From NCBI GenBank assembly GCA_009773005.1, contig WOUT01000011.1, forward strand, positions 1 through 62,118: a stretch of DNA of 62,118 nucleotides, in the 5' to 3' direction. Source of the stretch: Chloroflexota bacterium (lineage in GTDB: Bacteria; Chloroflexota; Anaerolineae; Anaerolineales; Anaerolineaceae). Within the stretch, counting starts at the first letter, position 1. The number at the start of each line of letters is the position of its first letter. Of the stretch, positions 1 to 62,118 are shown piece by piece. The position numbers and the translations under genes were made by a program. Below the pieces are notes generated by a model. That model ran no database searches. It was not told the DNA's origin and worked only from the letters and a program-made list of their open reading frames with translations.

Positions 1-91
1 GCAGTTTGTGCGCTAATTCGGACTTCCGTGCAACCGCGGTTTCTCCCAGTAATCGGATTTGTGGTTGAAGTGTGAGGAAATTGACTGGCAT
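1..91 (-). CDS. 5' end of a gene running off the window (NurA-like?)
   Basis: An open frame begins at an ATG at 91 on the minus strand and stays open to the window edge (30 codons). A GGG lies about 9 bases upstream, and a good promoter sits at 129-157. The N-terminus starts MPVNFLTLQPQIRLLGE and continues with a charged helix. It recalls the start of NurA-domain nucleases as seen in Chloroflexota, but 30 residues cannot settle this. The reading frame is likely real because promoter, ribosome site and start are properly spaced and divergent from mntP. Confidence 0.4.
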   Translation of the reverse strand, partial: MPVNFLTLQPQIRLLGETAVARKSELAHKL

Positions 92-128
92 GAATCGGAC
101 CCTTTTTTATTATCGAACATTTGTTTGA

Positions 129-157
129 ATTATACAAAATCGCATGATTTCAAGCAA
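129..157 (-). promoter_or_regulatory. sigma-70-type promoter for the leftward gene
   Basis: On the minus strand TTGCTT (152-157) and TATAAT (129-134) are separated by exactly 17 bases. Transcription would start near 122, about 30 bases before the ATG at 91. Confidence 0.5.
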
Positions 158-254
158 GGGAGCGATAGATGGCAACGGTTTTTCTGAATAATTTCAGGCG
201 CATAAGTCATCTGATCGCGATATAATCGGTGTCTGAAAAAGGAAAAACTTGTAT

Positions 255-815
255 ATGGAAATTGTTGCGACACTACTTATCGCGCTTGGGCTGGCAATGG
301 ATTGTTTTGCGGTCTCTTTGGGGATTGGAACCAGTCCAATCAAAAAAACTTTACGAACTGTTTTCCGGCTTACTTTTCATTTTGGATTGTTTCAGGCATT
401 GATGACCTTGATTGGTTGGCTGGCAGGCAGCCGCATCGTCAATCTTATTGCCGGGTTTGACCATTGGGTAGCTTTCGCGTTGTTGGCGTGGGTCGGAATC
501 CGCATGATCATTGAAAGTTTTTCCAATAAAGAAGAGGCAAGGGAAGGTAATCCTTCAAAGGGCGGATTATTGATAATGTTATCTGTTGCTACCAGCATAG
601 ATGCACTTGCTGTGGGGTTAAGCCTGGCGCTGGTGGAAGTGCCAATTCTTTTCGCCAGCGTCGTGATCGGAGTGACTTCCCTTTTGTTATCATTACTTGG
701 TTTGTTCATTGGCAGCCGGTTAGGCATGAAGTTTGGAAAGCGGATGGAATTGATAGGCGGATTGATATTGATCGGAATTGGCGCACGCATTCTACTGAGT
801 CATTTGTTTGTCTAA
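255..815 (+). CDS. mntP: MntP-family manganese efflux pump
   Basis: Predicted inner-membrane Mn(II) exporter of 186 residues, the usual MntP length, with six hydrophobic segments. The two conserved halves each carry the family aspartate: D16 in the first helix (ALGLAMDCFAVSLG) and D116 in the fourth (SVATSIDALAVG). A TTG at 249 is in frame, but the ATG at 255 with GGA about 10 bases upstream is the better start. A TATAAT at 221-226 gives a leader of only about 20 bases, so a yybP-ykoY manganese riboswitch, common before mntP elsewhere, cannot fit here. It stands alone between two promoters. Confidence 0.9.
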   Translation: MEIVATLLIALGLAMDCFAVSLGIGTSPIKKTLRTVFRLTFHFGLFQALMTLIGWLAGSRIVNLIAGFDHWVAFALLAWVGIRMIIESFSNKEEAREGNPSKGGLLIMLSVATSIDALAVGLSLALVEVPILFASVVIGVTSLLLSLLGLFIGSRLGMKFGKRMELIGGLILIGIGARILLSHLFV

Positions 816-840
816 AAGGAAAATTCAAATTTTCAAATTC

Positions 841-869
841 TTGACCGACTCCTTTAATAGGACTATAAT
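841..869 (+). promoter_or_regulatory. promoter of the fmdB-like gene
   Basis: TTGACC (841-846), a 17-base spacer, then TATAAT (864-869): close to the sigma-70 consensus. The expected start near 876 leaves a leader of about 35 bases before the ATG at 911. Confidence 0.65.
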
Positions 870-910
870 GGGCAAGATTAATGCAATTGATCAGAAGTTG
901 AGGTGTAAGT

Positions 911-1240
911 ATGCCGGTATATACCTATCGGTGCGAAAATTGTGGTGTGCAGTTTGACCAACTCCTAAGGTTCACAGACGCGCAATTGACCAAGTGCCCG
1001 GAATGCGGCAAGAAGTCGCTGCAAAAAGTCTACACACCGGTCGGAATCGTGTTCAAGGGGTCTGGCTTTTATGCTACCGACCACCGTTCTCCTTCCGGCG
1101 CATCCAGATTTGCCAGCGACAAAAAAGAAGAAAAGGCTGCCGAGGCGAAATCTGAAACGAGCGGGTCGAAAGAAACACCTGCTGTTGCACCGAAAGAATC
1201 TCCAACTCCTGCCGCCAGCGCTGCAGGCGACAAGTCCTGA
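911..1240 (+). CDS. FmdB-type zinc-ribbon protein
   Basis: A 109-residue protein with the N-terminal FmdB/CxxC_CXXC_SSSS zinc ribbon: C8-C11 and C29-C32 would bind one zinc, followed by the typical KVYTPVGIVFKGSGFY strand. From about residue 70 the chain is low complexity and rich in Ala, Lys, Glu, Ser and Pro, hence probably disordered. The family is proposed to regulate gene expression, but its biochemical role is not established. GAGGTG lies 6 bases before the ATG. A strong hairpin terminator follows at 1277, so it forms a single-gene unit. Confidence 0.85.
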   Translation: MPVYTYRCENCGVQFDQLLRFTDAQLTKCPECGKKSLQKVYTPVGIVFKGSGFYATDHRSPSGASRFASDKKEEKAAEAKSETSGSKETPAVAPKESPTPAASAAGDKS

Positions 1241-1276
1241 AATAATCTTAACAGTTCTTAAATAGTAATAATTTTT

Positions 1277-1307
1277 ATACTCCCATCGGATTTGGGAGTA
1301 TTTGTAT
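1277..1307 (+). terminator. rho-independent terminator after the fmdB-like gene
   Basis: A perfect 9-bp stem, ATACTCCCA (1277-1285) with TGGGAGTAT (1293-1301), closes a 7-base loop. It is followed by a T-rich run. The stop codon of the zinc-ribbon gene lies 37 bases upstream. Confidence 0.8.
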
Positions 1308-1337
1308 TATCATAGGACTCAGATTTATCATTGAACG

Positions 1338-1380
1338 TTGATAGCTTTCGTCAGCCCGTTGATAGGTTTTGATAGCTTTC
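1338..1380 (+). repeat. three phased TTGATAG heptamers before the small membrane gene
   Basis: TTGATAG occurs at 1338, 1359 and 1369, that is 21 and 10 bases apart, so all three face the same side of the helix. Copies one and three extend to the 12-mer TTGATAGCTTTC. They lie between the fmdB terminator and the ATG at 1416. This may be a regulator-binding array, but no known operator matches. Confidence 0.4.
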
Positions 1381-1415
1381 TGAATCTAGACTCTACACAT
1401 CACGTGAGGTAAGGC

Positions 1416-1568
1416 ATGGCAAAAAATGCACAAAAAAAGAACGGTCGGGAGAACAAACCGCGGGTTTCTGCCCAACAAAAAAAACTTCGCCGGCAGCAAG
1501 TATTCATGGCTGTGGTTGGGAGTGTCATAATCTTGGCTATGGTGCTGGCTCTGGTGATGAATTACTAG
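1416..1568 (+). CDS. small single-pass membrane protein (50 aa)
   Basis: An ATG at 1416, preceded by TGAGGTAAGG, opens 50 codons. Residues 1-28 are strongly basic and polar (Lys, Arg, Gln, Asn). Residues 29-48 form one hydrophobic helix (VFMAVVGSVIILAMVLALVM), so the protein would sit in the inner membrane with a basic tail in the cytoplasm. The stop at 1568 is 7 bases before the DUF4173 gene, so the two are probably co-transcribed. I recognise no family. A tail-anchored accessory subunit is one possibility. Confidence 0.6.
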   Translation: MAKNAQKKNGRENKPRVSAQQKKLRRQQVFMAVVGSVIILAMVLALVMNY

Positions 1569-1575
1569 AGGAAAA

Positions 1576-3153
1576 ATGCCTAGACATAAAAGTTGGTTCT
1601 GGTTAGCCGCATTGGCGGCAGCCTGTTTCTTTGATTTTCTGTTCTGGAAAAAACCTTTTGGGGTTTCATTCGTGATCTGGACGACTGCCCTGCTGGGAGT
1701 TGGGTATTTGCTCGCCTGGCGTGAAGGAAAACGCCCCGCTGCAGTCAGTATCTTATTATCGATTCTGGTGCTGGCTTTTGCGTTCGTGCCAGCATGGCGT
1801 AACGAGCCTTTCACGAGAGTGTTCAGTGTGCTTCTTGCCTTGTCTGGTATGCTCTTGCTGACTGCAACTTTTTTAAGTGGACATTGGCCGTTCTACCGGA
1901 TGTGGGATTATTTAAAGGAAATGACCTTAGCGATGGTGGGTGGTGTTTCCCGGGCGATACTAATGGCTTCGAAAAATCAAAACCCACCGCCGTTGGACCA
2001 ACCCGTAAAAAAGTCGTTTGGGAGAAAAGCGCTTCCGGTGCTGCGTGGTGTGTTGATCGCGGTCCCGGTTGTCACTTTGATGGCAATTCTGCTTTCCTCC
2101 GCGGATCCGATTTTTGGAGACTGGTTAAAAAAGGTATTGGATCTGGAAAAACTGCCTGAGTATCTTTTCCGCTTATGGTATGTCTTGATGATCGGCTCAA
2201 TCCTCGTTGGAATTTATCTTCATGCGATCCTGCCGAACAAAACTGAAGAACGCCCTGACCCGCAAAAGCCCTGGATGAGACCCTTCCTGGGGTGGACGGA
2301 AACCGGCATCATTCTTGGCGCGGTGGACGCACTTTTCCTGGCTTTCGTTTTCATCCAGATTCGTTATTTGTTTGGCGGAATGGTCAACATTAACGAGACT
2401 GGTTACACCTTCTCGGAATACGCCCGGCGTGGTTTTGGTGAATTGGTGGCTGTAGCGGTGTTAAGCATGATGCTGTATTTATGCCTGAATACCATCACCA
2501 AGCGCGAAAATCGGGGCGCGAATCTCGGTTTTTCAGTAGTTTCGATCTTGTTAATGGCAAATGTATTGGTGATCCTGTTTTCATCCTTGCAGCGGCTGCT
2601 GCTCTATGAAAGCGCCTACGGCTTTTCACAATTACGAACGTATACGCACGTATTCATTTATTGGCTGGGCGGATTGATCGTTATGACAGTCATTCTGGAA
2701 CTTTTGCGGAAGCGCGGTCATTTCGCATTGGCATTGCTAATCAGCAGCATCGGTTTTGGCGCGACGCTGGCTGTAATGAATGTGGATGCGTTCATCGCTA
2801 CACAGAATGTCGAGCGAGCGACAGCAGGGGAGGAATTGGATATTCAGTATTTGAGCTCCCTTTCGGTTGACGCAGTGCCATTTATGGTTGATAAATATAA
2901 CGATCCTACGCTGACTCCCAAAGTTAAGGATGCTCTTGGTTCAGCGCTGGCTTGCCGTCAGGTTTTGCTAGATGATCCAACCAAAAAATCATGGCAAGGT
3001 TTCAATTTAGGTGAAACAAACGCCTATCGGTTGCTGCAAGAGAATCGTAAAACATGGTCGCAACATAATGTATTTCAAAGTAGTGATTGGGGGTGGTCTT
3101 TCAGGCTGAATGGAGTGGAAATCCCATGCATTGGATCGGTTTGGATGGATTAG
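1576..3153 (+). CDS. DUF4173-family polytopic membrane protein
   Basis: A 525-residue protein with about ten hydrophobic segments, 7 bases downstream of the 50-residue membrane protein and with AGAGGAA before its ATG. The central region has the DUF4173 (DUF4153-like) signature: a long hydrophobic helix ending in ILLSSADPIFGDWL near residue 180, then further helices. The C-terminal 120 residues are soluble and hold a Trp-rich stretch. The family has no defined biochemical activity. The pairing with a tiny membrane protein suggests a two-component membrane unit. Confidence 0.75.
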   Translation: MPRHKSWFWLAALAAACFFDFLFWKKPFGVSFVIWTTALLGVGYLLAWREGKRPAAVSILLSILVLAFAFVPAWRNEPFTRVFSVLLALSGMLLLTATFLSGHWPFYRMWDYLKEMTLAMVGGVSRAILMASKNQNPPPLDQPVKKSFGRKALPVLRGVLIAVPVVTLMAILLSSADPIFGDWLKKVLDLEKLPEYLFRLWYVLMIGSILVGIYLHAILPNKTEERPDPQKPWMRPFLGWTETGIILGAVDALFLAFVFIQIRYLFGGMVNINETGYTFSEYARRGFGELVAVAVLSMMLYLCLNTITKRENRGANLGFSVVSILLMANVLVILFSSLQRLLLYESAYGFSQLRTYTHVFIYWLGGLIVMTVILELLRKRGHFALALLISSIGFGATLAVMNVDAFIATQNVERATAGEELDIQYLSSLSVDAVPFMVDKYNDPTLTPKVKDALGSALACRQVLLDDPTKKSWQGFNLGETNAYRLLQENRKTWSQHNVFQSSDWGWSFRLNGVEIPCIGSVWMD

Positions 3154-3193
3154 GAATAATTTATGAGAAGCAGCGAAATCCGTTGCTTCTCTT

Positions 3194-3526
3194 TTAATTG
3201 GGTGATTTTGTCAGGTCTTTTCTTTTCGACAATAGCCACAACAAGGCGACAATGGGCAAGGTGAGCGTCAGGAACGTCAGCGGGATGCCCTTGCCATTGA
3301 TCAGGCTGACTGCCGCTACAAAAACCAATCCAGTTTTATAAGCAATCATGCTGCACCGTATTATGGTCAACACACAACCCAAGCCAGACATGTTAAAAAG
3401 GATCATCATAGAAGTGAAGAAGAAGCAGGAAAACGACTTGCTTCCGGTTTCGGGGCAGCGGTATAAATCTTCCAACGAAGTTTCAGCAGCGCCCGAACCC
3501 GGGATCTGTTGCGCCTCGCGCTGCAT
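3194..3526 (-). CDS. hypothetical membrane protein
   Basis: A 110-residue frame convergent with the DUF4173 gene. The frame opens further upstream, but the ATG at 3526 has GGAGG 8 bases before it and is the better start. Residues 1-35 are polar. Two hydrophobic segments follow around residues 36-75, then a third near 80-100, ending in a basic tail (SKRKDLTKSPN). I recognise no family. The Shine-Dalgarno match and hydrophobic pattern favour a real gene, but the composition is not decisive. Confidence 0.45.
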   Translation of the reverse strand: MQREAQQIPGSGAAETSLEDLYRCPETGSKSFSCFFFTSMMILFNMSGLGCVLTIIRCSMIAYKTGLVFVAAVSLINGKGIPLTFLTLTLPIVALLWLLSKRKDLTKSPN

Positions 3527-3696
3527 GTTGCGTTCCTCCAGTTCGCTTTGCATTGGATAAAAGAAGGAGACAAGAAAAAAGCCCGCGATACAACACCAGG
3601 ATCAATGCTGCTATTAGTCAATACAGCGAGTTGCGTTCACTTCCACGTTCACTCAGCGCGAGTTGAACAACAGGTTTGGTAATTGAAACGATGAGA

Positions 3697-4047
3697 TTAT
3701 TCTCTCGCATACTTGGTCTTGGCTGGAAGCCCATCCCAGCCGAAGACTTCAAAATTGATCTCATTCTCACTATTAAACTCGACGCCTTCTTCTTCCAGAA
3801 GCACGCGCTGCATATTCGTGCCAAAACCGAAACCATGCGGGCTGATTTTGCCTTTGGCGTTGATTACCCGCTGCCAGGGAATATTTGCGTCGTCTTTTCG
3901 GTTGGCTAGGGCTGCGAGGGCAAAACCAACCATCTGGGCGGAACAGCGCCCCACAATGCGGGAGATCTGTCCGTAGGTGGCTACTTTCCCTGCGGGAATT
4001 TGCCGTACAGTGTCATAAATCACATCATACAAACGAGGTTCATCCAT
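3697..4047 (-). CDS. alkyltransferase-like (ATL) DNA-repair protein
   Basis: A 116-residue protein of the MGMT DNA-binding domain family. The segment GKVATYGQISRIVG (20-33) is the helix-turn-helix region. Where true O6-alkylguanine transferases have the acceptor cysteine in PCHR, this protein has PWQR (57-60), so it cannot accept alkyl groups. ATL proteins instead bind O6-alkylguanine, flip it out and flag the site for nucleotide excision repair. The longest frame begins at 4149, but the ATG at 4047 with GGGAGAG upstream matches the family length. It is divergent from the flippase-like gene across about 100 bases. Confidence 0.85.
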   Translation of the reverse strand: MDEPRLYDVIYDTVRQIPAGKVATYGQISRIVGRCSAQMVGFALAALANRKDDANIPWQRVINAKGKISPHGFGFGTNMQRVLLEEEGVEFNSENEINFEVFGWDGLPAKTKYARE

Positions 4048-4090
4048 GCGTCTCTCCCAAACGAACAGGCTAATTATACATTTTGAAAAA

Positions 4091-4116
4091 TGAAATGAAG
4101 GTTTGAAATGAAGGTT
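4091..4116. repeat. perfect tandem 13-mer in a divergent promoter region
   Basis: TGAAATGAAGGTT occurs twice head to tail (4091-4103 and 4104-4116) without mismatch, between the divergent ATL and flippase-like genes. The second copy abuts the proposed -35 box of the flippase-like gene. It may be a regulator site or a slippage product. Confidence 0.55.
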
Positions 4117-4144
4117 AAAACCAAAACTCACTTCATGGTAGAAT
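4115..4144 (+). promoter_or_regulatory. promoter of the flippase-like gene, probably leaderless
   Basis: TTAAAA (4115-4120) and TAGAAT (4139-4144) are 18 bases apart. The ATG at 4152 is 7 bases after the -10 box and has no Shine-Dalgarno sequence, so transcription would start at or next to the start codon. Confidence 0.4.
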
Positions 4145-4151
4145 TTCACCC

Positions 4152-5180
4152 ATGAAACGTTGGCAATTTTGGTTGGGGTTATTTATCAGCGCTGTTTTTC
4201 TATATTTTGCTCTAAAAGGTCTAAATTTTGACGATTTTTTGAAATCGGTAAAATCCGCGAACTACTGGTGGATCTTTCCGGGGATTGCTGTTTATTTTAT
4301 CGGGGTGTGGGTGCGCGCCTGGCGCTGGCACTACCTGCTTAAACCGATTAAAAATATCCCCACGCGAGTCATGTTCCCGATCACCTGCATCGGTTATATG
4401 GGAAACAATATCTATCCGGCACGGGCTGGAGAGGTACTGCGGGCAATTGTGTTGAAACGCAAGGAAAACGTTCCGATCTCCGCTTCGCTGGCAACTATCA
4501 TCGTTGAGCGTATTTTTGATGGGGTGGTCATGTTGGCTTTTGTGTTCGTCAACCTGCCTGAACTCGCCAATTTGGCTTCGTTCGATTCCGGTTTTATTGG
4601 CAACATACAGGATCTGGCGATCATTGGCACAGGGATCTTCCTTGGGGCGTTGGTCATCTTTTTATTGGCAGCCATGTTCCCGATTTTTACAGCCAAGGTA
4701 AGCAAGTGGTTTATAAACCGTTTGTTGCCCAAACGAATCCGCGAAAAAACTTCTTCAATTGCACTAAAATTCCTGGATGGACTGGCTTCACTGCGTTCGC
4801 CGGTCAATGTACTGATGGTTTTTTTAACCTCTGTGCTCATCTGGTTGCTCGAAACCGTGAAATATTGGTTCGTCATGCATGCTTTCACCTTCACAGTGAG
4901 TTTCTTCGCATTAATGCTCTTGAATGGTATCGCCAATTTAGCGACCACCATCCCTTCTGCACCGGGCTATATCGGCACCTGGGAGGCGGTGACAAAAGCA
5001 GTGTTGGTGGCATATAACGTTCCAGGAGCAGAAGCATTAGGGTATGCTGTGGTGCTGCATGTGGCGCTCTGGCTGCCGATCACCTTGCTGGGCGCGTATT
5101 TCATGACACGCGAGGGCATCAAGTGGAACGATACGTTGCGCAAAGAAACGGATCAAACACAGACACAAGTCCAGCCATAA
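4152..5180 (+). CDS. flippase-like membrane protein (UPF0104 / LPG-synthase TM domain)
   Basis: A 342-residue polytopic protein with about eight transmembrane helices, matching the family that includes the membrane domain of lysylphosphatidylglycerol synthase and AglD-like proteins. Diagnostic stretches are the N-terminal RAWRWHYLLKPI near 58-70, the NNIYPARAGEVLRA turn near 82-95, and TTIPSAPGYIGTWEA near 270-285. Members are thought to move lipid-linked intermediates across the membrane. The soluble aminoacyl-transfer domain is absent. The gene lies 36 bases upstream of the FAD oxidoreductase, so a shared transcript and a role in lipid or isoprenoid glycoside metabolism are plausible. Confidence 0.8.
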   Translation: MKRWQFWLGLFISAVFLYFALKGLNFDDFLKSVKSANYWWIFPGIAVYFIGVWVRAWRWHYLLKPIKNIPTRVMFPITCIGYMGNNIYPARAGEVLRAIVLKRKENVPISASLATIIVERIFDGVVMLAFVFVNLPELANLASFDSGFIGNIQDLAIIGTGIFLGALVIFLLAAMFPIFTAKVSKWFINRLLPKRIREKTSSIALKFLDGLASLRSPVNVLMVFLTSVLIWLLETVKYWFVMHAFTFTVSFFALMLLNGIANLATTIPSAPGYIGTWEAVTKAVLVAYNVPGAEALGYAVVLHVALWLPITLLGAYFMTREGIKWNDTLRKETDQTQTQVQP

Positions 5181-5216
5181 TCAGGTGAGGATCTAAACAG
5201 GTCTCTGCGGAGGAAC

Positions 5217-6527
5217 ATGGATAAAAAGAGAATTGCGATCGTTGGGGCTGGTTTTGGGGGACTTTCAGCCGCTCATGATCTTGTAAAAGCTGGTCATCAG
5301 GTGACAATTTTCGAAAACGCACCCACTCCGGGCGGTCTGGCAGCAGGTTTTAAGGAACCCGGCTGGGATTGGTCAGCGGAAAAGTTCTATCATCACTGGT
5401 TCACTTCAGACGCGCACATGTTTAAACTGTTCAGTGAATTAGGGGTGGAATCGAAAGTGATGATCCAAAGCCCTAAAACCGTCATGTTTTATAAAGGGAA
5501 TTTCTATCCCTTTGATTCGATCATCAGCGCTCTGCTTTATCCTGGGTTGGGTTTCGGCATCAATAAAATCCGTTTTGGCCTGGTGGGTTTATATCTGCGT
5601 CTAACCAAAAACTGGAAACCGATGGAAAAAACCACTGTTGAAAAATGGATGCGAAAATGGGCGGGGGACAAGGTTTACACTCAAATGTGGGAGCCAATGG
5701 TGATCGGCAAGTTTGGCGAGCGATATGCCCGGCAGGTCAACATGGCGTGGATGTGGGCGCGATTGCATGTGCGCAGCACGAAACTGGTTACCTATCAAGG
5801 TGGTTTTCAAGCCTTCGCAGATGATTTTGCAGCGAAACTGCAAACGATGGGAGTAGACATTTGCTATAACACTCCTGTTGAAAAGATCTTGACTGAGAAA
5901 GGGCGACAGGTTTCTTTATGGACAAATGCAGGCGACGAGAAATTTGACCGGGTACTGGTCACGCTATCCCCTGCGCAAATGGCAAAGATGACCCCACAGC
6001 TCCCCGAGAATTATTTAAAGGGTTTATTAGAATTGAGGAGTTTGGGCGCAGTTGTGCTGACAATCTCACTGAATCATCCCCTTTCGCGGGAAGGATATTA
6101 CTGGTACAACCTGCCAAAATCAGCGGGCTTCCCGTTTCTGGCGTTGGTGGAACACACGAATTTTTTACCAAAGGAACATTTCGGCAACGAGAATCTGATC
6201 TATTGCGGAGATTACCTGGAAACTGACCACGAATATTTCAGGCTGACAAAAGAAGAACTACTTGAAAGGTTTTTACCCAGCCTCAAGCGTATCAACCCGG
6301 ACTTTGAGCTGGATTGGGTAAACCGAGCCTGGTTAACCAAGGCAAATTATGCCCAACCAGTACCTTTGATTAACCATTCGGAAAACATCCCTGCCATCCA
6401 GACTCCTTTGAATGGCGTTTATTTCGCCAGTATGTCGCAGGTTTACCCATGGGATCGGGGAACTAACTTTGCAGTGGATATCGCCAGAAAAGCAGCTAGT
6501 TTAATCCTTGAAGCGATTGAGAAATAA
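5217..6527 (+). CDS. NAD(P)/FAD-dependent oxidoreductase of the amine-oxidase/desaturase fold
   Basis: A 436-residue flavoprotein, with GGAGG 5 bases before its ATG. It opens with a Rossmann dinucleotide-binding motif (IVGAGFGGLSAAHDL, about 7-21), followed by an acidic strand end (IFE) and the GGLAAGF turn typical of protoporphyrinogen-oxidase, phytoene-desaturase and UDP-galactopyranose-mutase-like enzymes. The C-terminus has the FAD-contacting pattern GVYFASMSQVYPWDRGTNFA. The substrate cannot be read from the sequence. Its position directly after a flippase-like protein suggests a lipid, isoprenoid or sugar-nucleotide substrate. Confidence 0.75.
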   Translation: MDKKRIAIVGAGFGGLSAAHDLVKAGHQVTIFENAPTPGGLAAGFKEPGWDWSAEKFYHHWFTSDAHMFKLFSELGVESKVMIQSPKTVMFYKGNFYPFDSIISALLYPGLGFGINKIRFGLVGLYLRLTKNWKPMEKTTVEKWMRKWAGDKVYTQMWEPMVIGKFGERYARQVNMAWMWARLHVRSTKLVTYQGGFQAFADDFAAKLQTMGVDICYNTPVEKILTEKGRQVSLWTNAGDEKFDRVLVTLSPAQMAKMTPQLPENYLKGLLELRSLGAVVLTISLNHPLSREGYYWYNLPKSAGFPFLALVEHTNFLPKEHFGNENLIYCGDYLETDHEYFRLTKEELLERFLPSLKRINPDFELDWVNRAWLTKANYAQPVPLINHSENIPAIQTPLNGVYFASMSQVYPWDRGTNFAVDIARKAASLILEAIEK

Positions 6528-7046
6528 ACCCAATTCCTGGAAACTAATCCCCGCTTTTCTTTCGGTAATAGAAAAGTAAAAAAAATTAAAAAAAGGGAAC
6601 GCCAGATTCCGGGCTTAAACAGAAATTTCACCTTCATGACAGGTCAAATAATTTTTTTGTATTTCTAAACCACATCTGGCACTGGGGGGCGAATTACACT
6701 ACTAAACACCACATATGGGCTTGGGATGTCTCAGGCATCCGTATGGGTGGTGATAAAAAAAATCAGCACTAATGTTCAGTCCCACTTAATTTCACAAGTT
6801 TATTTAAGGTGAGATATCTTAAAGAATCAGATTTTTTTAAGCCAGCGTAGGGTAATCGACTTGTCCGGTTCTTTTGTTTCTGCTAAAATGGACTCAAGTT
6901 AATAACCGAAGCTTATCGGGAAAACGCTTCGAAACACCTATTATTGTTACAACGAAAGCAAGTCTAACTGCCACGATTGCAAGTGGGTGGGGGTATTATA
7001 TTTGTAACCCAACCGCGCCAAAAATCTTAAAGAGAGGACTCGCCAA
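6528..7046. other. 519-base gap upstream of dnaA
   Basis: No credible gene. The gap holds a good dnaA promoter (6861-6889) and a leader of about 150 bases, with a 6-bp hairpin CGAAGC/GCTTCG. I looked for DnaA boxes (TTATCCACA and close variants) on both strands and saw none, so the replication origin is not evident here. Confidence 0.5.
6861..6889 (+). promoter_or_regulatory. dnaA promoter
   Basis: TTGTCC (6861-6866), a 17-base spacer, then TAAAAT (6884-6889). The leader to the ATG at 7047 would be about 150 bases. Confidence 0.5.
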
Positions 7047-8390
7047 ATGAATTCACAGCAAGCGTGGCAAGCCGCAACTGGGCAGCTACAAATGGAAATG
7101 TCCAAGGCTTCATTTGAAACCTGGGTGCGCAGCTCAGAGTTGGTCTCTTTTGAAGGTGGAGTTTTTACGATCGGAGTTCCAAATGCATATGCCCGTGATT
7201 GGCTGGATTCAAGATTGTCAAGCACTATCACCAGAATTTTGAGTGGTTTAATGAATGAAGCACAAAAGGTAAATTTTATTGTTTGGCACAAAGATTATCA
7301 AAATGAAGAAAAACCAAAAGAAGCAACCTCATCTCTACCACTATCAATCTCGCAGCCACCTCAAGCTACTGCCCTAAACACAAAATACAACTTTGATAAA
7401 TTTGTGGTTGGTTCTTCCAACCGGTTGGCGCATGCTGCCTGCCTGGCAGTGGCTGAAAACCCTGCCCAAGCCTATAACCCGCTTTTTCTTTATGGAGGGG
7501 TGGGGTTAGGAAAAACCCACCTGCTTCATGCGATTGGCAATTTTGCCCGCAGCCAGGGTCAGCAGGTGCTCTATGTCTCCTCTGAAGAGTTTACCAACGA
7601 CCTGATAAACGCCATCCGCACTCATAACACACCAGCATTTCGTGATCGATACCGGCGGATTGACATCCTTCTTGTTGATGATATTCAATTCATTGCGGGG
7701 AAGGAATCCACCCAGGAAGAATTTTTCCATACCTTTAATACACTGCATGGACAGGACAAACAAATCGTCATGTCATCTGACCGACCACCCAAGGTCATGA
7801 ACACGCTTGAAGAAAGACTGCGTTCACGGTTTGAATGGGGGCTTACCGCGGATATTCAGCCGCCTGATCTAGAAACACGCATTGCGATTCTGCGGGTAAA
7901 GGCAGAACGCTCGCATCACATCGTGCCTGCCGGGATTCTTGAGTTAATTGCCAGGCAATTCACTTCCAATATCCGCGAACTGGAAGGCGCGCTCACGCGT
8001 GTGATGGCTTATTCTGACTTGCGAGGCAAGCCGCTGACAGATGACCTCGTCAATGTGGCTCTAACTGATCTTATTCCGCAGCGCAACACATTTGAACCTG
8101 CCAGAGTGGTGGATGTGGTTGCGTCTGTATTTGGCATCACTCCTGAGAAATTGCTCGGACGAGGTCGAACCCGTGAAGTGGCTTTACCCAGGCAAGTGGT
8201 TATGTATTTACTGCGCCAGGAAGCCAATGTATCCTTACCGAAAATTGGCCAGGTACTTGGCGGGCGTGACCACACCACCGTGATCTATGCCTGCGAAAAA
8301 GTAGCCGATATGATGGAACGGGACGAGCTGCTTCGGCGCCAGATATTCCAGATCCGCGAGCAGCTTCACGGTCGGCGCAGCGCGGCTTAA
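7047..8390 (+). CDS. dnaA: chromosomal replication initiator DnaA
   Basis: A 447-residue AAA+ initiator that binds origin DnaA boxes and melts oriC. Domain I spans about 1-85, and a short Pro/Ser linker runs to about 110. Domain III has Walker A GGVGLGKT (150-157) and Walker B ILLVDD (207-212). The C-terminal DNA-binding domain carries the DnaA signature GGRDHTTVIYACEKV from about 405. The start has GAGAGGA about 10 bases upstream. The gene is followed by RNase J, not by dnaN, and no DnaA-box cluster is visible on either side, so the classic dnaA-oriC-dnaN arrangement is absent. Confidence 0.97.
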   Translation: MNSQQAWQAATGQLQMEMSKASFETWVRSSELVSFEGGVFTIGVPNAYARDWLDSRLSSTITRILSGLMNEAQKVNFIVWHKDYQNEEKPKEATSSLPLSISQPPQATALNTKYNFDKFVVGSSNRLAHAACLAVAENPAQAYNPLFLYGGVGLGKTHLLHAIGNFARSQGQQVLYVSSEEFTNDLINAIRTHNTPAFRDRYRRIDILLVDDIQFIAGKESTQEEFFHTFNTLHGQDKQIVMSSDRPPKVMNTLEERLRSRFEWGLTADIQPPDLETRIAILRVKAERSHHIVPAGILELIARQFTSNIRELEGALTRVMAYSDLRGKPLTDDLVNVALTDLIPQRNTFEPARVVDVVASVFGITPEKLLGRGRTREVALPRQVVMYLLRQEANVSLPKIGQVLGGRDHTTVIYACEKVADMMERDELLRRQIFQIREQLHGRRSAA

Positions 8391-8744
8391 TTTTCACTTT
8401 TTACAAATATTCCCTTGCTTGTTTTTCTTAATTTGCTGCAACATTATTATTGAAACTAAGGTATAATAACCTAGCAATACTTATTGACATTATCATAGGT
8501 TTATGTGAACTTATTTTGATGCAACAATTTGTTCGGGCAGCAGCTAATCGAATTTCCTCTTTTTATAAGAGGCAGTGTTACAAAAACATTGAGTATTCAA
8601 CAATCCCTGGCCTGGTCGTATTGCCGGGGATTTTACATTAAATTTTGCACTTAATGCTGCATTTTACAGAGAACAACTCACAAATGCGGTTTAATCAGCA
8701 CAATAGTTCTTCTAACGGGGAACAAGAAAGGTTTTTTATAACAA
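8391..8744. other. 354-base gap between dnaA and RNase J
   Basis: AT-rich and without a convincing gene: a 63-codon frame at 8450 lacks a ribosome site and a protein-like composition. The gap holds a TATAAT at 8462-8467 without a well-spaced -35 box, a small hairpin CCTCT/AGAGG near 8555-8575, and a terminator-like hairpin at 8602-8634. It could hold a long RNase J leader or a small RNA. Confidence 0.45.
8602..8634 (+). terminator. terminator-like hairpin in the dnaA-RNase J gap
   Basis: AATCCCTGG (8602-8610) pairs with CCGGGGATT (8624-8632) through nine pairs, including one G-U. The loop has 13 bases and a TTTT run ends the stem. It may end dnaA transcription, end a small RNA, or act as an attenuator for the RNase J gene. 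Confidence 0.5.
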
Positions 8745-10412
8745 ATGAACAAACAAAGCAATAACAACAACTCCCAAAAGGGAGTCCTTAAGATTATTCC
8801 TCTCGGAGGTCTTGGGGAGGTAGGCGCGAACATGATGCTCTACGAGTATGATGACCAGATTTTGGTTGTCGACACTGGGCTTATGTTCCCTGAAAATGAT
8901 ATGCTCGGCATCGACTATATCATTCCAGATATCAGTTATCTGATCGCGCGAAAAAGTAAAGTCAAAGGGATTGTCATCACGCATGGACATGAAGATCATA
9001 CAGGCGCCATTCGGCATGTTTTGGAAGAGATCCAGGCGCCCATTTATGCCACACCATTAACGCGTGGTTTGCTGGAAGTGAAACTGGCTAAGAATGGCAT
9101 GGCTGCGAAGGCCAAGTTCGAAACTATCCATGCAGGCGACAGTAGGAAGATCGGACCATTTACGGTTGATTTTTTCCATGTTTGCCACTCCATCCCGGAT
9201 GCAGTTGGTCTGGGCATTGATTCGCCGGCTGGCTTGGTCGTGCATACCGGTGATTACAAATTCGATCACACGCCAGTAGATAGCTGGCCGACAGACTATG
9301 CCAAGCTTGCAGAATTTCAGCGGCGGGGTGTGATGGCTCTATTGGCTGACTCAACCAATGCTGAACGACCGGGTTGGACTCCTTCGGAACGCGTCATTGA
9401 CGATGGATTCGATAAAGTTTTCAGAGAAGCAAAAGGCCGGGTGGTTGTCGCCAGTTTCGCATCGCTCATTTCACGTATGCAGCAAGTTGCCAATGCAGCC
9501 TCCCGTTACGGGCGGAAAATGGCGTTCGCCGGCACCAGTATGGTGGATAACGCGAAAATCGCAACAAAATTGAATTATCTCAAGTTAAAAGATGATCTGA
9601 TCATAAGCCTCGAAGAAGCGCTGAACATGAAAGACAGCAATGTGGTAATCATGTGCACCGGTTCACAAGGAGAGCCTACATCGATCTTAGGCCGTCTTTC
9701 GATGGGCAGCCACCGCATTTTTGATGTCAAAGAAGGTGATACCATTGTCCTGTCAGCGCACCCCATCCCTGGCAACGAAGAGAGCGTCTCCCGCACGATT
9801 AACCGTCTGCTTGCTCGCGGTGCAAATGTGATCTATGATAGCATCGCCCCTGTGCATGTTTCGGGTCATGCCAGCCAGGAAGAAATGAAGTTGATGATGC
9901 ATTTAACTCAACCCGATTATTTCATTCCAATTCACGGTGAATTACGTCAATTGAAACAGCATGCCAAAATTGCCCATCAGTTGGGCATCCCTGAAGAGAA
10001 TATCTCTGTAATACTGAATGGTCAAAGCGTGGAATTTTCCAACGGAAAAATGCGCAAGGGGGCAAAGATCCCTGTTTCTTACATCTATGTTGATGGGTCC
10101 GGCGTTGGTGATGTCAGTCAGGATGTCATGCATGACCGAGAGATCCTGTCTCAAGAAGGGGTGATGGTGGTAAACATCATCATGGATAAAAACACCGGAA
10201 AACCCATGAAAATGCCTGAAATTATCAGCCGTGGCTTTATCACGATGGATAATACGGATGACATCTTCAATGGTTTACGCGCCAGGGTTTTTGACACGGC
10301 TGCCAAAGCCAATGGTAATATCCAGAAAGATGTTGAGCAGGCGGTAGGGAATTACCTTTACAGTGAAACTCACCGCAGACCAATGGTCTTCGTAAATATC
10401 GTTCGTAACTGA
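8745..10412 (+). CDS. rnj: ribonuclease J
   Basis: A 555-residue metallo-beta-lactamase/beta-CASP ribonuclease with 5'-3' exo- and endonuclease activity in mRNA decay and rRNA maturation. The opening GGLGEVGANMM (21-31) and GIDYIIPD (55-62) are RNase J hallmarks. The zinc motif is H80-G-H82-E-D84-H85. Later motifs are HTGDYKFD, LLADSTNAERPG, the beta-CASP stretch MCTGSQGEP and HVSGHAS followed by PIHGELRQL. The start is the ATG at 8745, with AAGAAAGG about 12 bases upstream. It sits directly downstream of dnaA in the same direction. Confidence 0.95.
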   Translation: MNKQSNNNNSQKGVLKIIPLGGLGEVGANMMLYEYDDQILVVDTGLMFPENDMLGIDYIIPDISYLIARKSKVKGIVITHGHEDHTGAIRHVLEEIQAPIYATPLTRGLLEVKLAKNGMAAKAKFETIHAGDSRKIGPFTVDFFHVCHSIPDAVGLGIDSPAGLVVHTGDYKFDHTPVDSWPTDYAKLAEFQRRGVMALLADSTNAERPGWTPSERVIDDGFDKVFREAKGRVVVASFASLISRMQQVANAASRYGRKMAFAGTSMVDNAKIATKLNYLKLKDDLIISLEEALNMKDSNVVIMCTGSQGEPTSILGRLSMGSHRIFDVKEGDTIVLSAHPIPGNEESVSRTINRLLARGANVIYDSIAPVHVSGHASQEEMKLMMHLTQPDYFIPIHGELRQLKQHAKIAHQLGIPEENISVILNGQSVEFSNGKMRKGAKIPVSYIYVDGSGVGDVSQDVMHDREILSQEGVMVVNIIMDKNTGKPMKMPEIISRGFITMDNTDDIFNGLRARVFDTAAKANGNIQKDVEQAVGNYLYSETHRRPMVFVNIVRN

Positions 10413-10557
10413 GTCTCTAACAAAGCGCTTCAGAACTTGGATTTTTTGTACTCTCTGGATCATCTTCTTTTTGATGATCGTTGCGATCGCGAAAACGCTT
10501 TTTTGATCCAAATTAGTCACTATTTTTACTCTTAACAATTACTTTAAAGAAAGTAAA

Positions 10558-10595
10558 GTCAATTACCCCGTGCCTAGAATCAAGGGGTAATTGAC
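10558..10595 (-). terminator. 12-bp perfect hairpin between convergent genes
   Basis: GTCAATTACCCC (10558-10569) pairs perfectly with GGGGTAATTGAC (10584-10595) around a 14-base loop. On the minus strand it is followed by a T-rich run (TTTACTTTCTTT), so it most likely ends the 10617-11024 gene. It may also stop read-through from RNase J. Confidence 0.6.
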
Positions 10596-10616
10596 CTAGT
10601 CTAATATGGTAACTTA

Positions 10617-11024
10617 TTAGTGATTATTACCTTCTTTTTTTAGCGAGAAAATATTAACTCTCCCGGTGATGAATAGAAATGCGCCTGCAAGGTATGTATA
10701 TATTGGAAAACCCGCAAAAGCCAGAATAAATCTAATTGGGTCAACCCCCGTCCCGAAAAGGACAGGTTGCCCTACAATAAATAAACCAGAAATTAGAAGG
10801 ATGAGGGAAATTGGTTTTGAAAATGAATTCTTCGATAGCTGAACAGACAACCAAATTACCACAGACATAAAGAGAATATTAGCCAAAACAAAAAAAACGG
10901 TTATGGGTACCACATTAATTGGCAGACTAGTGTGTTTTCGAATTACTTCTCTTAATGAATCAAGCCCAATTCCCAGAATAGGTAAGATTACTATACTTGA
11001 ACTGTAGAAAAGTTTTTTCATCAT
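10617..11024 (-). CDS. hypothetical four-helix membrane protein
   Basis: A 135-residue protein with four hydrophobic segments (about 5-22, 40-62, 72-90 and 98-118) and a basic tail. Two adjacent ATGs begin the frame, with GGAG 7-10 bases upstream. No family is recognised and no polar catalytic motif stands out. It is convergent with RNase J and lies next to the decayed transporter, so it may be accessory. Confidence 0.6.
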   Translation of the reverse strand: MMKKLFYSSSIVILPILGIGLDSLREVIRKHTSLPINVVPITVFFVLANILFMSVVIWLSVQLSKNSFSKPISLILLISGLFIVGQPVLFGTGVDPIRFILAFAGFPIYTYLAGAFLFITGRVNIFSLKKEGNNH

Positions 11025-11104
11025 TCCGTCTCCAATACTAGCCCTATTGCGTACTTAACAAGGTTAGAATATTAGGATGAGGTTACATTTTCATCTATAT
11101 AATG

Positions 11105-12093
11105 TTACTCGCAATTACTAAGTTGAGTGCTTCCCTGTCCTACACCAACAATGAACATGAGGAATCCCGCAAAAACCATCCAGTTGTTTACACCAATTGC
11201 CTCAGCCAAACTCATTGCGCTGGTTACAAAAGAGATCGTCTTGCCCAGATTTTCCTGCGGGATGCTTTATTGAATAAAGGCTACATACGGAATATTTCCC
11301 AACATACCAGTCGTCCACATCACGAAAACGATGATACAAAAAACTCAAAAAGCGGTCGCGGGCATGATGCCTCAAATCAATGAACAAACACCGAGTAATA
11401 AAGCAGAAAAAGGGATCATTTCGATCGGCCTTTTCAACCCTCCGGTAAGTCCGATTGCAAGTGTTGAGTGAAGCATCCCCAGCGAAAATAAAGTTTGCAC
11501 GATTCCATTGTGCCAAACGTTTCCATTAAAGTAATTCTTCACCATCAAGGGTAAGAGTGAGCCAAGGGGCATGAAAACAATACTTGTCATAAAAACCGAA
11601 AAAACATTCTCATAAGTAATTTGTTTTCTCTTATCGCACGAATTCCCTGCTTCATATCTTCAATGATCCTTGGCCGTTCACTCTGAATGGCTGTGTTTCG
11701 CGAAATTTTCACCATTGAAAGTAACGATACCGCCAGGATCGCTCCAACAATATCCACAAGCATAATGTATTGCAGGCTCGTTATGCTCATCAGCAGTGCC
11801 CCCAACATGGGACCCGCCATTGCACATACCGAAGACACCATCTGCCCCAATCCACCAGCCTTGGTTAACTCACCCTCAGGAACGAGCTGCGGTATCGCTG
11901 CTTGTAAAGCTGGTTTGTGAAAGGTTTCTCCAAGCGCCATGATAAACAAAATGAAGTAAACAAAAATTAACGAGGGTTTGCCAAAAAAGAATGATATCCC
12001 CAAGATCAAGCTTGCAGCCGCTACGGCTAAATCAGCAATAATCATTATAGTCTTGCGGTTATACAGATCAATCCATACGCCGGCAAAACGGTC
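11105..12093 (-). pseudogene. decayed MFS drug/siderophore-type exporter, 5' end deleted
   Basis: On the minus strand, RFAGVWIDLYNRKTIMI leads into helices typical of MFS_3 (EntS-like) exporters: the FAGVWIDLYNRKT loop, then FHKPALQAAIPQLVPEGEL. The frame breaks near 11600 in a T run, where RMFFRFL is followed by a stop while VFMTSIVFMPL continues in another frame. That second frame then meets three in-frame stops (two TGA, one TAA) before the natural end at 11105. A family loop is also shortened at MSLAEAIGVNNW. Everything before 12093, including the start and roughly the first two helices, is missing. It is certainly non-functional as a full transporter. Confidence 0.85.
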
Positions 12094-12115
12094 TTATCTC
12101 AACTTGGGGTGATAA

Positions 12116-12580
12116 TCCAACAAGGCGGGATACAATCGAGGAACTTTTTATGAGTATTTCCAGGATGTTTACGAAGTGCTGGAGGTTATAGAAAATCTTT
12201 CTTTACCCACATTGGATGAATTGCCCCCACTTACTGATGTAAATACAAATTCGCCCACGTTTATAAATTCTTTTATTGTGCTATATCAGGAGAAATATAA
12301 ATATTACAATCACTTATTAGGGGATAATGGCGATCCGGCCTTTCAGCGTAAACTAAAAAACAGCCTCAAGTCCTCGATTATCCGGGCGTTGGAGATTAAA
12401 GGGAATATCGATCTTGTGGAAATTGATTTTATGCTTGAATACATTCTGTCAGGGATGATTGGCATTTTGATTTACATGTTTCAACAAAAACCTAATTTAC
12501 CCGAAGAAAAGATAGTCTCATTACAATATACCCTGATGCAAGACAATATGGTGAATAAGCTCCAGAAAATGATGAAATAG
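12116..12580 (+). pseudogene. TetR-family regulator lacking most of its DNA-binding domain
   Basis: The open frame after a TAA at 12113 begins SNKAGYNRGTFYEYFQDVYE, which is the recognition helix and helix 4 of a TetR HTH (compare the common AGVNRGTFYxHF). It continues with a complete TetR ligand-binding C-terminal domain of about 135 residues to 12580. The first two helices and the start are absent. It lies head-to-head with the truncated MFS gene, as a TetR regulator would with its target pump. An internal ATG at 12176 could still yield the C-terminal domain alone, but that would not bind DNA. Confidence 0.75.
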
Positions 12581-12779
12581 ATATATATTTTATTTTCCAC
12601 TTAACTTTTATTGTTCCAATTATCAAAATATATGAGCTTATTTCGTTCCATAGTTACCATTGTGGTGTCTTATTGTTGGCAATAATCAGAACAAATGCAC
12701 TCGGTTTCGGGACAAAACCACAAAGGAAAGGTATGTGGTCTTTGAAACACTTAAATTAATATTGCCCAGTGCAATAGAA

Positions 12780-13847
12780 TCAGGGATTTAATCCTAAAAG
12801 GTCATCCGATATACGCCGGTCGATCTTACCCATCGGAAAATTAGTTAATTTTGATATTCCAACCCAGCGAATTTCACTGGTTTCGAGGGCTGAAGGGTCC
12901 GAGCCAGTCAGAGAAGCGTGAAAGGCGTGCAATGTCACTTTGAAGTGGGTATAAGCGTGGCGATACACGCCGAAAAGTGACCCGACGACAACTTCAGCTG
13001 CCAGTTCTTCTCGTATCTCCCGGGCAAGCGCTTGGTCAAAACTCTCCCCAGGTTCGACTTTTCCACCCGGGAATTCCCACATGCCACCCAACAACCCTTT
13101 TGACGGTCGGCGCGCGATTAACACCTGGTTGTTTTGGTGTATGATTGCAGCACAGACGGTGAAGTGCGGAATGGGTGGTTTTTTCATCATTACAGGAAGT
13201 TGTTCTCGCAACCCATGTTTATTCGCTTCACAGAGGGCGTTGACCGGACAGCTTTCGCATTTTGGTGATTTTGGTGTACATACTATAGCGCCCAGATCCA
13301 TCACCGCCTGGTTATAATCCCCGGCTTTACCCTGCGGGAGCAAATCATCAGCCAGTTGCCAGAGTTGTTTTTCGCCATCCGGTGTATTAACTGGCTGGGT
13401 GAAATTAAAAACACGCGCCAGTACTCGTTTTAAGTTACCATCTAGCACCGCTTCGTCAGCTCCAAATGCAATCGAGCTGATTGCTGCGGCAGTATAGCGA
13501 CCAATACCCGGGAGTTCTTTCAATTTCGCGGCTGATGTTGGAAGGTTACCCCTGTTTTTTTCACAAACCAACCTGGCAGCTTTGAGCAGCGTTCTGGCGC
13601 GAGAATAGTAACCCAAGCCTTCCCAAACGTTTAATACCTGTTGTTCATCTGAATTTGCCAGAACCTGAATACTAGGAAATACTTCCATCCAATGCAAGAA
13701 GTACGGAATGACCGTCTCAACCCGGGTTTGTTGCAGCATGATCTCTGAAACCCAAACCGCATAAGCATCAGGATGCCCGCGCCAGGGCAGGCTGCGGGCA
13801 TTGGTTGAATACCAGACTAAAAGAATCCGGCTGAACTCTCGTTTCAT
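12780..13847 (-). CDS. mutY: A/G-specific adenine glycosylase MutY with C-terminal NUDIX domain
   Basis: A 355-residue base-excision glycosylase that removes adenine mispaired with 8-oxoguanine. The helix-hairpin-helix core has the catalytic glutamate E35 (SEIMLQQT), the hairpin LPGIGRYTAAAI (112-123) and the catalytic aspartate D136 (AVLDGNLKRV). Cysteines C190, C197, C200 and C206 have the 6-2-5 spacing of the [4Fe-4S] cluster. The C-terminal domain keeps a full NUDIX box (GGKVEPGES... REIREEL). The ATG at 13847 is preferred over an upstream in-frame start because it lies 7 bases after the stop of the preceding gene and matches the family N-terminus. Confidence 0.93.
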   Translation of the reverse strand: MKREFSRILLVWYSTNARSLPWRGHPDAYAVWVSEIMLQQTRVETVIPYFLHWMEVFPSIQVLANSDEQQVLNVWEGLGYYSRARTLLKAARLVCEKNRGNLPTSAAKLKELPGIGRYTAAAISSIAFGADEAVLDGNLKRVLARVFNFTQPVNTPDGEKQLWQLADDLLPQGKAGDYNQAVMDLGAIVCTPKSPKCESCPVNALCEANKHGLREQLPVMMKKPPIPHFTVCAAIIHQNNQVLIARRPSKGLLGGMWEFPGGKVEPGESFDQALAREIREELAAEVVVGSLFGVYRHAYTHFKVTLHAFHASLTGSDPSALETSEIRWVGISKLTNFPMGKIDRRISDDLLGLNP

Positions 13848-13854
13848 TATTTGA

Positions 13855-14169
13855 TCAGAGCTGGAATCCACTCTTGGCAGGGATGATCTTTTGTTTGTAA
13901 TTATGAACAAATTCCATCAGTTTAAGATTCAATTCATTCCATTCGGATGAACTGATAAGTTGGCGGGCCCGGTTAAAACTGGGCAAAACTGCACCAACCA
14001 GGATCTGGGGCTGCTCGCCGTAGACGGTTGCCCATGCATCCGACAATTCACACCCAAGACGTTGAGCGCCCGGGATAAAATCGCGAATCACGAACTCAAA
14101 ATACTCCTGTTCATGTTCGGGAATAATATCCCAGGTCAAGATCAATTTAACTGGTGAATTTTGTTCCAT
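13855..14169 (-). CDS. small conserved hypothetical protein
   Basis: A 104-residue soluble protein whose ATG overlaps the stop of the MBL-fold gene by one base (TAATG), so translation is probably coupled. The start (PVKLILTWDIIPEHEQEYFEF) followed by a mid-chain strand (PQILVGAVLPSF) and a C-terminal helix suggests a dimeric alpha/beta-barrel (ABM-like) fold. This is inference from secondary structure. No function is assignable. It sits between an MBL-fold protein and mutY in one transcript. Confidence 0.65.
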   Translation of the reverse strand: MEQNSPVKLILTWDIIPEHEQEYFEFVIRDFIPGAQRLGCELSDAWATVYGEQPQILVGAVLPSFNRARQLISSSEWNELNLKLMEFVHNYKQKIIPAKSGFQL

Positions 14170-14837
14170 TACCCGCCGTTATTCCTTTGGTAGTCCAAGA
14201 CGACAACCTTGGTTTCTTCAGGAAGAGAATTTTTATTCTGGATTTTCAAAGAGGGAACTGTATCGACGTGTCCGAGTCCCATCTCTTTTAAGAATTTTGA
14301 TAAAGGTTCCAATGGAACGGCTGTCACGCCGGACGCCGGGGTGGCATAGTGCATCGGGATGACGATATTCGGCTCAAGCAGACTGATCACTTCAGTCGCT
14401 TTGATCGCATTCAACCCACCTCCAGACCCGACGGGGACTAATGCCACGTGCACTGGACCAAAATCTTCCACCTCAGCCTGGGTAGGCACGCGGTTCAAAT
14501 CACCAAGGTGAAGAACCGTAGTACCGTTAAAATCAAATAAAAATAAGGTATTACGCGGTTCTTCAGCGCTTTTTTTGGTATGACCGTTGGAATGGATGCC
14601 GGTAATGAAAACGCCGCCGATCTCAAACTCACCTGGTCCGTCAATCAGGTATGATTCGCCTTTTACTGCGGACAAGAAATTGTGCCCGGGAGTATTGTGA
14701 CTGATGGTGACAATGTCGGATTTTAGTTTTAAAGGTTCGTAACCGACCTGTTTATGATCATAAGGATCGGTCACGACAGTCGCCAAGCCGCGCTCTGTCA
14801 GTCTGAAGCAAGAATGCCCGTACCACGTAATTTCCAT
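14169..14837 (-). CDS. MBL-fold protein with an atypical metal motif
   Basis: A 222-residue metallo-beta-lactamase-fold protein of the UlaG/Lactamase_B_3 type. Conserved outer elements are present: WYGHSCFR (5-12), DGPGEFEIGG near 68, HLGDLNR near 110, and PMHYATP near 160. The core HxHxDH motif is replaced by SHNTPGHN (46-53), so two of the usual metal ligands are changed. Hydrolysis of a lactone or phosphodiester cannot be assumed. It is the first gene of a probable three-gene unit with the 104-residue protein and mutY, which may tie it to DNA or nucleotide repair. Confidence 0.75.
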   Translation of the reverse strand: MEITWYGHSCFRLTERGLATVVTDPYDHKQVGYEPLKLKSDIVTISHNTPGHNFLSAVKGESYLIDGPGEFEIGGVFITGIHSNGHTKKSAEEPRNTLFLFDFNGTTVLHLGDLNRVPTQAEVEDFGPVHVALVPVGSGGGLNAIKATEVISLLEPNIVIPMHYATPASGVTAVPLEPLSKFLKEMGLGHVDTVPSLKIQNKNSLPEETKVVVLDYQRNNGG

Positions 14838-14929
14838 GCAGCCTCCGTAATCTGGTTAGATTATACCTTAAAGCCGTCATCCTCAAATTGAAGCCTCTGT
14901 TTTACCAAAAGGGATGTTACCATAAGGGA

Positions 14930-14958
14930 TTGACAGCGGTTTAATCTATGGCTATCAT
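14930..14958 (+). promoter_or_regulatory. promoter of the membrane zinc-ribbon gene
   Basis: TTGACA (14930-14935), a 17-base spacer and TATCAT (14953-14958). It gives a leader of about 50 bases to the ATG at 15018. Confidence 0.65.
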
Positions 14959-15017
14959 TTCAGCGTTATTGTAGCGCTTGCGCATATCTCAAATACTCAC
15001 GAAGAATTGGAATTCTA

Positions 15018-15434
15018 ATGATGTTGATTATTATTGGCAGTTCTTTTTTATTCATTCTTGCACTTTTCTTGATTGTCCTCTTTTATTATCCTGGCAAACC
15101 CTGTCCGTGCTGCGGGCATCACCTACCGAAATTTCGCCCCTCCCAAGGTGAACGTGAACGGATATACGGCGGTTGGACCTGTCCCAAGTGCAATTGTGAA
15201 ATAGATACCTTAGGGAATATCATTAAAAGGGCTGAAGAAAAGGTCGCCGACCGTCTTAATGATGATCAGCGTGAGCAGACGATTTCTCAGATCATTGAAA
15301 AATTCTCCAGTTTTTCGACCAATGAACTTGTGGAAATATTCGATCAAAACAACCGTCGCGATTGGACGGATGAATCTCTGGAGGCGATACGAAGACTATT
15401 GATCAGCCGTGGCGAAAAAACACCTGAACAATAA
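15018..15434 (+). CDS. membrane-anchored zinc-ribbon protein
   Basis: A 138-residue protein with one N-terminal transmembrane helix (about 3-24), then a zinc ribbon built from C29/C32 and C55/C58, with extra cysteines at 31 and 60. A charged helical domain to residue 138 follows. The C-terminal part has two repeats of a FSTNELVEIF / WTDESLEAIR type. No named family is recognised. The short spacing to the next gene (33 bases) suggests co-transcription with the Yip1-like protein. Confidence 0.65.
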   Translation: MMLIIIGSSFLFILALFLIVLFYYPGKPCPCCGHHLPKFRPSQGERERIYGGWTCPKCNCEIDTLGNIIKRAEEKVADRLNDDQREQTISQIIEKFSSFSTNELVEIFDQNNRRDWTDESLEAIRRLLISRGEKTPEQ

Positions 15435-15467
15435 AAAAATAATCACACAGAATGTTATTAAAGAGTT

Positions 15468-16061
15468 TTGGAGAATCGATTAACTATAAATGAATCGTCA
15501 TCCGGGTCCGGATGGTTTTCAATACTAATGTTCCATCCAGTTGAATATTTTCGATCAACTCGAATAAAGTTTGACCATGGATTGGTCCTTGTTTTAGCTC
15601 TAATCGCCGCCACTTTTTTACAGAAATTATTATTTTCTCTGGAAAATACGTCAATAAAATTGATAGAAGACAACATACTCGCTGCCGTGACAAATAGTGT
15701 GTTAACCTGGTTCGTTCTAACTTTATTCTTCTTGGCAATTGTGTCATCGTTTCGGGTCAAGGTCAATATATGGCAATTAGCAGGGGCAGTGGGTGCAGCA
15801 AGTTTACCCCTGGTTATTGCCAATTTTCTGTCATGTCTGGCTTTGTTATTTTACTATTGGGGTGCACCACAAACCTCAACCGCATCCTGGACTCTATCAT
15901 TTAACATCCTGGGTTGGATCGGAATGGCATTTGGATGGCCGGGTTACTATTCTTATCTTGTTTTATCTGAGCATGGAAGAGTACCGAAGAAGTGGGCGCT
16001 AACTATCTCAGCGGGCACATTCATTTTACTTTTACTTGGATATTGGCTCCCAGCCCTTTGA
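15468..16061 (+). CDS. Yip1-like multi-pass membrane protein
   Basis: A 197-residue protein with a short soluble start, a PVEYFRS segment typical of Yip1/YIPF proteins near 24-30, and five hydrophobic helices. The frame opens at a TTG (15468) preceded by AAAGAG. No ATG is available before residue 21, so TTG is the likely start. Bacterial Yip1-domain proteins have no established role. Its partner appears to be the zinc-ribbon membrane protein 33 bases upstream. Confidence 0.65.
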   Translation: MENRLTINESSSGSGWFSILMFHPVEYFRSTRIKFDHGLVLVLALIAATFLQKLLFSLENTSIKLIEDNILAAVTNSVLTWFVLTLFFLAIVSSFRVKVNIWQLAGAVGAASLPLVIANFLSCLALLFYYWGAPQTSTASWTLSFNILGWIGMAFGWPGYYSYLVLSEHGRVPKKWALTISAGTFILLLLGYWLPAL

Positions 16062-16100
16062 TTTTATGCAAACACCTAGGCATCATTTCGCTGCAACAAA

Positions 16101-18845
16101 TTATTGATCTTTGTTTTCCAAGTGATATTTCTCCAGAATCTGGATTTGATTCTTGATTTGCGAGATTAATGAGTAAGAACCCATAAGAGAACCATCAGCA
16201 GTAAGTTTTTCCAGTTCAAAGGCTGGAGCAGATATTGTCTTGGCTTCGAAATTACTGGCAGCGCCTTTTATACTGTGACTGATGAAATGAATTCTTTGGG
16301 CGTCGTTGCTTAACAAAGCCTTTTCCATGTCGGATACAGAGGTTCTTAGATGTACAAGGAATTCCCCCAACAATTCAAAGAAGGTTGGAAGATCATCGCC
16401 AAAACGTGGAAGCGCTTTTTCGAGATCGAACAGATTTTCTGAATTTACTAGGATGGCATTCAAAGAATTTTGCGCCTCTTTGACTAGAACCGCTTGTTTA
16501 TTGGTTTCGGAATATTTTTCGATAATCCGGAACAATTCATCAACATTTAACGGCTTTGACAGGTAATCGTCCATTCCGGATTCAAGGCAGCGTTCTCGAT
16601 CACCGGCCATAGCATACGCTGTCATGGCAATAATAGGGGTTTTTGCACAAGGCGCATCAAGAGCGCGAATAAGACGTGTGGCTTCCAGCCCATCCATTTC
16701 AGGCATCTGAACATCCATTAAGACAATCTTATAATTTTTCTTTTGTACGGCATCAACGGCTTCCTTTCCATTTGAAGCAACATCTACTGGATAACCTGCT
16801 TTCTGCAGTAAGCGAATTGCCAACTTTTGATTCGTTGGATTATCTTCAACTAAAAGGATATTGGTGATTCCACGCTGTTGCTCGTTAAGAGAATGGCGGG
16901 TAATGAGCGCTGTTTTTGATTGACTGCTTTCAATTTGTTTATTCCTGCCGAAAACATTGAGTAACGCGCCAAAAAGTTCTTTTTGCCTGACAGGTTTGAG
17001 CAAATAACCGTTGCAGCCCATGGTTTCAAGTCTTGCAGCATCTCCGCGCTGCCCCATAGAGGTGAGGATGATGACCGTTGTCTTTTGTATGGCAGGGTCA
17101 GTTCTAATTCTTTTTAAAACTTCTTCACCATCCATCTCTGGCATTTGCATATCCAATAATACAAGTTGAAAAGGTTTATTGAGGTCAGCAAATGAATGTA
17201 GAATATTCAACGCTTCTTTACCGCCGGAAACCGCTATAACATTGCAGCCAAAACCACTGACCATTTTTTCAAGGATAGTGCGATTGGTGCTGTTATCATC
17301 AACTACCAAAACCGGAACATTGATCAAGTCCTGCGGTAGCGCAAGGAGAGGTCCAGTCCCTTCCAGAACACTTCCTATTTTTAAAGTGAACCAGAATGTA
17401 CTTCCTTTTCCTGGCTCGCTTTCGAGACCAATATTTCCGCCCATCATCTTCGCTAATTGCGCCGAGATCGTCAACCCAAGCCCGGTACCGCCATATTTAC
17501 GGGTGGATGAGCTGTCTGCTTGAACAAATCGCTCAAATACGGCTTTTTGACGGTCAAGCGGAATCCCTATGCCGGTATCTGAAATCAGAAACCGAAGAGT
17601 GCTGTAAGTATCGGTCTTTTCTTGCAACAAAACGCGAATGACCACTTCGCCTTCATGAGTGAATTTGATGGCATTTCCAACCAAATTGATCAATATCTGG
17701 CGAAGTCTTCCAGCATCTCCCAAAACCCGGTTTGGTACCTCTTTGTCGATTAAACAGGCCATTTCAAGACCTTTGTTCTCAGCGCGAGTCACCAAGGTAT
17801 GAGCAACACCTTCCACCGTGGCGCGCAAATCATACTCAATCTCGTCGATAGTTAACTGTCCGGCCTCAATTTTTGAAAAATCAAGAATGTCATTAAGAAT
17901 TCCAAGCAACGCTTCAGCGCTATCGCGGGCAGTTGTCAGATAATCCTTCTGTTCCGAATTTACAGGCGTATCCAATAGAAGCTCAAGCATTCCCATTATG
18001 CCATTCATTGGCGTTCTGATCTCATGGCTCATGTTTGCCAGAAATTCACTCTTTGCGCGGTCAGCTTGTTCTGCGATCCTTTTCGCTTCGACCAAATCTG
18101 AAACATCATGATAGATTGCAAAAATCCCGATTTTCTTTCCATCTTCGATCACTGGAACGCCAGCCAATTCAACCTCTACCAATGATCCGTCTTTTCGACA
18201 TCGTTGGGCAAAGCCATGAACAGTTCCGCCGTCGCGGACTGCGCGAGTAAACTCAGAGGCTTGATCCATTTCTACAGGAGCAACGAGAGGGTCAAGTTTT
18301 TTACCAATCACCTCTTCTTCCGAATATCCAAACAAAACAGTAAAAGCCGGATTAATTGATTTTATGTTCTCGTCTAAATCAAGGGTAACAACAGCCACAG
18401 GGTTATGCTGATATAGCGATTCAAAAAACCGTTTTTGTCTGACAATTTCATTTTCGTTTATTTTTTGTTTTGTAATATCTCGAAAAATATGCAAAAGATT
18501 GTCAGCCTTGCCTTCCATTGGAACATAGCAGCAAGTTAGTTTGAACCAGTCGGTAAGTGCATCAAGTTGGGTTTCAATACCCGCACAGTCGCCAACCTGA
18601 ATATATGGTTTATTATGGTCGCTAAAAAGCGACGCAATAGGTTTGCCGATTAGATCTTGAAAGGACTTATTGAATTTATTAATCGTCGAGCGATTACAGC
18701 GCAGGATTGTTCCTTCAGGGTCTGTAAGGATTAGAAGGTCAGGAAAAATATCAAAAGTTGCTTCCCATTCCTTTTTTGCCCGCAGAACTGCCTTCTCAAT
18801 TGTCGAGAAGTCATTTTCACTCTTTTCACCTTGGTTGGAAGACAT
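16101..18845 (-). CDS. hybrid sensor histidine kinase with two receivers and Hpt domain
   Basis: A 914-residue soluble phosphorelay protein with no transmembrane segment. Order: PAS (about 25-128), PAS (140-255), HisKA with H274 (FLANMSHEIRTPMN), HATPase with N box NLVGNAIKF, G1 DTGIGIP and G2 GGTGLGLTIS, receiver 1 with D565, receiver 2 with D711 and an Hpt domain with H857 (SHSIKGA). All elements of a His-Asp-His-type relay are therefore intact in one chain. The start is the ATG at 18845, with AAGGA 8 bases upstream. There is no separate output regulator nearby. Its target is probably encoded elsewhere or acts through the neighbouring c-di-GMP enzyme. Confidence 0.93.
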   Translation of the reverse strand: MSSNQGEKSENDFSTIEKAVLRAKKEWEATFDIFPDLLILTDPEGTILRCNRSTINKFNKSFQDLIGKPIASLFSDHNKPYIQVGDCAGIETQLDALTDWFKLTCCYVPMEGKADNLLHIFRDITKQKINENEIVRQKRFFESLYQHNPVAVVTLDLDENIKSINPAFTVLFGYSEEEVIGKKLDPLVAPVEMDQASEFTRAVRDGGTVHGFAQRCRKDGSLVEVELAGVPVIEDGKKIGIFAIYHDVSDLVEAKRIAEQADRAKSEFLANMSHEIRTPMNGIMGMLELLLDTPVNSEQKDYLTTARDSAEALLGILNDILDFSKIEAGQLTIDEIEYDLRATVEGVAHTLVTRAENKGLEMACLIDKEVPNRVLGDAGRLRQILINLVGNAIKFTHEGEVVIRVLLQEKTDTYSTLRFLISDTGIGIPLDRQKAVFERFVQADSSSTRKYGGTGLGLTISAQLAKMMGGNIGLESEPGKGSTFWFTLKIGSVLEGTGPLLALPQDLINVPVLVVDDNSTNRTILEKMVSGFGCNVIAVSGGKEALNILHSFADLNKPFQLVLLDMQMPEMDGEEVLKRIRTDPAIQKTTVIILTSMGQRGDAARLETMGCNGYLLKPVRQKELFGALLNVFGRNKQIESSQSKTALITRHSLNEQQRGITNILLVEDNPTNQKLAIRLLQKAGYPVDVASNGKEAVDAVQKKNYKIVLMDVQMPEMDGLEATRLIRALDAPCAKTPIIAMTAYAMAGDRERCLESGMDDYLSKPLNVDELFRIIEKYSETNKQAVLVKEAQNSLNAILVNSENLFDLEKALPRFGDDLPTFFELLGEFLVHLRTSVSDMEKALLSNDAQRIHFISHSIKGAASNFEAKTISAPAFELEKLTADGSLMGSYSLISQIKNQIQILEKYHLENKDQ

Positions 18846-18997
18846 GTTCAAATCCTTTTTCTAAGACTATCCCATTTATCTGATTATTATTTGCTCATGT
18901 GATTAATATTCAATCGCTTATTATTATATTGTTTTCAGCAGTTGAGTGTTATTAAGAAATATATTCTAAAAACTTGAAAATAGACTTTATTGGTAAA

Positions 18998-20713
18998 TTA
19001 AGTTCTCTTGACCCTTTTCGATTCCTGCGCAAATATCCGGCGAAGGATCGCCAGGGACGCCGCATAGGTGGAATCCATGCCTTCATAAGAAAGCGCGCCT
19101 GCCCCGAGGTTTTTGCCTTTACTCAATGGAGTGTCGGACACATAGTGGAGAATTCCAATATCAAAAGGAACGCCCTGAAGATTGACGATTTCGTTTATCG
19201 GGTGCCTTTTTGGCCTAAACATCTCGTAAACCGCGGAAAGGTAAGGTCCTGCTTCCATTTCAATATCCGTGTAGCCTTCACGGTACATCACGTCCATTAA
19301 CCGGGCGTTTTGCAAGAATGTTCCCAATACTGTCAAGGTTTTTTGATTATCCATAACAGTGCCGTAGACCAGGTAAGGCATAACATCTGCTGCTGAAAAT
19401 GCGTTTTGGAAAAGGTAGGTATTTTGTGAGTGTTCATCCTGAACCACATTTGGGATCATCACATCACCACGAATTCCATTCAAAGTGGCTGCTTTTCCCA
19501 TGATATACACGCCCAGAATTTCAGCAAGGTGCTCTGCGAGTTTGATGAGGATGTTGTATGCCCCTAATCCTAAAGGATAATCGATGTTCACGATCAGGGC
19601 GTCGCTTTTCTTGAGAAATTCGCCATTTTCATTTGATGGCAGAAGTCTTGGGTCAAACTGCCCCGGATCAAGCATGCGCAATTCTACGACTTGTGCCTCA
19701 ACATCAAAAGAATGGACAGATGGAATTCGCGAAATGCCATGCGCAATTTCATCCGAGATTTGTGCTGCGATAAGCTCTTTTCCCTCATCTGTTTGTTGAA
19801 ATTTTTTTAGGGCATAATAAAAGAAATTCTCAGGTGATGAAGGGACGTCCATTTGTTGAAGCTTTTTCCATTCTTCAAATAAACTTGTGTTCCCGCTTTT
19901 TTCTATGTAGGCGACGAGAGACTCCCGGTTTTTTAACGCAAAACCGGAAAGTAGATTTGGTATGCTATGTGGATTGCTGGAGATGAAATAAACTGGTCGT
20001 TCCATAAGCGTTGGTTGGACTTTTTCAATATTGTCCCACCAAATGCGGGTGGCGCGCCAATATTCACTTAGTGAACCACTCAATAAGCGCAAACCAAAGT
20101 TACATCGGCGCGAAGAAATTTGTTTCAGCATTGGAATGGTATCAGCGCCCCAAATCGTTCTCATTCGGTTCAGGTCATCTACAGAGACGCACAAGATTTC
20201 AGCGAGGTCAGCAAATTCAGGGGATTCAGGTTTTTCAGCTTTAAGGACACAATCTGAAGAACATTTTTGGAGCAGCGAGTGCATCTTGTTCCATTCGATC
20301 TGATAGGCAGTTAAGACCGGAACCACATCTTCAATATCAGATTGACTGGCAATGAAAACTGAGAGAGTGTTAATACCGTCAAAATACGTTGGTCTGCGTC
20401 TGGCTTTTGCATACACCTGCTGCCAGGATTCAACATCCTGGTAGCCGTGATGAGTAAAAACTGATCCGCTTTGACCCAATACGATCGATTTCACTTGGGC
20501 GATGCAAGCTGGAAGACGTAAAATCGCATAAATAAACGCAGAAGTATCTGGCGATAATTTTCGGGCGTCAAGGTGAAGTGATGAATTCATACCAGCATGC
20601 ACTTCTTCAAGTGAACGGATTTGTACTTCGGTTGTTGAGCGCAGTAAAGAATAAATTGTCCGAAGATAAAGATCAATTTCATCAGAAGCCGATTTAGGGA
20701 CTGTTCTTTCCAT
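18998..20713 (-). CDS. large uncharacterised protein with nucleoside-phosphorylase-like C-terminal half
   Basis: A 571-residue soluble protein without signal or membrane segments, probably of the DUF6909 type. The N-terminal 300 residues are mostly helical and unrecognised. The C-terminal part has strands and motifs recalling the PNP/UDP-phosphorylase fold: DALIVNIDYPLGLGA near 377-391, MGKAATLNGIRGD, and YTDIEMEAGPYLSAV near 490-504, which parallels the VEMET substrate loop of phosphorylases. It may act on a nucleoside or nucleotide (AMP nucleosidase-like), but this is inference. It lies between two large sensory proteins, upstream of the histidine kinase on the same strand (152-base gap) and divergent from the HD-GYP receptor. 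Confidence 0.6.
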   Translation of the reverse strand: MERTVPKSASDEIDLYLRTIYSLLRSTTEVQIRSLEEVHAGMNSSLHLDARKLSPDTSAFIYAILRLPACIAQVKSIVLGQSGSVFTHHGYQDVESWQQVYAKARRRPTYFDGINTLSVFIASQSDIEDVVPVLTAYQIEWNKMHSLLQKCSSDCVLKAEKPESPEFADLAEILCVSVDDLNRMRTIWGADTIPMLKQISSRRCNFGLRLLSGSLSEYWRATRIWWDNIEKVQPTLMERPVYFISSNPHSIPNLLSGFALKNRESLVAYIEKSGNTSLFEEWKKLQQMDVPSSPENFFYYALKKFQQTDEGKELIAAQISDEIAHGISRIPSVHSFDVEAQVVELRMLDPGQFDPRLLPSNENGEFLKKSDALIVNIDYPLGLGAYNILIKLAEHLAEILGVYIMGKAATLNGIRGDVMIPNVVQDEHSQNTYLFQNAFSAADVMPYLVYGTVMDNQKTLTVLGTFLQNARLMDVMYREGYTDIEMEAGPYLSAVYEMFRPKRHPINEIVNLQGVPFDIGILHYVSDTPLSKGKNLGAGALSYEGMDSTYAASLAILRRIFAQESKRVKRT

Positions 20714-20783
20714 TTTTCCTCATTTTTATTGTAGCATAGCAGTTCTTAATTTCCATAAAGAATATGTTAACGAGTGATTTCAC

Positions 20784-20811
20784 TTGAAAAATCCATAAAA
20801 ATAACTAGAAT
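20784..20811 (+). promoter_or_regulatory. candidate promoter of the HD-GYP receptor
   Basis: TTGAAA (20784-20789), a 16-base spacer and TAGAAT (20806-20811), with a leader of about 90 bases before the ATG at 20909. Confidence 0.4.
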
Positions 20812-20908
20812 TAATAAGTAAAGTTACTTAAGTCCCAAAGGTTTCATTATCAACATAAGTATCTCAAAAATAAACTTTTTCCTTGAGGAATGAAAGTGAT
20901 GGGGAGTA

Positions 20909-23900
20909 ATGGAAAAACAACGAGTACCTATGCGATTACTGATTGCGCTTCTGCTTGTTTTATTGGCAGGGATGACTATTTGGTCGGGGATCACTCTCGT
21001 TCAACAGAATAAAAACAGTTATCTATTTATTCAAACTCCAACTGCAAGCCCAACATTTCTTAACTCTCCCGCCTTTTCACTCCTCGGTGACAAGCCACTG
21101 ATCGTTGGCGGTGACAATGCGTACCCGCCATTTTCATATTTGGAAAATGGTAAAGCTGCTGGTTTTGATAATGATTTGATGCGTGAAATTGCAAAAAACA
21201 TAGGGGTGAATGTTGAATTTCACCTGACGTCATGGGAAGAAGCCAAGCAAAACTTATTGGACGGAAAAATTGATGTGATTGGAGGAATGGCATATTCTAC
21301 TCAACGTGAAAAAGACTTTGCATTTGGTACACCCCATTCGGTAAGCTATTATGATTTATTTGTCCGGCGCGATTCTCCGATAATAACAATAGAAAACATT
21401 GACGGAAAATCCATCATCGTCCAGGAAGGTAATATTTTATTGGATTACCTTGAGGAAATAGGTTTTAATGGCGAGATTATTACAGCGCCAAATCCCGTTG
21501 AAGCATTAACCTGGCTTGCTTCTGGAAAACATGATGGCGCTTTACTAAATAAGGTCCAAGGGTATTATCTAATCAAAGAAAACCACCTTGGTAACATTCG
21601 GGGGTTGGGTGAGGTAATTAAAGAAAGAGACTATGGATTTGCCGTTGTAAAAAAGAATCGAGACCTGTTACTCAAAATGAATCAGGGAATGGCGATTGTT
21701 GAAGCGTCAGGCGCCTATGATGAACTCTCAAGGAAATGGCTCACAATGTATGAGCAGGCAAGTTTTCTTGACCGAAGCCAATATATCATTTATGGACTTG
21801 TGGCTTTACTCACTGTGTTTCTACTAGTGATCTTATGGAGTTGGTCGTTAAGGCGCCAGGTGAAACGCAGAACCCAGGAACTTAGAACAAGCGAGGAAAA
21901 GTATCGTCAATTGATAAATAACGCAACAGAAGGTGTGGTTGTGGTAAAGGATCAATTACTGGTTTATTTAAATCCCCAGGCAGCTTCAATTTTAGGATAT
22001 CCTGGTGAAGCGCAAGAAAAATTGAGCTTGGCGGATATTATCCATCCTTTGGATCTTGATATGGTTATCAATCAATATCGAAACCAGGTGATCAATGAAG
22101 CTGATTTAACTCGTCTTTCTTTCCGCATTTTGGCTTCAAAGGGGGCAACCCGGTGGGTCAGGATGCATGTGGTACGCATCGATTGGGAAAACCAACCAGC
22201 AATTTTGGCATTCTTTTCCGATATTACTGAAGAGCGAAATATGGAAGAAATTCTGCGATCCAGTGAAGAACGTTACCGGTTGGTTTTTGCACAGTCACCA
22301 GTTGGATTGTTTTATTATGATAATGAGATGCGGATTACGAATGTGAATGACCGGATGCTTGAGATCATGCAATCGAGCCGTGAGTGGCAAACGGATTTCA
22401 ACCTAAATACAGTTACAGACACGCGAATCCTTCCGGCGATCCGTGCTGCGCTTGAACATACAAATGGATATTATGAGGGTCCTCACGAACCTGACACGAC
22501 CAACAAACCATTAACTTTATACATAAAACTGCAAACAACACCCTTGCTGAACGAAAAACTCGAATATCAGGGTGGAATTGGCTTGGTTGAAGACATCACT
22601 GACCAGGTGATGAGCGAACACAAGATTAAAAATTTGGAAGAAAAATTCACCAAGGCGTTTCTAACATCACCTGATTCCATCAATATTAACCGGCTCAGTG
22701 ACGGGGTATTTATCGACATCAACCGTGGTTTTACTGATGTGACCGGATATACACGCCAGGAGGTGATTGGAAAATCATCGTTGGATATAAATTTATGGGT
22801 AAATCCTGATGACAGGGCAAAATTAGTCGAAGGACTCCGTGAAAAAGGTGAGTACAAAAACCTTGAGGCGCCATTCAGGTTCAAAAATGGCCAAGTCAGA
22901 ATCGGGTTGATGTCTGCCAGTATTATTGAAATTGAGGGAGAACCATGCATCCTTTCAATTACCAGAGATATTGATGATATCAAAAAATCGGATGAATTGA
23001 TTCGAAAAAGCGAAATACGCTATCGGTCGATATTCGAGTCAGTGCCTGCGTCGATTTGGGAACAGGATTATCTGAAAGTATATGACATGTTGGAAGGCTT
23101 ACGTGCAAAAGGGGTTAAGGATCTTTTACCCTATTTGAAGGCACACCCTGAGTTTGTTGATGCAGCGGTTAGATCTGTGAACATTGTTGATTGCAACGAT
23201 GCGAGCTTAAAAATATTTAAGGCAAAATCAAAAGACGAATTATACCTTTCATTGGATAAGTTCTTTGGCAAAGAACCGAATACAAATTTCGAAAACGAAT
23301 TGCTCGCGATTTGGGACAAGCAGCCCTTCTATGAAGGCGAGACGGTAAACCATGATCTCAACGGGGAAAGAATTTTTGTAAATGTTAACATTCGTATCCC
23401 GGAGAAACGTGACGATTTTAGCAGGGTTTTGGTAAGCATTACGGATATTACCGACCGCAAGCGGTCAGAGGAAGCGCTGCAGGAAAGCGAAGGACGCTAT
23501 CGACAGCTTGTTGAGCAAATCAACGTTGTTGTTTACCTTGATTATTTTGGATACCCCAGCAGACCGAAATATGTCAGTCCGCAAATAACAACTCTCTTTG
23601 GCTACACACCCGAAGAATGGATGCAGGATCCGGACTTATTGTTTAATGTAATTCATCCGGATGACCGGGAAATTGTCATGGCAGAGGACACAAGCACCGA
23701 CTTGACTGGGGAAACTTTTATTGTTGAGTATAGAGCTTTCACCCGTGATGGTCAAATGAAGTGGATTCATGATGAGGCGGTTCTCGTTCGCGATAAAGAT
23801 GGGAATCCGGAGGAATGGCATGGTGTAATGTATGATATCACTTTGCGTAAAAAGGCAGAGGAGGCCCTGCGTGAAAGTGAAAAACGATATAAAACGATCT

Positions 23901-25432
23901 TTAATTCAGTACCTGTCTCAATTATGGAGGAAGACTTTTCATGTGTTATGAGATTGATGGATGAACTCAGACAATCTGGTGTAAATAATCTGGAAGGATT
24001 TCTCATCCAAAACCCGGATTGGATAAAAAAGGCTGCCGAGAGCGTAAAGATCACAGAAGTAAACCAAGAAACCCTGAAAATGTTTAAAGCTGAATCCAAG
24101 GAACAACTTATTCGAAGCTTGCCCACTTTCTTGGCTGAAGAGACTTACAAGAGCTTTAAACAAGAAATATTAGCTTTTTGGAACCACAAAAATACCTTTG
24201 AAAATGAAACCACGAATCGAACGATCACCGGAGAAACTATCGATGTTTGGGTATCAGTAACTCTACCACAGGACTCCGCTGATTATTCAAGAACGCTGGT
24301 TACGATTATGGATATCACTGAACGCAAGAAATCGGAAGCGCAAATTATGCTTCAAATCAGATATTTGGCTGCCCTGCGCGCAGTGGATATGGCAATCTCT
24401 GCAAGTATGGATCTGCCGATTACGTTGCGAGTGCTCCTCAATCAGGTGACACAACAACTGGTAGTCGATGCAGCATCTATTTTATTGTTAGACCCACACA
24501 CTCAAACCCTCAAATTCTCTGCCGGAATTGGTTTTCCAAGTCCCGCAGTTGAGGCTACAAGTCTGAGACTTGGGCAAAGCTATGCCGGGCAAGCAGCCCT
24601 GGAGCGGCGAATGATTTTTGCGGATGATCTCGCAACAACATCATCAAGGCTTTTAACAAAGGAATTTAAGAAGGATAATTTTAGTAATTATATAGGCGTT
24701 CCTTTGGTCTCCAAAGGCATTGTTAAAGGGGTGCTAGAATTATTTAACCGTTCTCCCTTTTACCAGGACCCAGCCTGGATCAGTTTATTGGAATCGATGG
24801 CAGGGCAGGCAGCCATCGCGATAGAAAACGCAATGTTGTTGGATGAGGTGCAAAAAGTTAACATTAATTTGCGCTCAGCATATGATGCAACCCTGGAGGG
24901 ATGGGCAAGATCTTTGGAACTGCGCGACGGGGACACTGGAAGCCATTCGAAACGAGTTGCGGATCTTACGATAGAGTTGGCACAAACCGCTGGTTATCAA
25001 GGAGAAGGGTTACTGCATATCAGACGCGGAGCATTATTGCATGATATTGGAAAGATGGGAATTCCAGATTCGATCTTGTTAAAGCCAGGTCCTTTGACAG
25101 AGGAGGAATGGGTAACCATGCGCACACACCCGGCAATTGGAAAACGACTGCTCAATTCAATTGATTTTCTGCAGCCTGCAATAGAAATTCCGTATTGTCA
25201 TCATGAAAGGTGGGATGGAAAAGGTTATCCTGAGGGTCTTAATGGGACGCAAATTCCATTCGCGGCAAGAGTTTTTGCGGTGGTGGATTGTTGGGATACA
25301 CTGCGTTCAGATCGACCTTGGCGAAAAGCATGGACCGATGAAAAGGCATGGCAATATATTGAGAGTAATTCCGGGAAAGCCTACGACCCACAGATCGTTG
25401 AAAAATTTCGTGAGCTGTTGGGGCATGATTGA
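20909..25432 (+). CDS. solute-binding/PAS/GAF/HD-GYP receptor (c-di-GMP phosphodiesterase)
   Basis: A 1507-residue membrane receptor, with GGGGAG 5 bases before its ATG. Order: membrane helix (about 8-30), periplasmic family-3 solute-binding domain (about 60-290, amino-acid-binding-protein type), second helix (about 295-317), six PAS units, a GAF domain (about 1165-1325) and a C-terminal HD-GYP domain. The HD pair is H1378-D1379 (LLHDIGKMGIPDS) and the GYP motif is HHERWDGKGYPEGL at about 1431-1444, so the phosphodiesterase site is intact. There is no kinase or GGDEF domain. An external small ligand probably controls c-di-GMP hydrolysis. PAS units 4 and 6 share an unusual long insert and look like a duplication. 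Confidence 0.93.
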   Translation: MEKQRVPMRLLIALLLVLLAGMTIWSGITLVQQNKNSYLFIQTPTASPTFLNSPAFSLLGDKPLIVGGDNAYPPFSYLENGKAAGFDNDLMREIAKNIGVNVEFHLTSWEEAKQNLLDGKIDVIGGMAYSTQREKDFAFGTPHSVSYYDLFVRRDSPIITIENIDGKSIIVQEGNILLDYLEEIGFNGEIITAPNPVEALTWLASGKHDGALLNKVQGYYLIKENHLGNIRGLGEVIKERDYGFAVVKKNRDLLLKMNQGMAIVEASGAYDELSRKWLTMYEQASFLDRSQYIIYGLVALLTVFLLVILWSWSLRRQVKRRTQELRTSEEKYRQLINNATEGVVVVKDQLLVYLNPQAASILGYPGEAQEKLSLADIIHPLDLDMVINQYRNQVINEADLTRLSFRILASKGATRWVRMHVVRIDWENQPAILAFFSDITEERNMEEILRSSEERYRLVFAQSPVGLFYYDNEMRITNVNDRMLEIMQSSREWQTDFNLNTVTDTRILPAIRAALEHTNGYYEGPHEPDTTNKPLTLYIKLQTTPLLNEKLEYQGGIGLVEDITDQVMSEHKIKNLEEKFTKAFLTSPDSININRLSDGVFIDINRGFTDVTGYTRQEVIGKSSLDINLWVNPDDRAKLVEGLREKGEYKNLEAPFRFKNGQVRIGLMSASIIEIEGEPCILSITRDIDDIKKSDELIRKSEIRYRSIFESVPASIWEQDYLKVYDMLEGLRAKGVKDLLPYLKAHPEFVDAAVRSVNIVDCNDASLKIFKAKSKDELYLSLDKFFGKEPNTNFENELLAIWDKQPFYEGETVNHDLNGERIFVNVNIRIPEKRDDFSRVLVSITDITDRKRSEEALQESEGRYRQLVEQINVVVYLDYFGYPSRPKYVSPQITTLFGYTPEEWMQDPDLLFNVIHPDDREIVMAEDTSTDLTGETFIVEYRAFTRDGQMKWIHDEAVLVRDKDGNPEEWHGVMYDITLRKKAEEALRESEKRYKTIFNSVPVSIMEEDFSCVMRLMDELRQSGVNNLEGFLIQNPDWIKKAAESVKITEVNQETLKMFKAESKEQLIRSLPTFLAEETYKSFKQEILAFWNHKNTFENETTNRTITGETIDVWVSVTLPQDSADYSRTLVTIMDITERKKSEAQIMLQIRYLAALRAVDMAISASMDLPITLRVLLNQVTQQLVVDAASILLLDPHTQTLKFSAGIGFPSPAVEATSLRLGQSYAGQAALERRMIFADDLATTSSRLLTKEFKKDNFSNYIGVPLVSKGIVKGVLELFNRSPFYQDPAWISLLESMAGQAAIAIENAMLLDEVQKVNINLRSAYDATLEGWARSLELRDGDTGSHSKRVADLTIELAQTAGYQGEGLLHIRRGALLHDIGKMGIPDSILLKPGPLTEEEWVTMRTHPAIGKRLLNSIDFLQPAIEIPYCHHERWDGKGYPEGLNGTQIPFAARVFAVVDCWDTLRSDRPWRKAWTDEKAWQYIESNSGKAYDPQIVEKFRELLGHD

Positions 25433-25480
25433 TTTACTCACTTAATAATAATCCTTTCCAATAAACCGGTTTGTATTAAC

Positions 25481-26386
25481 CTATTCTGTTATTGGATCAG
25501 GTTTATTGTTATGTGGATTATGCGTAAGATTAACTAGCAGGATTCCTCCTAATACAGCCAATCCTCCGATCAATTGCGTGATGGATAAAGATTCTCCGGT
25601 CAATGGAATTGCCAGGAGAGATGTTAACACGATCTGGATAACCATGGTCGGGGCAACGATCGAAGCGGGCAGATGCCCAAGCGCATAGGTCACACTAAAA
25701 TAGCCGACCGTTTGTGAGATGAGACCTGCTGCTGCAAAAACCAGGTAGGTTTGAATGCTGTATCCTGTGAGCGGGATGCCTGAAACCAAATTGTAAACCA
25801 ACAACAATATAGTACTCACAAGATTGATTGACCATATGTATTGCAAAGCAGGCAGCTTCTTTCGACCAACCTGCGTGATCAAAAAGTAACCGGCATAAAA
25901 GAAACTGGATAGAAAAGCCATCCCATCTCCCAAACCCAACTGCGGGTGGCGAATGAGATCAGAGCCAAAAATTACAACAGCGCCAGTGATAGTAAGCATT
26001 AGGCCGATCCAAAACCATTTTTTTAACTTTTCGCGCCAAATGATCAAAGCAAAAAGGGCGACCCACAACGGAGCAATATTGTTCAATAGAGTGCAGTTGG
26101 CAATTCGTGTTAAACCGACTGCTGTACTCAGGGTTCCATGATCCAGGGCGACGAAAGCCCCCGCGATCAAAACGATCAAAAACCAATTGGAAGGGCTTTT
26201 TGTAATTTTATATTTTGATTTCAAAATAAAAGGGGTTAAAGCTAAAGCGGAAATCCCCATACGGTATACTGCTGTAACTGTCCCAGGCGCTTGTGCCCAA
26301 CGCACAAAGATACTCGTCATACTTAGAGCCAAAATTCCGATGCTCAATGCAAGGTAGGGTGAAATTTTGATCGGTTTGATAGTCAT
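25481..26386 (-). CDS. EamA/DMT-superfamily permease
   Basis: A 301-residue inner-membrane protein with ten transmembrane helices made of two EamA repeats (about 10-140 and 155-285). Typical family marks are FVRWAQAPGTVTAVYRMGISAL near 27-48 and the repeat-two AGYFLITQVGRKKLPALQYIW. Members export amino acids or other metabolites, but the substrate is not predictable. It is convergent with the HD-GYP gene and separated from it by 48 bases. The ribosome site before the ATG is weak. Confidence 0.85.
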   Translation of the reverse strand: MTIKPIKISPYLALSIGILALSMTSIFVRWAQAPGTVTAVYRMGISALALTPFILKSKYKITKSPSNWFLIVLIAGAFVALDHGTLSTAVGLTRIANCTLLNNIAPLWVALFALIIWREKLKKWFWIGLMLTITGAVVIFGSDLIRHPQLGLGDGMAFLSSFFYAGYFLITQVGRKKLPALQYIWSINLVSTILLLVYNLVSGIPLTGYSIQTYLVFAAAGLISQTVGYFSVTYALGHLPASIVAPTMVIQIVLTSLLAIPLTGESLSITQLIGGLAVLGGILLVNLTHNPHNNKPDPITE

Positions 26387-26500
26387 AATTTTCGGTTGAT
26401 TGTAACATAGTCATGAAAAACACCTGGCAATCAACCTTCAAGAACGGTCATTGGCGCTATGCCGCCACAATCACAAGCAACAGTAGGAAGAAGGGTTAGT

Positions 26501-26524
26501 AAAAAACGAGGCAAGAATGGCCTC
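26501..26524 (-). terminator. terminator of the catabolic operon
   Basis: On the minus strand GAGGC and GCCTC (26508-26512 and 26520-26524) form a 5-bp stem with a 7-base loop. A run of six T follows (26501-26506). It lies about 60 bases after the HAD gene. Confidence 0.6.
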
Positions 26525-26585
26525 TTCTAACATAGATTTTAATATTTATAAAGCGGGTTCCTTTTTGAGACTAAGGAAGGTATTT

Positions 26586-27332
26586 TTATAATTTATCTAT
26601 AACACTAACAAGGGAGGATAAATCGGGAATGGTTCTGTCAGGTGTGATGCGGTTGATCGCGTCCAGGTTTTCCGGGCGTTGAGCGCGCCTGGTGATCCAG
26701 ATCCCGCGCATGCCAGCTTGTTGTGCGCCGAGGATATCTGCAGTGAGGGTGTCACCGACCATTACCGCGTTTTCCGGATTAACTCCCATGCGATTGAGCG
26801 CTCTTTGAAAGATCCGCGAATCTGGTTTTCTGATTTTTTCTTCAGCCGAGATAATGACACACTCAAAATACTTCCTTAAATCATGCCTATCGATCAAACG
26901 ATTCAAATCAGGAGTATTGGATGCATTTGAGATCAACCCTAGCTGAAAGCCTTTTGAAATAAGTTGCTGCAGGGTGTCGTGAGTATCAGATTCAATACTC
27001 CAATAAGATTCGGTGACACCAAACATATTGGCAATCGCCTTTTCCATAATTGCGACGGGGATATGATCTTGCCCAAAAAACGCCAAGGTATTACGCAGCG
27101 ATTCTTCTACGGGTCTTTCGATTAAGTCAATCTCACGACACTGGTAATAACTGGTGATGATTTCGTTATATTTGGCAGCGAAATCCTGTTCTCTTAATTG
27201 GCAGCCGGCACTTATCAATGACCGGGCGAGCGCAAGGTAGGATTCAGTCATTACCTCGTGAAAATCCCCTTCAAAATTAATTAACGTAAAACCGAGATCA
27301 AAAAATACAACCTTTACCTTAGTATCTCCCAT
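26586..27332 (-). CDS. HAD-superfamily hydrolase
   Basis: A 248-residue haloacid-dehalogenase-like phosphatase. Motif I is VVFFDLGFTLI (about 8-18). The second aspartate of the usual DxD is glycine, as in several HAD subfamilies. Motif II is LISNAS, motif III the lysine in EEKIRKPD, and motif IV MVGDTLTADILGAQ. A helical cap lies between motifs I and II. The longest frame starts at 27440 inside the preceding gene, but the ATG at 27332 fits the family N-terminus and length. It is the last gene of the operon led by the aldehyde dehydrogenase. The substrate is unknown. Confidence 0.85.
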   Translation of the reverse strand: MGDTKVKVVFFDLGFTLINFEGDFHEVMTESYLALARSLISAGCQLREQDFAAKYNEIITSYYQCREIDLIERPVEESLRNTLAFFGQDHIPVAIMEKAIANMFGVTESYWSIESDTHDTLQQLISKGFQLGLISNASNTPDLNRLIDRHDLRKYFECVIISAEEKIRKPDSRIFQRALNRMGVNPENAVMVGDTLTADILGAQQAGMRGIWITRRAQRPENLDAINRITPDRTIPDLSSLVSVIDKL

Positions 27333-27417
27333 TTTCAAAATAATATTATCCCCATAAAGTGATTCGTTGTTTTGAAAAAATCTAATATAGACACATTTGA
27401 AATAACCCTGTTTTTGG

Positions 27418-28443
27418 TTAATAGTAACGATCCGGGTCATATTTGTTCATTAGGGATTCACCGTGAAAGTAGCGGTTGAGGTTATCAGCGAACATTTCAC
27501 CAGCTCGTTCTTTATAACGCGGACTAAAACCTGAAACATGAGGAGTAATGATCAAATTTGGAATTTTCCATAACGCTGATTCTGAAGGAAGGGGTTCTTG
27601 AGAAAAAACATCAAGCGCCGCGCCAGAAAGCCGATGTTCAATCAACGCTTCTATTAATGCATTTTCATCCACGATCCCGCCGCGAGAAACCACTATCATA
27701 AAGGCGCCTGGTTTCATTGCTCGAAATTCGGTCTCACCAAACATGCCCTTAGTTTCAGGGGTCAATGGCAAAGTGACCACAACATAATCACATTCTTTGA
27801 GCATGGATCTTAAAGCTTCAATGGGGTATAGCCGGTGGAAGTAATTCCCTTCAGGATCGCCATGCCCTTCAATTGAGTACCCGATATCTGCCGGGTGCAT
27901 CACGTCTTTTTTTGCAGCCAGTACCTTAACATTAAAAGGTTGCAGCAGACGCGCGACCTCACGGCTGATACTGCCATAACCCACCAGACCGACCGTCGAA
28001 CCGGACAATTCAACCGGAGTAAACTTTTCCCATCGATCTTTCGGCCATTCCTTTTTCATTTGGTTGATGGTGAGCTCAGGCAAGCGGTGGCTCAACCCCA
28101 GCATCATCATGATGATGTATTCACCTTCCTGAATGGCAGAAGCACCGCTCATGGATGTGAACACCAGGTTTGATTTCTTAAGCAAGGGTGAGCCCTGGAT
28201 AAAATCTATACCAGCATAGTGAAATTGAATCCACTTCAGGTTCGGCACTAACTCAGGATCTGGAAGCAGAACATCGGTATATAACACCTCGATCTTATTC
28301 CATAAATCAGCCGGTATATCGTCCACTTGTTGTGCGGGATTGAAAGTTACCTTTATCCGTGGAGTAAGGGTTTTCAGCCGCTGCATGACCGGTTCCGGGA
28401 ATGGAATCGTTGTGAGTACTTCGATGTTTTTTGGGTTTGTCAT
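27418..28443 (-). CDS. D-2-hydroxyacid dehydrogenase
   Basis: A 341-residue NAD(P)-dependent oxidoreductase that interconverts a 2-oxo acid and a D-2-hydroxy acid. The Rossmann motif is VGLVGYGSISREVARLL (about 148-164). The catalytic triad is present: Arg in VVSRGGIVDE, Glu in DVFSQEPLP and His in ITPHVSG. The start at 28443 lies 12 bases after the end of CoA-transferase B, with GAGCTCG upstream. In this operon it may reduce a 2-oxo acid made by the CoA-transferase and dehydrogenase steps. The exact acid cannot be told. Confidence 0.85.
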   Translation of the reverse strand: MTNPKNIEVLTTIPFPEPVMQRLKTLTPRIKVTFNPAQQVDDIPADLWNKIEVLYTDVLLPDPELVPNLKWIQFHYAGIDFIQGSPLLKKSNLVFTSMSGASAIQEGEYIIMMMLGLSHRLPELTINQMKKEWPKDRWEKFTPVELSGSTVGLVGYGSISREVARLLQPFNVKVLAAKKDVMHPADIGYSIEGHGDPEGNYFHRLYPIEALRSMLKECDYVVVTLPLTPETKGMFGETEFRAMKPGAFMIVVSRGGIVDENALIEALIEHRLSGAALDVFSQEPLPSESALWKIPNLIITPHVSGFSPRYKERAGEMFADNLNRYFHGESLMNKYDPDRYY

Positions 28444-28455
28444 TTTCGAGCTCTT

Positions 28456-29238
28456 TTACGATCCTTTCAAGTGAATGCCATCGGGGTCAAGTTCTTCACG
28501 CAACAGAATAAGCTCTGACTCAAGGATCGGATTCGTTGTTCTTAAGGTTTGGGCAACTTTTATTTCCCAGCCAGTGTTTTCTTTTACTTGTTCCACGGTG
28601 CAACCAGGATGCAACGCGGTGAGGATCAATTCACCATTGGCATCCGGCTCCAATAATCCAAGGTTTGTGACCACAACCAATGGCCCTCCGCCGCGCACTC
28701 CGGTGGCGTCTCTTTCTGTCCGGCCGTTCAAAAAACCCGCAGAGGTGCGAAAATCCACCTTCTCCGGGAAACGCCTTTTTTGATGCGGCGTAATGATGTA
28801 ACAGCGGTTGGCCCAGCCTGCCATCTCTTGAGAGCCGCCAGAACCTGGCAGACGCACTTTGGGTTTGGCATAATCGCCAATGACAGTGGCATTGATATTG
28901 CCGAATCGGTCAATTTGCGCGCCGCCTAAAAATCCTACATCAACATTCCCGCGTTGAAGATAAAGTGTGAAGATGTCATACATGCCGCACACCGAAGCAG
29001 CTCCGCTGACAAGGGTGGGATCGCCGATTGAAAGCGGCAGCCGTGATGGTCGTGCACCAATCACTCCTGCCTCGTAAATCATCTGCAGGTTGGGGGCGTG
29101 GGTACGGCGGGCGAGATTACAAGCCAGGTTAGGCAGACCAACACCCACAAACACCACATCGCCATCTCGCAGCAAACGGGCGGCATTGACACACATCAGT
29201 TCTGAAGCGGAATATTGCAGAGAAGAAGATTGATCCAA
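28456..29238 (-). CDS. CoA-transferase subunit B (glutaconate CoA-transferase-like), TTG start
   Basis: A 260-residue beta subunit of a type I CoA-transferase. The start is a TTG at 29238 with AGGAG 7 bases upstream. The longer frame reaching 29388 runs inside subunit A and has a non-family N-terminus. The catalytic glutamate that forms the CoA thioester is E56 in MIYEAGVIGARP, matching E54 of glutaconate CoA-transferase B. GNVDVGFLGGAQIDRFGNIN and the Gly-rich LPGSGGSQE loop are also family features. The TTG lies 29 bases upstream of the subunit A stop, so the genes overlap and are translationally coupled. Confidence 0.88.
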   Translation of the reverse strand: MDQSSSLQYSASELMCVNAARLLRDGDVVFVGVGLPNLACNLARRTHAPNLQMIYEAGVIGARPSRLPLSIGDPTLVSGAASVCGMYDIFTLYLQRGNVDVGFLGGAQIDRFGNINATVIGDYAKPKVRLPGSGGSQEMAGWANRCYIITPHQKRRFPEKVDFRTSAGFLNGRTERDATGVRGGGPLVVVTNLGLLEPDANGELILTALHPGCTVEQVKENTGWEIKVAQTLRTTNPILESELILLREELDPDGIHLKGS

Positions 29239-29266
29239 GATTGTTCTCCTAGATTCCCTTGGCGGT

Positions 29267-30169
29267 TTAATAATCGCCATAATTGACCGGGGCGGCAAAT
29301 TTAGGCTTGACCGCGAGACGGGCATGGGTTTCAGAACCAAGTTTCTGCCAATACTCTTCGGTGTCTTTGACTCCATAAACCCATTCATCCAACCAATTCT
29401 TTACTGCTGCCGGGTCCTCGCTGATCTTGTCCCAATTCAAGTAGAAGACATTATCGCGGTCGTAGTAACCCTGGGTATAAGAAGGATGAGCACAGTGCGG
29501 CACATGACAAACCGCCTTGACGATCAATTCCGGAATGAGGGTGCGGTTCGGATCAGAGCGGATGATCTCTTCATCAACGATCTCTTCAGCGGTGATGATC
29601 ACACTCTTTGAAGAGAAAGCCACTTCTTTTTGCTCACCGATGATGCCCCAGATATGGGCATTACCATTTTTGTCCGCGCGCTGTACGTGGATGATGCCGA
29701 CATCGGGGGTGAGTGGAGGAACAGTGATCACTTCGCGCCCGGTATAAGGGTCTTTCACCCTGCGAATGTTCGGATTGATCCGTTCAAGGTCTGTAGCGGC
29801 AGTTTGATTCATCGGTATGAAGGGCAGCCCCGCAGCGCCCGCCTGCAAGCGCGAGATCATACCGAAGTGGGAATATTCCTCCCACTCCAGCCGACCGGCT
29901 TCCAATTCGCTGCGAACTATCCGCAGTGATCCCACACCGGGGTTTCCGATGTAGGAAAAGATCAATTTTTTGGCGCAGCCCGCTGCGACCATCTGGTCAT
30001 AGATGAGGTCGGGTGTGGCGCGTGCCAGGGTAAGGTCGCGTCTGCCTTGCCGGATGATCTCATGGCCTGCTGAGAACGGGATCAGGTGTGTAAACCCGGC
30101 ACAATACACGGTGTCGCCATCATGCACATATTTTTCAATTGCTTCTTTGAGCGTACAAAGTTTGGACAT
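29267..30169 (-). CDS. CoA-transferase subunit A (glutaconate CoA-transferase-like)
   Basis: A 300-residue alpha subunit that pairs with subunit B to move CoA between carboxylic acids. It opens MSKLCTLKEAIEKYVHDGDT and has the family stretches YCAGFTHLIPFSAGHEIIRQ and VHVQ-like IIHVQRADKNGNAHIWG. The gene starts 24 bases after the aldehyde dehydrogenase stop. With subunit B and the dehydrogenases it suggests breakdown of an amino or organic acid through a CoA thioester, possibly glutamate- or glutaconate-like. The substrate is inference. Confidence 0.88.
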   Translation of the reverse strand: MSKLCTLKEAIEKYVHDGDTVYCAGFTHLIPFSAGHEIIRQGRRDLTLARATPDLIYDQMVAAGCAKKLIFSYIGNPGVGSLRIVRSELEAGRLEWEEYSHFGMISRLQAGAAGLPFIPMNQTAATDLERINPNIRRVKDPYTGREVITVPPLTPDVGIIHVQRADKNGNAHIWGIIGEQKEVAFSSKSVIITAEEIVDEEIIRSDPNRTLIPELIVKAVCHVPHCAHPSYTQGYYDRDNVFYLNWDKISEDPAAVKNWLDEWVYGVKDTEEYWQKLGSETHARLAVKPKFAAPVNYGDY

Positions 30170-30193
30170 AAACGTTTCCTGCCTTAACGGTTC

Positions 30194-31777
30194 TTATGCT
30201 TTTTGAACGTGAGTATGGATCTGTTCGCGCATATACAATTGCAAATAATGAACGCCGCCTGCGTTCTTGCCACTTGAGCCGGAACCTTTCCATCCACCAA
30301 AAGGTTGGAAACCCGGCCAAGCGCCAGTCGTTGCACCCTGCGGACGGTTGGCATATGCTACGCCACATTCAATATTATCGAAGAACCATGCCACTTCTTC
30401 TTCGGAGCCGTAGAAACCGGCAGTGAGACCATATTCCACATCGTTGGCGATCTTCATCGCCTGGTCAAGATTATCCACTTTTCCAACTGTAGTGATCGGA
30501 ACGAACATTTCATGTTTCCACAACCGGTGGCTGAATGGCGCTTCAGCAAGGGTGGGTGCGCAGAAGAATCCCTTGGCATAATCCCCATCGGTGAGTACCT
30601 TTCCACCGGTGAGAATCTTGCCAGACTCTATTAACTCGCCAACAAACCCCTGATAATCATTGTACGAACTTTTATTGATTACCGGACCAAGGGCGACAGC
30701 GCGTGAAGTGGGGTCGCCGATAGCCATCTTTTGGGTCAACTCGATCAGGCGTGGCACCAGTTTATCGTAAACTGGCGCTTCGATTAGCACGCGGGAACCA
30801 GCTGAACACTTTTGCCCTTGCAACCCAAAAGCGGAACGGATGATGCCTACCGCAGCAATCTCAAGATCTGCGTGGCGTGAAACAATAGTGGGGTTCTTGC
30901 CGCCAAGTTCAAGGATGGCGGGGCGAACCCAACGACCGGAACCAAAATCACGGAAAATTTTCATTCCGACATCAAAAGAACCTGTAAAAGTAATGCCGTT
31001 GACTTCGGGGCTTTCGATGAGCGCTTGCCCCAAAGTAGAACCTGGACCGCTGACAAAGTTGAATACACCTTCAGGCACACCGGCGTCACGCAGGCACTCT
31101 GCGATCAACCGGGCAGTCCAAGGGGTATCTGTGGCGGGTTTCATCACCACGGTGTTGCCGGTCACCAATGCTGAGGCAGTTGGTCCGCCAGTGAGGGCAG
31201 CCGGGAAGTTGAATGGGCTGATCACCAGCCAGACACCATGCGGGCGAAGGACAGAAGTATTTGTGCTTGTGTAACCGACCAGCGGGTCGCGGCCCATTTC
31301 GGTGATGAACCCATTATTGGCTTCCATTCGGTCGCAGGCATAGCGGAAAAGATCGGCTGTCTCCGCTACATCTCCCAACGACTCCATGCGGTTCTTGCCA
31401 ACTTCGAGGGCAACCACAGCGCCCATTTCAAAGGTACGTTCGTCCATGATTGCGGCAGCTTTGCGGACGAGGGCGACACGGTCTTGCCACTTCATCCGGC
31501 TCCATCTCGGGAAGGCTTTTCGGGCAGCGTCCAGAGCGGCATGGGCATCTTGCACTCCGCCTTTTTGGAAAACACCTAACAGAAGGTCAGTGTTGGAAGG
31601 ACTGCGGTCTTCAAATTTCTCATTGGCAAAATGGTCTTTGCCGTTAATGAACATGGCGTGTTCTTTTCCGAGGGATGCTTTTACTTTTGCAAGCGCGGTA
31701 TCAAAACGAGTGTGCAACTCTTCGGGTGGGTTGAACATTGTTGAGTAAGTCAGCTTAAAGGAATTATCTGGAGACAT
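30194..31777 (-). CDS. aldehyde dehydrogenase, P5C (L-glutamate semialdehyde) type
   Basis: A 527-residue NAD(P)-dependent aldehyde dehydrogenase. Catalytic residues are visible: N190 (SPFNFP), E290 (LELGGKNP) and C324 (GQKCSAGSR). The C-terminal GGWKGSGSSGKNAGG and the whole-length pattern match the RocA/PruA branch, which oxidises glutamate semialdehyde to glutamate in proline and ornithine breakdown. GGAGG is 10 bases before the ATG. It is the first gene of a five-gene operon with a strong promoter at 31834-31862. No proline dehydrogenase is present here, so another semialdehyde is possible. Confidence 0.85.
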   Translation of the reverse strand: MSPDNSFKLTYSTMFNPPEELHTRFDTALAKVKASLGKEHAMFINGKDHFANEKFEDRSPSNTDLLLGVFQKGGVQDAHAALDAARKAFPRWSRMKWQDRVALVRKAAAIMDERTFEMGAVVALEVGKNRMESLGDVAETADLFRYACDRMEANNGFITEMGRDPLVGYTSTNTSVLRPHGVWLVISPFNFPAALTGGPTASALVTGNTVVMKPATDTPWTARLIAECLRDAGVPEGVFNFVSGPGSTLGQALIESPEVNGITFTGSFDVGMKIFRDFGSGRWVRPAILELGGKNPTIVSRHADLEIAAVGIIRSAFGLQGQKCSAGSRVLIEAPVYDKLVPRLIELTQKMAIGDPTSRAVALGPVINKSSYNDYQGFVGELIESGKILTGGKVLTDGDYAKGFFCAPTLAEAPFSHRLWKHEMFVPITTVGKVDNLDQAMKIANDVEYGLTAGFYGSEEEVAWFFDNIECGVAYANRPQGATTGAWPGFQPFGGWKGSGSSGKNAGGVHYLQLYMREQIHTHVQKA

Positions 31778-31810
31778 TTGAAAGTAACCTCCGGGAATGG
31801 AATGAATTTA

Positions 31811-31823
31811 CCTGCAGAGCAGG
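31811..31823. promoter_or_regulatory. dyad CCTGC-AGA-GCAGG in the operon leader
   Basis: A 5-bp perfect inverted repeat with a 3-base centre lies just downstream of the operon's predicted transcription start. The position suits a repressor operator. No regulator gene is adjacent. Confidence 0.35.
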
Positions 31824-31833
31824 ACTAACTTCA

Positions 31834-31862
31834 AGTATAGCGCAGGTATAGACGCTCGTCAA
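31834..31862 (-). promoter_or_regulatory. promoter of the ALDH-CoA-transferase operon
   Basis: On the minus strand TTGACG (31857-31862), a 17-base spacer and TATACT (31834-31839). Transcription should begin near 31827, about 50 bases before the ATG at 31777. Confidence 0.7.
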
Positions 31863-31901
31863 AGACAGATGGACAGATGGAAGTAATTTGATTGAAACGT
31901 A

Positions 31902-32852
31902 TCAGAGATTGGTTGCCAGTGCCGACAACCGGTCCGCAAGGTCAATGAAATCTTTTAGAAACCAGAGACGGCCGGAGCGCAAAGGGTATTCGCCGTGGAT
32001 CGCATCTTTCCAACGGGAGGGAATGCGATCCATGCCGTAAAGAGCGCCAGCGATTGCTCCAGTAACACAGCCGGTTGTGTCTGCATCCCAGCCGAGGTTG
32101 ACTGCCTGTACCAAGGCTTCTTCAAAAGATTGAGTGGTGAGGACTGCCCACACGGCGCTTTCGAGGGTGTGACGCACCCAGCCTGTGTTTTTAAGGTCAT
32201 CACGTGTGCGCAATGGAGCGAGATCAATCGCCAATCTAAAGTCTTCCGAGAGATTAACTTGCTGAACAGAAGCCGCCACAGCCTCACGCATGGCAGCCCC
32301 AGGTGGAGTATTGACGCCGCTGTGGATCAGTTTGTGGAGGATAAGATTAAGAAGAATTGCTCCATTGATGCAGTCGGGGTGTTGGTGAGTGATCTCGGAT
32401 TGCAGTTTTGATTCAGCCACAAGCAGGGCGGGGTTCTCCCAACGGGAGATGGCTAACGGCCAGCAGCGCATCATAGAGCCGTTTCCGGCGGAATCGGGGT
32501 TGGCTTTATAAATAGTTTCAGAAGCCTCTTGCCAAGGGGTTCCCTTCGCGATCAATTTAAGCACTTTGGAAGTGTGAATGCCAACATCTGAAGGGCGGCT
32601 CTGATACCAGGCAGTGAAGCGGCCGGAAAGATCGCGCCCGTCTAGCGGGTTGGCGATCTGCAGGCTTTCTGCCAGAGCAAGAGCCATTTCGGTATCATCG
32701 GTGAATGTGCCGGCTGGCAAAGGACCAGACTCCATCTCAGTGGTCATATCGTGAGCAGGGTGCGGAGGGTGAAATTCAAGGGGCATCCCCAGTGCGTCAC
32801 CCACCACGGCGCCAACCGCAATCCCACGAAGACGATCTTTATGATCTGTCAT
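31902..32852 (-). CDS. ADP-ribosylglycohydrolase family protein
   Basis: A 316-residue all-helical hydrolase of the DraG/ARH type, which removes ADP-ribose from proteins or small molecules. Metal-site motifs are present: GDALGMP (18-24), FTDDTEMALAL (50-60) and GWDADTTGC near 255. The ATG at 32852 is chosen over the longer frame because it starts the family N-terminus and overlaps the preceding glycosyltransferase stop by 14 bases. It is the last gene of the SbcCD operon. No ADP-ribosyltransferase is nearby, so its target is unknown. Confidence 0.88.
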   Translation of the reverse strand: MTDHKDRLRGIAVGAVVGDALGMPLEFHPPHPAHDMTTEMESGPLPAGTFTDDTEMALALAESLQIANPLDGRDLSGRFTAWYQSRPSDVGIHTSKVLKLIAKGTPWQEASETIYKANPDSAGNGSMMRCWPLAISRWENPALLVAESKLQSEITHQHPDCINGAILLNLILHKLIHSGVNTPPGAAMREAVAASVQQVNLSEDFRLAIDLAPLRTRDDLKNTGWVRHTLESAVWAVLTTQSFEEALVQAVNLGWDADTTGCVTGAIAGALYGMDRIPSRWKDAIHGEYPLRSGRLWFLKDFIDLADRLSALATNL

Positions 32853-34005
32853 AAAACGCTGCGACCTTAATGCGAACATTCTCCAGGTTTGCCCGCTCTC
32901 GAACGAGAACGATATTTTTTTGAGCAGCCTGGTCACGAAATAGAGGATTTTCTAATGAATTTAAAATGCTTTCTGCCAACGCAGCAGGGTTTGAAGGGTC
33001 AACCAGCAAGCCATTCTCTGCGGGCGTGATCCACTCGCGTATGGATTCTATATCTCCGCAGATAGGCAAACATCCCAGCGCCATGGCTTCAAGCAGCGAG
33101 TTGGGCGTACCGTCGTGCGTGCTGATCGAGACCGAGATCTGCGATTTTGCGAACTCGTGCCACAAATCCTGTTGTGAGACGAATGGCAAAAGGGTCACAT
33201 TCTGTTCGATTCCCAAATTCTGAATCCATTCCAGCGCTTCAACCTGCCCGGCCATTGAGGCGCATACAAATTGAATGCCGGGTTGTTTTTTTAGCACCAA
33301 AGGAATGGCTTTGAAAAACGTGTCGTTACGGACGTACGATCGCATACCGCGCGGGTTGATAATTTGCGGTGGGTCTGCTTTTTGGATACCTTTTGTGACT
33401 GCTTGCAGTTCTTGCAGATCCAGACCACCGTTGCCAGGCACCACCATGGTGGGCTTTCGCGTGTCAAATCCCCACTCCTGCGCAAGACGCACATCGCGGT
33501 GAACATCTGCGATCATAGCGTCAGCGCGCCGCATTGCCCGGCTGGTCATGGACGCCATTTTGGGCGTGGCTGCCGCGTGCAGAGTAAAATCATTGCCCCA
33601 GGTGGAGAGGATGACCGGAATCCCCCTAGGAGTGTAACTCGCCAGCATCCCTTCAAAAGGGAGTCGCAAGGCATGCACCAGATCAGGTTTTTCAAATTGG
33701 ATGATCTCGAGAAAACTTTTGGATTTGGAGGCAATGCTCCACGGACCAATAAGATGGCGCAGACGCTGTGCGAAGGGTCTGAACCTGGCAACCAGCCCTT
33801 TTTTTGTATCGCTGGAGGCTGTGCCCGCCTGGCTGCCGCTAAGTTGGGCGAAAGCCAGAGGTAATACATACTGTTGTGCCACGCCTGCAATCGGCATACA
33901 CGGATAAGAGGAGACCAGAGTTATCTCTAGTTTCAAGGGCTGCAGCATGGAGATCCAGCGGCGAGTGATGGGGCTGCGTCCATCAGCGACAAGTAACAGT
34001 TTCAT
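32839..34005 (-). CDS. GT4-type glycosyltransferase
   Basis: A 388-residue GT-B glycosyltransferase. The start at 34005 has GAAGGA 3-8 bases upstream and begins MKLLLVADGRSPITRRW, the N-terminal Rossmann strand. The C-terminal half has the donor-site region: GTPNSLLEAMALGCLPI and DIESIREWI followed by NGLLVDPSNP, which is the EX7E-type motif of family 4. It probably adds a sugar to a lipid or polysaccharide acceptor in the cytoplasm. It follows a second glycosyltransferase by 55 bases. Confidence 0.82.
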   Translation of the reverse strand: MKLLLVADGRSPITRRWISMLQPLKLEITLVSSYPCMPIAGVAQQYVLPLAFAQLSGSQAGTASSDTKKGLVARFRPFAQRLRHLIGPWSIASKSKSFLEIIQFEKPDLVHALRLPFEGMLASYTPRGIPVILSTWGNDFTLHAAATPKMASMTSRAMRRADAMIADVHRDVRLAQEWGFDTRKPTMVVPGNGGLDLQELQAVTKGIQKADPPQIINPRGMRSYVRNDTFFKAIPLVLKKQPGIQFVCASMAGQVEALEWIQNLGIEQNVTLLPFVSQQDLWHEFAKSQISVSISTHDGTPNSLLEAMALGCLPICGDIESIREWITPAENGLLVDPSNPAALAESILNSLENPLFRDQAAQKNIVLVRERANLENVRIKVAAFYDRS

Positions 34006-34060
34006 GCGTCCTTCACCAATGTGCTTTGAAAAGAGGATAAACACAGAAACAAGCAAGATC

Positions 34061-35152
34061 TCATAGCACTGATTTTATCGCTTTTGCGAAGGTTTCTACC
34101 ATGGACTGAAGATTTACTTCCTCAGAAACAATACGGTAGGAAGCCAACCCCATTTGGCGCAGGCGTTTCAAATCTTGAATGGCGTCCGCCAGCGTCCGGC
34201 TTAAAGTATCTATATCGGAGGAAGGGAGAATCCATCCGTTCTCTGGACGCACCAGCTCGCTTTGGGTGCCATCGGCTTCACCGACAATCACGGGCAGGGC
34301 GAAAGTCATGGCTTGTTGCACTGCCAACCCACCAGTTCCGGGGAGCACAAATAAGTCAGCCCTTTTAAAATACCGTTCAAGCTCCTTGCCGTGTTTGGCG
34401 CCTAAAAATTGCGCCGTGGGATAGAGCTGGTGAGCTGTTTCTTCCAACCTCATGCGGTCTGGGCCGTCGCCAATGATAACCAGATGTGGCTGGTTTTCAC
34501 TCGGAAGTGCAGCGCAAGCCTGCAACAGAATATCCACCTTCTTGCGTTCTTGCAGGCGGCCAACGAAAAGCAAACTGGCTTTTCCATCTTGATATTGACT
34601 TGGGCGAAAAGGCGCCGGTGGAGTGGGTTTGGGAGCAACTGCGTTAGAAGCAACAAATACTTTTTTAGGATCAAATCCAGCCGCAATATATTGCTCTGCG
34701 CCGGCACGGGAATATGCGATCAAAGCATCGAGAGAACACAGAAACTGCTTGCGGAGGAATGACTCAGCTTTGCCGGCGGGCGGTGCGCCAAGACCCCAAC
34801 CGATAACAGGCTGATTACGGTGGCGCATCCATTGGACGGCAATTGGAGTTGAAAGATAACGCGGGTTGGCTTCCACAATCAACACGCTGGGCTGCCAGCG
34901 TTCAAGCCATTGAATTATTCCACGTTGAAAACAGAAATAAGTCTTTCCGCGAGAAAGATGGATATTTTGTCCTTGTTGACAGTCGGCAAAGCTTAATGAA
35001 GTAAATGTCTTAATGGCTTCTTCATCACGCGGAAGACCTGTAAAAACGCTCAACCCCTGAAGACACGAAGAACCAAGCATATCTAAAAACGGAGCGCGGT
35101 ATTCTGGCAACACCCGTTGTTGCAGCCCGACTCGCGCTGGAATGATCGTCAT
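34061..35152 (-). CDS. glycosyltransferase, GT4-like
   Basis: A 363-residue GT-B enzyme whose ATG overlaps the sbcC stop in an ATGA (4 bases). Donor-side marks are LLFVGRLQERKKVDILL near 194-210, LVIIGDGPDRMRLEE and FVLPGTGGLAVQQAMTFALPV, with the expected acidic switch (EADGTQSELV). The N-terminal PARVGLQQRVLPEYRAPF is typical of sugar transferases acting on exopolysaccharides or glycolipids. The tight overlap means it is translated with SbcC, although no functional link is known. Confidence 0.82.
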   Translation of the reverse strand: MTIIPARVGLQQRVLPEYRAPFLDMLGSSCLQGLSVFTGLPRDEEAIKTFTSLSFADCQQGQNIHLSRGKTYFCFQRGIIQWLERWQPSVLIVEANPRYLSTPIAVQWMRHRNQPVIGWGLGAPPAGKAESFLRKQFLCSLDALIAYSRAGAEQYIAAGFDPKKVFVASNAVAPKPTPPAPFRPSQYQDGKASLLFVGRLQERKKVDILLQACAALPSENQPHLVIIGDGPDRMRLEETAHQLYPTAQFLGAKHGKELERYFKRADLFVLPGTGGLAVQQAMTFALPVIVGEADGTQSELVRPENGWILPSSDIDTLSRTLADAIQDLKRLRQMGLASYRIVSEEVNLQSMVETFAKAIKSVL

Positions 35153-37713
35153 GCTGACACCACGTGGATTTGAGAACCCGATGCTTCTTTGGTCACTTCT
35201 ATGCGCGCAGAGAAGGCATCTTTGAGTTCTTCCAAATGGGTAATGACGAGGATTTTGGCGAAATCAGTCCGTACTAGGTTGATGGCTTCGATCAAACGCT
35301 GGCGGCCTTCCGCGTCTTGACTGCCAAAACCTTCATCGATTACCAGGGTCTGCAATCTGGCGCCAGAGCGGCGAGCGAGCACGCGGCTCAATGCAAGGCG
35401 AATGGCAAAGTTGACCCTGAAGGCTTCCCCCCCGGAGAATAATTCATATTCACGTTCCCCTGCAGAATCTCTGATCAGGATGTCTAGAGTTTCCTTGCGG
35501 TCATCCCGTTTCTTGTCACGAAACTCGCGCTGGGTCTCAAATTTGACAGACATACCACTAGCGCTGAGCCGGTCAAGGATGTCGTTGGCGTGACTCTCAA
35601 TTTCCGGCAAGGCTTGCTCAATCAACAAAGCCGGGATGCCGTCCTTGCCAAAAGCGCGTTCCAGAATCTTTAGATTCGAGATCTTCAGGTTGACAGTCTC
35701 TTTTTCTTCCAGTTTCACAAGCTTTTGTGCTTGTTGAATTTTCAGAACGTCAACCTGATTCTGGGCGTAGCCCACTTCTGTGAGCAGTTTGTTGACGTCT
35801 ACTTGAATTGAATAATACTCCTTTTCCAATTGGGAGAGGTCCGGTGAGGCGGCTGATGTTTCATTCATCTTTTGGCCATCGGACTGGAATTCTTCTTCAA
35901 GTTCTTGCAGGTGTTCCTCAGCAGAGCAGATCGCTTTTTCCAGACTTTCAATTTCCCGTTCCAAAGGGGCTAATGTGCTTTTTGCCTGTTCCAATTGCAG
36001 CAGGCTTTGTTGGCTTTCTCGTCCAGTTAATTCGATTTTGCGAATTTCTTCGTGGGTTGCGGCATCATATCCGAGTTTTTTTAGTTCTTCATCGATTACA
36101 ACCAGTTCAGCACGCGCATCCTGGGCGAATGTTTCGTTTAGCAGGATCTTTTGAATGGATTCCAACCTTACAAGACCATTGGACATCCAATTCTCTATAT
36201 CGACCTGATTTTTCCGAAATTCCTCTGATTTCACATCAAAGAGACGCTGCTGAAGCTTTAGATCCGCATCAACCCTCTGCAGAGCGAGTAATTCAGTTTC
36301 TTTTTCGCGGAACAATGTGTCGCAATGCTCAAAGATCTTTTGATTCTCCCGGTGGGCGTTGCCTTTTTCTTTTCCGCGGAGATTCAATTCGCCCATTAAC
36401 CGGTGACGCTCGGCGGAATTAAGCGGCTTTTCACAGGTTGGGCAAATTGCTCCAGTCGTCGCTTGCAGAGTGGAAATACGCTCCTTGAGTTCGTCCATCG
36501 CTACCTTTAGAGCGGAATTTTCAGCTTTTACGCGAGCTTTTTCAGCCAGCAACTCGCGCATATCGTTCTCTAAAACGGATCGCATCTCAAGCTGGTCTGA
36601 ATCCGTTTTAATCGCCTGTTGGAATTCCTCCACTTGCATCAAAAGGGACGGCATACCTTCTTGGAGGGTGGTGAATGTTTTATTTGTCGCAATTAAATTA
36701 TTTAGCTCGGTCTGCAGGCTTGCACGCTCTACTTCAATCTTAAGCAGCGGCGAATGGCGCTTTATTTCGAATTGCCGAAAATTTGATGCAATGGTTTCCC
36801 ATTCTGCGAGAGTTTTTTGATTCTTGAGCCACTGTTCGTGTTCCACACGGATATTATTCTCGTTTTCGATCTGCTGCCTGAATTGCTTGCGTTCTTCCTG
36901 CCGGGCTCGCAGATCATCCACCTGCCTGTCCAGTTCGGCATGCAATCGCTTGATCTCCAGAGATTGTTTTTCGATCCGCTTCATTTCGTTTTCAATGCGG
37001 TCTGAGATCAATCGCTGTTGGTCCAAAAGCGCTTTTCGGGCATCCACCAACTCTTTTTTTGTGGCATATTCTTTATTGAGGGCATTAAAACGCGCGTGTC
37101 TATCATCTGTTTCTTTAAGTTCTGTTTCGATCTCGGTTATCGCCCCTTCAATGTTTGCCAGTTCGATTTCAAAACCGCGCCGTCTGCGGGCAGCTTCTTC
37201 TTTATACAATTCCCAGGTTTCCAAACCAAGGATTGCCGCGAGGATGCGTTTGCGGTCGCCGGGGCGCTGTTGGGCGAATAGATCGGCTTTTCCTTGCAGA
37301 AAAAACGAAGCATTGGTGAAGGTTTCGTAATCCAAACGCAGGGTCTGACGGATGCGGTCTTCGGTGGCGCGCAGGGTAGCTTCGGTGAGCGGTTTCCAGT
37401 TCCCCGCTGAGGACTGAATGAAGAAATCAAGTGTGGCAGTTTTCTCCTTCTGTTTGCTGCGCTGAACCCGGTACACTGCGTTCTCATAGTTAAAATCCAG
37501 CACAACTTCAGCAGCAGGGGAACGGTGATTGATGATCGTGTCGTCACGGCGCCTGGCTTCACCAAACAAGACCCAGGTGATCGCATCCAAAAGAGATGAT
37601 TTGCCCGCTCCATTGGAACCAGAGATGCAAGCCAGGTCAAAACTGTCAAAATGAAGGTCAACCGGATCGTAGTAAGACAAAAAACCTTTGATCTGCAATC
37701 GGACCGGAATCAT
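35149..37713 (-). CDS. sbcC: SbcC/Rad50-like ATPase
   Basis: An 854-residue SMC-like ATPase subunit of the SbcCD nuclease, which opens DNA hairpins and processes double-strand ends. Walker A is GSNGAGKS (32-39). Two long coiled coils flank a zinc hook with CPTC near residue 424. The C-terminal lobe has the ABC signature LFSGGEAFRVNFA and Walker B TLVIDEGFGSQD. The ATG overlaps the preceding membrane-protein stop in ATGA, and its own stop overlaps the next ATG likewise. It is separated from sbcD by a CNNM-type gene, which is unusual. Confidence 0.93.
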   Translation of the reverse strand: MIPVRLQIKGFLSYYDPVDLHFDSFDLACISGSNGAGKSSLLDAITWVLFGEARRRDDTIINHRSPAAEVVLDFNYENAVYRVQRSKQKEKTATLDFFIQSSAGNWKPLTEATLRATEDRIRQTLRLDYETFTNASFFLQGKADLFAQQRPGDRKRILAAILGLETWELYKEEAARRRRGFEIELANIEGAITEIETELKETDDRHARFNALNKEYATKKELVDARKALLDQQRLISDRIENEMKRIEKQSLEIKRLHAELDRQVDDLRARQEERKQFRQQIENENNIRVEHEQWLKNQKTLAEWETIASNFRQFEIKRHSPLLKIEVERASLQTELNNLIATNKTFTTLQEGMPSLLMQVEEFQQAIKTDSDQLEMRSVLENDMRELLAEKARVKAENSALKVAMDELKERISTLQATTGAICPTCEKPLNSAERHRLMGELNLRGKEKGNAHRENQKIFEHCDTLFREKETELLALQRVDADLKLQQRLFDVKSEEFRKNQVDIENWMSNGLVRLESIQKILLNETFAQDARAELVVIDEELKKLGYDAATHEEIRKIELTGRESQQSLLQLEQAKSTLAPLEREIESLEKAICSAEEHLQELEEEFQSDGQKMNETSAASPDLSQLEKEYYSIQVDVNKLLTEVGYAQNQVDVLKIQQAQKLVKLEEKETVNLKISNLKILERAFGKDGIPALLIEQALPEIESHANDILDRLSASGMSVKFETQREFRDKKRDDRKETLDILIRDSAGEREYELFSGGEAFRVNFAIRLALSRVLARRSGARLQTLVIDEGFGSQDAEGRQRLIEAINLVRTDFAKILVITHLEELKDAFSARIEVTKEASGSQIHVVSA

Positions 37714-39050
37714 TTATTGGCTCCAATTTCCTTGGGGGGATTCGGCCGGGGAGAGTCATATTTAATGACCAGCACTTTATCCACCCGGCGGTTATCCATG
37801 TCCATGATCTCGAACCGGAAGTTGATCCAATGGAAATGCTGGCCGGCGGTCGGGATGGAGCCGATCTGGTTCATCACGAACCCCCCCACGGTTTGGTAAC
37901 CGACTTTAATTTCTTCAGGGAGTTCATCCACTTCAAGCAGCTCTTTTAGCTCATCGATCGGCAGCAACCCATCCAACAGGTAAGACCCGTCTTCGCGGAC
38001 GACGATGCCAGGCTCGTTTACTTCATCATAACTTGGGATGTTGCCGACGATGGCTTCGAGTACATCAAACAACGTGACCATCCCCAACAATCCGCCATAT
38101 TCATCGATTACCATGGCTTCATGTACACCGGCTTCACGCGCCATTTCCAACATGCGCAGGGCAGGGGTATTTTCCGGCACGAACAGCGGTTTTGAGACCA
38201 GTTGAAGCACGTCATAGGGCGTATTGGTGATGTGTTTTTCTAAGACATCTTTGGCATTCAAGATCCCAACTACATTGTCGAGTGTGGCTTGTGCCACCGG
38301 AAAGCGGGAATGGGTGCTTTCGAGGATTTGTTTCAACAATTGTTCAGGAGGGTCATTCGCGTCCAGCCATTCGATCCCGGTGCGTGGAGTCATGATGGCG
38401 TTAATGGAACGGTCGTTCAATCGGAAGACGCTCTCGACCATGTCTTGCTCCGCTTCACCAAAAATGCCCACCTGTGCGCCTTGTTCAATCAGAACCTTGA
38501 TCTCGTGTTCGGTGATGGGCGGCTCCTTGGAGGCTGATATTCCCATGAGTTTGAGTCCAAGGTCGGTGGAAGCCGAAAGCAAGTGCACTACCGGAGACAT
38601 GGATTTTGAGAGAAACCGCATGAAACCAGCAACGCGCGCGGCGATCTTTTCGGGGTCGTTCATCGCCAGACGTTTGGGGATCAATTCGCCCAACACCAAA
38701 GAAAAATAGGTGGTCAGCAGAACAACGATCACAATGGATATGCCCGACGCGTAAGACTCCAACCAGGGAACTGATATCAGCCATCCGGTTAAGCGCGCTG
38801 CAAGGGTTGCGCCGCCCAAAGCGCCGGTTAATATTCCCACCAGGGTGATGCCCACCTGAACCGCCGAAAGCATGCGGCTTGAGGATTTGGTCAGTTCGAG
38901 GGCTGACTTTGCTCCTTTGTCGCCATCCTCGGCGCGCTGTTCAAGTCTGACCTTGCGTGCCGAGATCAATGCCAACTCTGACATGGCAAAGAATCCGTTG
39001 ATCAGGATGAGAATGAGGATGAACAGGATCTCGAGCAAAAGGCTAGACAT
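37710..39050 (-). CDS. CNNM/CorC-type membrane protein (hemolysin family)
   Basis: A 446-residue protein with an N-terminal DUF21/CNNM membrane domain (three to four helices, about 5-190), two CBS domains (about 215-345; TPRTGIEWLDA and the PVAQATLDNVVGI segment) and a C-terminal CorC_HlyC domain (about 360-440). Family members are Mg2+ or Co2+ transporters or their regulators, despite the old hemolysin name. It lies between sbcD (5 bases) and sbcC (4-base overlap), so it is expressed with the nuclease. This may supply Mg/Mn sensing, but that is inference. Confidence 0.9.
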   Translation of the reverse strand: MSSLLLEILFILILILINGFFAMSELALISARKVRLEQRAEDGDKGAKSALELTKSSSRMLSAVQVGITLVGILTGALGGATLAARLTGWLISVPWLESYASGISIVIVVLLTTYFSLVLGELIPKRLAMNDPEKIAARVAGFMRFLSKSMSPVVHLLSASTDLGLKLMGISASKEPPITEHEIKVLIEQGAQVGIFGEAEQDMVESVFRLNDRSINAIMTPRTGIEWLDANDPPEQLLKQILESTHSRFPVAQATLDNVVGILNAKDVLEKHITNTPYDVLQLVSKPLFVPENTPALRMLEMAREAGVHEAMVIDEYGGLLGMVTLFDVLEAIVGNIPSYDEVNEPGIVVREDGSYLLDGLLPIDELKELLEVDELPEEIKVGYQTVGGFVMNQIGSIPTAGQHFHWINFRFEIMDMDNRRVDKVLVIKYDSPRPNPPKEIGANK

Positions 39051-39055
39051 TCGGT

Positions 39056-40309
39056 TTACTCGGTTTCTTCGGTTTGGTCAGAACCGCCTGATACGCTCTG
39101 GATGATCGACCCTGCCAGGGCTTGCAGGGTATCCAATTCTTTGGGTTCAGTCCTGACCGACTCCCAGTAGATTTTCAATAATTCCAGCGGAGTGAGACTG
39201 GCAATGGTCTGGTCGGCAGGCAGCCGCAGACGAGCTTCTTCCTGCGGGCGGCGTACTAGATGGAACTCAAACGCGGACGAGCATTTCTCACGCAGCGCAG
39301 TTTCATCCAAGAAGACATCCAGATCGCGGGGATATTCTATCGTCAGCCGCAGGATCGAATCGTTGATATGCATATTTTCGGGCAGCGCCGTAAGGATCTT
39401 CTCCATCATCTTGTCGTTAGAAGTGATCTTTACACCGAGATCAATATAGCGACGGCCATCCAATCTATGCGCTTCGAAAGTGGTGTGCCCTTTATCAACT
39501 TCCGCGATGATGAAATATTTGTCATCCGCGGCTTCGCCAAAATCAACACGCTCGATCGAGCCAGGGTAGATCACTGGCGGGTGCGCGCCCGGGTTCAAGT
39601 TCTGATGTTTATGAATGTGTCCGAGGGCGACATAATCCAGACGCTTGTCTTTTACCAGCGCGCCCGGAAGAACAAGGTCTTTGCCGAGCATGACGGTGCG
39701 TTCGTTGCCGTAAAGCGCGCCTTGCACCGAGCCGTGGGCGGTGAGAATGGCGGGCAAGGAGGGATCCAGATGATCCATCCAATCCTCGAGGATTTGAGTA
39801 AGCCTCACTTCGATCTCTTCATTCAGCTTGTCGCTGTCCGAAGCGGAGAGTTCCATGGCAGCCATCAACCCGGAGCGAAACACCCATGGCAGGGCGAGCA
39901 CTTGCAAGGGCAAACCCCACAGATCAGCCGGCTTGAGGAATTCAGGTTTATAGAGCACGCGCACATGCGGCACTTCAAGCGTGTCAAATTCCTGCAAGGT
40001 GTGGGCGCGCCCGCTGGCCGGGCTGATATCATGATTGCCGACCAGCAGCAGAGTGGGAATGCCGGAATTGGATAGCCGCATGATGCGGCGTCCCCATTCA
40101 CGTTGAAAAGTGGGCGAGGGGGAACGGTCTTTATAGGCGTCACCAGCGAAGATCACCAGATCTACTTTTTCGGTGATCGCGGTATTCACGATGGTATCAA
40201 GCGCTTTCAGAAAATCCAGCACACGAATCGGCAGTCCGGATTCAGCATCGTGCTTCCCATACGTCGCAATGTCGATGTGTGCGTCGGCAAAATGTAGAAC
40301 TTTAACCAT
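39056..40309 (-). CDS. sbcD: SbcD/Mre11-like exonuclease
   Basis: A 417-residue calcineurin-fold nuclease, the partner of SbcC. Metal-binding motifs are in order: FADAHID (D9, H11), VIFAGDAYKD, LLVGNHDIS, ILTAHGSVQG and LGHIHKHQ. The C-terminal part (about 290-400) would be the capping and SbcC-binding region. The two-metal site favours Mn2+. It leads the operon that continues with CNNM, SbcC, two glycosyltransferases and the ADP-ribosylglycohydrolase. Confidence 0.93.
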   Translation of the reverse strand: MVKVLHFADAHIDIATYGKHDAESGLPIRVLDFLKALDTIVNTAITEKVDLVIFAGDAYKDRSPSPTFQREWGRRIMRLSNSGIPTLLLVGNHDISPASGRAHTLQEFDTLEVPHVRVLYKPEFLKPADLWGLPLQVLALPWVFRSGLMAAMELSASDSDKLNEEIEVRLTQILEDWMDHLDPSLPAILTAHGSVQGALYGNERTVMLGKDLVLPGALVKDKRLDYVALGHIHKHQNLNPGAHPPVIYPGSIERVDFGEAADDKYFIIAEVDKGHTTFEAHRLDGRRYIDLGVKITSNDKMMEKILTALPENMHINDSILRLTIEYPRDLDVFLDETALREKCSSAFEFHLVRRPQEEARLRLPADQTIASLTPLELLKIYWESVRTEPKELDTLQALAGSIIQSVSGGSDQTEETE

Positions 40310-40345
40310 GGTTAATCCCAGCCCGTCTGTGTTTCACTGTTTGGT

Positions 40346-41653
40346 CTATGGCGTCACTCCAAGCAATTGCAGCTGCTCAAGGCTCGGCGCGAAGTTATCG
40401 TGATATTTAAGGGCAGCACGCAAGTCTTTGATGGCTGCGTCCTGGTCGCCGAGCGCCAATTCAGCCAAAGCCCGCCAGTGGTAACTCTCTTCAAGTATGG
40501 GTTCGACCATGGCAGATAAGGTTGTATCAGCCAGGTTGATCACATCTGGATAACGAGCGCTAAAATAATAAGCAAAGTATGGGCCAGTCTGGTACCAGAG
40601 CATACGCCACGGGCGCTCTTTTTTTGTGATGTTGGGATAAATATTAAACGCCATATCATAAGCAACGGAAGCGTTGGTATAATCCCGAAGTTTATAGAGA
40701 CTGGTGCCCGCGTTATACCAGGCAAAATACTGTTCACGCGGTTCGGGGAGGGAAGAGGTTTCCAGTACAGCGCGGTCATAGGCAATTCGGAAGGCGTTCG
40801 TCTCGTCTGCCAGAGGACCCAGCGTGTTAAGCACATCATTGAGTTTATCCGTTGGGTACACCACCAGGAATATGTAGTTAAAGGCACGCCAGTTGGCCTG
40901 CAACGCTTCGTAAGTCACTTCAAAATTTGCAGCGTTCTTTTCTCTGGCTAAAAGGTACGAATCCTGAGTGAATATCACTTGTTTGGCGTCATCGTAACCG
41001 ACGACCAAATTGTAATGACCCATCCACCCGTCGAAATCATTGCCCTCAAACCCTTTTTCGATCATCACCGGAAAACCAGCGTTTAAAAGCGCTTTGATCG
41101 TATACAGGTCACCTCCCATGCGCACCAAGGCGCCCAGGTTGGGCTGCTCTTCGACAAAGGTTTGCATCTCATAAGGCATCACGTTCTTGTCGCGGTCGTT
41201 GGGTTTTAGGAAGGGAGCAACATAGTCTTGCGGGAGTTCGAATTTCAGGTCAGCAGGATAAGTCCAACCCCAATAGGAAAGATGCATTGAAAGCGTGGCT
41301 GGTCCGCAGTTGTTCCAACGCTGTGGTTCCTGTTTCACACCGGTGAGCAGAACCGAGGAGGGGAGAGGGATGGGGGTGCTGGTGGGCTGTGGAGAGGGGT
41401 CAGGTGTGGGGGATGAAATAGGGTTGAGCGCGTTCAGTGTGCCTTGCACTGCAGTGGCGACGTCATCCGGTGTGCTTTGTCCGGGTGTGAAGACGGATTG
41501 CTCAGGCGGATTTAGTTTATAGAAAATATCTGCGTAAATCTGTTGGGCATAATAGGTGACGCGCAACCATACCGGCGGCAGGCTAAGAATGGTGCCTGCA
41601 ACGATCAGCAAAGCCAGAACGCCGAAAAACACAGTTAATCTGTTTTTTCGCAT
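40346..41653 (-). CDS. C39-like peptidase domain protein with TPR repeats
   Basis: A 435-residue protein with one N-terminal membrane helix (7-28), a Pro/Thr/Ser linker (about 75-105), a papain-like C39 domain and a C-terminal TPR region (about 300-430). The catalytic triad is visible: C116 (NNCGPATLS), H213 (GHYNLVVGYDD) and D231 (TQDSY). It is probably anchored outside the membrane. The TPR part may present a substrate. Its target is unknown, and a bacteriocin or peptide processor is only one option. Confidence 0.82.
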   Translation of the reverse strand: MRKNRLTVFFGVLALLIVAGTILSLPPVWLRVTYYAQQIYADIFYKLNPPEQSVFTPGQSTPDDVATAVQGTLNALNPISSPTPDPSPQPTSTPIPLPSSVLLTGVKQEPQRWNNCGPATLSMHLSYWGWTYPADLKFELPQDYVAPFLKPNDRDKNVMPYEMQTFVEEQPNLGALVRMGGDLYTIKALLNAGFPVMIEKGFEGNDFDGWMGHYNLVVGYDDAKQVIFTQDSYLLAREKNAANFEVTYEALQANWRAFNYIFLVVYPTDKLNDVLNTLGPLADETNAFRIAYDRAVLETSSLPEPREQYFAWYNAGTSLYKLRDYTNASVAYDMAFNIYPNITKKERPWRMLWYQTGPYFAYYFSARYPDVINLADTTLSAMVEPILEESYHWRALAELALGDQDAAIKDLRAALKYHDNFAPSLEQLQLLGVTP

Positions 41654-41849
41654 AGTGGGATTATATCATTTTAGAGAAAGGAGTTTACTCGCGGGCGGCC
41701 ATTGACTAATCGCTAAAAATATCATCGATCACAAGGTCGATATAATCCAGTACTGGTTCAGGGAGGTGGATCAATCCGTCATTCCCGACGATGATAGCCA
41801 TGCTGGTGAGGCATTACGTGAGGACATGCATGCTGATATCATTAATGAT
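41654..41849. other. 196-base gap with a possible short gene remnant
   Basis: A 31-codon frame on the minus strand (41706-41801, starting MAIIVGNDGLIHL) is open but lacks a Shine-Dalgarno sequence and an identifiable family. It resembles a C-terminal fragment more than an intact gene. A GAAAGGAG at 41683 has no open frame directly after it. Confidence 0.25.
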
Positions 41850-42797
41850 CTAAGGAGTTGTCAACGGGTGTTGTTTAAAGAACTCCCATATCACGCGGGT
41901 GGCGTCGATGTGTTGAGAGGTATACCCCGCGATCCACGCCGGGATGGGTTCGCCGCCAGGCCAAGCATGACCGCCGCCAACGATGATGTAAAAGACTACC
42001 TCCGCGTTCTGGATGCAGTTGACGAGTCGGAAGCCGTTTACTTCTTCATCAACTGGCAGCACAAGCGGTGATGCGGCGCATTGGTTCCGCTCAGCCCACA
42101 ACTTGATCCAATCTGTAACGACAGGGAAAGGGACGTCAAAGGTACGTGAGGGACCACCTGCAAAAGGCACGACCGGGTCAGAGGTGCCGTGAAAAGCGAT
42201 CAACGGCACGGGGCGTGAAGGTTTGCACTGGTCAAGAGGGAAGACATAAGCGCCGGCGACACTGCCGATGGCGGCGATTCGGTCAGCAAGCTTGCACGCC
42301 AGTAAATAAGACATACCTCCGCCGTTAGAGAGTCCATTGGCATAAATGCGTGCCGGGTCGATATTGTAAGTTTGTTCGAGGTGGTCAACGAGATCTGAGA
42401 AGAACTGGACCTCAATCATCGAGTCACCGGGTGCGGCGGCTTCCCCCATCGTGCGCCAGCGTTTCGGAAAACCTGTGCCGGATGGATAAACAACGATAAA
42501 ACCGTTTTCATCTGCAAGGTCATTCCAATGGCTGATCTGCGCCTGGTGCGCCGGCCACTCCGCAAAGCCGTGGATGCTGATAACCAACGGCGTGGGTGTG
42601 TTAGGGTCGTACGAATCAGGGACGTAGAGCAGGTAGGAACGGATTTCGCCTGAAGAGATCAGTGTGGAGGTGGTCTTATCAGCCACCTTAAAAGCAGTTG
42701 CTATCGCAAGCGCTAAAAGAAGGAAGATCCCGATTAGCGTGAGCAGGATATTGAAAAGCGTTTTTATAAAGGGTGTTTTTGGAGCAGTTATTACCAT
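41850..42797 (-). CDS. membrane-anchored PHB-depolymerase/feruloyl-esterase family hydrolase
   Basis: A 315-residue alpha/beta hydrolase of the LpqC/esterase_PHB family. An N-terminal helix (about 12-36) anchors or exports it. The catalytic triad is S157 (NGLSNGGGMS), D207 (HGTSDPVVPF) and H277 (GGGHAWPGG). HGFAEWP near 76 is the oxyanion loop, with the last glycine position altered. It likely cleaves an ester of a polymer or plant cell-wall-derived compound outside the cell. GGAG lies 10 bases before the ATG. Confidence 0.85.
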   Translation of the reverse strand: MVITAPKTPFIKTLFNILLTLIGIFLLLALAIATAFKVADKTTSTLISSGEIRSYLLYVPDSYDPNTPTPLVISIHGFAEWPAHQAQISHWNDLADENGFIVVYPSGTGFPKRWRTMGEAAAPGDSMIEVQFFSDLVDHLEQTYNIDPARIYANGLSNGGGMSYLLACKLADRIAAIGSVAGAYVFPLDQCKPSRPVPLIAFHGTSDPVVPFAGGPSRTFDVPFPVVTDWIKLWAERNQCAASPLVLPVDEEVNGFRLVNCIQNAEVVFYIIVGGGHAWPGGEPIPAWIAGYTSQHIDATRVIWEFFKQHPLTTP

Positions 42798-42865
42798 AGG
42801 ATGGCGACTCCGGTTAGAGACAAAGTTTTATTATGGTAACACTTATTGAACTTCGTCAGTCCGTG

Positions 42866-42896
42866 AAAACTGCGCTCGACATTCGGGCGCAGTTTT
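42866..42896. terminator. bidirectional hairpin terminator
   Basis: A perfect 10-bp stem, AAAACTGCGC (42866-42875) with GCGCAGTTTT (42887-42896), and an 11-base loop. On the minus strand it follows the Lys-rich gene, and on the plus strand a T run follows directly. Confidence 0.7.
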
Positions 42897-42951
42897 TAAT
42901 AATCTTTTTTGTTTCCACCTGGTTGATTTAATGAACCAATCGAAGAAAAAA

Positions 42952-43065
42952 TCAAACTGTTTGTTTTTTTTCGTTTTTCAGTTTCTTTTTTTCTTTCTGA
43001 GTCAGCTTGGGTTTCTTTTTTTGTTCCTTTTTACCCTTATCGTTCTTGCCACCACTTTCTCCCAT
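42952..43065 (-). CDS. 37-residue lysine-rich protein
   Basis: The ATG at 43065 has GAGGAG about 8 bases upstream and encodes 37 residues starting MGESGGKNDKGKKEQ, with 15 lysines and repeated KKK blocks. A longer in-frame start at 43170 exists but lacks a ribosome site. The product is a highly basic, disordered peptide without cysteines or hydrophobic helix. It may bind nucleic acid or the ribosome. A good terminator follows at 42866. Confidence 0.5.
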   Translation of the reverse strand: MGESGGKNDKGKKEQKKKPKLTQKEKKKLKNEKKQTV

Positions 43066-43241
43066 TTCATCTTCTCCTCTACTCAAATCTTTAGCGCTCG
43101 GCGTTCCGTTAAGTATAGCACTTTCGGAAGAAAATAGATTCTTTTTTACTCTATTTTTGGACCGCAACATAAGGCTTTCGATACCAAAACAATAACTCTT
43201 CCGGGACTAATCTCAATGTGCCATCTAATGTATTTAATAAG

Positions 43242-43267
43242 AAACGCACCTCAATTGAGATGCGCTT
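43242..43267 (-). terminator. dnaK terminator
   Basis: AAACGCACCTCAA and TTGAGATGCGCTT (43242-43267) form a 13-pair stem (two G-U pairs) centred on CAATTG, just past the dnaK stop. Confidence 0.55.
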
Positions 43268-43284
43268 CCATAAATTTACGCTGT

Positions 43285-45177
43285 TTATTTTTGCTCGGTG
43301 AATTCGCCGTCGATCACGTCGCCATCTGGCTTGGGATCTTCAACTGGGGAGGAGGGTTGCCCGGAAGCCGCTTGTTCAGACTGGGTATTGGCTTGCATTA
43401 CTTTGGCGTATTCCTGCTGCAGCGTCTCGGTAAGGCTCTTGATGCGGGCAGTATCTTCGCCAGTCATCGCTTGGCGCAGCTCCTGTGCTTTGGATTCCAC
43501 GCTGGCTTTCTGGTCCGCAGGGAGTTTGTCGCCAATCTCCTTGATGGCTTTCTCCACCTGGTAGGCGGCATTGTCGGCGATGTTGCGGGCTTCTGCCAGT
43601 TCCTTACGTTTCAGATCCTCCGACTCATGCGCTTTGGCTTCCTGCACCATGCGCTCAATATCATTTTTCTGCAGGTTGGTCGAGGCGGTGATGGTCACTT
43701 TTTGCTCGCGACTGGTAGCCTTATCCTGCGCGGTCACGTTGAGGATTCCGTTGGCGTCAATATCGAAGGTCACTTCGATTTGCGGGAGGCCGCGCGGTGC
43801 GTTGGGGATGCCTTCCAGACGGAAACGTCCTAGGGTCATGTTATCCGTCGCCATGGGGCGTTCGCCTTGCAGCACGTGAATATCCACAGCGGTCTGGTTA
43901 TCATCGGCGGTCGAGAATATCTGCGATTTACGGATGGGAATGGTCGTGTTGCGTTCGATGACCGGGGTCATCACTGCACCCATTGTCTCAACACCCAGCG
44001 AAAGCGGAGTAACATCCAGGAGGAGAATATCTTTTACTTCTCCGCCAAGCACACCACCCTGTATGGCTGCGCCGACTGCAACCACTTCATCCGGGTTGAC
44101 GCCCTTGTTAGGTTCCTTGTTGATCAAATTACGCACCAGATCGACTACCTGTGGCATGCGCGTAGAACCGCCAACCAGCACGAGTTCATCGATATCAGAA
44201 GGTTTTAAACTTGCGTCTTTTAGCGCGCTTTCAAAAGGTTTCTTGCAGCGGTCCAACAGATGAGCGGTCATCTGCTCGAATTTGGCGCGGCTGAGCTTGA
44301 GCATCAGGTGTTTGGGTCCGCTTGCGTCAGCAGTGACATAGGGCAGGTTGATCTCTGTCTCCATCACAGTGGACAGCTCGATCTTGGCTTTTTCAGCGGC
44401 TTCGCGCAAACGTTGAAGAGCCTGACGGTCTTTCCTTAGATCAATGCCCTGGTCCTTCTTGAATTCATCTGCCGCCCAATGGACCAACACTTCATCCCAG
44501 TCGTCGCCGCCAAGATGAGTGTCGCCGCTGGTGGATTTGACTTCGAATACGCCTTCGCCCACTTCCAATACGGAGACATCGAAGGTACCTCCGCCAAGGT
44601 CGAAAACCAGGATCTTTTCATTCTTTTTCTTGTCGAGACCGTAGGCAAGCGCAGAGGCGGTGGGTTCATTAATGATGCGCAGAACTTCGAGCCCGGCGAT
44701 CTTTCCGGCGTCTTTGGTAGCCTGACGCTGGCTGTCGTTGAAGTAAGCGGGAACAGTGATCACTGCCTGGGTAACCTTTTCTCCGAGAAAGGCTTCGGCG
44801 TCCGCTTTAAGTTTGGCAAGGATCATGGCGGAGATTTCTTGCGGTGAGTAATCGCGGTTAGTGGCTGGAATGCGCACTTGTGCATCTTTGGCGGGTCCGG
44901 CGATCACTTCATAAGGCACCATCTTGCGTTCTTGAGTGACTTCATCAAAATGACGTCCCATGAACCGTTTGATGGAAGACACAGTGTTCTCGGGGTTGAT
45001 AATAGCCTGGCGTTTGGCAGTCTGACCAACCAGCCGTTCGCCAGCTTTGGTGAAGCCGACAACAGAAGGGCACAGGCGTGAGCCCTCCGCTGTGGTAATA
45101 ACAACCGGATCTCCTCCCTGCATGACAGAGACAACCGAGTTTGTGGTTCCGAGGTCGATTCCGATAATTTTTGACAT
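43285..45177 (-). CDS. dnaK: molecular chaperone DnaK (Hsp70)
   Basis: A 630-residue Hsp70. The ATPase domain starts [16 protein letters not shown] and has [17 protein letters not shown], the phosphate-loop [14 protein letters not shown]-type segment and the [11 protein letters not shown] motif. The substrate-binding domain begins [11 protein letters not shown] (about 387), and the lid runs to about 600 with an Asp/Glu-rich tail ([14 protein letters not shown]). It is not followed by dnaJ, and no grpE or hrcA is in view, so this copy is monocistronic. No CIRCE element is present upstream. A dyad lies in its promoter instead. Confidence 0.96.
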
Positions 45178-45225
45178 TATATTTCTCCTTTAAATCAAAG
45201 AATAATGACTTTGAATAGTATTAAT

Positions 45226-45254
45226 ATACTGCTTCAGTATTAAAAGTATGTCAA
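45226..45254 (-). promoter_or_regulatory. dnaK promoter with overlapping dyad
   Basis: On the minus strand TTGACA (45249-45254) is followed, after 17 bases, by CAGTAT (45226-45231), a weak -10 box. A TATATT lies 3 bases further along. The inverted repeat ATACTG-CTT-CAGTAT (45226-45240) sits between and over the boxes, the place expected for a repressor site. It matches neither CIRCE nor HAIR. Confidence 0.45.
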
Positions 45255-45441
45255 CAATTTATTGGATTTTCGTTGGAGGCAGGAATATTTAACCGCGAAA
45301 ATCACAAAGTGCGAAAAATATTAATCGACATAAAAAAAACGAAATAACAAAAATACTTTGATCGTTCATTTCGAGTCGTTCGTGGTTTAAATTTGAATCT
45401 CACCCTTTTTCAGGTGCTATAATGTAATTAACGAGGTAAAA

Positions 45442-46767
45442 ATGAACAAAAAATGGACCCTATGCCCACTCCTTCTGGTGATATTAGTAATGATCTTAAT
45501 GCCATTCAATCAAAAGACGGTCATAGCCCAGTCTGTTAATCCGGTGGTGGTCACCATCACTCTCGAAGGCCCTTTGACGCCAGTTTGGAGCACCCATCTG
45601 CAGCGCGGCATCCACCAGGCAGTTGATTTGAAAGCAGGTTTATTAGTAATTGAATTAAATACTCCCGGGGGTTCAATCGATTTGATGAACTCCCTCGTTC
45701 AGCAGATCCTCGCCAGCCCGGTGCCGGTAGTCGTATTTGTCTCTCCGCGCGGTGCGATGGCGGCTTCGGCCGGAACCATGGTTGTACTGGCCGGACAGCT
45801 CGCCGCGATGACCCCAGGATCTGCGATCGGCGCTGCCAGCCCGGTAGGGTCGCAGGGGGAAAATATTGAAACAACTCTGGAAACGAAGACAAAAGAAATT
45901 CTCAAAGCGAGTGTGCGTTCGATGGCTCAGAGACGCGGACTTGCGGCCGTGCAATTGGCGGAAGAAACGATCGATTCCGCGAAGGCCGCCAGCGCGCAAG
46001 AAGCATTGGACGCCGGGTTGGTAGATATCATTGCCAGAGACTTGCCGGACTTACTAGACCAAATTGATGGACTGACGATTGCAGTTAATGGTTCTGAAGT
46101 GACATTAAACATCGCGAACACCCGCATCGTGCCGGTGCAAGCCACACTGGTGGAAAACATCCTGGGGCTGTTGACCAACCCAAACATTGTCTTTCTGCTC
46201 CTCTCCATCGGGGTTCAGGCGCTCTTAATCGAACTCTCCAGTCCTGGTGGCTGGGTTGCCGGTTTCTTTGGGGTGGTGCTTCTTTCTCTTGCAACCTACG
46301 GTTTGGGGATCCTGCCAGTCAATTGGTTTGGCATTATTTTCCTGGTCATTGCCTTTGTTTTGTTTATTTTGGATATTAAAGCGCCAACGCATGGAGCGTT
46401 GACGATTGCTGGTACTGGTTCATTCATCGCAGGCGCGCTGATTTTATTCAACTCCGCGCAGGTGCCTGCTTTTAGCAATGTGTCGGTTCCGCTGGTGATT
46501 GGGGTGGGTGTGTTCCTTGGATTAACTTTTTTTGCAGTAGTGATGATCGCGGTGAGAGCGATGAAAACGCCGGTCGTGACCGGGCAAGAGTCAATGGCAG
46601 GCAAGACTGGACACACGGTTACAGCTCTAAATCCAACCGGAATTGTGCAGGTGGCAGGGGAACACTGGAGTGCGAAGCTGGCAGAAGGAGAAAAGCCGAT
46701 CAAGGCAGGGGAGCGGGTTGTGATAATTGAGACAACCGGTTTAAAGGTGATCGTGCGAAAAACATAG
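45442..46767 (+). CDS. NfeD-family membrane serine protease (ClpP class)
   Basis: A 441-residue protein with a signal peptide (about 1-29), a ClpP-class protease domain (about 35-225), four to five membrane helices and a C-terminal NfeD OB-fold (about 375-441). The catalytic serine is S109 in AMAASAGTMV, and the general-base lysine is K149 or K151 about 40 residues on, the spacing of the archaeal 1510-N protease. Such proteases cut stomatin-type partners, but no stomatin gene is adjacent. A TATAAT with extended TG lies at 45418-45423, and GAGGT precedes the ATG. Confidence 0.88.
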   Translation: MNKKWTLCPLLLVILVMILMPFNQKTVIAQSVNPVVVTITLEGPLTPVWSTHLQRGIHQAVDLKAGLLVIELNTPGGSIDLMNSLVQQILASPVPVVVFVSPRGAMAASAGTMVVLAGQLAAMTPGSAIGAASPVGSQGENIETTLETKTKEILKASVRSMAQRRGLAAVQLAEETIDSAKAASAQEALDAGLVDIIARDLPDLLDQIDGLTIAVNGSEVTLNIANTRIVPVQATLVENILGLLTNPNIVFLLLSIGVQALLIELSSPGGWVAGFFGVVLLSLATYGLGILPVNWFGIIFLVIAFVLFILDIKAPTHGALTIAGTGSFIAGALILFNSAQVPAFSNVSVPLVIGVGVFLGLTFFAVVMIAVRAMKTPVVTGQESMAGKTGHTVTALNPTGIVQVAGEHWSAKLAEGEKPIKAGERVVIIETTGLKVIVRKT

Positions 46768-46772
46768 AGTGA

Positions 46773-46804
46773 AAACGGGCTGCCGAATGAAAAACAGCCC
46801 GTTT
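46773..46804. terminator. bidirectional terminator between convergent genes
   Basis: AAACGGGCTG (46773-46782) and CAGCCCGTTT (46795-46804) form a perfect 10-bp stem with a 12-base loop, between the NfeD gene and the minus-strand gene ending at 46839. Confidence 0.8.
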
Positions 46805-46838
46805 AATTAGATAATCAAAATGAATGGGAATTGATCGC

Positions 46839-47351
46839 TTAAAGTTTGCCAAAAGCAACTCCTTTATACACCCATCCGCAGGCAAGCACGGCTTCCTGGA
46901 TGGGTTTCTTGATCTCGTTGCTATTGAATTTGTATTTGTAGACTTGTCCCGGAGCAAGGGTCTCGGTGAAAGCGTACCCTGTGCCAAATTCGACGGACGT
47001 GGACTGCCCTTTGAAAGAACTAACCTCGACCGCCAGCCTTGGGATGCCTGCCGACCAGGACACGGAGTACTCTCGATCCATAGCCCTCACCTCATGAGTG
47101 GCCTCATCCAACTTCAAATAGATGCGGAAGACTTTCTTAAGACTTGCCTTGGCAAATATCTCGTACCATTGCGCATCAACGATCTTCCACTCTGCGATCA
47201 GATCCACTTTTTCAGCTGCGCCGTCAATGATCTGATAGGGAGCGCTCAGGCGGTTTAAAGCGAAGATGCGTTCCCGTACACCCAGTGCGGGTAATGCGGG
47301 TGTGCCTGCGGGTGGTCGTTTTGTTCCTGTTAAAAAATCAAAACCAGCCAT
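46839..47351 (-). CDS. conserved hypothetical soluble protein
   Basis: A 170-residue protein, with GGAGGT before its ATG. The first 20 residues are Pro/Gly-rich and probably flexible. The rest predicts a beta-rich domain (VDLIAEWKIVDAQWYEIFAKA, RIYLKLDEATHEVRAMDREYSVSW). No signal peptide or membrane helix is present and no family is recognised. It is convergent with NfeD and separated from the MFS gene by about 170 bases. Confidence 0.6.
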   Translation of the reverse strand: MAGFDFLTGTKRPPAGTPALPALGVRERIFALNRLSAPYQIIDGAAEKVDLIAEWKIVDAQWYEIFAKASLKKVFRIYLKLDEATHEVRAMDREYSVSWSAGIPRLAVEVSSFKGQSTSVEFGTGYAFTETLAPGQVYKYKFNSNEIKKPIQEAVLACGWVYKGVAFGKL

Positions 47352-47524
47352 TGTTTACCTCCATGAATAAAGGATCCTACATACCAACATCATAGCATAA
47401 TTGAACATAGGCTGTTACCCATTGATAAGCACCGCCCTCCACAAAACGGTGGAGTTGGTTTTTCCGGCTTCTGCATCGCCAACCGAGCAGACAACCAAAG
47501 GGATAATGACAAAACCCCTTGTTT

Positions 47525-48724
47525 TTATGGATTTTTTTTCATTTCGCTTTTTTTGGAAAGAAAACGAACAATCACGAAAACTGCCAGCAACACCGCCAAA
47601 GTACTCGTAATGAACCAAACATAAGCAGAAGGACTGCTTTTTTCAAGCAGAACCCCTGCGATCCACGGCAGGGCTAATCCGCCTACGCTGCCCATTGCAA
47701 CAACCGCACCAACGGCCTTACCCTGGTCGGAAGGGAAAGAGGCCGTTGCAATTGCAACAGTTGTAGGATAGATTGTGCCAAAACTAAAACCAATCATAAT
47801 CAATGCAATGATTGCCGGAGAAGTTGTGCCAGTAAAAAGAGCGAACGCAATTCCTCCGAGCAATGAACCTAAAATCGCGATACCCAGCAGTTGGATTACG
47901 GTGAGTTTGCGGCTGGCGATTGCTCCGACCAGCCTGCCAAGCGTGAGAAAACCCCAGTAAGCCGAGGTGACCAACGCGCCATTTTGAACAGGCATTTGAG
48001 TGGAAGTTTTCATATACGTGGTTGCCCAACTCCCCAAGCCGTATTCTATACCAACATACAACAACAGCATAAATCCGATCGTCCATAAAAGTGGCGAGCC
48101 GTAAACGCTGCTTCTTTTTTTCTCAACTGAAACAGATAATTGTGAGGACGCCGCAGTATTTTCAGGTTGGCTTACGCGAATCATTAATGACAACCCTGCC
48201 AATAGGACAAATAAACCCGCAGCTGCTAAATGGACGATCAAACCCGAACCACTCATGCTGATAGCAAGGCTTACCAGCGCAGGTCCAAAGAACGCACCCA
48301 AGCCAAAGAAGAAATGCAATAGATTTAATACCGGGGTGTTGTTCTTCGGGAACGCATTTGCCACGACCAGATTTGCGCCCAAATCTACTCCGCCTTGTCC
48401 CAACCCTGCGAGTAAAACCAGGATAAACATCCATGACAGCGAATGCGCATTGGTAAAACCAATAATACCCATAGCGAGGATGCATAAAGAAACGATTAAT
48501 ACTGATTTTTGTCCAAAGTGATCTGTTAGTGGACCAGCTATGATCTGGGCGATGAGTGAACCGAGAAACAGGAAAGTGAGCACGCCGCCAATCGCTGCCA
48601 AAGAGGATGTGGTTTGTGTTGATAATTCCCCGAGAACTGGACCGATGGCAGCGTTGAACATGCCAAAAATCAGGAATATCATGCAAGTGAGGACAAGAAT
48701 GATTTTAGGAGAAGTGGGTTTCAC
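47525..48724 (-). CDS. MFS permease, GTG start
   Basis: A 399-residue transporter with twelve transmembrane helices. The frame is open far upstream, but GTG at 48724 with AAGGA 7 bases before it begins directly at MKPTSPKIILVLTCMIF, the first helix, so it is the likely start. The MFS loop GPLTDHFGQKSVLI between helices 2 and 3 is present, and the fold resembles FucP/YfkF-like sugar or drug permeases. The substrate is not predictable. It lies 32 bases downstream of the TauE-like gene, which suggests one transcript. Confidence 0.85.
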   Translation of the reverse strand: MKPTSPKIILVLTCMIFLIFGMFNAAIGPVLGELSTQTTSSLAAIGGVLTFLFLGSLIAQIIAGPLTDHFGQKSVLIVSLCILAMGIIGFTNAHSLSWMFILVLLAGLGQGGVDLGANLVVANAFPKNNTPVLNLLHFFFGLGAFFGPALVSLAISMSGSGLIVHLAAAGLFVLLAGLSLMIRVSQPENTAASSQLSVSVEKKRSSVYGSPLLWTIGFMLLLYVGIEYGLGSWATTYMKTSTQMPVQNGALVTSAYWGFLTLGRLVGAIASRKLTVIQLLGIAILGSLLGGIAFALFTGTTSPAIIALIMIGFSFGTIYPTTVAIATASFPSDQGKAVGAVVAMGSVGGLALPWIAGVLLEKSSPSAYVWFITSTLAVLLAVFVIVRFLSKKSEMKKNP

Positions 48725-48756
48725 GAAAATTTCCTTTGCAAAGATTAAGGTTTGGA

Positions 48757-49512
48757 TTACTTGAAGAAATAAATTGCAGCGACAATGATCCCGATTCCGA
48801 CCACCACCCAACGCAATCCGGCAGGGTTGATCTTGCCAGCCAGGCGCCCGCCGACAGATCCGCCTGCCAGAGCGCATACTGCCATCACTCCGGCAACACT
48901 CCACAACACCTGCCCTGAAAAAAGAAATATGACGGCTGCGGCAACATTGGTTGCAAAGGCGACGGCTTGCTTAAGCGCGTTCAAGCGGGTGAGTGAATCG
49001 TGATAAAAAAGTCCAAGCGCTGCGAGGATGATGACGCTCAAGCCGGCGCCAAAATACCCCCCGTAGATCGCAGCCAGCCCGACTGGCAATACTGCGCCGA
49101 TATCCATTGGTTTTTTGTTTTCAGGATTCTTGTTTTTAAGCCATTTATTCAGCGGTTCGCCGATTGCGAGCAGCAGGGAAGCCAGAAGGATCAACCATGG
49201 AATGAAACCTTTGAACAACCGTTCACCGGAAGAAAGCAAGAGCAGCGCGCCGGTCAATCCACCGATCACACCTGCTGGCAGTAACAGCCACATGCGTTTC
49301 TTCTGGTCAAGCAGATCCGTGCGTTGGGCAAGGGTTGCGCCGAAGTAACCCGGGCAAAGCGCCACCGTGTTGGTAACATTCGCAACCACCGCGGGAATCC
49401 CCAGCGCGGTTAGCAGAGGGAAGGTGATTAACATGCCACCGCCAGCCAGCGCGTTCACTGCGCCAGCTGCGAAGGCGCCCAGACCAATCAGAAGTAACTG
49501 GATAATACTCAT
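48757..49512 (-). CDS. TauE/SafE-family anion exporter
   Basis: A 251-residue membrane protein with eight hydrophobic helices in two TauE repeats. AAGAVNALAGGGMLITFPLL (16-35) and the related YGGYFGAGLSVIILAAL in the second half are the family signatures. Members export sulfite or sulfoacetate, or import small organosulfur anions. It probably shares a transcript with the MFS permease, but the cargo is unknown. Confidence 0.87.
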   Translation of the reverse strand: MSIIQLLLIGLGAFAAGAVNALAGGGMLITFPLLTALGIPAVVANVTNTVALCPGYFGATLAQRTDLLDQKKRMWLLLPAGVIGGLTGALLLLSSGERLFKGFIPWLILLASLLLAIGEPLNKWLKNKNPENKKPMDIGAVLPVGLAAIYGGYFGAGLSVIILAALGLFYHDSLTRLNALKQAVAFATNVAAAVIFLFSGQVLWSVAGVMAVCALAGGSVGGRLAGKINPAGLRWVVVGIGIIVAAIYFFK

Positions 49513-49577
49513 ATCGTCTTATTGTAAAACATAAATCATATTGCGGTTTTCATAACTTGGGTCCAAGAGAAAGTTAA

Positions 49578-49620
49578 AACAAAAAAAACAAAATAAGCCG
49601 TGAATTCAAGTTATCACGGC
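49578..49620 (-). terminator. terminator of the aldo/keto reductase gene
   Basis: GCCGTGA (49597-49603) and TCACGGC (49614-49620) form a 7-bp stem with a 10-base loop. On the minus strand a long T-rich run follows. The gene stop is 25 bases upstream. Confidence 0.75.
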
Positions 49621-49644
49621 GCATTCGAGAGATTGCCGATTAAT

Positions 49645-50628
49645 TTACCCGTTCAAATTCCGTTTCCAGTTTCCTAAAATTTCTTCTATGCGCGTGATTA
49701 CTTCAGGGGTCAGTTTCGCAACTGCGTCAATGGCTTTCACATTTTCTCGAACCTGTTCAACCCGGCTGGCGCCGGTGATGGCAGTGCTCACGTTCGGATT
49801 CTTGAGACACCAGGCAATTGCCATATGCGGCAAAGAAATTCCAACTTCTTTGGCGAGTACTCCCAAAAGTTTCACGCGGTCAAGCGCTTCCTGATCTGTA
49901 AATTTATCTCGCAGCCATTCATAATCTTTCAGAGCGCCGCGTGAATCAGCAGGAATTCCGTTGTTGTATTTTCCTGTCAGTAATCCTGCTCCAAGCGGAC
50001 TAAAAATGGTCGTGCCGTATCCATAATCATCGAATAGGCGCTCGTATTCTTTTTCCATGCGGTCGCGCCAAAACATATTGTACTGGGGTTGTTCTACGAC
50101 AGGCTTGTGCAGATTGTGTTTATCAGCAAACTCGATGGCTGAGACAATTTCCGCAGCAGACCATTCAGAAGTCCCCCAATAAAGGGCTTTACCCCATTCG
50201 ATGATATTATGCATGGCCCAGACAGTTTCTTCGATGGGGGTGGTTTTATCTGCCCGGTGACAGTAGATGAGGTCAACATAATCCAGGTCGAATCTTTTTA
50301 GCGAGCCATTGATGCCTTCGATCAACCGCTTGCGATTAAGCGTATTCTGTTCATTGATGCCTTCATCGATGCCGAAGTAGATCTTGGTAGAGACGAGGTA
50401 GCTTCCACGCCGCCAATTGAGCTTCTTCAATGCTGCTCCCATCACTTCCTCAGATTTACCACCGGCATAAACCTCGGCGTTGTCGAAGAAATTGACGCCC
50501 GCATCGTACGCCGCAGCCATGCCTTCCACGGCTGCGTCAACCCCGACCTGGGTGTGAAACGTAACCCATGAACCTAATGAGATTGCGCTTACTTGCAAAC
50601 CAGTTTTTCCTAAATAACGATATTCCAT
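49645..50628 (-). CDS. aldo/keto reductase
   Basis: A 327-residue NADPH-dependent TIM-barrel oxidoreductase of the YghZ/Kv-beta-like branch. The catalytic tetrad is present: Asp and Tyr in [11 protein letters not shown], Lys in LVSTKIYFG and His in [10 protein letters not shown]. The C-terminal NADPH-binding stretch is [15 protein letters not shown]. It probably reduces a reactive aldehyde or ketone. It is monocistronic with its own terminator. Confidence 0.9.
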
Positions 50629-50832
50629 GTCGCTGACTCCTTATGAATTCGAATAACTATCATTCATTCTAACAGAGGATAGTGTTGAAGTATGTCGTCT
50701 GGTTCTATGGTGTTTTATCTTCTGTTTAAAACTAGAACCCGGGAATCTACTTTTAGCAAGTAAACGACGGTCCTTTTTCCTGAATCGCAGAAAATTTACT
50801 AACCACAAAAATGGTTGACTATCTTCCAGCTC

Positions 50833-51456
50833 TTACGCGAACTGTTTTAGAATTTTTCGAATCCGCACAGCCTGCGAAGGTATCATGTCTGGCAAACGCT
50901 GCCGCAGGACACTCAAAAATTCTTCTTTGTTGGTTTCGTTCACGCACACCAAAATGCTTTCGGCATGCTGTGGCACTTCCTTGGTCCGACATTTTCTTAG
51001 ATGCTCACGTAAATATGGGAATAGCTCTTTTTGGAATTCAACGTTAAAAGCAGCGACGGCAGCCAGAACTTTTATGCCGTTATCGATTGTGATCACGGAT
51101 CCCTGGTCCATCGCCTTGATGATCTTGGTTCGCTTTTCAAATAATTTCGGCGCGTTTTGACTGGCGATGGTTGTGAGGGCAATCATGGCTCCCCATACCA
51201 GACGGTTTTGTTTACTGATCAGAAGTTTAAGAAAATCTTCAACATACGGAGCGATCAATTCGGGATCAATATAGCCGATTTCGTAAACCACCTTCAAGCA
51301 ATCGCTGCGAATATCCGTATTTTTATCCCATAGATGTTCAGCGATCTCCATAATACCCTCAGTGTTTTTTGTTGAAGCCAATTCGTGCGCCAACTCCTGA
51401 TTAGGAACTTCATCACGTCTTTCCTGATAAAAAGCAATTCTGGATAGAACTGACAT
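50833..51456 (-). CDS. HEAT-repeat protein
   Basis: A 207-residue all-helical protein with about five HEAT-like repeats, for example MEIAEHLWDKNTDIRSDCLK, VVYEIGYIDPELIAPYVEDF and LTTIASQNAPKLFEKR. Two ATGs begin the frame, and the second (51456) is 5 bases from GGAGG and is preferred. HEAT repeats act as protein-binding scaffolds. No enzymatic motif is present. It lies directly downstream of the decayed racemase. Confidence 0.72.
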   Translation of the reverse strand: MSVLSRIAFYQERRDEVPNQELAHELASTKNTEGIMEIAEHLWDKNTDIRSDCLKVVYEIGYIDPELIAPYVEDFLKLLISKQNRLVWGAMIALTTIASQNAPKLFEKRTKIIKAMDQGSVITIDNGIKVLAAVAAFNVEFQKELFPYLREHLRKCRTKEVPQHAESILVCVNETNKEEFLSVLRQRLPDMIPSQAVRIRKILKQFA

Positions 51457-51481
51457 CATAACCTCCTGATATTAAAAAGGA

Positions 51482-51720
51482 TCATTCCTGAAGCGCATAT
51501 TCCACCGCGGCCACCGTGTGGATGCGGGCGGTATCAAACAAGGGGAGGCTGTAGTCGCTTTTATACAAACAGTCCGATCTCGGTTTAGCCGAAGATAATC
51601 CTCTCTACTCCTTGCTGTATGTACCCCTCCAAGTTTTTCCTGAATGGTTTCATTGATTAGCTGGTAATAATCGGCTGAGGATTTCCAACTCAAGCCACTG
51701 ATCATTCCAATCGTTCTCAT
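51482..51720 (-). pseudogene. aspartate/glutamate racemase gene with its middle deleted
   Basis: The first about 36 codons from 51720 read MRTIGMISGLSWKSSADYY, the typical racemase N-terminus. After a change of frame the last codons read DYSLPLFDTARIHTVAAVEY, the typical C-terminus, ending at a TGA at 51482. About 150 of the usual 230 residues are missing, including the catalytic cysteines. The two ends retain family sequence, so this looks like one internal deletion rather than general decay. Confidence 0.8.
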
Positions 51721-52129
51721 GGTCTCTCCAGAGACAGTTTTATTGATGTTAATATTATATCCTCAGGCGAGACCATCAACTGCCGATACGACTTGCGGCA
51801 TATCCGTGAAGGTGTGTGATGGAGCGTGTAGTAAAAAAACCTCCAGGTTGGCAATACCCCATGAGACTGCCCCAAACGGAAAATTAACTTTTAGGGCAGT
51901 TTCAATATCTCCGACCTCGACTCCAATGGCCACCTTTACGGTTTTTAAATCCGTTATTTAGCAAAAGCCTTTTTAAGGCTGCCGATTTTCCGTCAATGGA
52001 GACACAGGTTTCGAATAAACATACACCGTTTCCCGATAGAAAGTTCATTATTTCTACACAACTTCCTGTTATCCTTTTTATAAACTCAATGCCCTGGTTC
52101 TGAAATTTATCTTAGAGGTAGAAGTAAAT
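51721..52129. other. 409-base gap with a possible coding remnant
   Basis: No intact gene. On the minus strand at roughly 51768-51935 an open stretch reads VAIGVEVGDIETALKVNFP and on to a TGA, with a protein-like composition but no proper start and stops just upstream. It may be a relic of a gene neighbouring the deleted racemase. The right part (52000-52129) is AT-rich promoter-like DNA for the DUF4405 gene. Confidence 0.3.
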
Positions 52130-53023
52130 ATGGCTGTAAATTCACAAAAATCTAACTGGTTTATAGACGTGCTCATGTTTGCAGGGTTTCTGGCCGCTTT
52201 TTTCTTAAGCCTGACAGGGCTGGTTATTCATCAGTGGCTTGGCGTTGCGCTGTTACTGTTAATCGTTATCCATTTCATCAATCACTGGAACTGGGTGAAA
52301 TGTGTGGCTGAACGATTCTTCGGAAAAACCTCGAACCGCGCCCGGTTGTATGCTTTAATCGACGGAATTTTATTTTTTGGGGTGGTAATGATCATGGAAA
52401 CCGGACTGGTCATCTCCACTTGGTTCAACTTGGAGTTATCTAACTATTCTGCCTGGCGTGATTTGCATGTTTATGCATCCCTTGCAACTCTGTTAGTGAC
52501 TGTTTTGAAGATCGGTTTACATTGGCGTTGGGTAGCCGGAACTGCAGGAAAGATCTTTAATGCCCGCAAACCACAAGCTAAGCCGAGAGTCACAGTTCCG
52601 CAGGTTTTAAAACCTGTTCCACAAAGCGCATCAATAGACCGCAGGCAATTTCTGGTCACGATGGGTATTGTAGGGTTGGGTTCCCTGCTGGCGATCAATA
52701 ATGTTTTATCCAAAGAAACGATCGTTCAATCCGCATCGCTGCCGGAAGAAGAGAAACCTGCTGACAATAACGCAAAAAACCAGGAGCTTACTGTTGTTGA
52801 GACACAAGTTGCCGAAGTTCAGATTCAAGACAATGCAACTCAGCCTGCCGCTACTGACACCACTTACCCGCAATCCACACCTGCACCGGTGAACGTGGTT
52901 GCCGCTCCGGCAACCACACCTTGCACGGTGCGTTGCTCGAAACACTGCTCTTTTCCAGGGCGCTGCAATAGATACGTAGACAGCAATAACAACCGCCTAT
53001 GCGATCTCGGTGAGTGCATGTAA
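52130..53023 (+). CDS. DUF4405 membrane protein with internal twin-arginine segment and six-cysteine tail
   Basis: A 297-residue protein. Residues 11-135 form four membrane helices of the DUF4405 type with histidines at 34, 48, 52, 113 and 131 that could bind b-type heme. Residues 169-192 read as a Tat-like signal in mid-chain: D-R171-R172-Q-F-L, then a hydrophobic helix. A Thr/Pro/Gln-rich linker follows. The last 33 residues carry six cysteines (265, 269, 273, 279, 291, 296) and a DSNNNRLCD element like a calcium loop. The layout suggests an electron-transfer protein whose folded, cofactor-bearing tail is exported by Tat. The cofactor is inference. Confidence 0.7.
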   Translation: MAVNSQKSNWFIDVLMFAGFLAAFFLSLTGLVIHQWLGVALLLLIVIHFINHWNWVKCVAERFFGKTSNRARLYALIDGILFFGVVMIMETGLVISTWFNLELSNYSAWRDLHVYASLATLLVTVLKIGLHWRWVAGTAGKIFNARKPQAKPRVTVPQVLKPVPQSASIDRRQFLVTMGIVGLGSLLAINNVLSKETIVQSASLPEEEKPADNNAKNQELTVVETQVAEVQIQDNATQPAATDTTYPQSTPAPVNVVAAPATTPCTVRCSKHCSFPGRCNRYVDSNNNRLCDLGECM

Positions 53024-53049
53024 TTTATAATTTAACACCTCCTCCTGTG

Positions 53050-53089
53050 CAAATGAATCTTCGGGTTGAAAGGCCGGAAGATTCATTTG
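53050..53089 (+). terminator. terminator after the DUF4405 gene
   Basis: A perfect 13-bp stem, CAAATGAATCTTC (53050-53062) with GAAGATTCATTTG (53077-53089), and a 14-base loop. A T-rich stretch follows. Confidence 0.75.
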
Positions 53090-53168
53090 TTAACCTGCTT
53101 TTTGGGCATATGGGGAATATAATAAAGATTCATTATTCGAACAATCTCTTCTGAATTGAGGATATCCG

Positions 53169-55106
53169 ATGCATGGTCATGGTATGAGACGTCTCGCAAA
53201 CTCTCCAGACGAAATCCCTCACGTTTCGTGGGCGCTAATAAAGCGTGTCATGAGGTACGCGAAACCTTACAATCTAATGCTCGTTCTAATGCTAATACTT
53301 ATCCTGACAGGAACCGGTTTGTCTTTACTGACGCCGTTAATTGTGCGCGAGATGATCGACAATACCATTCCGACGCATGATTTAAGTCGATTAGTTTTGC
53401 TGGCTCTGTGTTTGTTTGTCATTCCAGGAGTCAATGGCGTGCTTAACGTGATCCAACGGCGGATGAGTGCGGATGTCGGCGAAGGGGTGATCTACGATCT
53501 GCGCATGGCGCTTTATTCCGGTTTGCAGCGCATGTCCCTGAGGTTTTTTACCAACACCAAAGTTGGTGAACTGATGAGCCGCTTGAATAATGATGTGGTG
53601 GGCGCCCAAAATGCCATAAGCCGTACACTTGTGGACCTGGTGACCAATTTTATCCAGGTTCTGGCAACGATTGGAGTCATGTTTTCACTGGAATGGCGGT
53701 TGACCTTGATCAGTGTGGCAGTTGTTCCGCTCTTCATCTTTGCGGTACGGAAATTGAGTAACCGCCTGCGTGATATCGTGCGCGGTCAGATGGAAGCAAA
53801 CGCGCATATGAATGCCATGATGCATGAAACATTAAACATCGGAGGCGCGTTGTTAGTGAAGCTCTTCGGACGTAGTCAAATCGAAGTAGATCGGTTTGGC
53901 AGCCGGGCAAAACAAGTAAAAAAACAGGGCGTCGAACGGGCTTTTGTCGGTTCGATCTTCATGGCGATCATCGGGTTGGTCAGCGCGGTAGGGACGGCAT
54001 TGGTCTATGGTTTTGGGGGTTATTTTGCCATCACAGGCGCTTTCACGGTTGGGTTGATCGTGGCGTTCGGTTCGTATCTGGGCAGTTTGTATGGCGCATT
54101 ATTTTCATTGGCGAATGCCCCGGTGGATTTTGCAGCTTCTGTGGTTAGTTTTGAGCGGGTATTTGAGGTCATCGACCTTCCACTCGATATAGAAGAAAAT
54201 GAGGAGCCAGTTTCTTTGAATGAGGTAAAAGGCGAAATTATATTTGATGACGTTACTTTTACCTATCAAACCGGTGATGAGCCCTTCTTGAGTGATGTGC
54301 ACCGCTACGGCAGCATGGAATCAATCACAACGGTGATGTCAGGTGAAGCCAATGGAGGAAGCGCAGAAGAAACTCACCATAGTCAGGCGCGCGGAAATGC
54401 CCTTGAGCACGTGAGTTTTAGTGTAGAACCCGGCAGACTTGTGGCGCTGGTGGGGCCCAGCGGCGCGGGTAAAACCACGTTAACTTATTTAATACCGCGC
54501 CTCTATGACCCCACATCAGGCAGCATTCGTATTGACGGGCACGACTTGCGCGATGTGACGCTTGAATCGCTTTCCGCCCAAATCGGTATGGTGACCCAAG
54601 AAAACTATCTATTTCATGACACGATCCGCACGAACCTGCTTTATTCAAAACTGGACGCGACGCAAAGTGATCTTGAAGAGGCTTGTAAAGCCGCGAATAT
54701 TCATAATTTCATCGCTGACCTGCCAGATGGGTACGATACGGTCGTAGGCGAACGCGGATATCGTTTGAGCGGCGGAGAGAAACAGCGCATTGCGCTGGCA
54801 AGAGTGATCCTGAAGGATCCGCGCATCCTCGTTTTGGATGAGGCAACCAGCAGTTTGGATAGTGAATCGGAAGCGTTAATCCAGGAAGCGCTCAAGCGGG
54901 TGATGGCAAAACGTACCAGCATCGTGATTGCCCACCGTCTCAGCACCATCCTGGCCGCGGATCTGATCCTGGTGATTGACCGGGGGCAGGTGGTGGAACG
55001 TGGCACTCACAAGGAGCTGCTGGTGTTAAAAGGGTTGTATGCCCAGTTGTACAAAACACAGTTTAGCAAGAGGGAAGCGGGGAGTGAGGGCTCTGAGTTA
55101 TCTTAA
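53169..55106 (+). CDS. ABC exporter (fused permease and ATPase)
   Basis: A 645-residue half-transporter, with six membrane helices (about 35-315) and a nucleotide-binding domain. Walker A is GPSGAGKT (429-436), the signature LSGGEKQRIALARV from 533, Walker B ILVLDEAT (553-560) and the H loop IAHRLST. It would dimerise and export a lipid, peptide or drug. An insert of about 35 polar residues with several His (about 372-408, near DVHRYGSMESITTVM) splits the A-loop region from strand two (ALEHVSF). GAGG lies about 8 bases before the ATG. The stop is 8 bases before the left target copy of the insertion sequence. Confidence 0.93.
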   Translation: MHGHGMRRLANSPDEIPHVSWALIKRVMRYAKPYNLMLVLMLILILTGTGLSLLTPLIVREMIDNTIPTHDLSRLVLLALCLFVIPGVNGVLNVIQRRMSADVGEGVIYDLRMALYSGLQRMSLRFFTNTKVGELMSRLNNDVVGAQNAISRTLVDLVTNFIQVLATIGVMFSLEWRLTLISVAVVPLFIFAVRKLSNRLRDIVRGQMEANAHMNAMMHETLNIGGALLVKLFGRSQIEVDRFGSRAKQVKKQGVERAFVGSIFMAIIGLVSAVGTALVYGFGGYFAITGAFTVGLIVAFGSYLGSLYGALFSLANAPVDFAASVVSFERVFEVIDLPLDIEENEEPVSLNEVKGEIIFDDVTFTYQTGDEPFLSDVHRYGSMESITTVMSGEANGGSAEETHHSQARGNALEHVSFSVEPGRLVALVGPSGAGKTTLTYLIPRLYDPTSGSIRIDGHDLRDVTLESLSAQIGMVTQENYLFHDTIRTNLLYSKLDATQSDLEEACKAANIHNFIADLPDGYDTVVGERGYRLSGGEKQRIALARVILKDPRILVLDEATSSLDSESEALIQEALKRVMAKRTSIVIAHRLSTILAADLILVIDRGQVVERGTHKELLVLKGLYAQLYKTQFSKREAGSEGSELS

Positions 55107-55114
55107 CCGCCACT

Positions 55115-55122
55115 TTAATTAA
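55115..55122. repeat. left target-site duplication TTAATTAA
   Basis: Identical to 56801-56808. Without the insertion sequence the site would read CTTTAATTAAAG, a 12-bp palindrome, downstream of the ABC exporter. Confidence 0.75.
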
Positions 55123-56800
55123 GGGGCTGGCTAAAAAGTCAGCCTCAAATGTTAGAAAAAAAGTCGAAACAAAGAAAAAAGACAAAAATAAGCAGCGATC
55201 AAGCGACCGCTGCTTTTGCTATGTTGTGAGAAATGCAAAGAATTCCCCATTCTGTGGTGACTTTATCTATTCCTCGAAGCAGGAAACGCCTGAATCCCCA
55301 ATTTTGCTTCAGACGACCAAATACAGCTTCCACCTCTACAGGCCGCCTGGATCGCATGACCAGTCCTTGGGGAGAAAGTAGAATATCTCGAGCTTGTAGC
55401 TTGAGTCTTTCCCATTCCACACCGATTTGAATCTGCCGATTATTTTTTGCGCGGGTACATTCTGGTTTTACAGGGCATTGTGAACAATCCTCACACTCAT
55501 AAATACGACGCTCTGAAACGAATCCATTCTCACTTTTATATGGCTTTGTAAATACGTACCGTAATCGTTTCTTTTGTGGACATTCATACTCATCTACTTC
55601 AGAGTAGTATGGAAAATTATCCGCACGGTAAGGATGTTTCTTTTTGTAATTCCGTTTCTGCTCGTAATGAAAGCGGCTATCTTTGACATAAGCTGTGATT
55701 TGTTTTTCTTCCATGAAACTATAATTTTCTTCACTCCCATAGCCAGCATCCGCAACCAAGTTTTCAGGATAATCTCCGAGCCAAGTTTTGAAGTTTTCCA
55801 GATGTCCTTTCAAACAACTGGTGTCTCCTGCCCTACGATGCAAACTGAAGCTCAAGATGAATTGCTTCTGTGTTCCCATTTGTATGTTATAGCCTGGCTT
55901 GAGCTGCCCATTACGCATGTGATCTTCTTTCATCCTCATGAAAGTTGCATCTGTATCCGTCTTGCAGAAGTTGTTGCGTCCCTCATAAATTTCTTCATAT
56001 CGCTCGTATTTTTCCATACGAGGAATAAAATCACTCTCCAGCTTTTTCTTGGCTTTTTTGAGTTCTTTATCTTCCGGTTTTTGTTTCAAGAGTTCATTGA
56101 TCTTTCGGGCTGCTTCTTTCAATTTCTCAGCATCAATATCTTTGCCTTCCCCGACTTCCTCCAAGTCAGCCTCTCCATATTTCTCGTCTTCGGCTGCTTC
56201 GATTTCATCGATTTCTTCCAGTAATTGCTTCACTTTCTCTTGCAATTTTTCTTTGTTCTTCTCTGTGCTTTTTCGCCATACGAATTTGTATTTATTCGCA
56301 TTCGCTTCAATCTTCGTCCCATCCACGAAGTAATTGTCCAAGTCTACATACCCCTGTTCCATCAACTGCTCTACAACCCCATAAAACACTTCATTGATCA
56401 CTGCTTTCATGACTTTCCCTCTGAAGCGGTTGATCGTGCGATGATCTGGCCGGTTCATTCCACTCAGCCACATGTAATTTACATTCTCTCGGAGTTCTTT
56501 TGCGATCCTTCGCGATGAAAACACCCGCTGGGTGTAGGCATATACAATCACCTTCAATAACATCTTTGGATCGTACGCGCTTGTTCCTCCCCCTTTATAT
56601 TGCCTTTCTAATACCCTTTTGTCGATTTCTTCGATCATTTTGTTTACCACCCGTACCAGGTGCTTTTCTGGAATCAACTCTTCCAGACTCGGCGGCAATA
56701 GCATTGCCTGTGCTTGTTCATAGGGTTTGAATATTTGTCTTTTCATACCCCTATTATATTAAATTTTTAGAGGCTGCCCCTATACTTTTGGGACAGCCTC
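55123..56800. mobile_element. complete IS1182-family insertion sequence (1678 bp)
   Basis: The left end begins GGGGCTGGCTAAAAAGT and the right end, read inward, GAGGCTGTCCCAAAAGT, 13 of 17 positions identical, so they form imperfect terminal inverted repeats. Each end also folds on itself (right end: GAGGCTG with CAGCCTC), which shields the transposase gene from outside transcription. Both sides carry TTAATTAA. One intact transposase fills the interior. The absence of stops and the clean target copies point to a recent insertion. Confidence 0.88.
55199..56746 (-). CDS. IS1182-family DDE transposase
   Basis: A 515-residue transposase, full length for the family. An N-terminal DUF772 helical domain (LKVIVYAYTQRVFSSRRIA near 65-83; DHRTINRFR) leads to the RNase H-like core with acidic residues in YFVDGTKIEANAN, NLVADAGYGSEE and the C-terminal VEAVFGRLKQNWGFRRF. 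A coiled coil (about 175-245) interrupts the core, and a CxxCxxCPVKPEC cluster lies near 433-445. The ATG sits about 55 bases inside the right end. No frameshift is needed to read it. Confidence 0.93.
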   Translation of the reverse strand: MKRQIFKPYEQAQAMLLPPSLEELIPEKHLVRVVNKMIEEIDKRVLERQYKGGGTSAYDPKMLLKVIVYAYTQRVFSSRRIAKELRENVNYMWLSGMNRPDHRTINRFRGKVMKAVINEVFYGVVEQLMEQGYVDLDNYFVDGTKIEANANKYKFVWRKSTEKNKEKLQEKVKQLLEEIDEIEAAEDEKYGEADLEEVGEGKDIDAEKLKEAARKINELLKQKPEDKELKKAKKKLESDFIPRMEKYERYEEIYEGRNNFCKTDTDATFMRMKEDHMRNGQLKPGYNIQMGTQKQFILSFSLHRRAGDTSCLKGHLENFKTWLGDYPENLVADAGYGSEENYSFMEEKQITAYVKDSRFHYEQKRNYKKKHPYRADNFPYYSEVDEYECPQKKRLRYVFTKPYKSENGFVSERRIYECEDCSQCPVKPECTRAKNNRQIQIGVEWERLKLQARDILLSPQGLVMRSRRPVEVEAVFGRLKQNWGFRRFLLRGIDKVTTEWGILCISHNIAKAAVA

Positions 56801-56808
56801 TTAATTAA
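56801..56808. repeat. right target-site duplication TTAATTAA
   Basis: Same 8 bases as at 55115-55122, directly after the right inverted repeat. Confidence 0.75.
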
Positions 56809-56819
56809 AGGATTAAAAC

Positions 56820-57722
56820 CTATGGAACGAAGTTCAGGGATTTTGACATACAAGTACCGGCGCCATTTTGCTCCGAACAAAGAGTGACTGTAACCGAAAT
56901 ACTGTGCCCTGCAGGATTATAGTTTAGATGACCCGGATTTGCTGTCACTACAAAGGAGTCTTCACCCGGAGTGAGATCTTCCTGTGTTATCCCCACAACA
57001 CACCCGGCGTATTCCTTGAAAGTATTGCTGGTATGAAGAAACGCAACGCCAGTTGTGGAATCATTACCACTGACTCTAATCGATTGCCAGATTGTGCTGC
57101 CTGTGTTTTTTACATAAATCTTAAATGCGAAATCAGGACCACAACCCGTAAGGCTATTGTAAGTTACAGAAAAATTCGCTGTCGGAGTTGGTGTATAGGT
57201 CGCGGTGGGTGTGGGCTGTGGGGTAAAAACAGGCAAACTTACCTGATTGCCGGTTAGGGTGGCAAATTGTCCCCAGAGCCAACAGAATGAACCGGGGCTG
57301 TTTGGGTTTTTGACATAGTAAGTATCATTTTCAGGATTACGCCCCACAACTTCAACGGTTTGCCCTGCCTTGACCGTAGTCACCGCTTGAAAAACGGCTA
57401 AGGGACCTTTTCGGCAGTTGGTATCCTTCGAAAGAGTCAAGAAGACTCCTTCCGGTGTGGGGGAGAGAGTGATTGTAGGTGTCAAGGTAGGCGTGAAGGT
57501 TACCAGTGGTTCAACTGCAACCGTATTTGTAGGAATGATTTGTGCGCCTGCGTTCAGGGTAGCCGCGACAATGGTCATGGCGCTTTGGGCGATCGCAACT
57601 TCAGCAGCTACCGTTGCCTGAAGATCTGGCGCCGTAACTTTTCCTAGTGGAATATTGCAGGCTGCCAAGGAGAGTATCATAATGAGTCCAGGCAACCATT
57701 TCAAGATCCGATTTGTAATCAT
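56820..57722 (-). CDS. lipoprotein with SH3-like domain and C-terminal beta domain
   Basis: A 300-residue exported lipoprotein. The signal peptide ends in the lipobox LAAC with C22 as acylation site. A Thr/Pro linker (about 70-92) follows, then an SH3-like domain (about 97-160: NCRKGPLAVFQAVTTV, CWLWGQFATL), a second Thr/Pro linker and a C-terminal Ig-like domain (about 185-300) with paired cysteines. SH3-like domains of this kind bind cell-wall peptides. GGAGGT precedes the ATG. The insertion sequence lies just beyond its stop. Confidence 0.8.
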   Translation of the reverse strand: MITNRILKWLPGLIMILSLAACNIPLGKVTAPDLQATVAAEVAIAQSAMTIVAATLNAGAQIIPTNTVAVEPLVTFTPTLTPTITLSPTPEGVFLTLSKDTNCRKGPLAVFQAVTTVKAGQTVEVVGRNPENDTYYVKNPNSPGSFCWLWGQFATLTGNQVSLPVFTPQPTPTATYTPTPTANFSVTYNSLTGCGPDFAFKIYVKNTGSTIWQSIRVSGNDSTTGVAFLHTSNTFKEYAGCVVGITQEDLTPGEDSFVVTANPGHLNYNPAGHSISVTVTLCSEQNGAGTCMSKSLNFVP

Positions 57723-57815
57723 AGAATCACCTCCTCTATGATTACAATGATAGTGAATTCTTAGTGGAAATTCAATGACCAGTTTGTTTTTTAGAAAGGC
57801 GAACGCATTAAGGTT

Positions 57816-58496
57816 TCAATAAGGGGGATGCTGTTTCAAACAGCCGAAGTCAATTTTTCTCATTCGCTCTGTTTTGGGGCTCACGAGGTACGTATTCCCG
57901 TTACGGTGCAGGATTGGGATCCTTTGTTTGATGGTGGCGTAATGCTCCCGAGTTTCTTCCGATAATTGCGCGTAGTTATCAAAATCCTCAGACCAGAATG
58001 AAAACAATTCGTCGTAGGTCTGAATGAACTCTTTTCGGTAGTCATCTGTGACTTGATCCAAATGGCTGAGAACCCAGCATTTTGACTCAAATTCCCAATC
58101 ACAAGCCAGCCCGATGAAACAGTGATCCGATGTAATATAGGGGAAAAACGGGAATTGGCGGCAGCTGGTGGTGCGGTTGTCTCGCTCGCATAAGGCAGGA
58201 CCTTTGCAGGTTAATAGATAAAGATGCTCTGGCGTTTGCTCCATCAATTCTGTTGGATCGCATGGGTCGTCCAGACATTCATCTCCTTGCCAGATATGCC
58301 AAAGTTTGGTGTTGATTTTGAGATAATCCCATTCAGGTTTATATGCCACCGGCACCGCATGGCAAATATCGCAGCAAAATGGTTTTCCATTCGGATTGTG
58401 GGGGGCGCACATCAACCCGCAATCCACCGGGGTGGTGGACGCGCTAAAGTTGTCGTAGAGGCTTCGGAAGTCGATAGGAGAGCCTGGTTTATTCAT
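57816..58496 (-). CDS. YkgJ-like cysteine-cluster protein
   Basis: A 226-residue soluble protein rich in cysteine: C26, C30, C41, C42, C45, C74, C79, C97, C103, C112, C126 and C131. The arrangement CGLMC...CCDIC followed by SCRQFPFFPYI is that of the YkgJ family, thought to bind zinc or an Fe-S cluster. No enzymatic function is established. The Shine-Dalgarno match is weak. It lies 93 bases upstream of the lipoprotein gene on the same strand. Confidence 0.7.
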   Translation of the reverse strand: MNKPGSPIDFRSLYDNFSASTTPVDCGLMCAPHNPNGKPFCCDICHAVPVAYKPEWDYLKINTKLWHIWQGDECLDDPCDPTELMEQTPEHLYLLTCKGPALCERDNRTTSCRQFPFFPYITSDHCFIGLACDWEFESKCWVLSHLDQVTDDYRKEFIQTYDELFSFWSEDFDNYAQLSEETREHYATIKQRIPILHRNGNTYLVSPKTERMRKIDFGCLKQHPPY

Positions 58497-58604
58497 AGAG
58501 TAATTTTATCCGAAGAAGGTTTTTATGTTTCACTTTTCTGTGATTTTGGCAAACTTTGAGGAATTAAATGCCAGTAGATTCTGCTATATTGTTGATCCCT
58601 GAAT

Positions 58605-58641
58605 AATAAAAAAACCGGTTTACTCTCGATGAGTAAACCGG
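58605..58641 (-). terminator. terminator of the MFS gene at 58658
   Basis: CCGGTTTACTC (58615-58625) and GAGTAAACCGG (58631-58641) form a perfect 11-bp stem with a 5-base loop. On the minus strand it ends in a run of seven T. Confidence 0.88.
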
Positions 58642-58657
58642 CTTCTTTTATCTTATC

Positions 58658-59911
58658 TTATGCCGCCGCAACTTCACCTTCATCGGGTGCGGGGGCAAAC
58701 CTCTCCTGTTTGCCAAGGTGCAGGTGTAGACTAAAGAATGCTATTGCAGAAATGGCACACAGGATACCGCCAATATACCAAAGCAGGTTGGGATTAAAGT
58801 TGTCGAGAATGATACCCGCAGCTCCAGGACCAATGGTAGCAGGGATCATCCAGGTCATTCCAAACACGCCCATATAGCGTCCGCGCATATCTTCAGGCGC
58901 GAAATTGGCTGCCAAGGTTTGGCTGGTCGGAACCACGATCATCTCACCAACCGTGATGATTACGATCGCCAACACGAATAACCAATACTGTCCGACGAAC
59001 CCAAACATGCTGAAACCGAGCATGTAAAAGAGTGTTCCAAATGCCATCATCTTGAAGGCTGGTTTCTTCTTGATGAAACGGGTGACACTGAATTGGAAGA
59101 GGATCACCACGATTGCACTCGCGGTGAGCATAAAGCCATATCCCTGGGGGTCAATCCCGTGATTGTCGCGTAGATAGACTGATAAAGAGTTATACATTTG
59201 CTGGTACACGATCCCCATCAGCATCCCGGCAACCAAAAAGGCCATAAAGGCATTGTTGCGCAAGACTTTGCCATATCCCTTGAAAGTTGCAAAAAAACTT
59301 TCTTGAGGCTGGTCAGCATGCGCTTCAGGTTTAGTCTCGGCGATGAGGAGAAAGAACAGCAGCGCGACGACGCATGAGATGATGGCATCGGTGATGAAAA
59401 GCGCCAGAAACGACCTGCCCGCTACAAAACCACCGATGGTAGGTCCGATGATCCATGCCAGGTTACCGACGACACGGAGTATACCGAAACCTTCCTGACG
59501 TTTATGCTCAGGCAAAATGTCTGCGATCATGGCGCCGTGAGCCGGGCCGGCAATATCAGAAAGCAAACCAATAACAATGGCAAGCGGAATCAAGAGGGAA
59601 AACTCCTTGACGAATCCAAGTGTAAGAGTGCTCAAAGCGCTGAAAATTAATCCAAAAATGATCAGTTTTCTGCGCCCAAATTTATCTGTCAGCGCGCCGC
59701 CAATCATTTGCCCTACCAAGCCTGAAATGGAAAACACCCCTAGTACGATCCCGGCTTGGGTCATCCCAACACCGAATTTCTGGGTGATGTAAAGAGCGAA
59801 GAAGGGGAACAGCATGGTTCCACCGACGTGATCAATGAAAGAAACCCCAACAACAAGCCAAAACTTGCGCGGGAATTCTTTGGCAATTTTCTTAATGTTC
59901 ATATTTAGCAT
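58658..59911 (-). CDS. MFS permease (MdtG/multidrug-like)
   Basis: A 417-residue transporter with twelve helices, of the MFS_1 drug-efflux type. The loop between helices 2 and 3 reads GGALTDKFGRRKLIIFG, and the helix 4-5 region ILPEHKRQEGFGILRV and MRGRYMGVFGMTWMIP repeat the same pattern in the second half. The ATG at 59911 is preferred, with AAGG about 10 bases upstream, over a longer frame from 59965. The C-terminus is acidic. The substrate is unknown. Confidence 0.87.
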   Translation of the reverse strand: MLNMNIKKIAKEFPRKFWLVVGVSFIDHVGGTMLFPFFALYITQKFGVGMTQAGIVLGVFSISGLVGQMIGGALTDKFGRRKLIIFGLIFSALSTLTLGFVKEFSLLIPLAIVIGLLSDIAGPAHGAMIADILPEHKRQEGFGILRVVGNLAWIIGPTIGGFVAGRSFLALFITDAIISCVVALLFFLLIAETKPEAHADQPQESFFATFKGYGKVLRNNAFMAFLVAGMLMGIVYQQMYNSLSVYLRDNHGIDPQGYGFMLTASAIVVILFQFSVTRFIKKKPAFKMMAFGTLFYMLGFSMFGFVGQYWLFVLAIVIITVGEMIVVPTSQTLAANFAPEDMRGRYMGVFGMTWMIPATIGPGAAGIILDNFNPNLLWYIGGILCAISAIAFFSLHLHLGKQERFAPAPDEGEVAAA

Positions 59912-60548
59912 AGTGTATGACCTTAGGTTAACATCAAAACAATACCACGAGTGGTGGTATTTCAACAGATTTCAATAGAAATCACAATAAAAGAAAATTA
60001 GGCAGATATCTTCATGGGAGGGTTGTTACGCGCCTTTCTGGAACGATAACAAAAAAATGACATCGTGACTGATTTCGTCACAAAAAAGGCAGGCTGGCGG
60101 CTGATGTGATAAATTTTACTACACAATAACAAAAATTTCATGAATCTCGACTAAATTAGCAAATTACCAATAATTACATCCAATGATGGCGGATATGCCT
60201 ATACGTTTTGAATATGTACAATCCAAATTATTTATCTACACGATCCTCTCATGACAAACAATCAAGTCCTAAAACTAGGCAGTAATTGAAAAACAAATAT
60301 TCTTCTCCTGCAAAATTTGCGATTGTCTGGATTTTTTGAATTGGCTTTTTTATAATCAAATTCACAGATTGAAAAAAATTAACAAGCTCGGATTCGCCGA
60401 GTTCTTAGGATGGAAGCGGTATTTTGCAACCATCGTTATGGTGAATGCATTATGCCGGGAGTGATCTGGCAATTATTAAATCCCTTTCAAATTTGTGTTG
60501 TGAGCAGAAATTGTAATATGCGTTGGAAACTGGGTATAATTTGCCACT
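59912..60548. other. 637-base AT-rich gap before menA
   Basis: No gene with a plausible start and composition on either strand. It holds upstream DNA of the MFS gene, a weak hairpin GTGAC/GTCAC near 60066, and the menA promoter at 60511-60540. Apart from these I see nothing. Confidence 0.5.
60511..60540 (+). promoter_or_regulatory. menA promoter, probably leaderless
   Basis: TTGTAA (60511-60516), an 18-base spacer and TATAAT (60535-60540). The ATG at 60549 starts 8 bases after the -10 box, and no Shine-Dalgarno sequence is present. Confidence 0.55.
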
Positions 60549-61460
60549 ATGAATGCACAACCGACCATAAAAGAAAATTCATACTTGCGACGTTGGCTCA
60601 TAGCGATTCGTCCGCGCACTTTGCCTGCGGCTGGCTCGCCAGTGTTAATCGGTTTATCAATTGCCTGGACGGAAGGGATGTTCCGCTTGTTACCAGCGGT
60701 CGTTATTCTGTTATGCGCCATTCTTCTGCAAATATTGGCTAATTTGGTCAATGATGTGGCTGATTATCAGAAAGGTACCGATACCAGCGCAAGGCTGGGA
60801 CCGACTCGCGTGACCCAATCGGGTTTGTTATCACCGCGCCAGGTTTGGATAGGAGCCGGAGTGATTGCCTTGCTGGCAATTGCCGGTGGGATTTATCTGG
60901 CATGGCTCGGGGGCTGGCCAGTGATAATCATCGGAGGACTGGCGATGCTTGCAGCAGTGATTTATACAGTCGGTCCTTTTGCTTTAGCAGATTATGGTCT
61001 TGGGGATTTGTTTGCGCTGTTCTTTTTTGGGTTGGTAACCGTCGCAGGGACGGTGTATATTCTGATGGGCAGGTTAACCCCACTCAGTTGGATGGGCGGA
61101 TTGGGCGCTGGCGCTTTGGTTACCGCCATCCTGATAGTTAATAATGTTCGTGATATTGAATCTGATAGAATGGCGGGGCGCAGAAATATCCCAGTTGTAT
61201 GGGGTCGTGCGGCTGGCGAGCGGGAATATACTATCATGCTTGCATTGGCTTATGTCGTCATTTTCATCATCCTGGGGTTGGGTTGGGCGAATGCCTGGAT
61301 CTTGTTGCCGCTGTTGAGCTTGCCGCGGGCTTATCAACTCAGACAACAAATGCGCAAGTTGCAGCCTGGTCCAGGTTTCAATCAACTGCTTGCTCATACT
61401 GCACAATTGGTATTGATCTACTGCGTGCTATTCTCAGCGGGCATCTTGATCTCTGGTTAA
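60549..61460 (+). CDS. menA: 1,4-dihydroxy-2-naphthoate polyprenyltransferase MenA
   Basis: A 303-residue UbiA-family enzyme with eight to nine membrane helices that attaches the isoprenoid tail to dihydroxynaphthoate in menaquinone synthesis. The first Mg-diphosphate motif is NLVNDVADYQKGTD (about 66-79), and the second is NNVRDIESDRMAGRR near 198-212. RPRTLPAAGSPVLIG (21-35) is the MenA N-terminal signature. It implies menaquinone-based respiration. No other men genes are adjacent. Confidence 0.92.
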   Translation: MNAQPTIKENSYLRRWLIAIRPRTLPAAGSPVLIGLSIAWTEGMFRLLPAVVILLCAILLQILANLVNDVADYQKGTDTSARLGPTRVTQSGLLSPRQVWIGAGVIALLAIAGGIYLAWLGGWPVIIIGGLAMLAAVIYTVGPFALADYGLGDLFALFFFGLVTVAGTVYILMGRLTPLSWMGGLGAGALVTAILIVNNVRDIESDRMAGRRNIPVVWGRAAGEREYTIMLALAYVVIFIILGLGWANAWILLPLLSLPRAYQLRQQMRKLQPGPGFNQLLAHTAQLVLIYCVLFSAGILISG

Positions 61461-62080
61461 AAGGTTCTTCAAGCATCCCAGCTATCGGTTGTCTGCTGTT
61501 TTTTGGCAACACATCTGATCTATACAGGGCTCAGAGCGGATGGAAGCAGTATTTATATCCCAATGAATGACCATACAAAAAAATCACCGCGCGGAGGTCT
61601 CGAACCCCCAAGCATGCAGCCAGGATATGAGGGTTCTTATAAGTCCACGTTTCTGCCAATATTTAACAGGCTCTGCTTTCTGAGTGCTTTATAAACATCA
61701 GGAGCAATACGCGCCATATTATCTGAAAAGACACTGATTAATAAATTTGTTTTATAGGTGAGGGTCGGGTACCAGAGTAAAACCTGTTTGCCTGGTCGCC
61801 ATATGTATGGTTATTCCCAATTCTTAAGAACTCAGTGTAAAACCATTAGGGATATTTGCCTTTTACGTCGTTCAATCATTTGTAATGTGATATCTCAATC
61901 TTCTACGTCCTTATCAAGGATACAATGACCTGCTTGAATGTTGAGGTGTCTAATTATCTCATTGCACCAGCCATCGCCACAGCCCAATGGTTGCCAATTG
62001 ATTCACACGATCAAACCGGCTGCTTGTGCGCCTAAACGCATGTCAAAAAAGAGTCCACTCAGCATCTTGAGAGGAGGACT
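61461..62080. other. 620-base gap with a tRNA-like remnant
   Basis: No intact gene. The gap holds the tRNA-Leu-like sequence at 61584-61676. On the minus strand a 55-codon open stretch (about 61635-61805, including QVLLWYPTLTYKTN) overlaps it and has protein-like composition but no start. Both look like debris. The rest is unrecognised. Confidence 0.35.
61584..61676 (-). pseudogene. degenerate tRNA-Leu-like remnant
   Basis: The 3' part has a T arm of the right shape: GGGGG, loop TTCGAGA, CCTCC (one G-U pair), then GCGCGGTGA and a run of seven T. Upstream, TTGGCAGAAACGTGGACTTA resembles the D arm and anticodon arm of tRNA-Leu(UAA), and a long variable region follows. The acceptor strands do not pair and the anticodon stem is broken, so it is not functional. 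It could also be a chance T-arm-like hairpin, or an att-site remnant. Confidence 0.35.
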
Positions 62081-62118
62081 ATGGAAATTCTAAGGTTTTT
62101 GAAATTGCCAGGGGCAGA
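62081..62118 (+). CDS. start of a gene running off the window
   Basis: An ATG at 62081 with GAGAGGAGGACT upstream (GGAGG, 4-base spacing) opens 12 codons (MEILRFLKLPGA) to the window edge. The ribosome site is strong, but the protein cannot be identified. Confidence 0.4.
   Translation, partial: MEILRFLKLPGA

Follow-up and report, generated by a model that had tools for sequence, protein, structure and literature searches.

Researchers have published dual Sec-Tat membrane proteins with five helices, among them Sco3746 and a polyferredoxin, and the sections of Tooke 2017 (PMC5449189) used here describe three polytopic Tat-dependent families beyond the actinobacterial Rieske proteins, two of which have five helices with a twin-arginine (RR) motif before helix 5. 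The same sections note a split/fused relation for MsrP/MsrQ and NapG/NapH. The first-pass annotation of our locus took the actinobacterial Rieske proteins to be the known case of a chain that uses Tat for its last segment; they are one such case, but, given the three further families, not the only one. For the membrane core, the published precedent is an Oscillospiraceae DUF4405 protein that binds heme b in vitro, according to the part of Huang 2024 (PMC11334425) on which we draw. In the DUF4405 and Sec/Tat dual-targeting literature that we searched, mostly at the level of listings, there was no description of the protein family reported below, of its C-terminal module of about 33 residues, of their combination or of the split/fused pairs; the online candidate list of Tooke 2017, which lay outside the scope of this search, may include the family.

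The window is a stretch of 62,118 nucleotides (WOUT01000011.1, our contig C28) from an assembly of 2.86 Mb in 105 contigs. Positions 52130-53023 of its forward strand hold an open reading frame (ORF) of 297 amino acids (P0001), which its homologues lead us to read as a DUF4405-type membrane cytochrome, with a predicted heme, a mid-chain Tat motif and a cysteine-rich tail. With a rough probability of 0.6, it stands for a new dual Sec-Tat cytochrome-b family that would pass electrons to an exported mini-domain. An NCBIfam scan of P0001 returned no match. The opposite strand of 52130-53023, in the frame read, has many stops, and a chance or wrongly called frame is ruled out by the presence of the ORF in many genomes. 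Across 25 aligned rows that include the window protein, R171, R172, F174, H34, H48, H52, H113 and H131 are invariant (25/25); four tail cysteines (C269, C273, C279 and C291) are kept in all 24 readable rows and the other two (C265 and C296) in 22 of 24 each, the 25th row (L041) ending at a contig end before its tail can be read. The conservation of the motif and tail residues is far above chance, and the six-cysteine tail picked out in the first-pass annotation is thus both present and conserved.

Judged by its sequences, this is a conserved family of the Anaerolineae and the wider Chloroflexota. Matches at E up to 1e-5 were obtained in 37 of 61 related genomes, and in 19 of these (the own genome included) the match was near full length and showed the whole architecture; the other matches that we read (L021, L023-L032) are short DUF4405 proteins without the RR helix or tail, or are broken. 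A tail-only profile (A1) matched 34 of 301 genomes of the order at one place each, the weakest matches being partial, and P0001 was its sole match in the own genome. When 30 of the tail-profile loci were fetched, each match in a long ORF proved to combine a DUF4405 part, a helix and the tail, L045 and L065 being the only ones without RR. The matches L067-L071 are short open stretches, of which L069 ends at a contig end; together with the four weakest tail-profile matches, these short tail stretches were kept out of the counts, as was a second partial match (G019:C119) from the search of the 61 related genomes. Three of them (L067, L068 and L071) are very short frames that lack all other parts of the gene, a sign that it may be decaying in some genomes of the order. 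In the phylum sample 13 of 400 genomes matched, including two six-Cys proteins from outside the class (L072, L073), and in the class sample the broader profile matched 53 of 396, both counts including weak, partial matches near the E cut-off; as the genome searches scored part of the candidates per genome, the counts are lower bounds. One scan of a genome collection with P0001 gave nine named relatives, eight under Chloroflexota names (Anaerolineaceae, Anaerolineae, Chloroflexi, Chloroflexota) and one uncultured bacterium. Plasmid collections yielded two matches only, at E 8 and 10, and no convincing relative, and no viral stretch was confirmed in viral collections. A second DUF4405-like locus in the own genome (L002, G000:C83:1779-2324) is a weak match whose aligned part contains several stops. 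Besides the six-Cys form, the module occurs in three other architectures, namely a four-helix DUF4405 core with RR helix and three-Cys module (L116, L117), a two-helix DUF4405 core with RR helix and module (seven proteins), and stand-alone proteins that begin with an RR signal and carry between one and three modules (six proteins); in a seventh stand-alone protein, L127, the module follows a non-RR helix.

The four-helix core of P0001 (residues 6-130; 52145..52519, +) has a two-fold repeat and is defined by AlphaFold2 helices, conservation and a subthreshold match to Pfam DUF4405 (PF14358), which scored 23.8 bits against a gathering cut-off of 26.7; the same family is over the cut-off in the relatives L118 (33.9), L116 (33.2) and L086 (35.5). 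AlphaFold2 placed membrane helices at residues 6-29, 33-51, 69-98 and 103-130, the RR helix at 171-202, and short helices at 53-64 and 132-144. Most of the sequence of helices 1 to 4 has a pLDDT of about 80, against 49-67 round the RR helix and values below 50 over 207-280, and the whole-protein model is good in the core only. The structure and topology prediction proposed in the first-pass annotation, made from alignments of 9-10 rows, therefore delivered the four core helices and the RR helix, whereas a tail-only model was poor (pLDDT 58) and showed no flanking EF helices. A Foldseek search with the model found nothing at E up to 0.001. VIA-align matched formate dehydrogenase gamma (Z 10.1, rmsd 7.0, 144 aligned), cytochrome b6f chain A (Z 8.9, 3.5 A, 125 aligned) and Dcytb (Z 7.9, 5.0 A, 170 aligned), with unrelated helical bundles interspersed at similar Z, and we do not use these matches to assign a family.

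The case for heme comes from the histidines. H34, H48, H52 and H113 inside the core and H131 just after it are kept in all 47 fused proteins compared (45/45 six-Cys and 2/2 three-Cys). Position 127 (52508..52510, +), where the sixth histidine of the heme-ligand pattern is replaced, is Lys in 47/47 fused four-helix proteins, and the unfused DUF4405 proteins with four helices that were compared from related genomes have His there in 11/11; this core comparison omitted L065, L066, L021, L036, L075, L090 and the stand-alone proteins. The six-Cys family falls on one side of a branch with support of 98/92, its bootstrap being not fully settled. His34 and His48 are 14 residues apart, as are His113 and Lys127, and we take this to be the spacing of a two-heme helix, as in formate dehydrogenase gamma. 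This spacing, with Lys127 in the place of a His, suggests that one heme site may carry His/Lys ligands or be lost. From the histidine pattern and the homology to the tested DUF4405 protein, we conclude that the core very probably binds heme b. The polytopic, heme-type four-helix core of DUF4405 type that the first reading had proposed is supported by the conserved histidines together with the AlphaFold2 helices.

Directly before the fifth helix lies the motif DRRQFL (R171-R172-Q-F174-L), and motif and helix together span residues 171-202 (52640..52735, +), as delimited by conservation, the AlphaFold2 model and the RR counts; both had been read off the letters at the first pass and are confirmed. 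RR stands directly in front of a hydrophobic helix in 59 of the 62 module proteins readable up to the export helix, namely 44/46 of the six-Cys class, 2/2 four-helix three-Cys proteins, 7/7 two-helix proteins and 6/6 stand-alone RR-signal proteins. In this count L124 was entered as RR because its sequence reads by eye as TRRKFL, and L021, L036, L066, L075 and L090 were omitted, since each is either a chance match or a sequence that ends or is interrupted ahead of the helix. The tail thus follows an RR helix nearly always, and homologues without RR are rare: L045 has RK, L065 has RC and a degenerate tail, and in L127 the module stands behind a helix without RR. In all of the 62 other than L127, a hydrophobic stretch comes after the motif.

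The net charges of the P0001 loops are +1, +4 and +8 on the putative inside and 0 and 0 on the outside, which obeys the positive-inside rule and places the tail very probably outside the cell, as the first reading had it. P0001 also has an even number of helices followed by a consensus RR and one last helix, in the model and by hydropathy (4 helices before RR). The hydropathy script missed or split helices, printing 3 or 5 for several four-helix homologues, and the counts of four, two or no helices before RR are readings of the sequences together with the P0001 model. Taken together, the RR motif, the even number of helices and the distribution of charges make it highly probable that the tail is exported by Tat.

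The alternative here is that RR is a mere positive-inside topology signal, with helix 5 inserted by Sec and the tail reaching the outside independently of Tat. The homologues with RK and RC and the module behind the non-RR helix of L127 would fit this, as would the 12.5 bits that the curated Tat-signal model TIGR01409 (cut-off 16.7) gave on the RR helix of P0001. The helix of L040 scored 13.3, and none of three stand-alone module proteins passed (L124 at 15.2; L086 and L123 not listed). Still, the same model is over its cut-off on three of the five mid-chain segments tested (L034, L036, L118), RR-x-F is constant in all 25 rows although its surroundings vary, and six of the seven stand-alone module proteins, L127 being the exception, have RR immediately ahead of the first hydrophobic segment. 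Positive charges beyond the last helix, which promote release from Sec in the families covered by the sections of Tooke 2017 (PMC5449189) used here, are mostly absent, and this too speaks for Sec alone: among 47 proteins, the 20 residues from position 195 hold no K/R in 25, one in 13 and two in 9. Weighing these points, we regard insertion by Sec alone as improbable.

The last helix itself is weakly hydrophobic, with an approximate insertion energy of +0.82 in P0001 and a median of +1.18 (range -0.17 to +2.6) in the 47 proteins, yet helix 2 is weaker still (median +1.45). The helix 5 estimates are close to the 0.23-1.76 given for Sco3746 homologues in the consulted part of Tooke 2017 (PMC5449189). 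TatC is encoded in the same genome as P0001, and it was found in 43 of the 45 module genomes given for the comparison, which are not all module genomes, against 134 of 151 genomes of the order; the two genomes without a TatC match, G012 and G872, have a listed completeness of 84 and 93. The contrast between the module genomes and the order is too small for this co-occurrence to be informative.

Between the fifth helix and the module runs a low-complexity linker (residues 203-264; 52736..52921, +) that is unconserved in the 25-row comparison and falls almost wholly into the stretch of lowest pLDDT, in agreement with the disorder ascribed to it at first. The module (residues 265-297; 52922..53020, +; profile A1, E 1.8e-19) is C-terminal and has the pattern C-x3-C-x3-C-x5-C-x11-C-x4-C, with C265, C269, C273, C279, C291 and C296 as Cys1 to Cys6. 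We compared 67 modules, left from 70 rows after removal of L036 (a chance wrong-frame pattern match), L065 (its degenerate tail having Ser for Cys5) and L066 (an ambiguous base in the module); they are related sequences and their counts are not independent events, and the divergent first module copy of L127 was left uncounted. Cys1 and Cys6 are both present in 46 and both absent in 21, and never does one occur alone, which suggests that they form a disulfide. Position 3, fixed by its distance to P-G with 3, 5 or 6 residues between it and Cys2, is Cys in 50 modules and Asp in 17 and nothing else, and this restriction suggests a metal ligand. Among modules of the Cys3 type the Cys1/Cys6 pair is present in 44 and absent in 6, against 2 and 15 for the Asp3 type; the pair is absent in L020, L021 and L022 and present in the Asp-type modules L121 and L134, suggesting that it changed several times. 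Cys5 is kept in 66 of 67 modules, with Tyr in L072, whose other cysteines remain, while Cys4 is demanded by the pattern used for collection and is present by construction. On these grounds, a four-ligand site of Cys2, Cys or Asp at position 3, Cys4 and Cys5, binding a metal or an Fe-S cluster, has about an even chance.

The calcium-like loop named in the first-pass annotation is real by sequence. D284-x-N-x-N288-x-x-C-D292-x-x-E295 (52979..53014, +), with C291 as loop position 8, has EF-hand spacing, and the positions of the 12-residue loop are conserved (D284 24/24, N/D286 23/24, N288 24/24, D292 24/24, E295 24/24). With the broader module profile A3, 38 of the 41 PDB sequences listed were EF-hand proteins matched at the loop, with weak E of 0.22-9.6; the narrower A1 listed two, one of them a calcium sensor. 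Pfam gave no EF-hand over its cut-off for P0001 or its tail, and weak sub-threshold EF-hand_1 matches in three related modules and in L086. A calcium loop in the module is therefore likely, as far as spacing and these matches can tell. No Pfam or NCBIfam model was over its cut-off on the module in the scans made, and the PDB matches of A1 and A3 up to E 10 contained no ferredoxin or rubredoxin, which a new site would not match in any case.

These observations bear on a second alternative, which keeps the topology and the Tat route and sees in the tail a knot of calcium and disulfides with a purely structural role, similar to an EF-hand or Excalibur domain and attached to the cell wall or to another protein, so that electrons, if any, end at the heme core. 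The conserved loop residues, the EF-hand proteins among the A3 matches, the sub-threshold EF-hand_1 matches and the strict, disulfide-like pairing of Cys1 with Cys6 all suit such a knot, and the all-Cys module could indeed consist of disulfides plus calcium instead. However, in 15 of the 67 modules Asp takes the place of Cys3 and just three of these cysteines remain, which leaves an odd conserved cysteine in the exported domain; the Pfam Excalibur family matched none of six modules searched; and disulfide and calcium domains are usually Sec cargo with no need of Tat. We consider the knot a possible but less than probable reading. The fullest form of the metal-site reading is likewise tentative: the tail would be a new miniature extracytoplasmic metal centre, with three cysteines plus Cys or Asp (perhaps holding Fe-S) on an EF-hand loop and an optional disulfide clamp, and would be a mobile Tat-exported module that has repeatedly joined two- and four-helix DUF4405 cytochromes to give single-chain quinol-to-outside conduits, with the His-to-Lys change in the fused four-helix forms.

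The relation between the heme part and the tail is seen most directly where they are separate genes. At L086, an RR-signal protein with three modules (ORF end 4771) is followed on the same strand by a stand-alone four-helix DUF4405 gene, whose ATG lies at 4769 by our own count; the ORF list starts this gene at a GTG further upstream and gives it as 4266-4883. At L124, an RR-signal module gene begins 14 bases after a stand-alone DUF4405 gene with two helices. Both loci parallel the MsrP/MsrQ and NapG/NapH splits known from dual Sec-Tat families. No DUF4405 gene stands beside the stand-alone module genes L122, L123, L125 and L127 within the stretches read, and the stand-alone gene of L126 is cut by a contig end. 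Since the tail is separate in a few relatives and is twice encoded beside the heme part, the two halves probably work together.

Blastp clustering of the ORFs at 30 loci revealed no conserved operon partner. The module/DUF4405 cluster alone is represented at all 30; after it come generic ABC ATPases (12 loci), two-component proteins (8) and DUF2680-like proteins (5). Three further clusters, two with 8 loci and one with 7, seem to consist of ORFs read out of frame or in antisense within the gene itself. Some relatives that differ in architecture have two-component proteins nearby (L116, L118, L129, L130); near L118 and L123 we named, by eye, MacAB-like ABC transporters and a DegP-like protease, and near L116 and L123 there are DUF2680-type secreted proteins over the Pfam cut-off. 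Such neighbours would suit an envelope-stress regulator or sensor whose heme core senses redox and whose tail senses outside calcium or another metal, without being an electron carrier. We find this unlikely, since no such context was seen in positions 46000-58500 of the window or in the flanks of L033-L041, and the neighbours vary between loci. The DUF2680-like cluster was seen near the module genes L116, L117, L123, L129 and L130, the one tested from L130 having no Pfam match, and a recurrent lipoprotein with no Pfam family over the cut-off lies near L118, L123 and L130. Around the P0001 gene itself, 51472-51720 is an 82-aa ORF that by eye resembles the start of an Asp/Glu racemase-like gene, and at the same place L033 and L034 have a racemase-like ORF of 243-255 aa and a HAD-type hydrolase. 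An ABC exporter gene (53169-55106) begins 145 bases downstream of the P0001 gene; similar genes also follow the homologue in L033, L034 and L035, whereas none was read there in L036 or L038-L041, and L037 has one on the other strand. Close by is a transposase-like ORF of 515 aa (55199-56746, minus strand; by eye), and 57816-58496 encodes a Cys-rich protein of 226 aa that is YkgJ-like by eye, with a similar ORF near the homologue in L035 (9885-10583).

Returning to the cytochrome that would feed an exported mini-domain, we propose the following course. Helices 1-4 would enter the membrane via Sec and form a DUF4405-type four-helix bundle with b heme, its heme being predicted. The chain would be released with RR inside, and the C-terminal module would fold and load its ligands in the cytoplasm before Tat carried it out as helix 5 inserts. 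Outside, the module would be a miniature fold with an EF-hand-like calcium loop, a Cys1-Cys6 disulfide and four ligands, Cys2-(Cys3 or Asp)-Cys4-Cys5, that would most likely hold a metal or an Fe-S cluster. On its flexible linker of about 60 residues, it would accept electrons that reach the heme core from the quinone pool and hand them to an outside acceptor, so that P0001 would work like a fused MsrQ-MsrP pair in which a small carrier domain replaces the MoCo enzyme. Electron exit as the function of the protein is, on the sequence evidence, the reading that we somewhat favour.

Anaerolineae are common in anaerobic digesters and sediments. Should the module hold a true metal site, it would rank as an exported electron carrier of very small size and would hint at the way in which these bacteria move electrons out. 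The family adds a conserved candidate with several architectures to the short list of proteins with a mid-chain change from Sec to Tat, and its putatively exported domain, at about 33 residues, is so small that what Tat demands of its cargo could be studied on it directly.

Among known systems, the Sco3746 (heme-MoCo) family, as described in the sections of Tooke 2017 used here, resembles ours in its five helices, predicted heme-b histidines, RR before helix 5 and outside C-terminal domain, and also in a mostly positive insertion estimate for helix 5 and in split homologues (MsrQ/MsrP there; L086 and L124 here). It exports a MoCo enzyme, whereas P0001 would export a module of about 33 residues from a core of DUF4405 type, and the positive charges after helix 5 are mostly missing here. 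The actinobacterial Rieske protein (Sco2149; PMC5449189) shares the even number of Sec helices, RR, a last helix and, should the tail of P0001 bind a cofactor, an exported cofactor domain, and differs in its Rieske Fe-S domain, its two Sec helices and, in those sections, the lack of a described heme core in the same chain. In MsrPQ (YedYZ; likewise from those sections of PMC5449189), a heme-b membrane protein feeds a Tat-exported partner from the respiratory chain, as we propose for P0001. MsrPQ differs in consisting of two proteins, with a MoCo methionine sulfoxide reductase. Its membrane core is of the ferric-reductase type. The loop of the module has the form D-x-[DN]-x-[DN]-G-x-C-D-x-x-E in common with EF-hand and Excalibur loops and is presumably Excalibur-like, but it differs in showing no flanking EF helices (in a low-confidence model), in its extra upstream cysteines and in having no Pfam match over the cut-off. 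The DUF4405 cytochromes, in the part of Huang 2024 (PMC11334425) used here, share the PF14358-type core, the conserved histidines and a proposed role in membrane electron transfer; they have six helices and often lie beside apbE, whereas P0001 has 4+1 helices, Lys for one His, and the RR helix with its tail, and the only ApbE match in its genome is on another contig. Both components of P0001 have precedents (Tooke 2017; Huang 2024), and the protein would be a variant of the known dual Sec-Tat and DUF4405 types.
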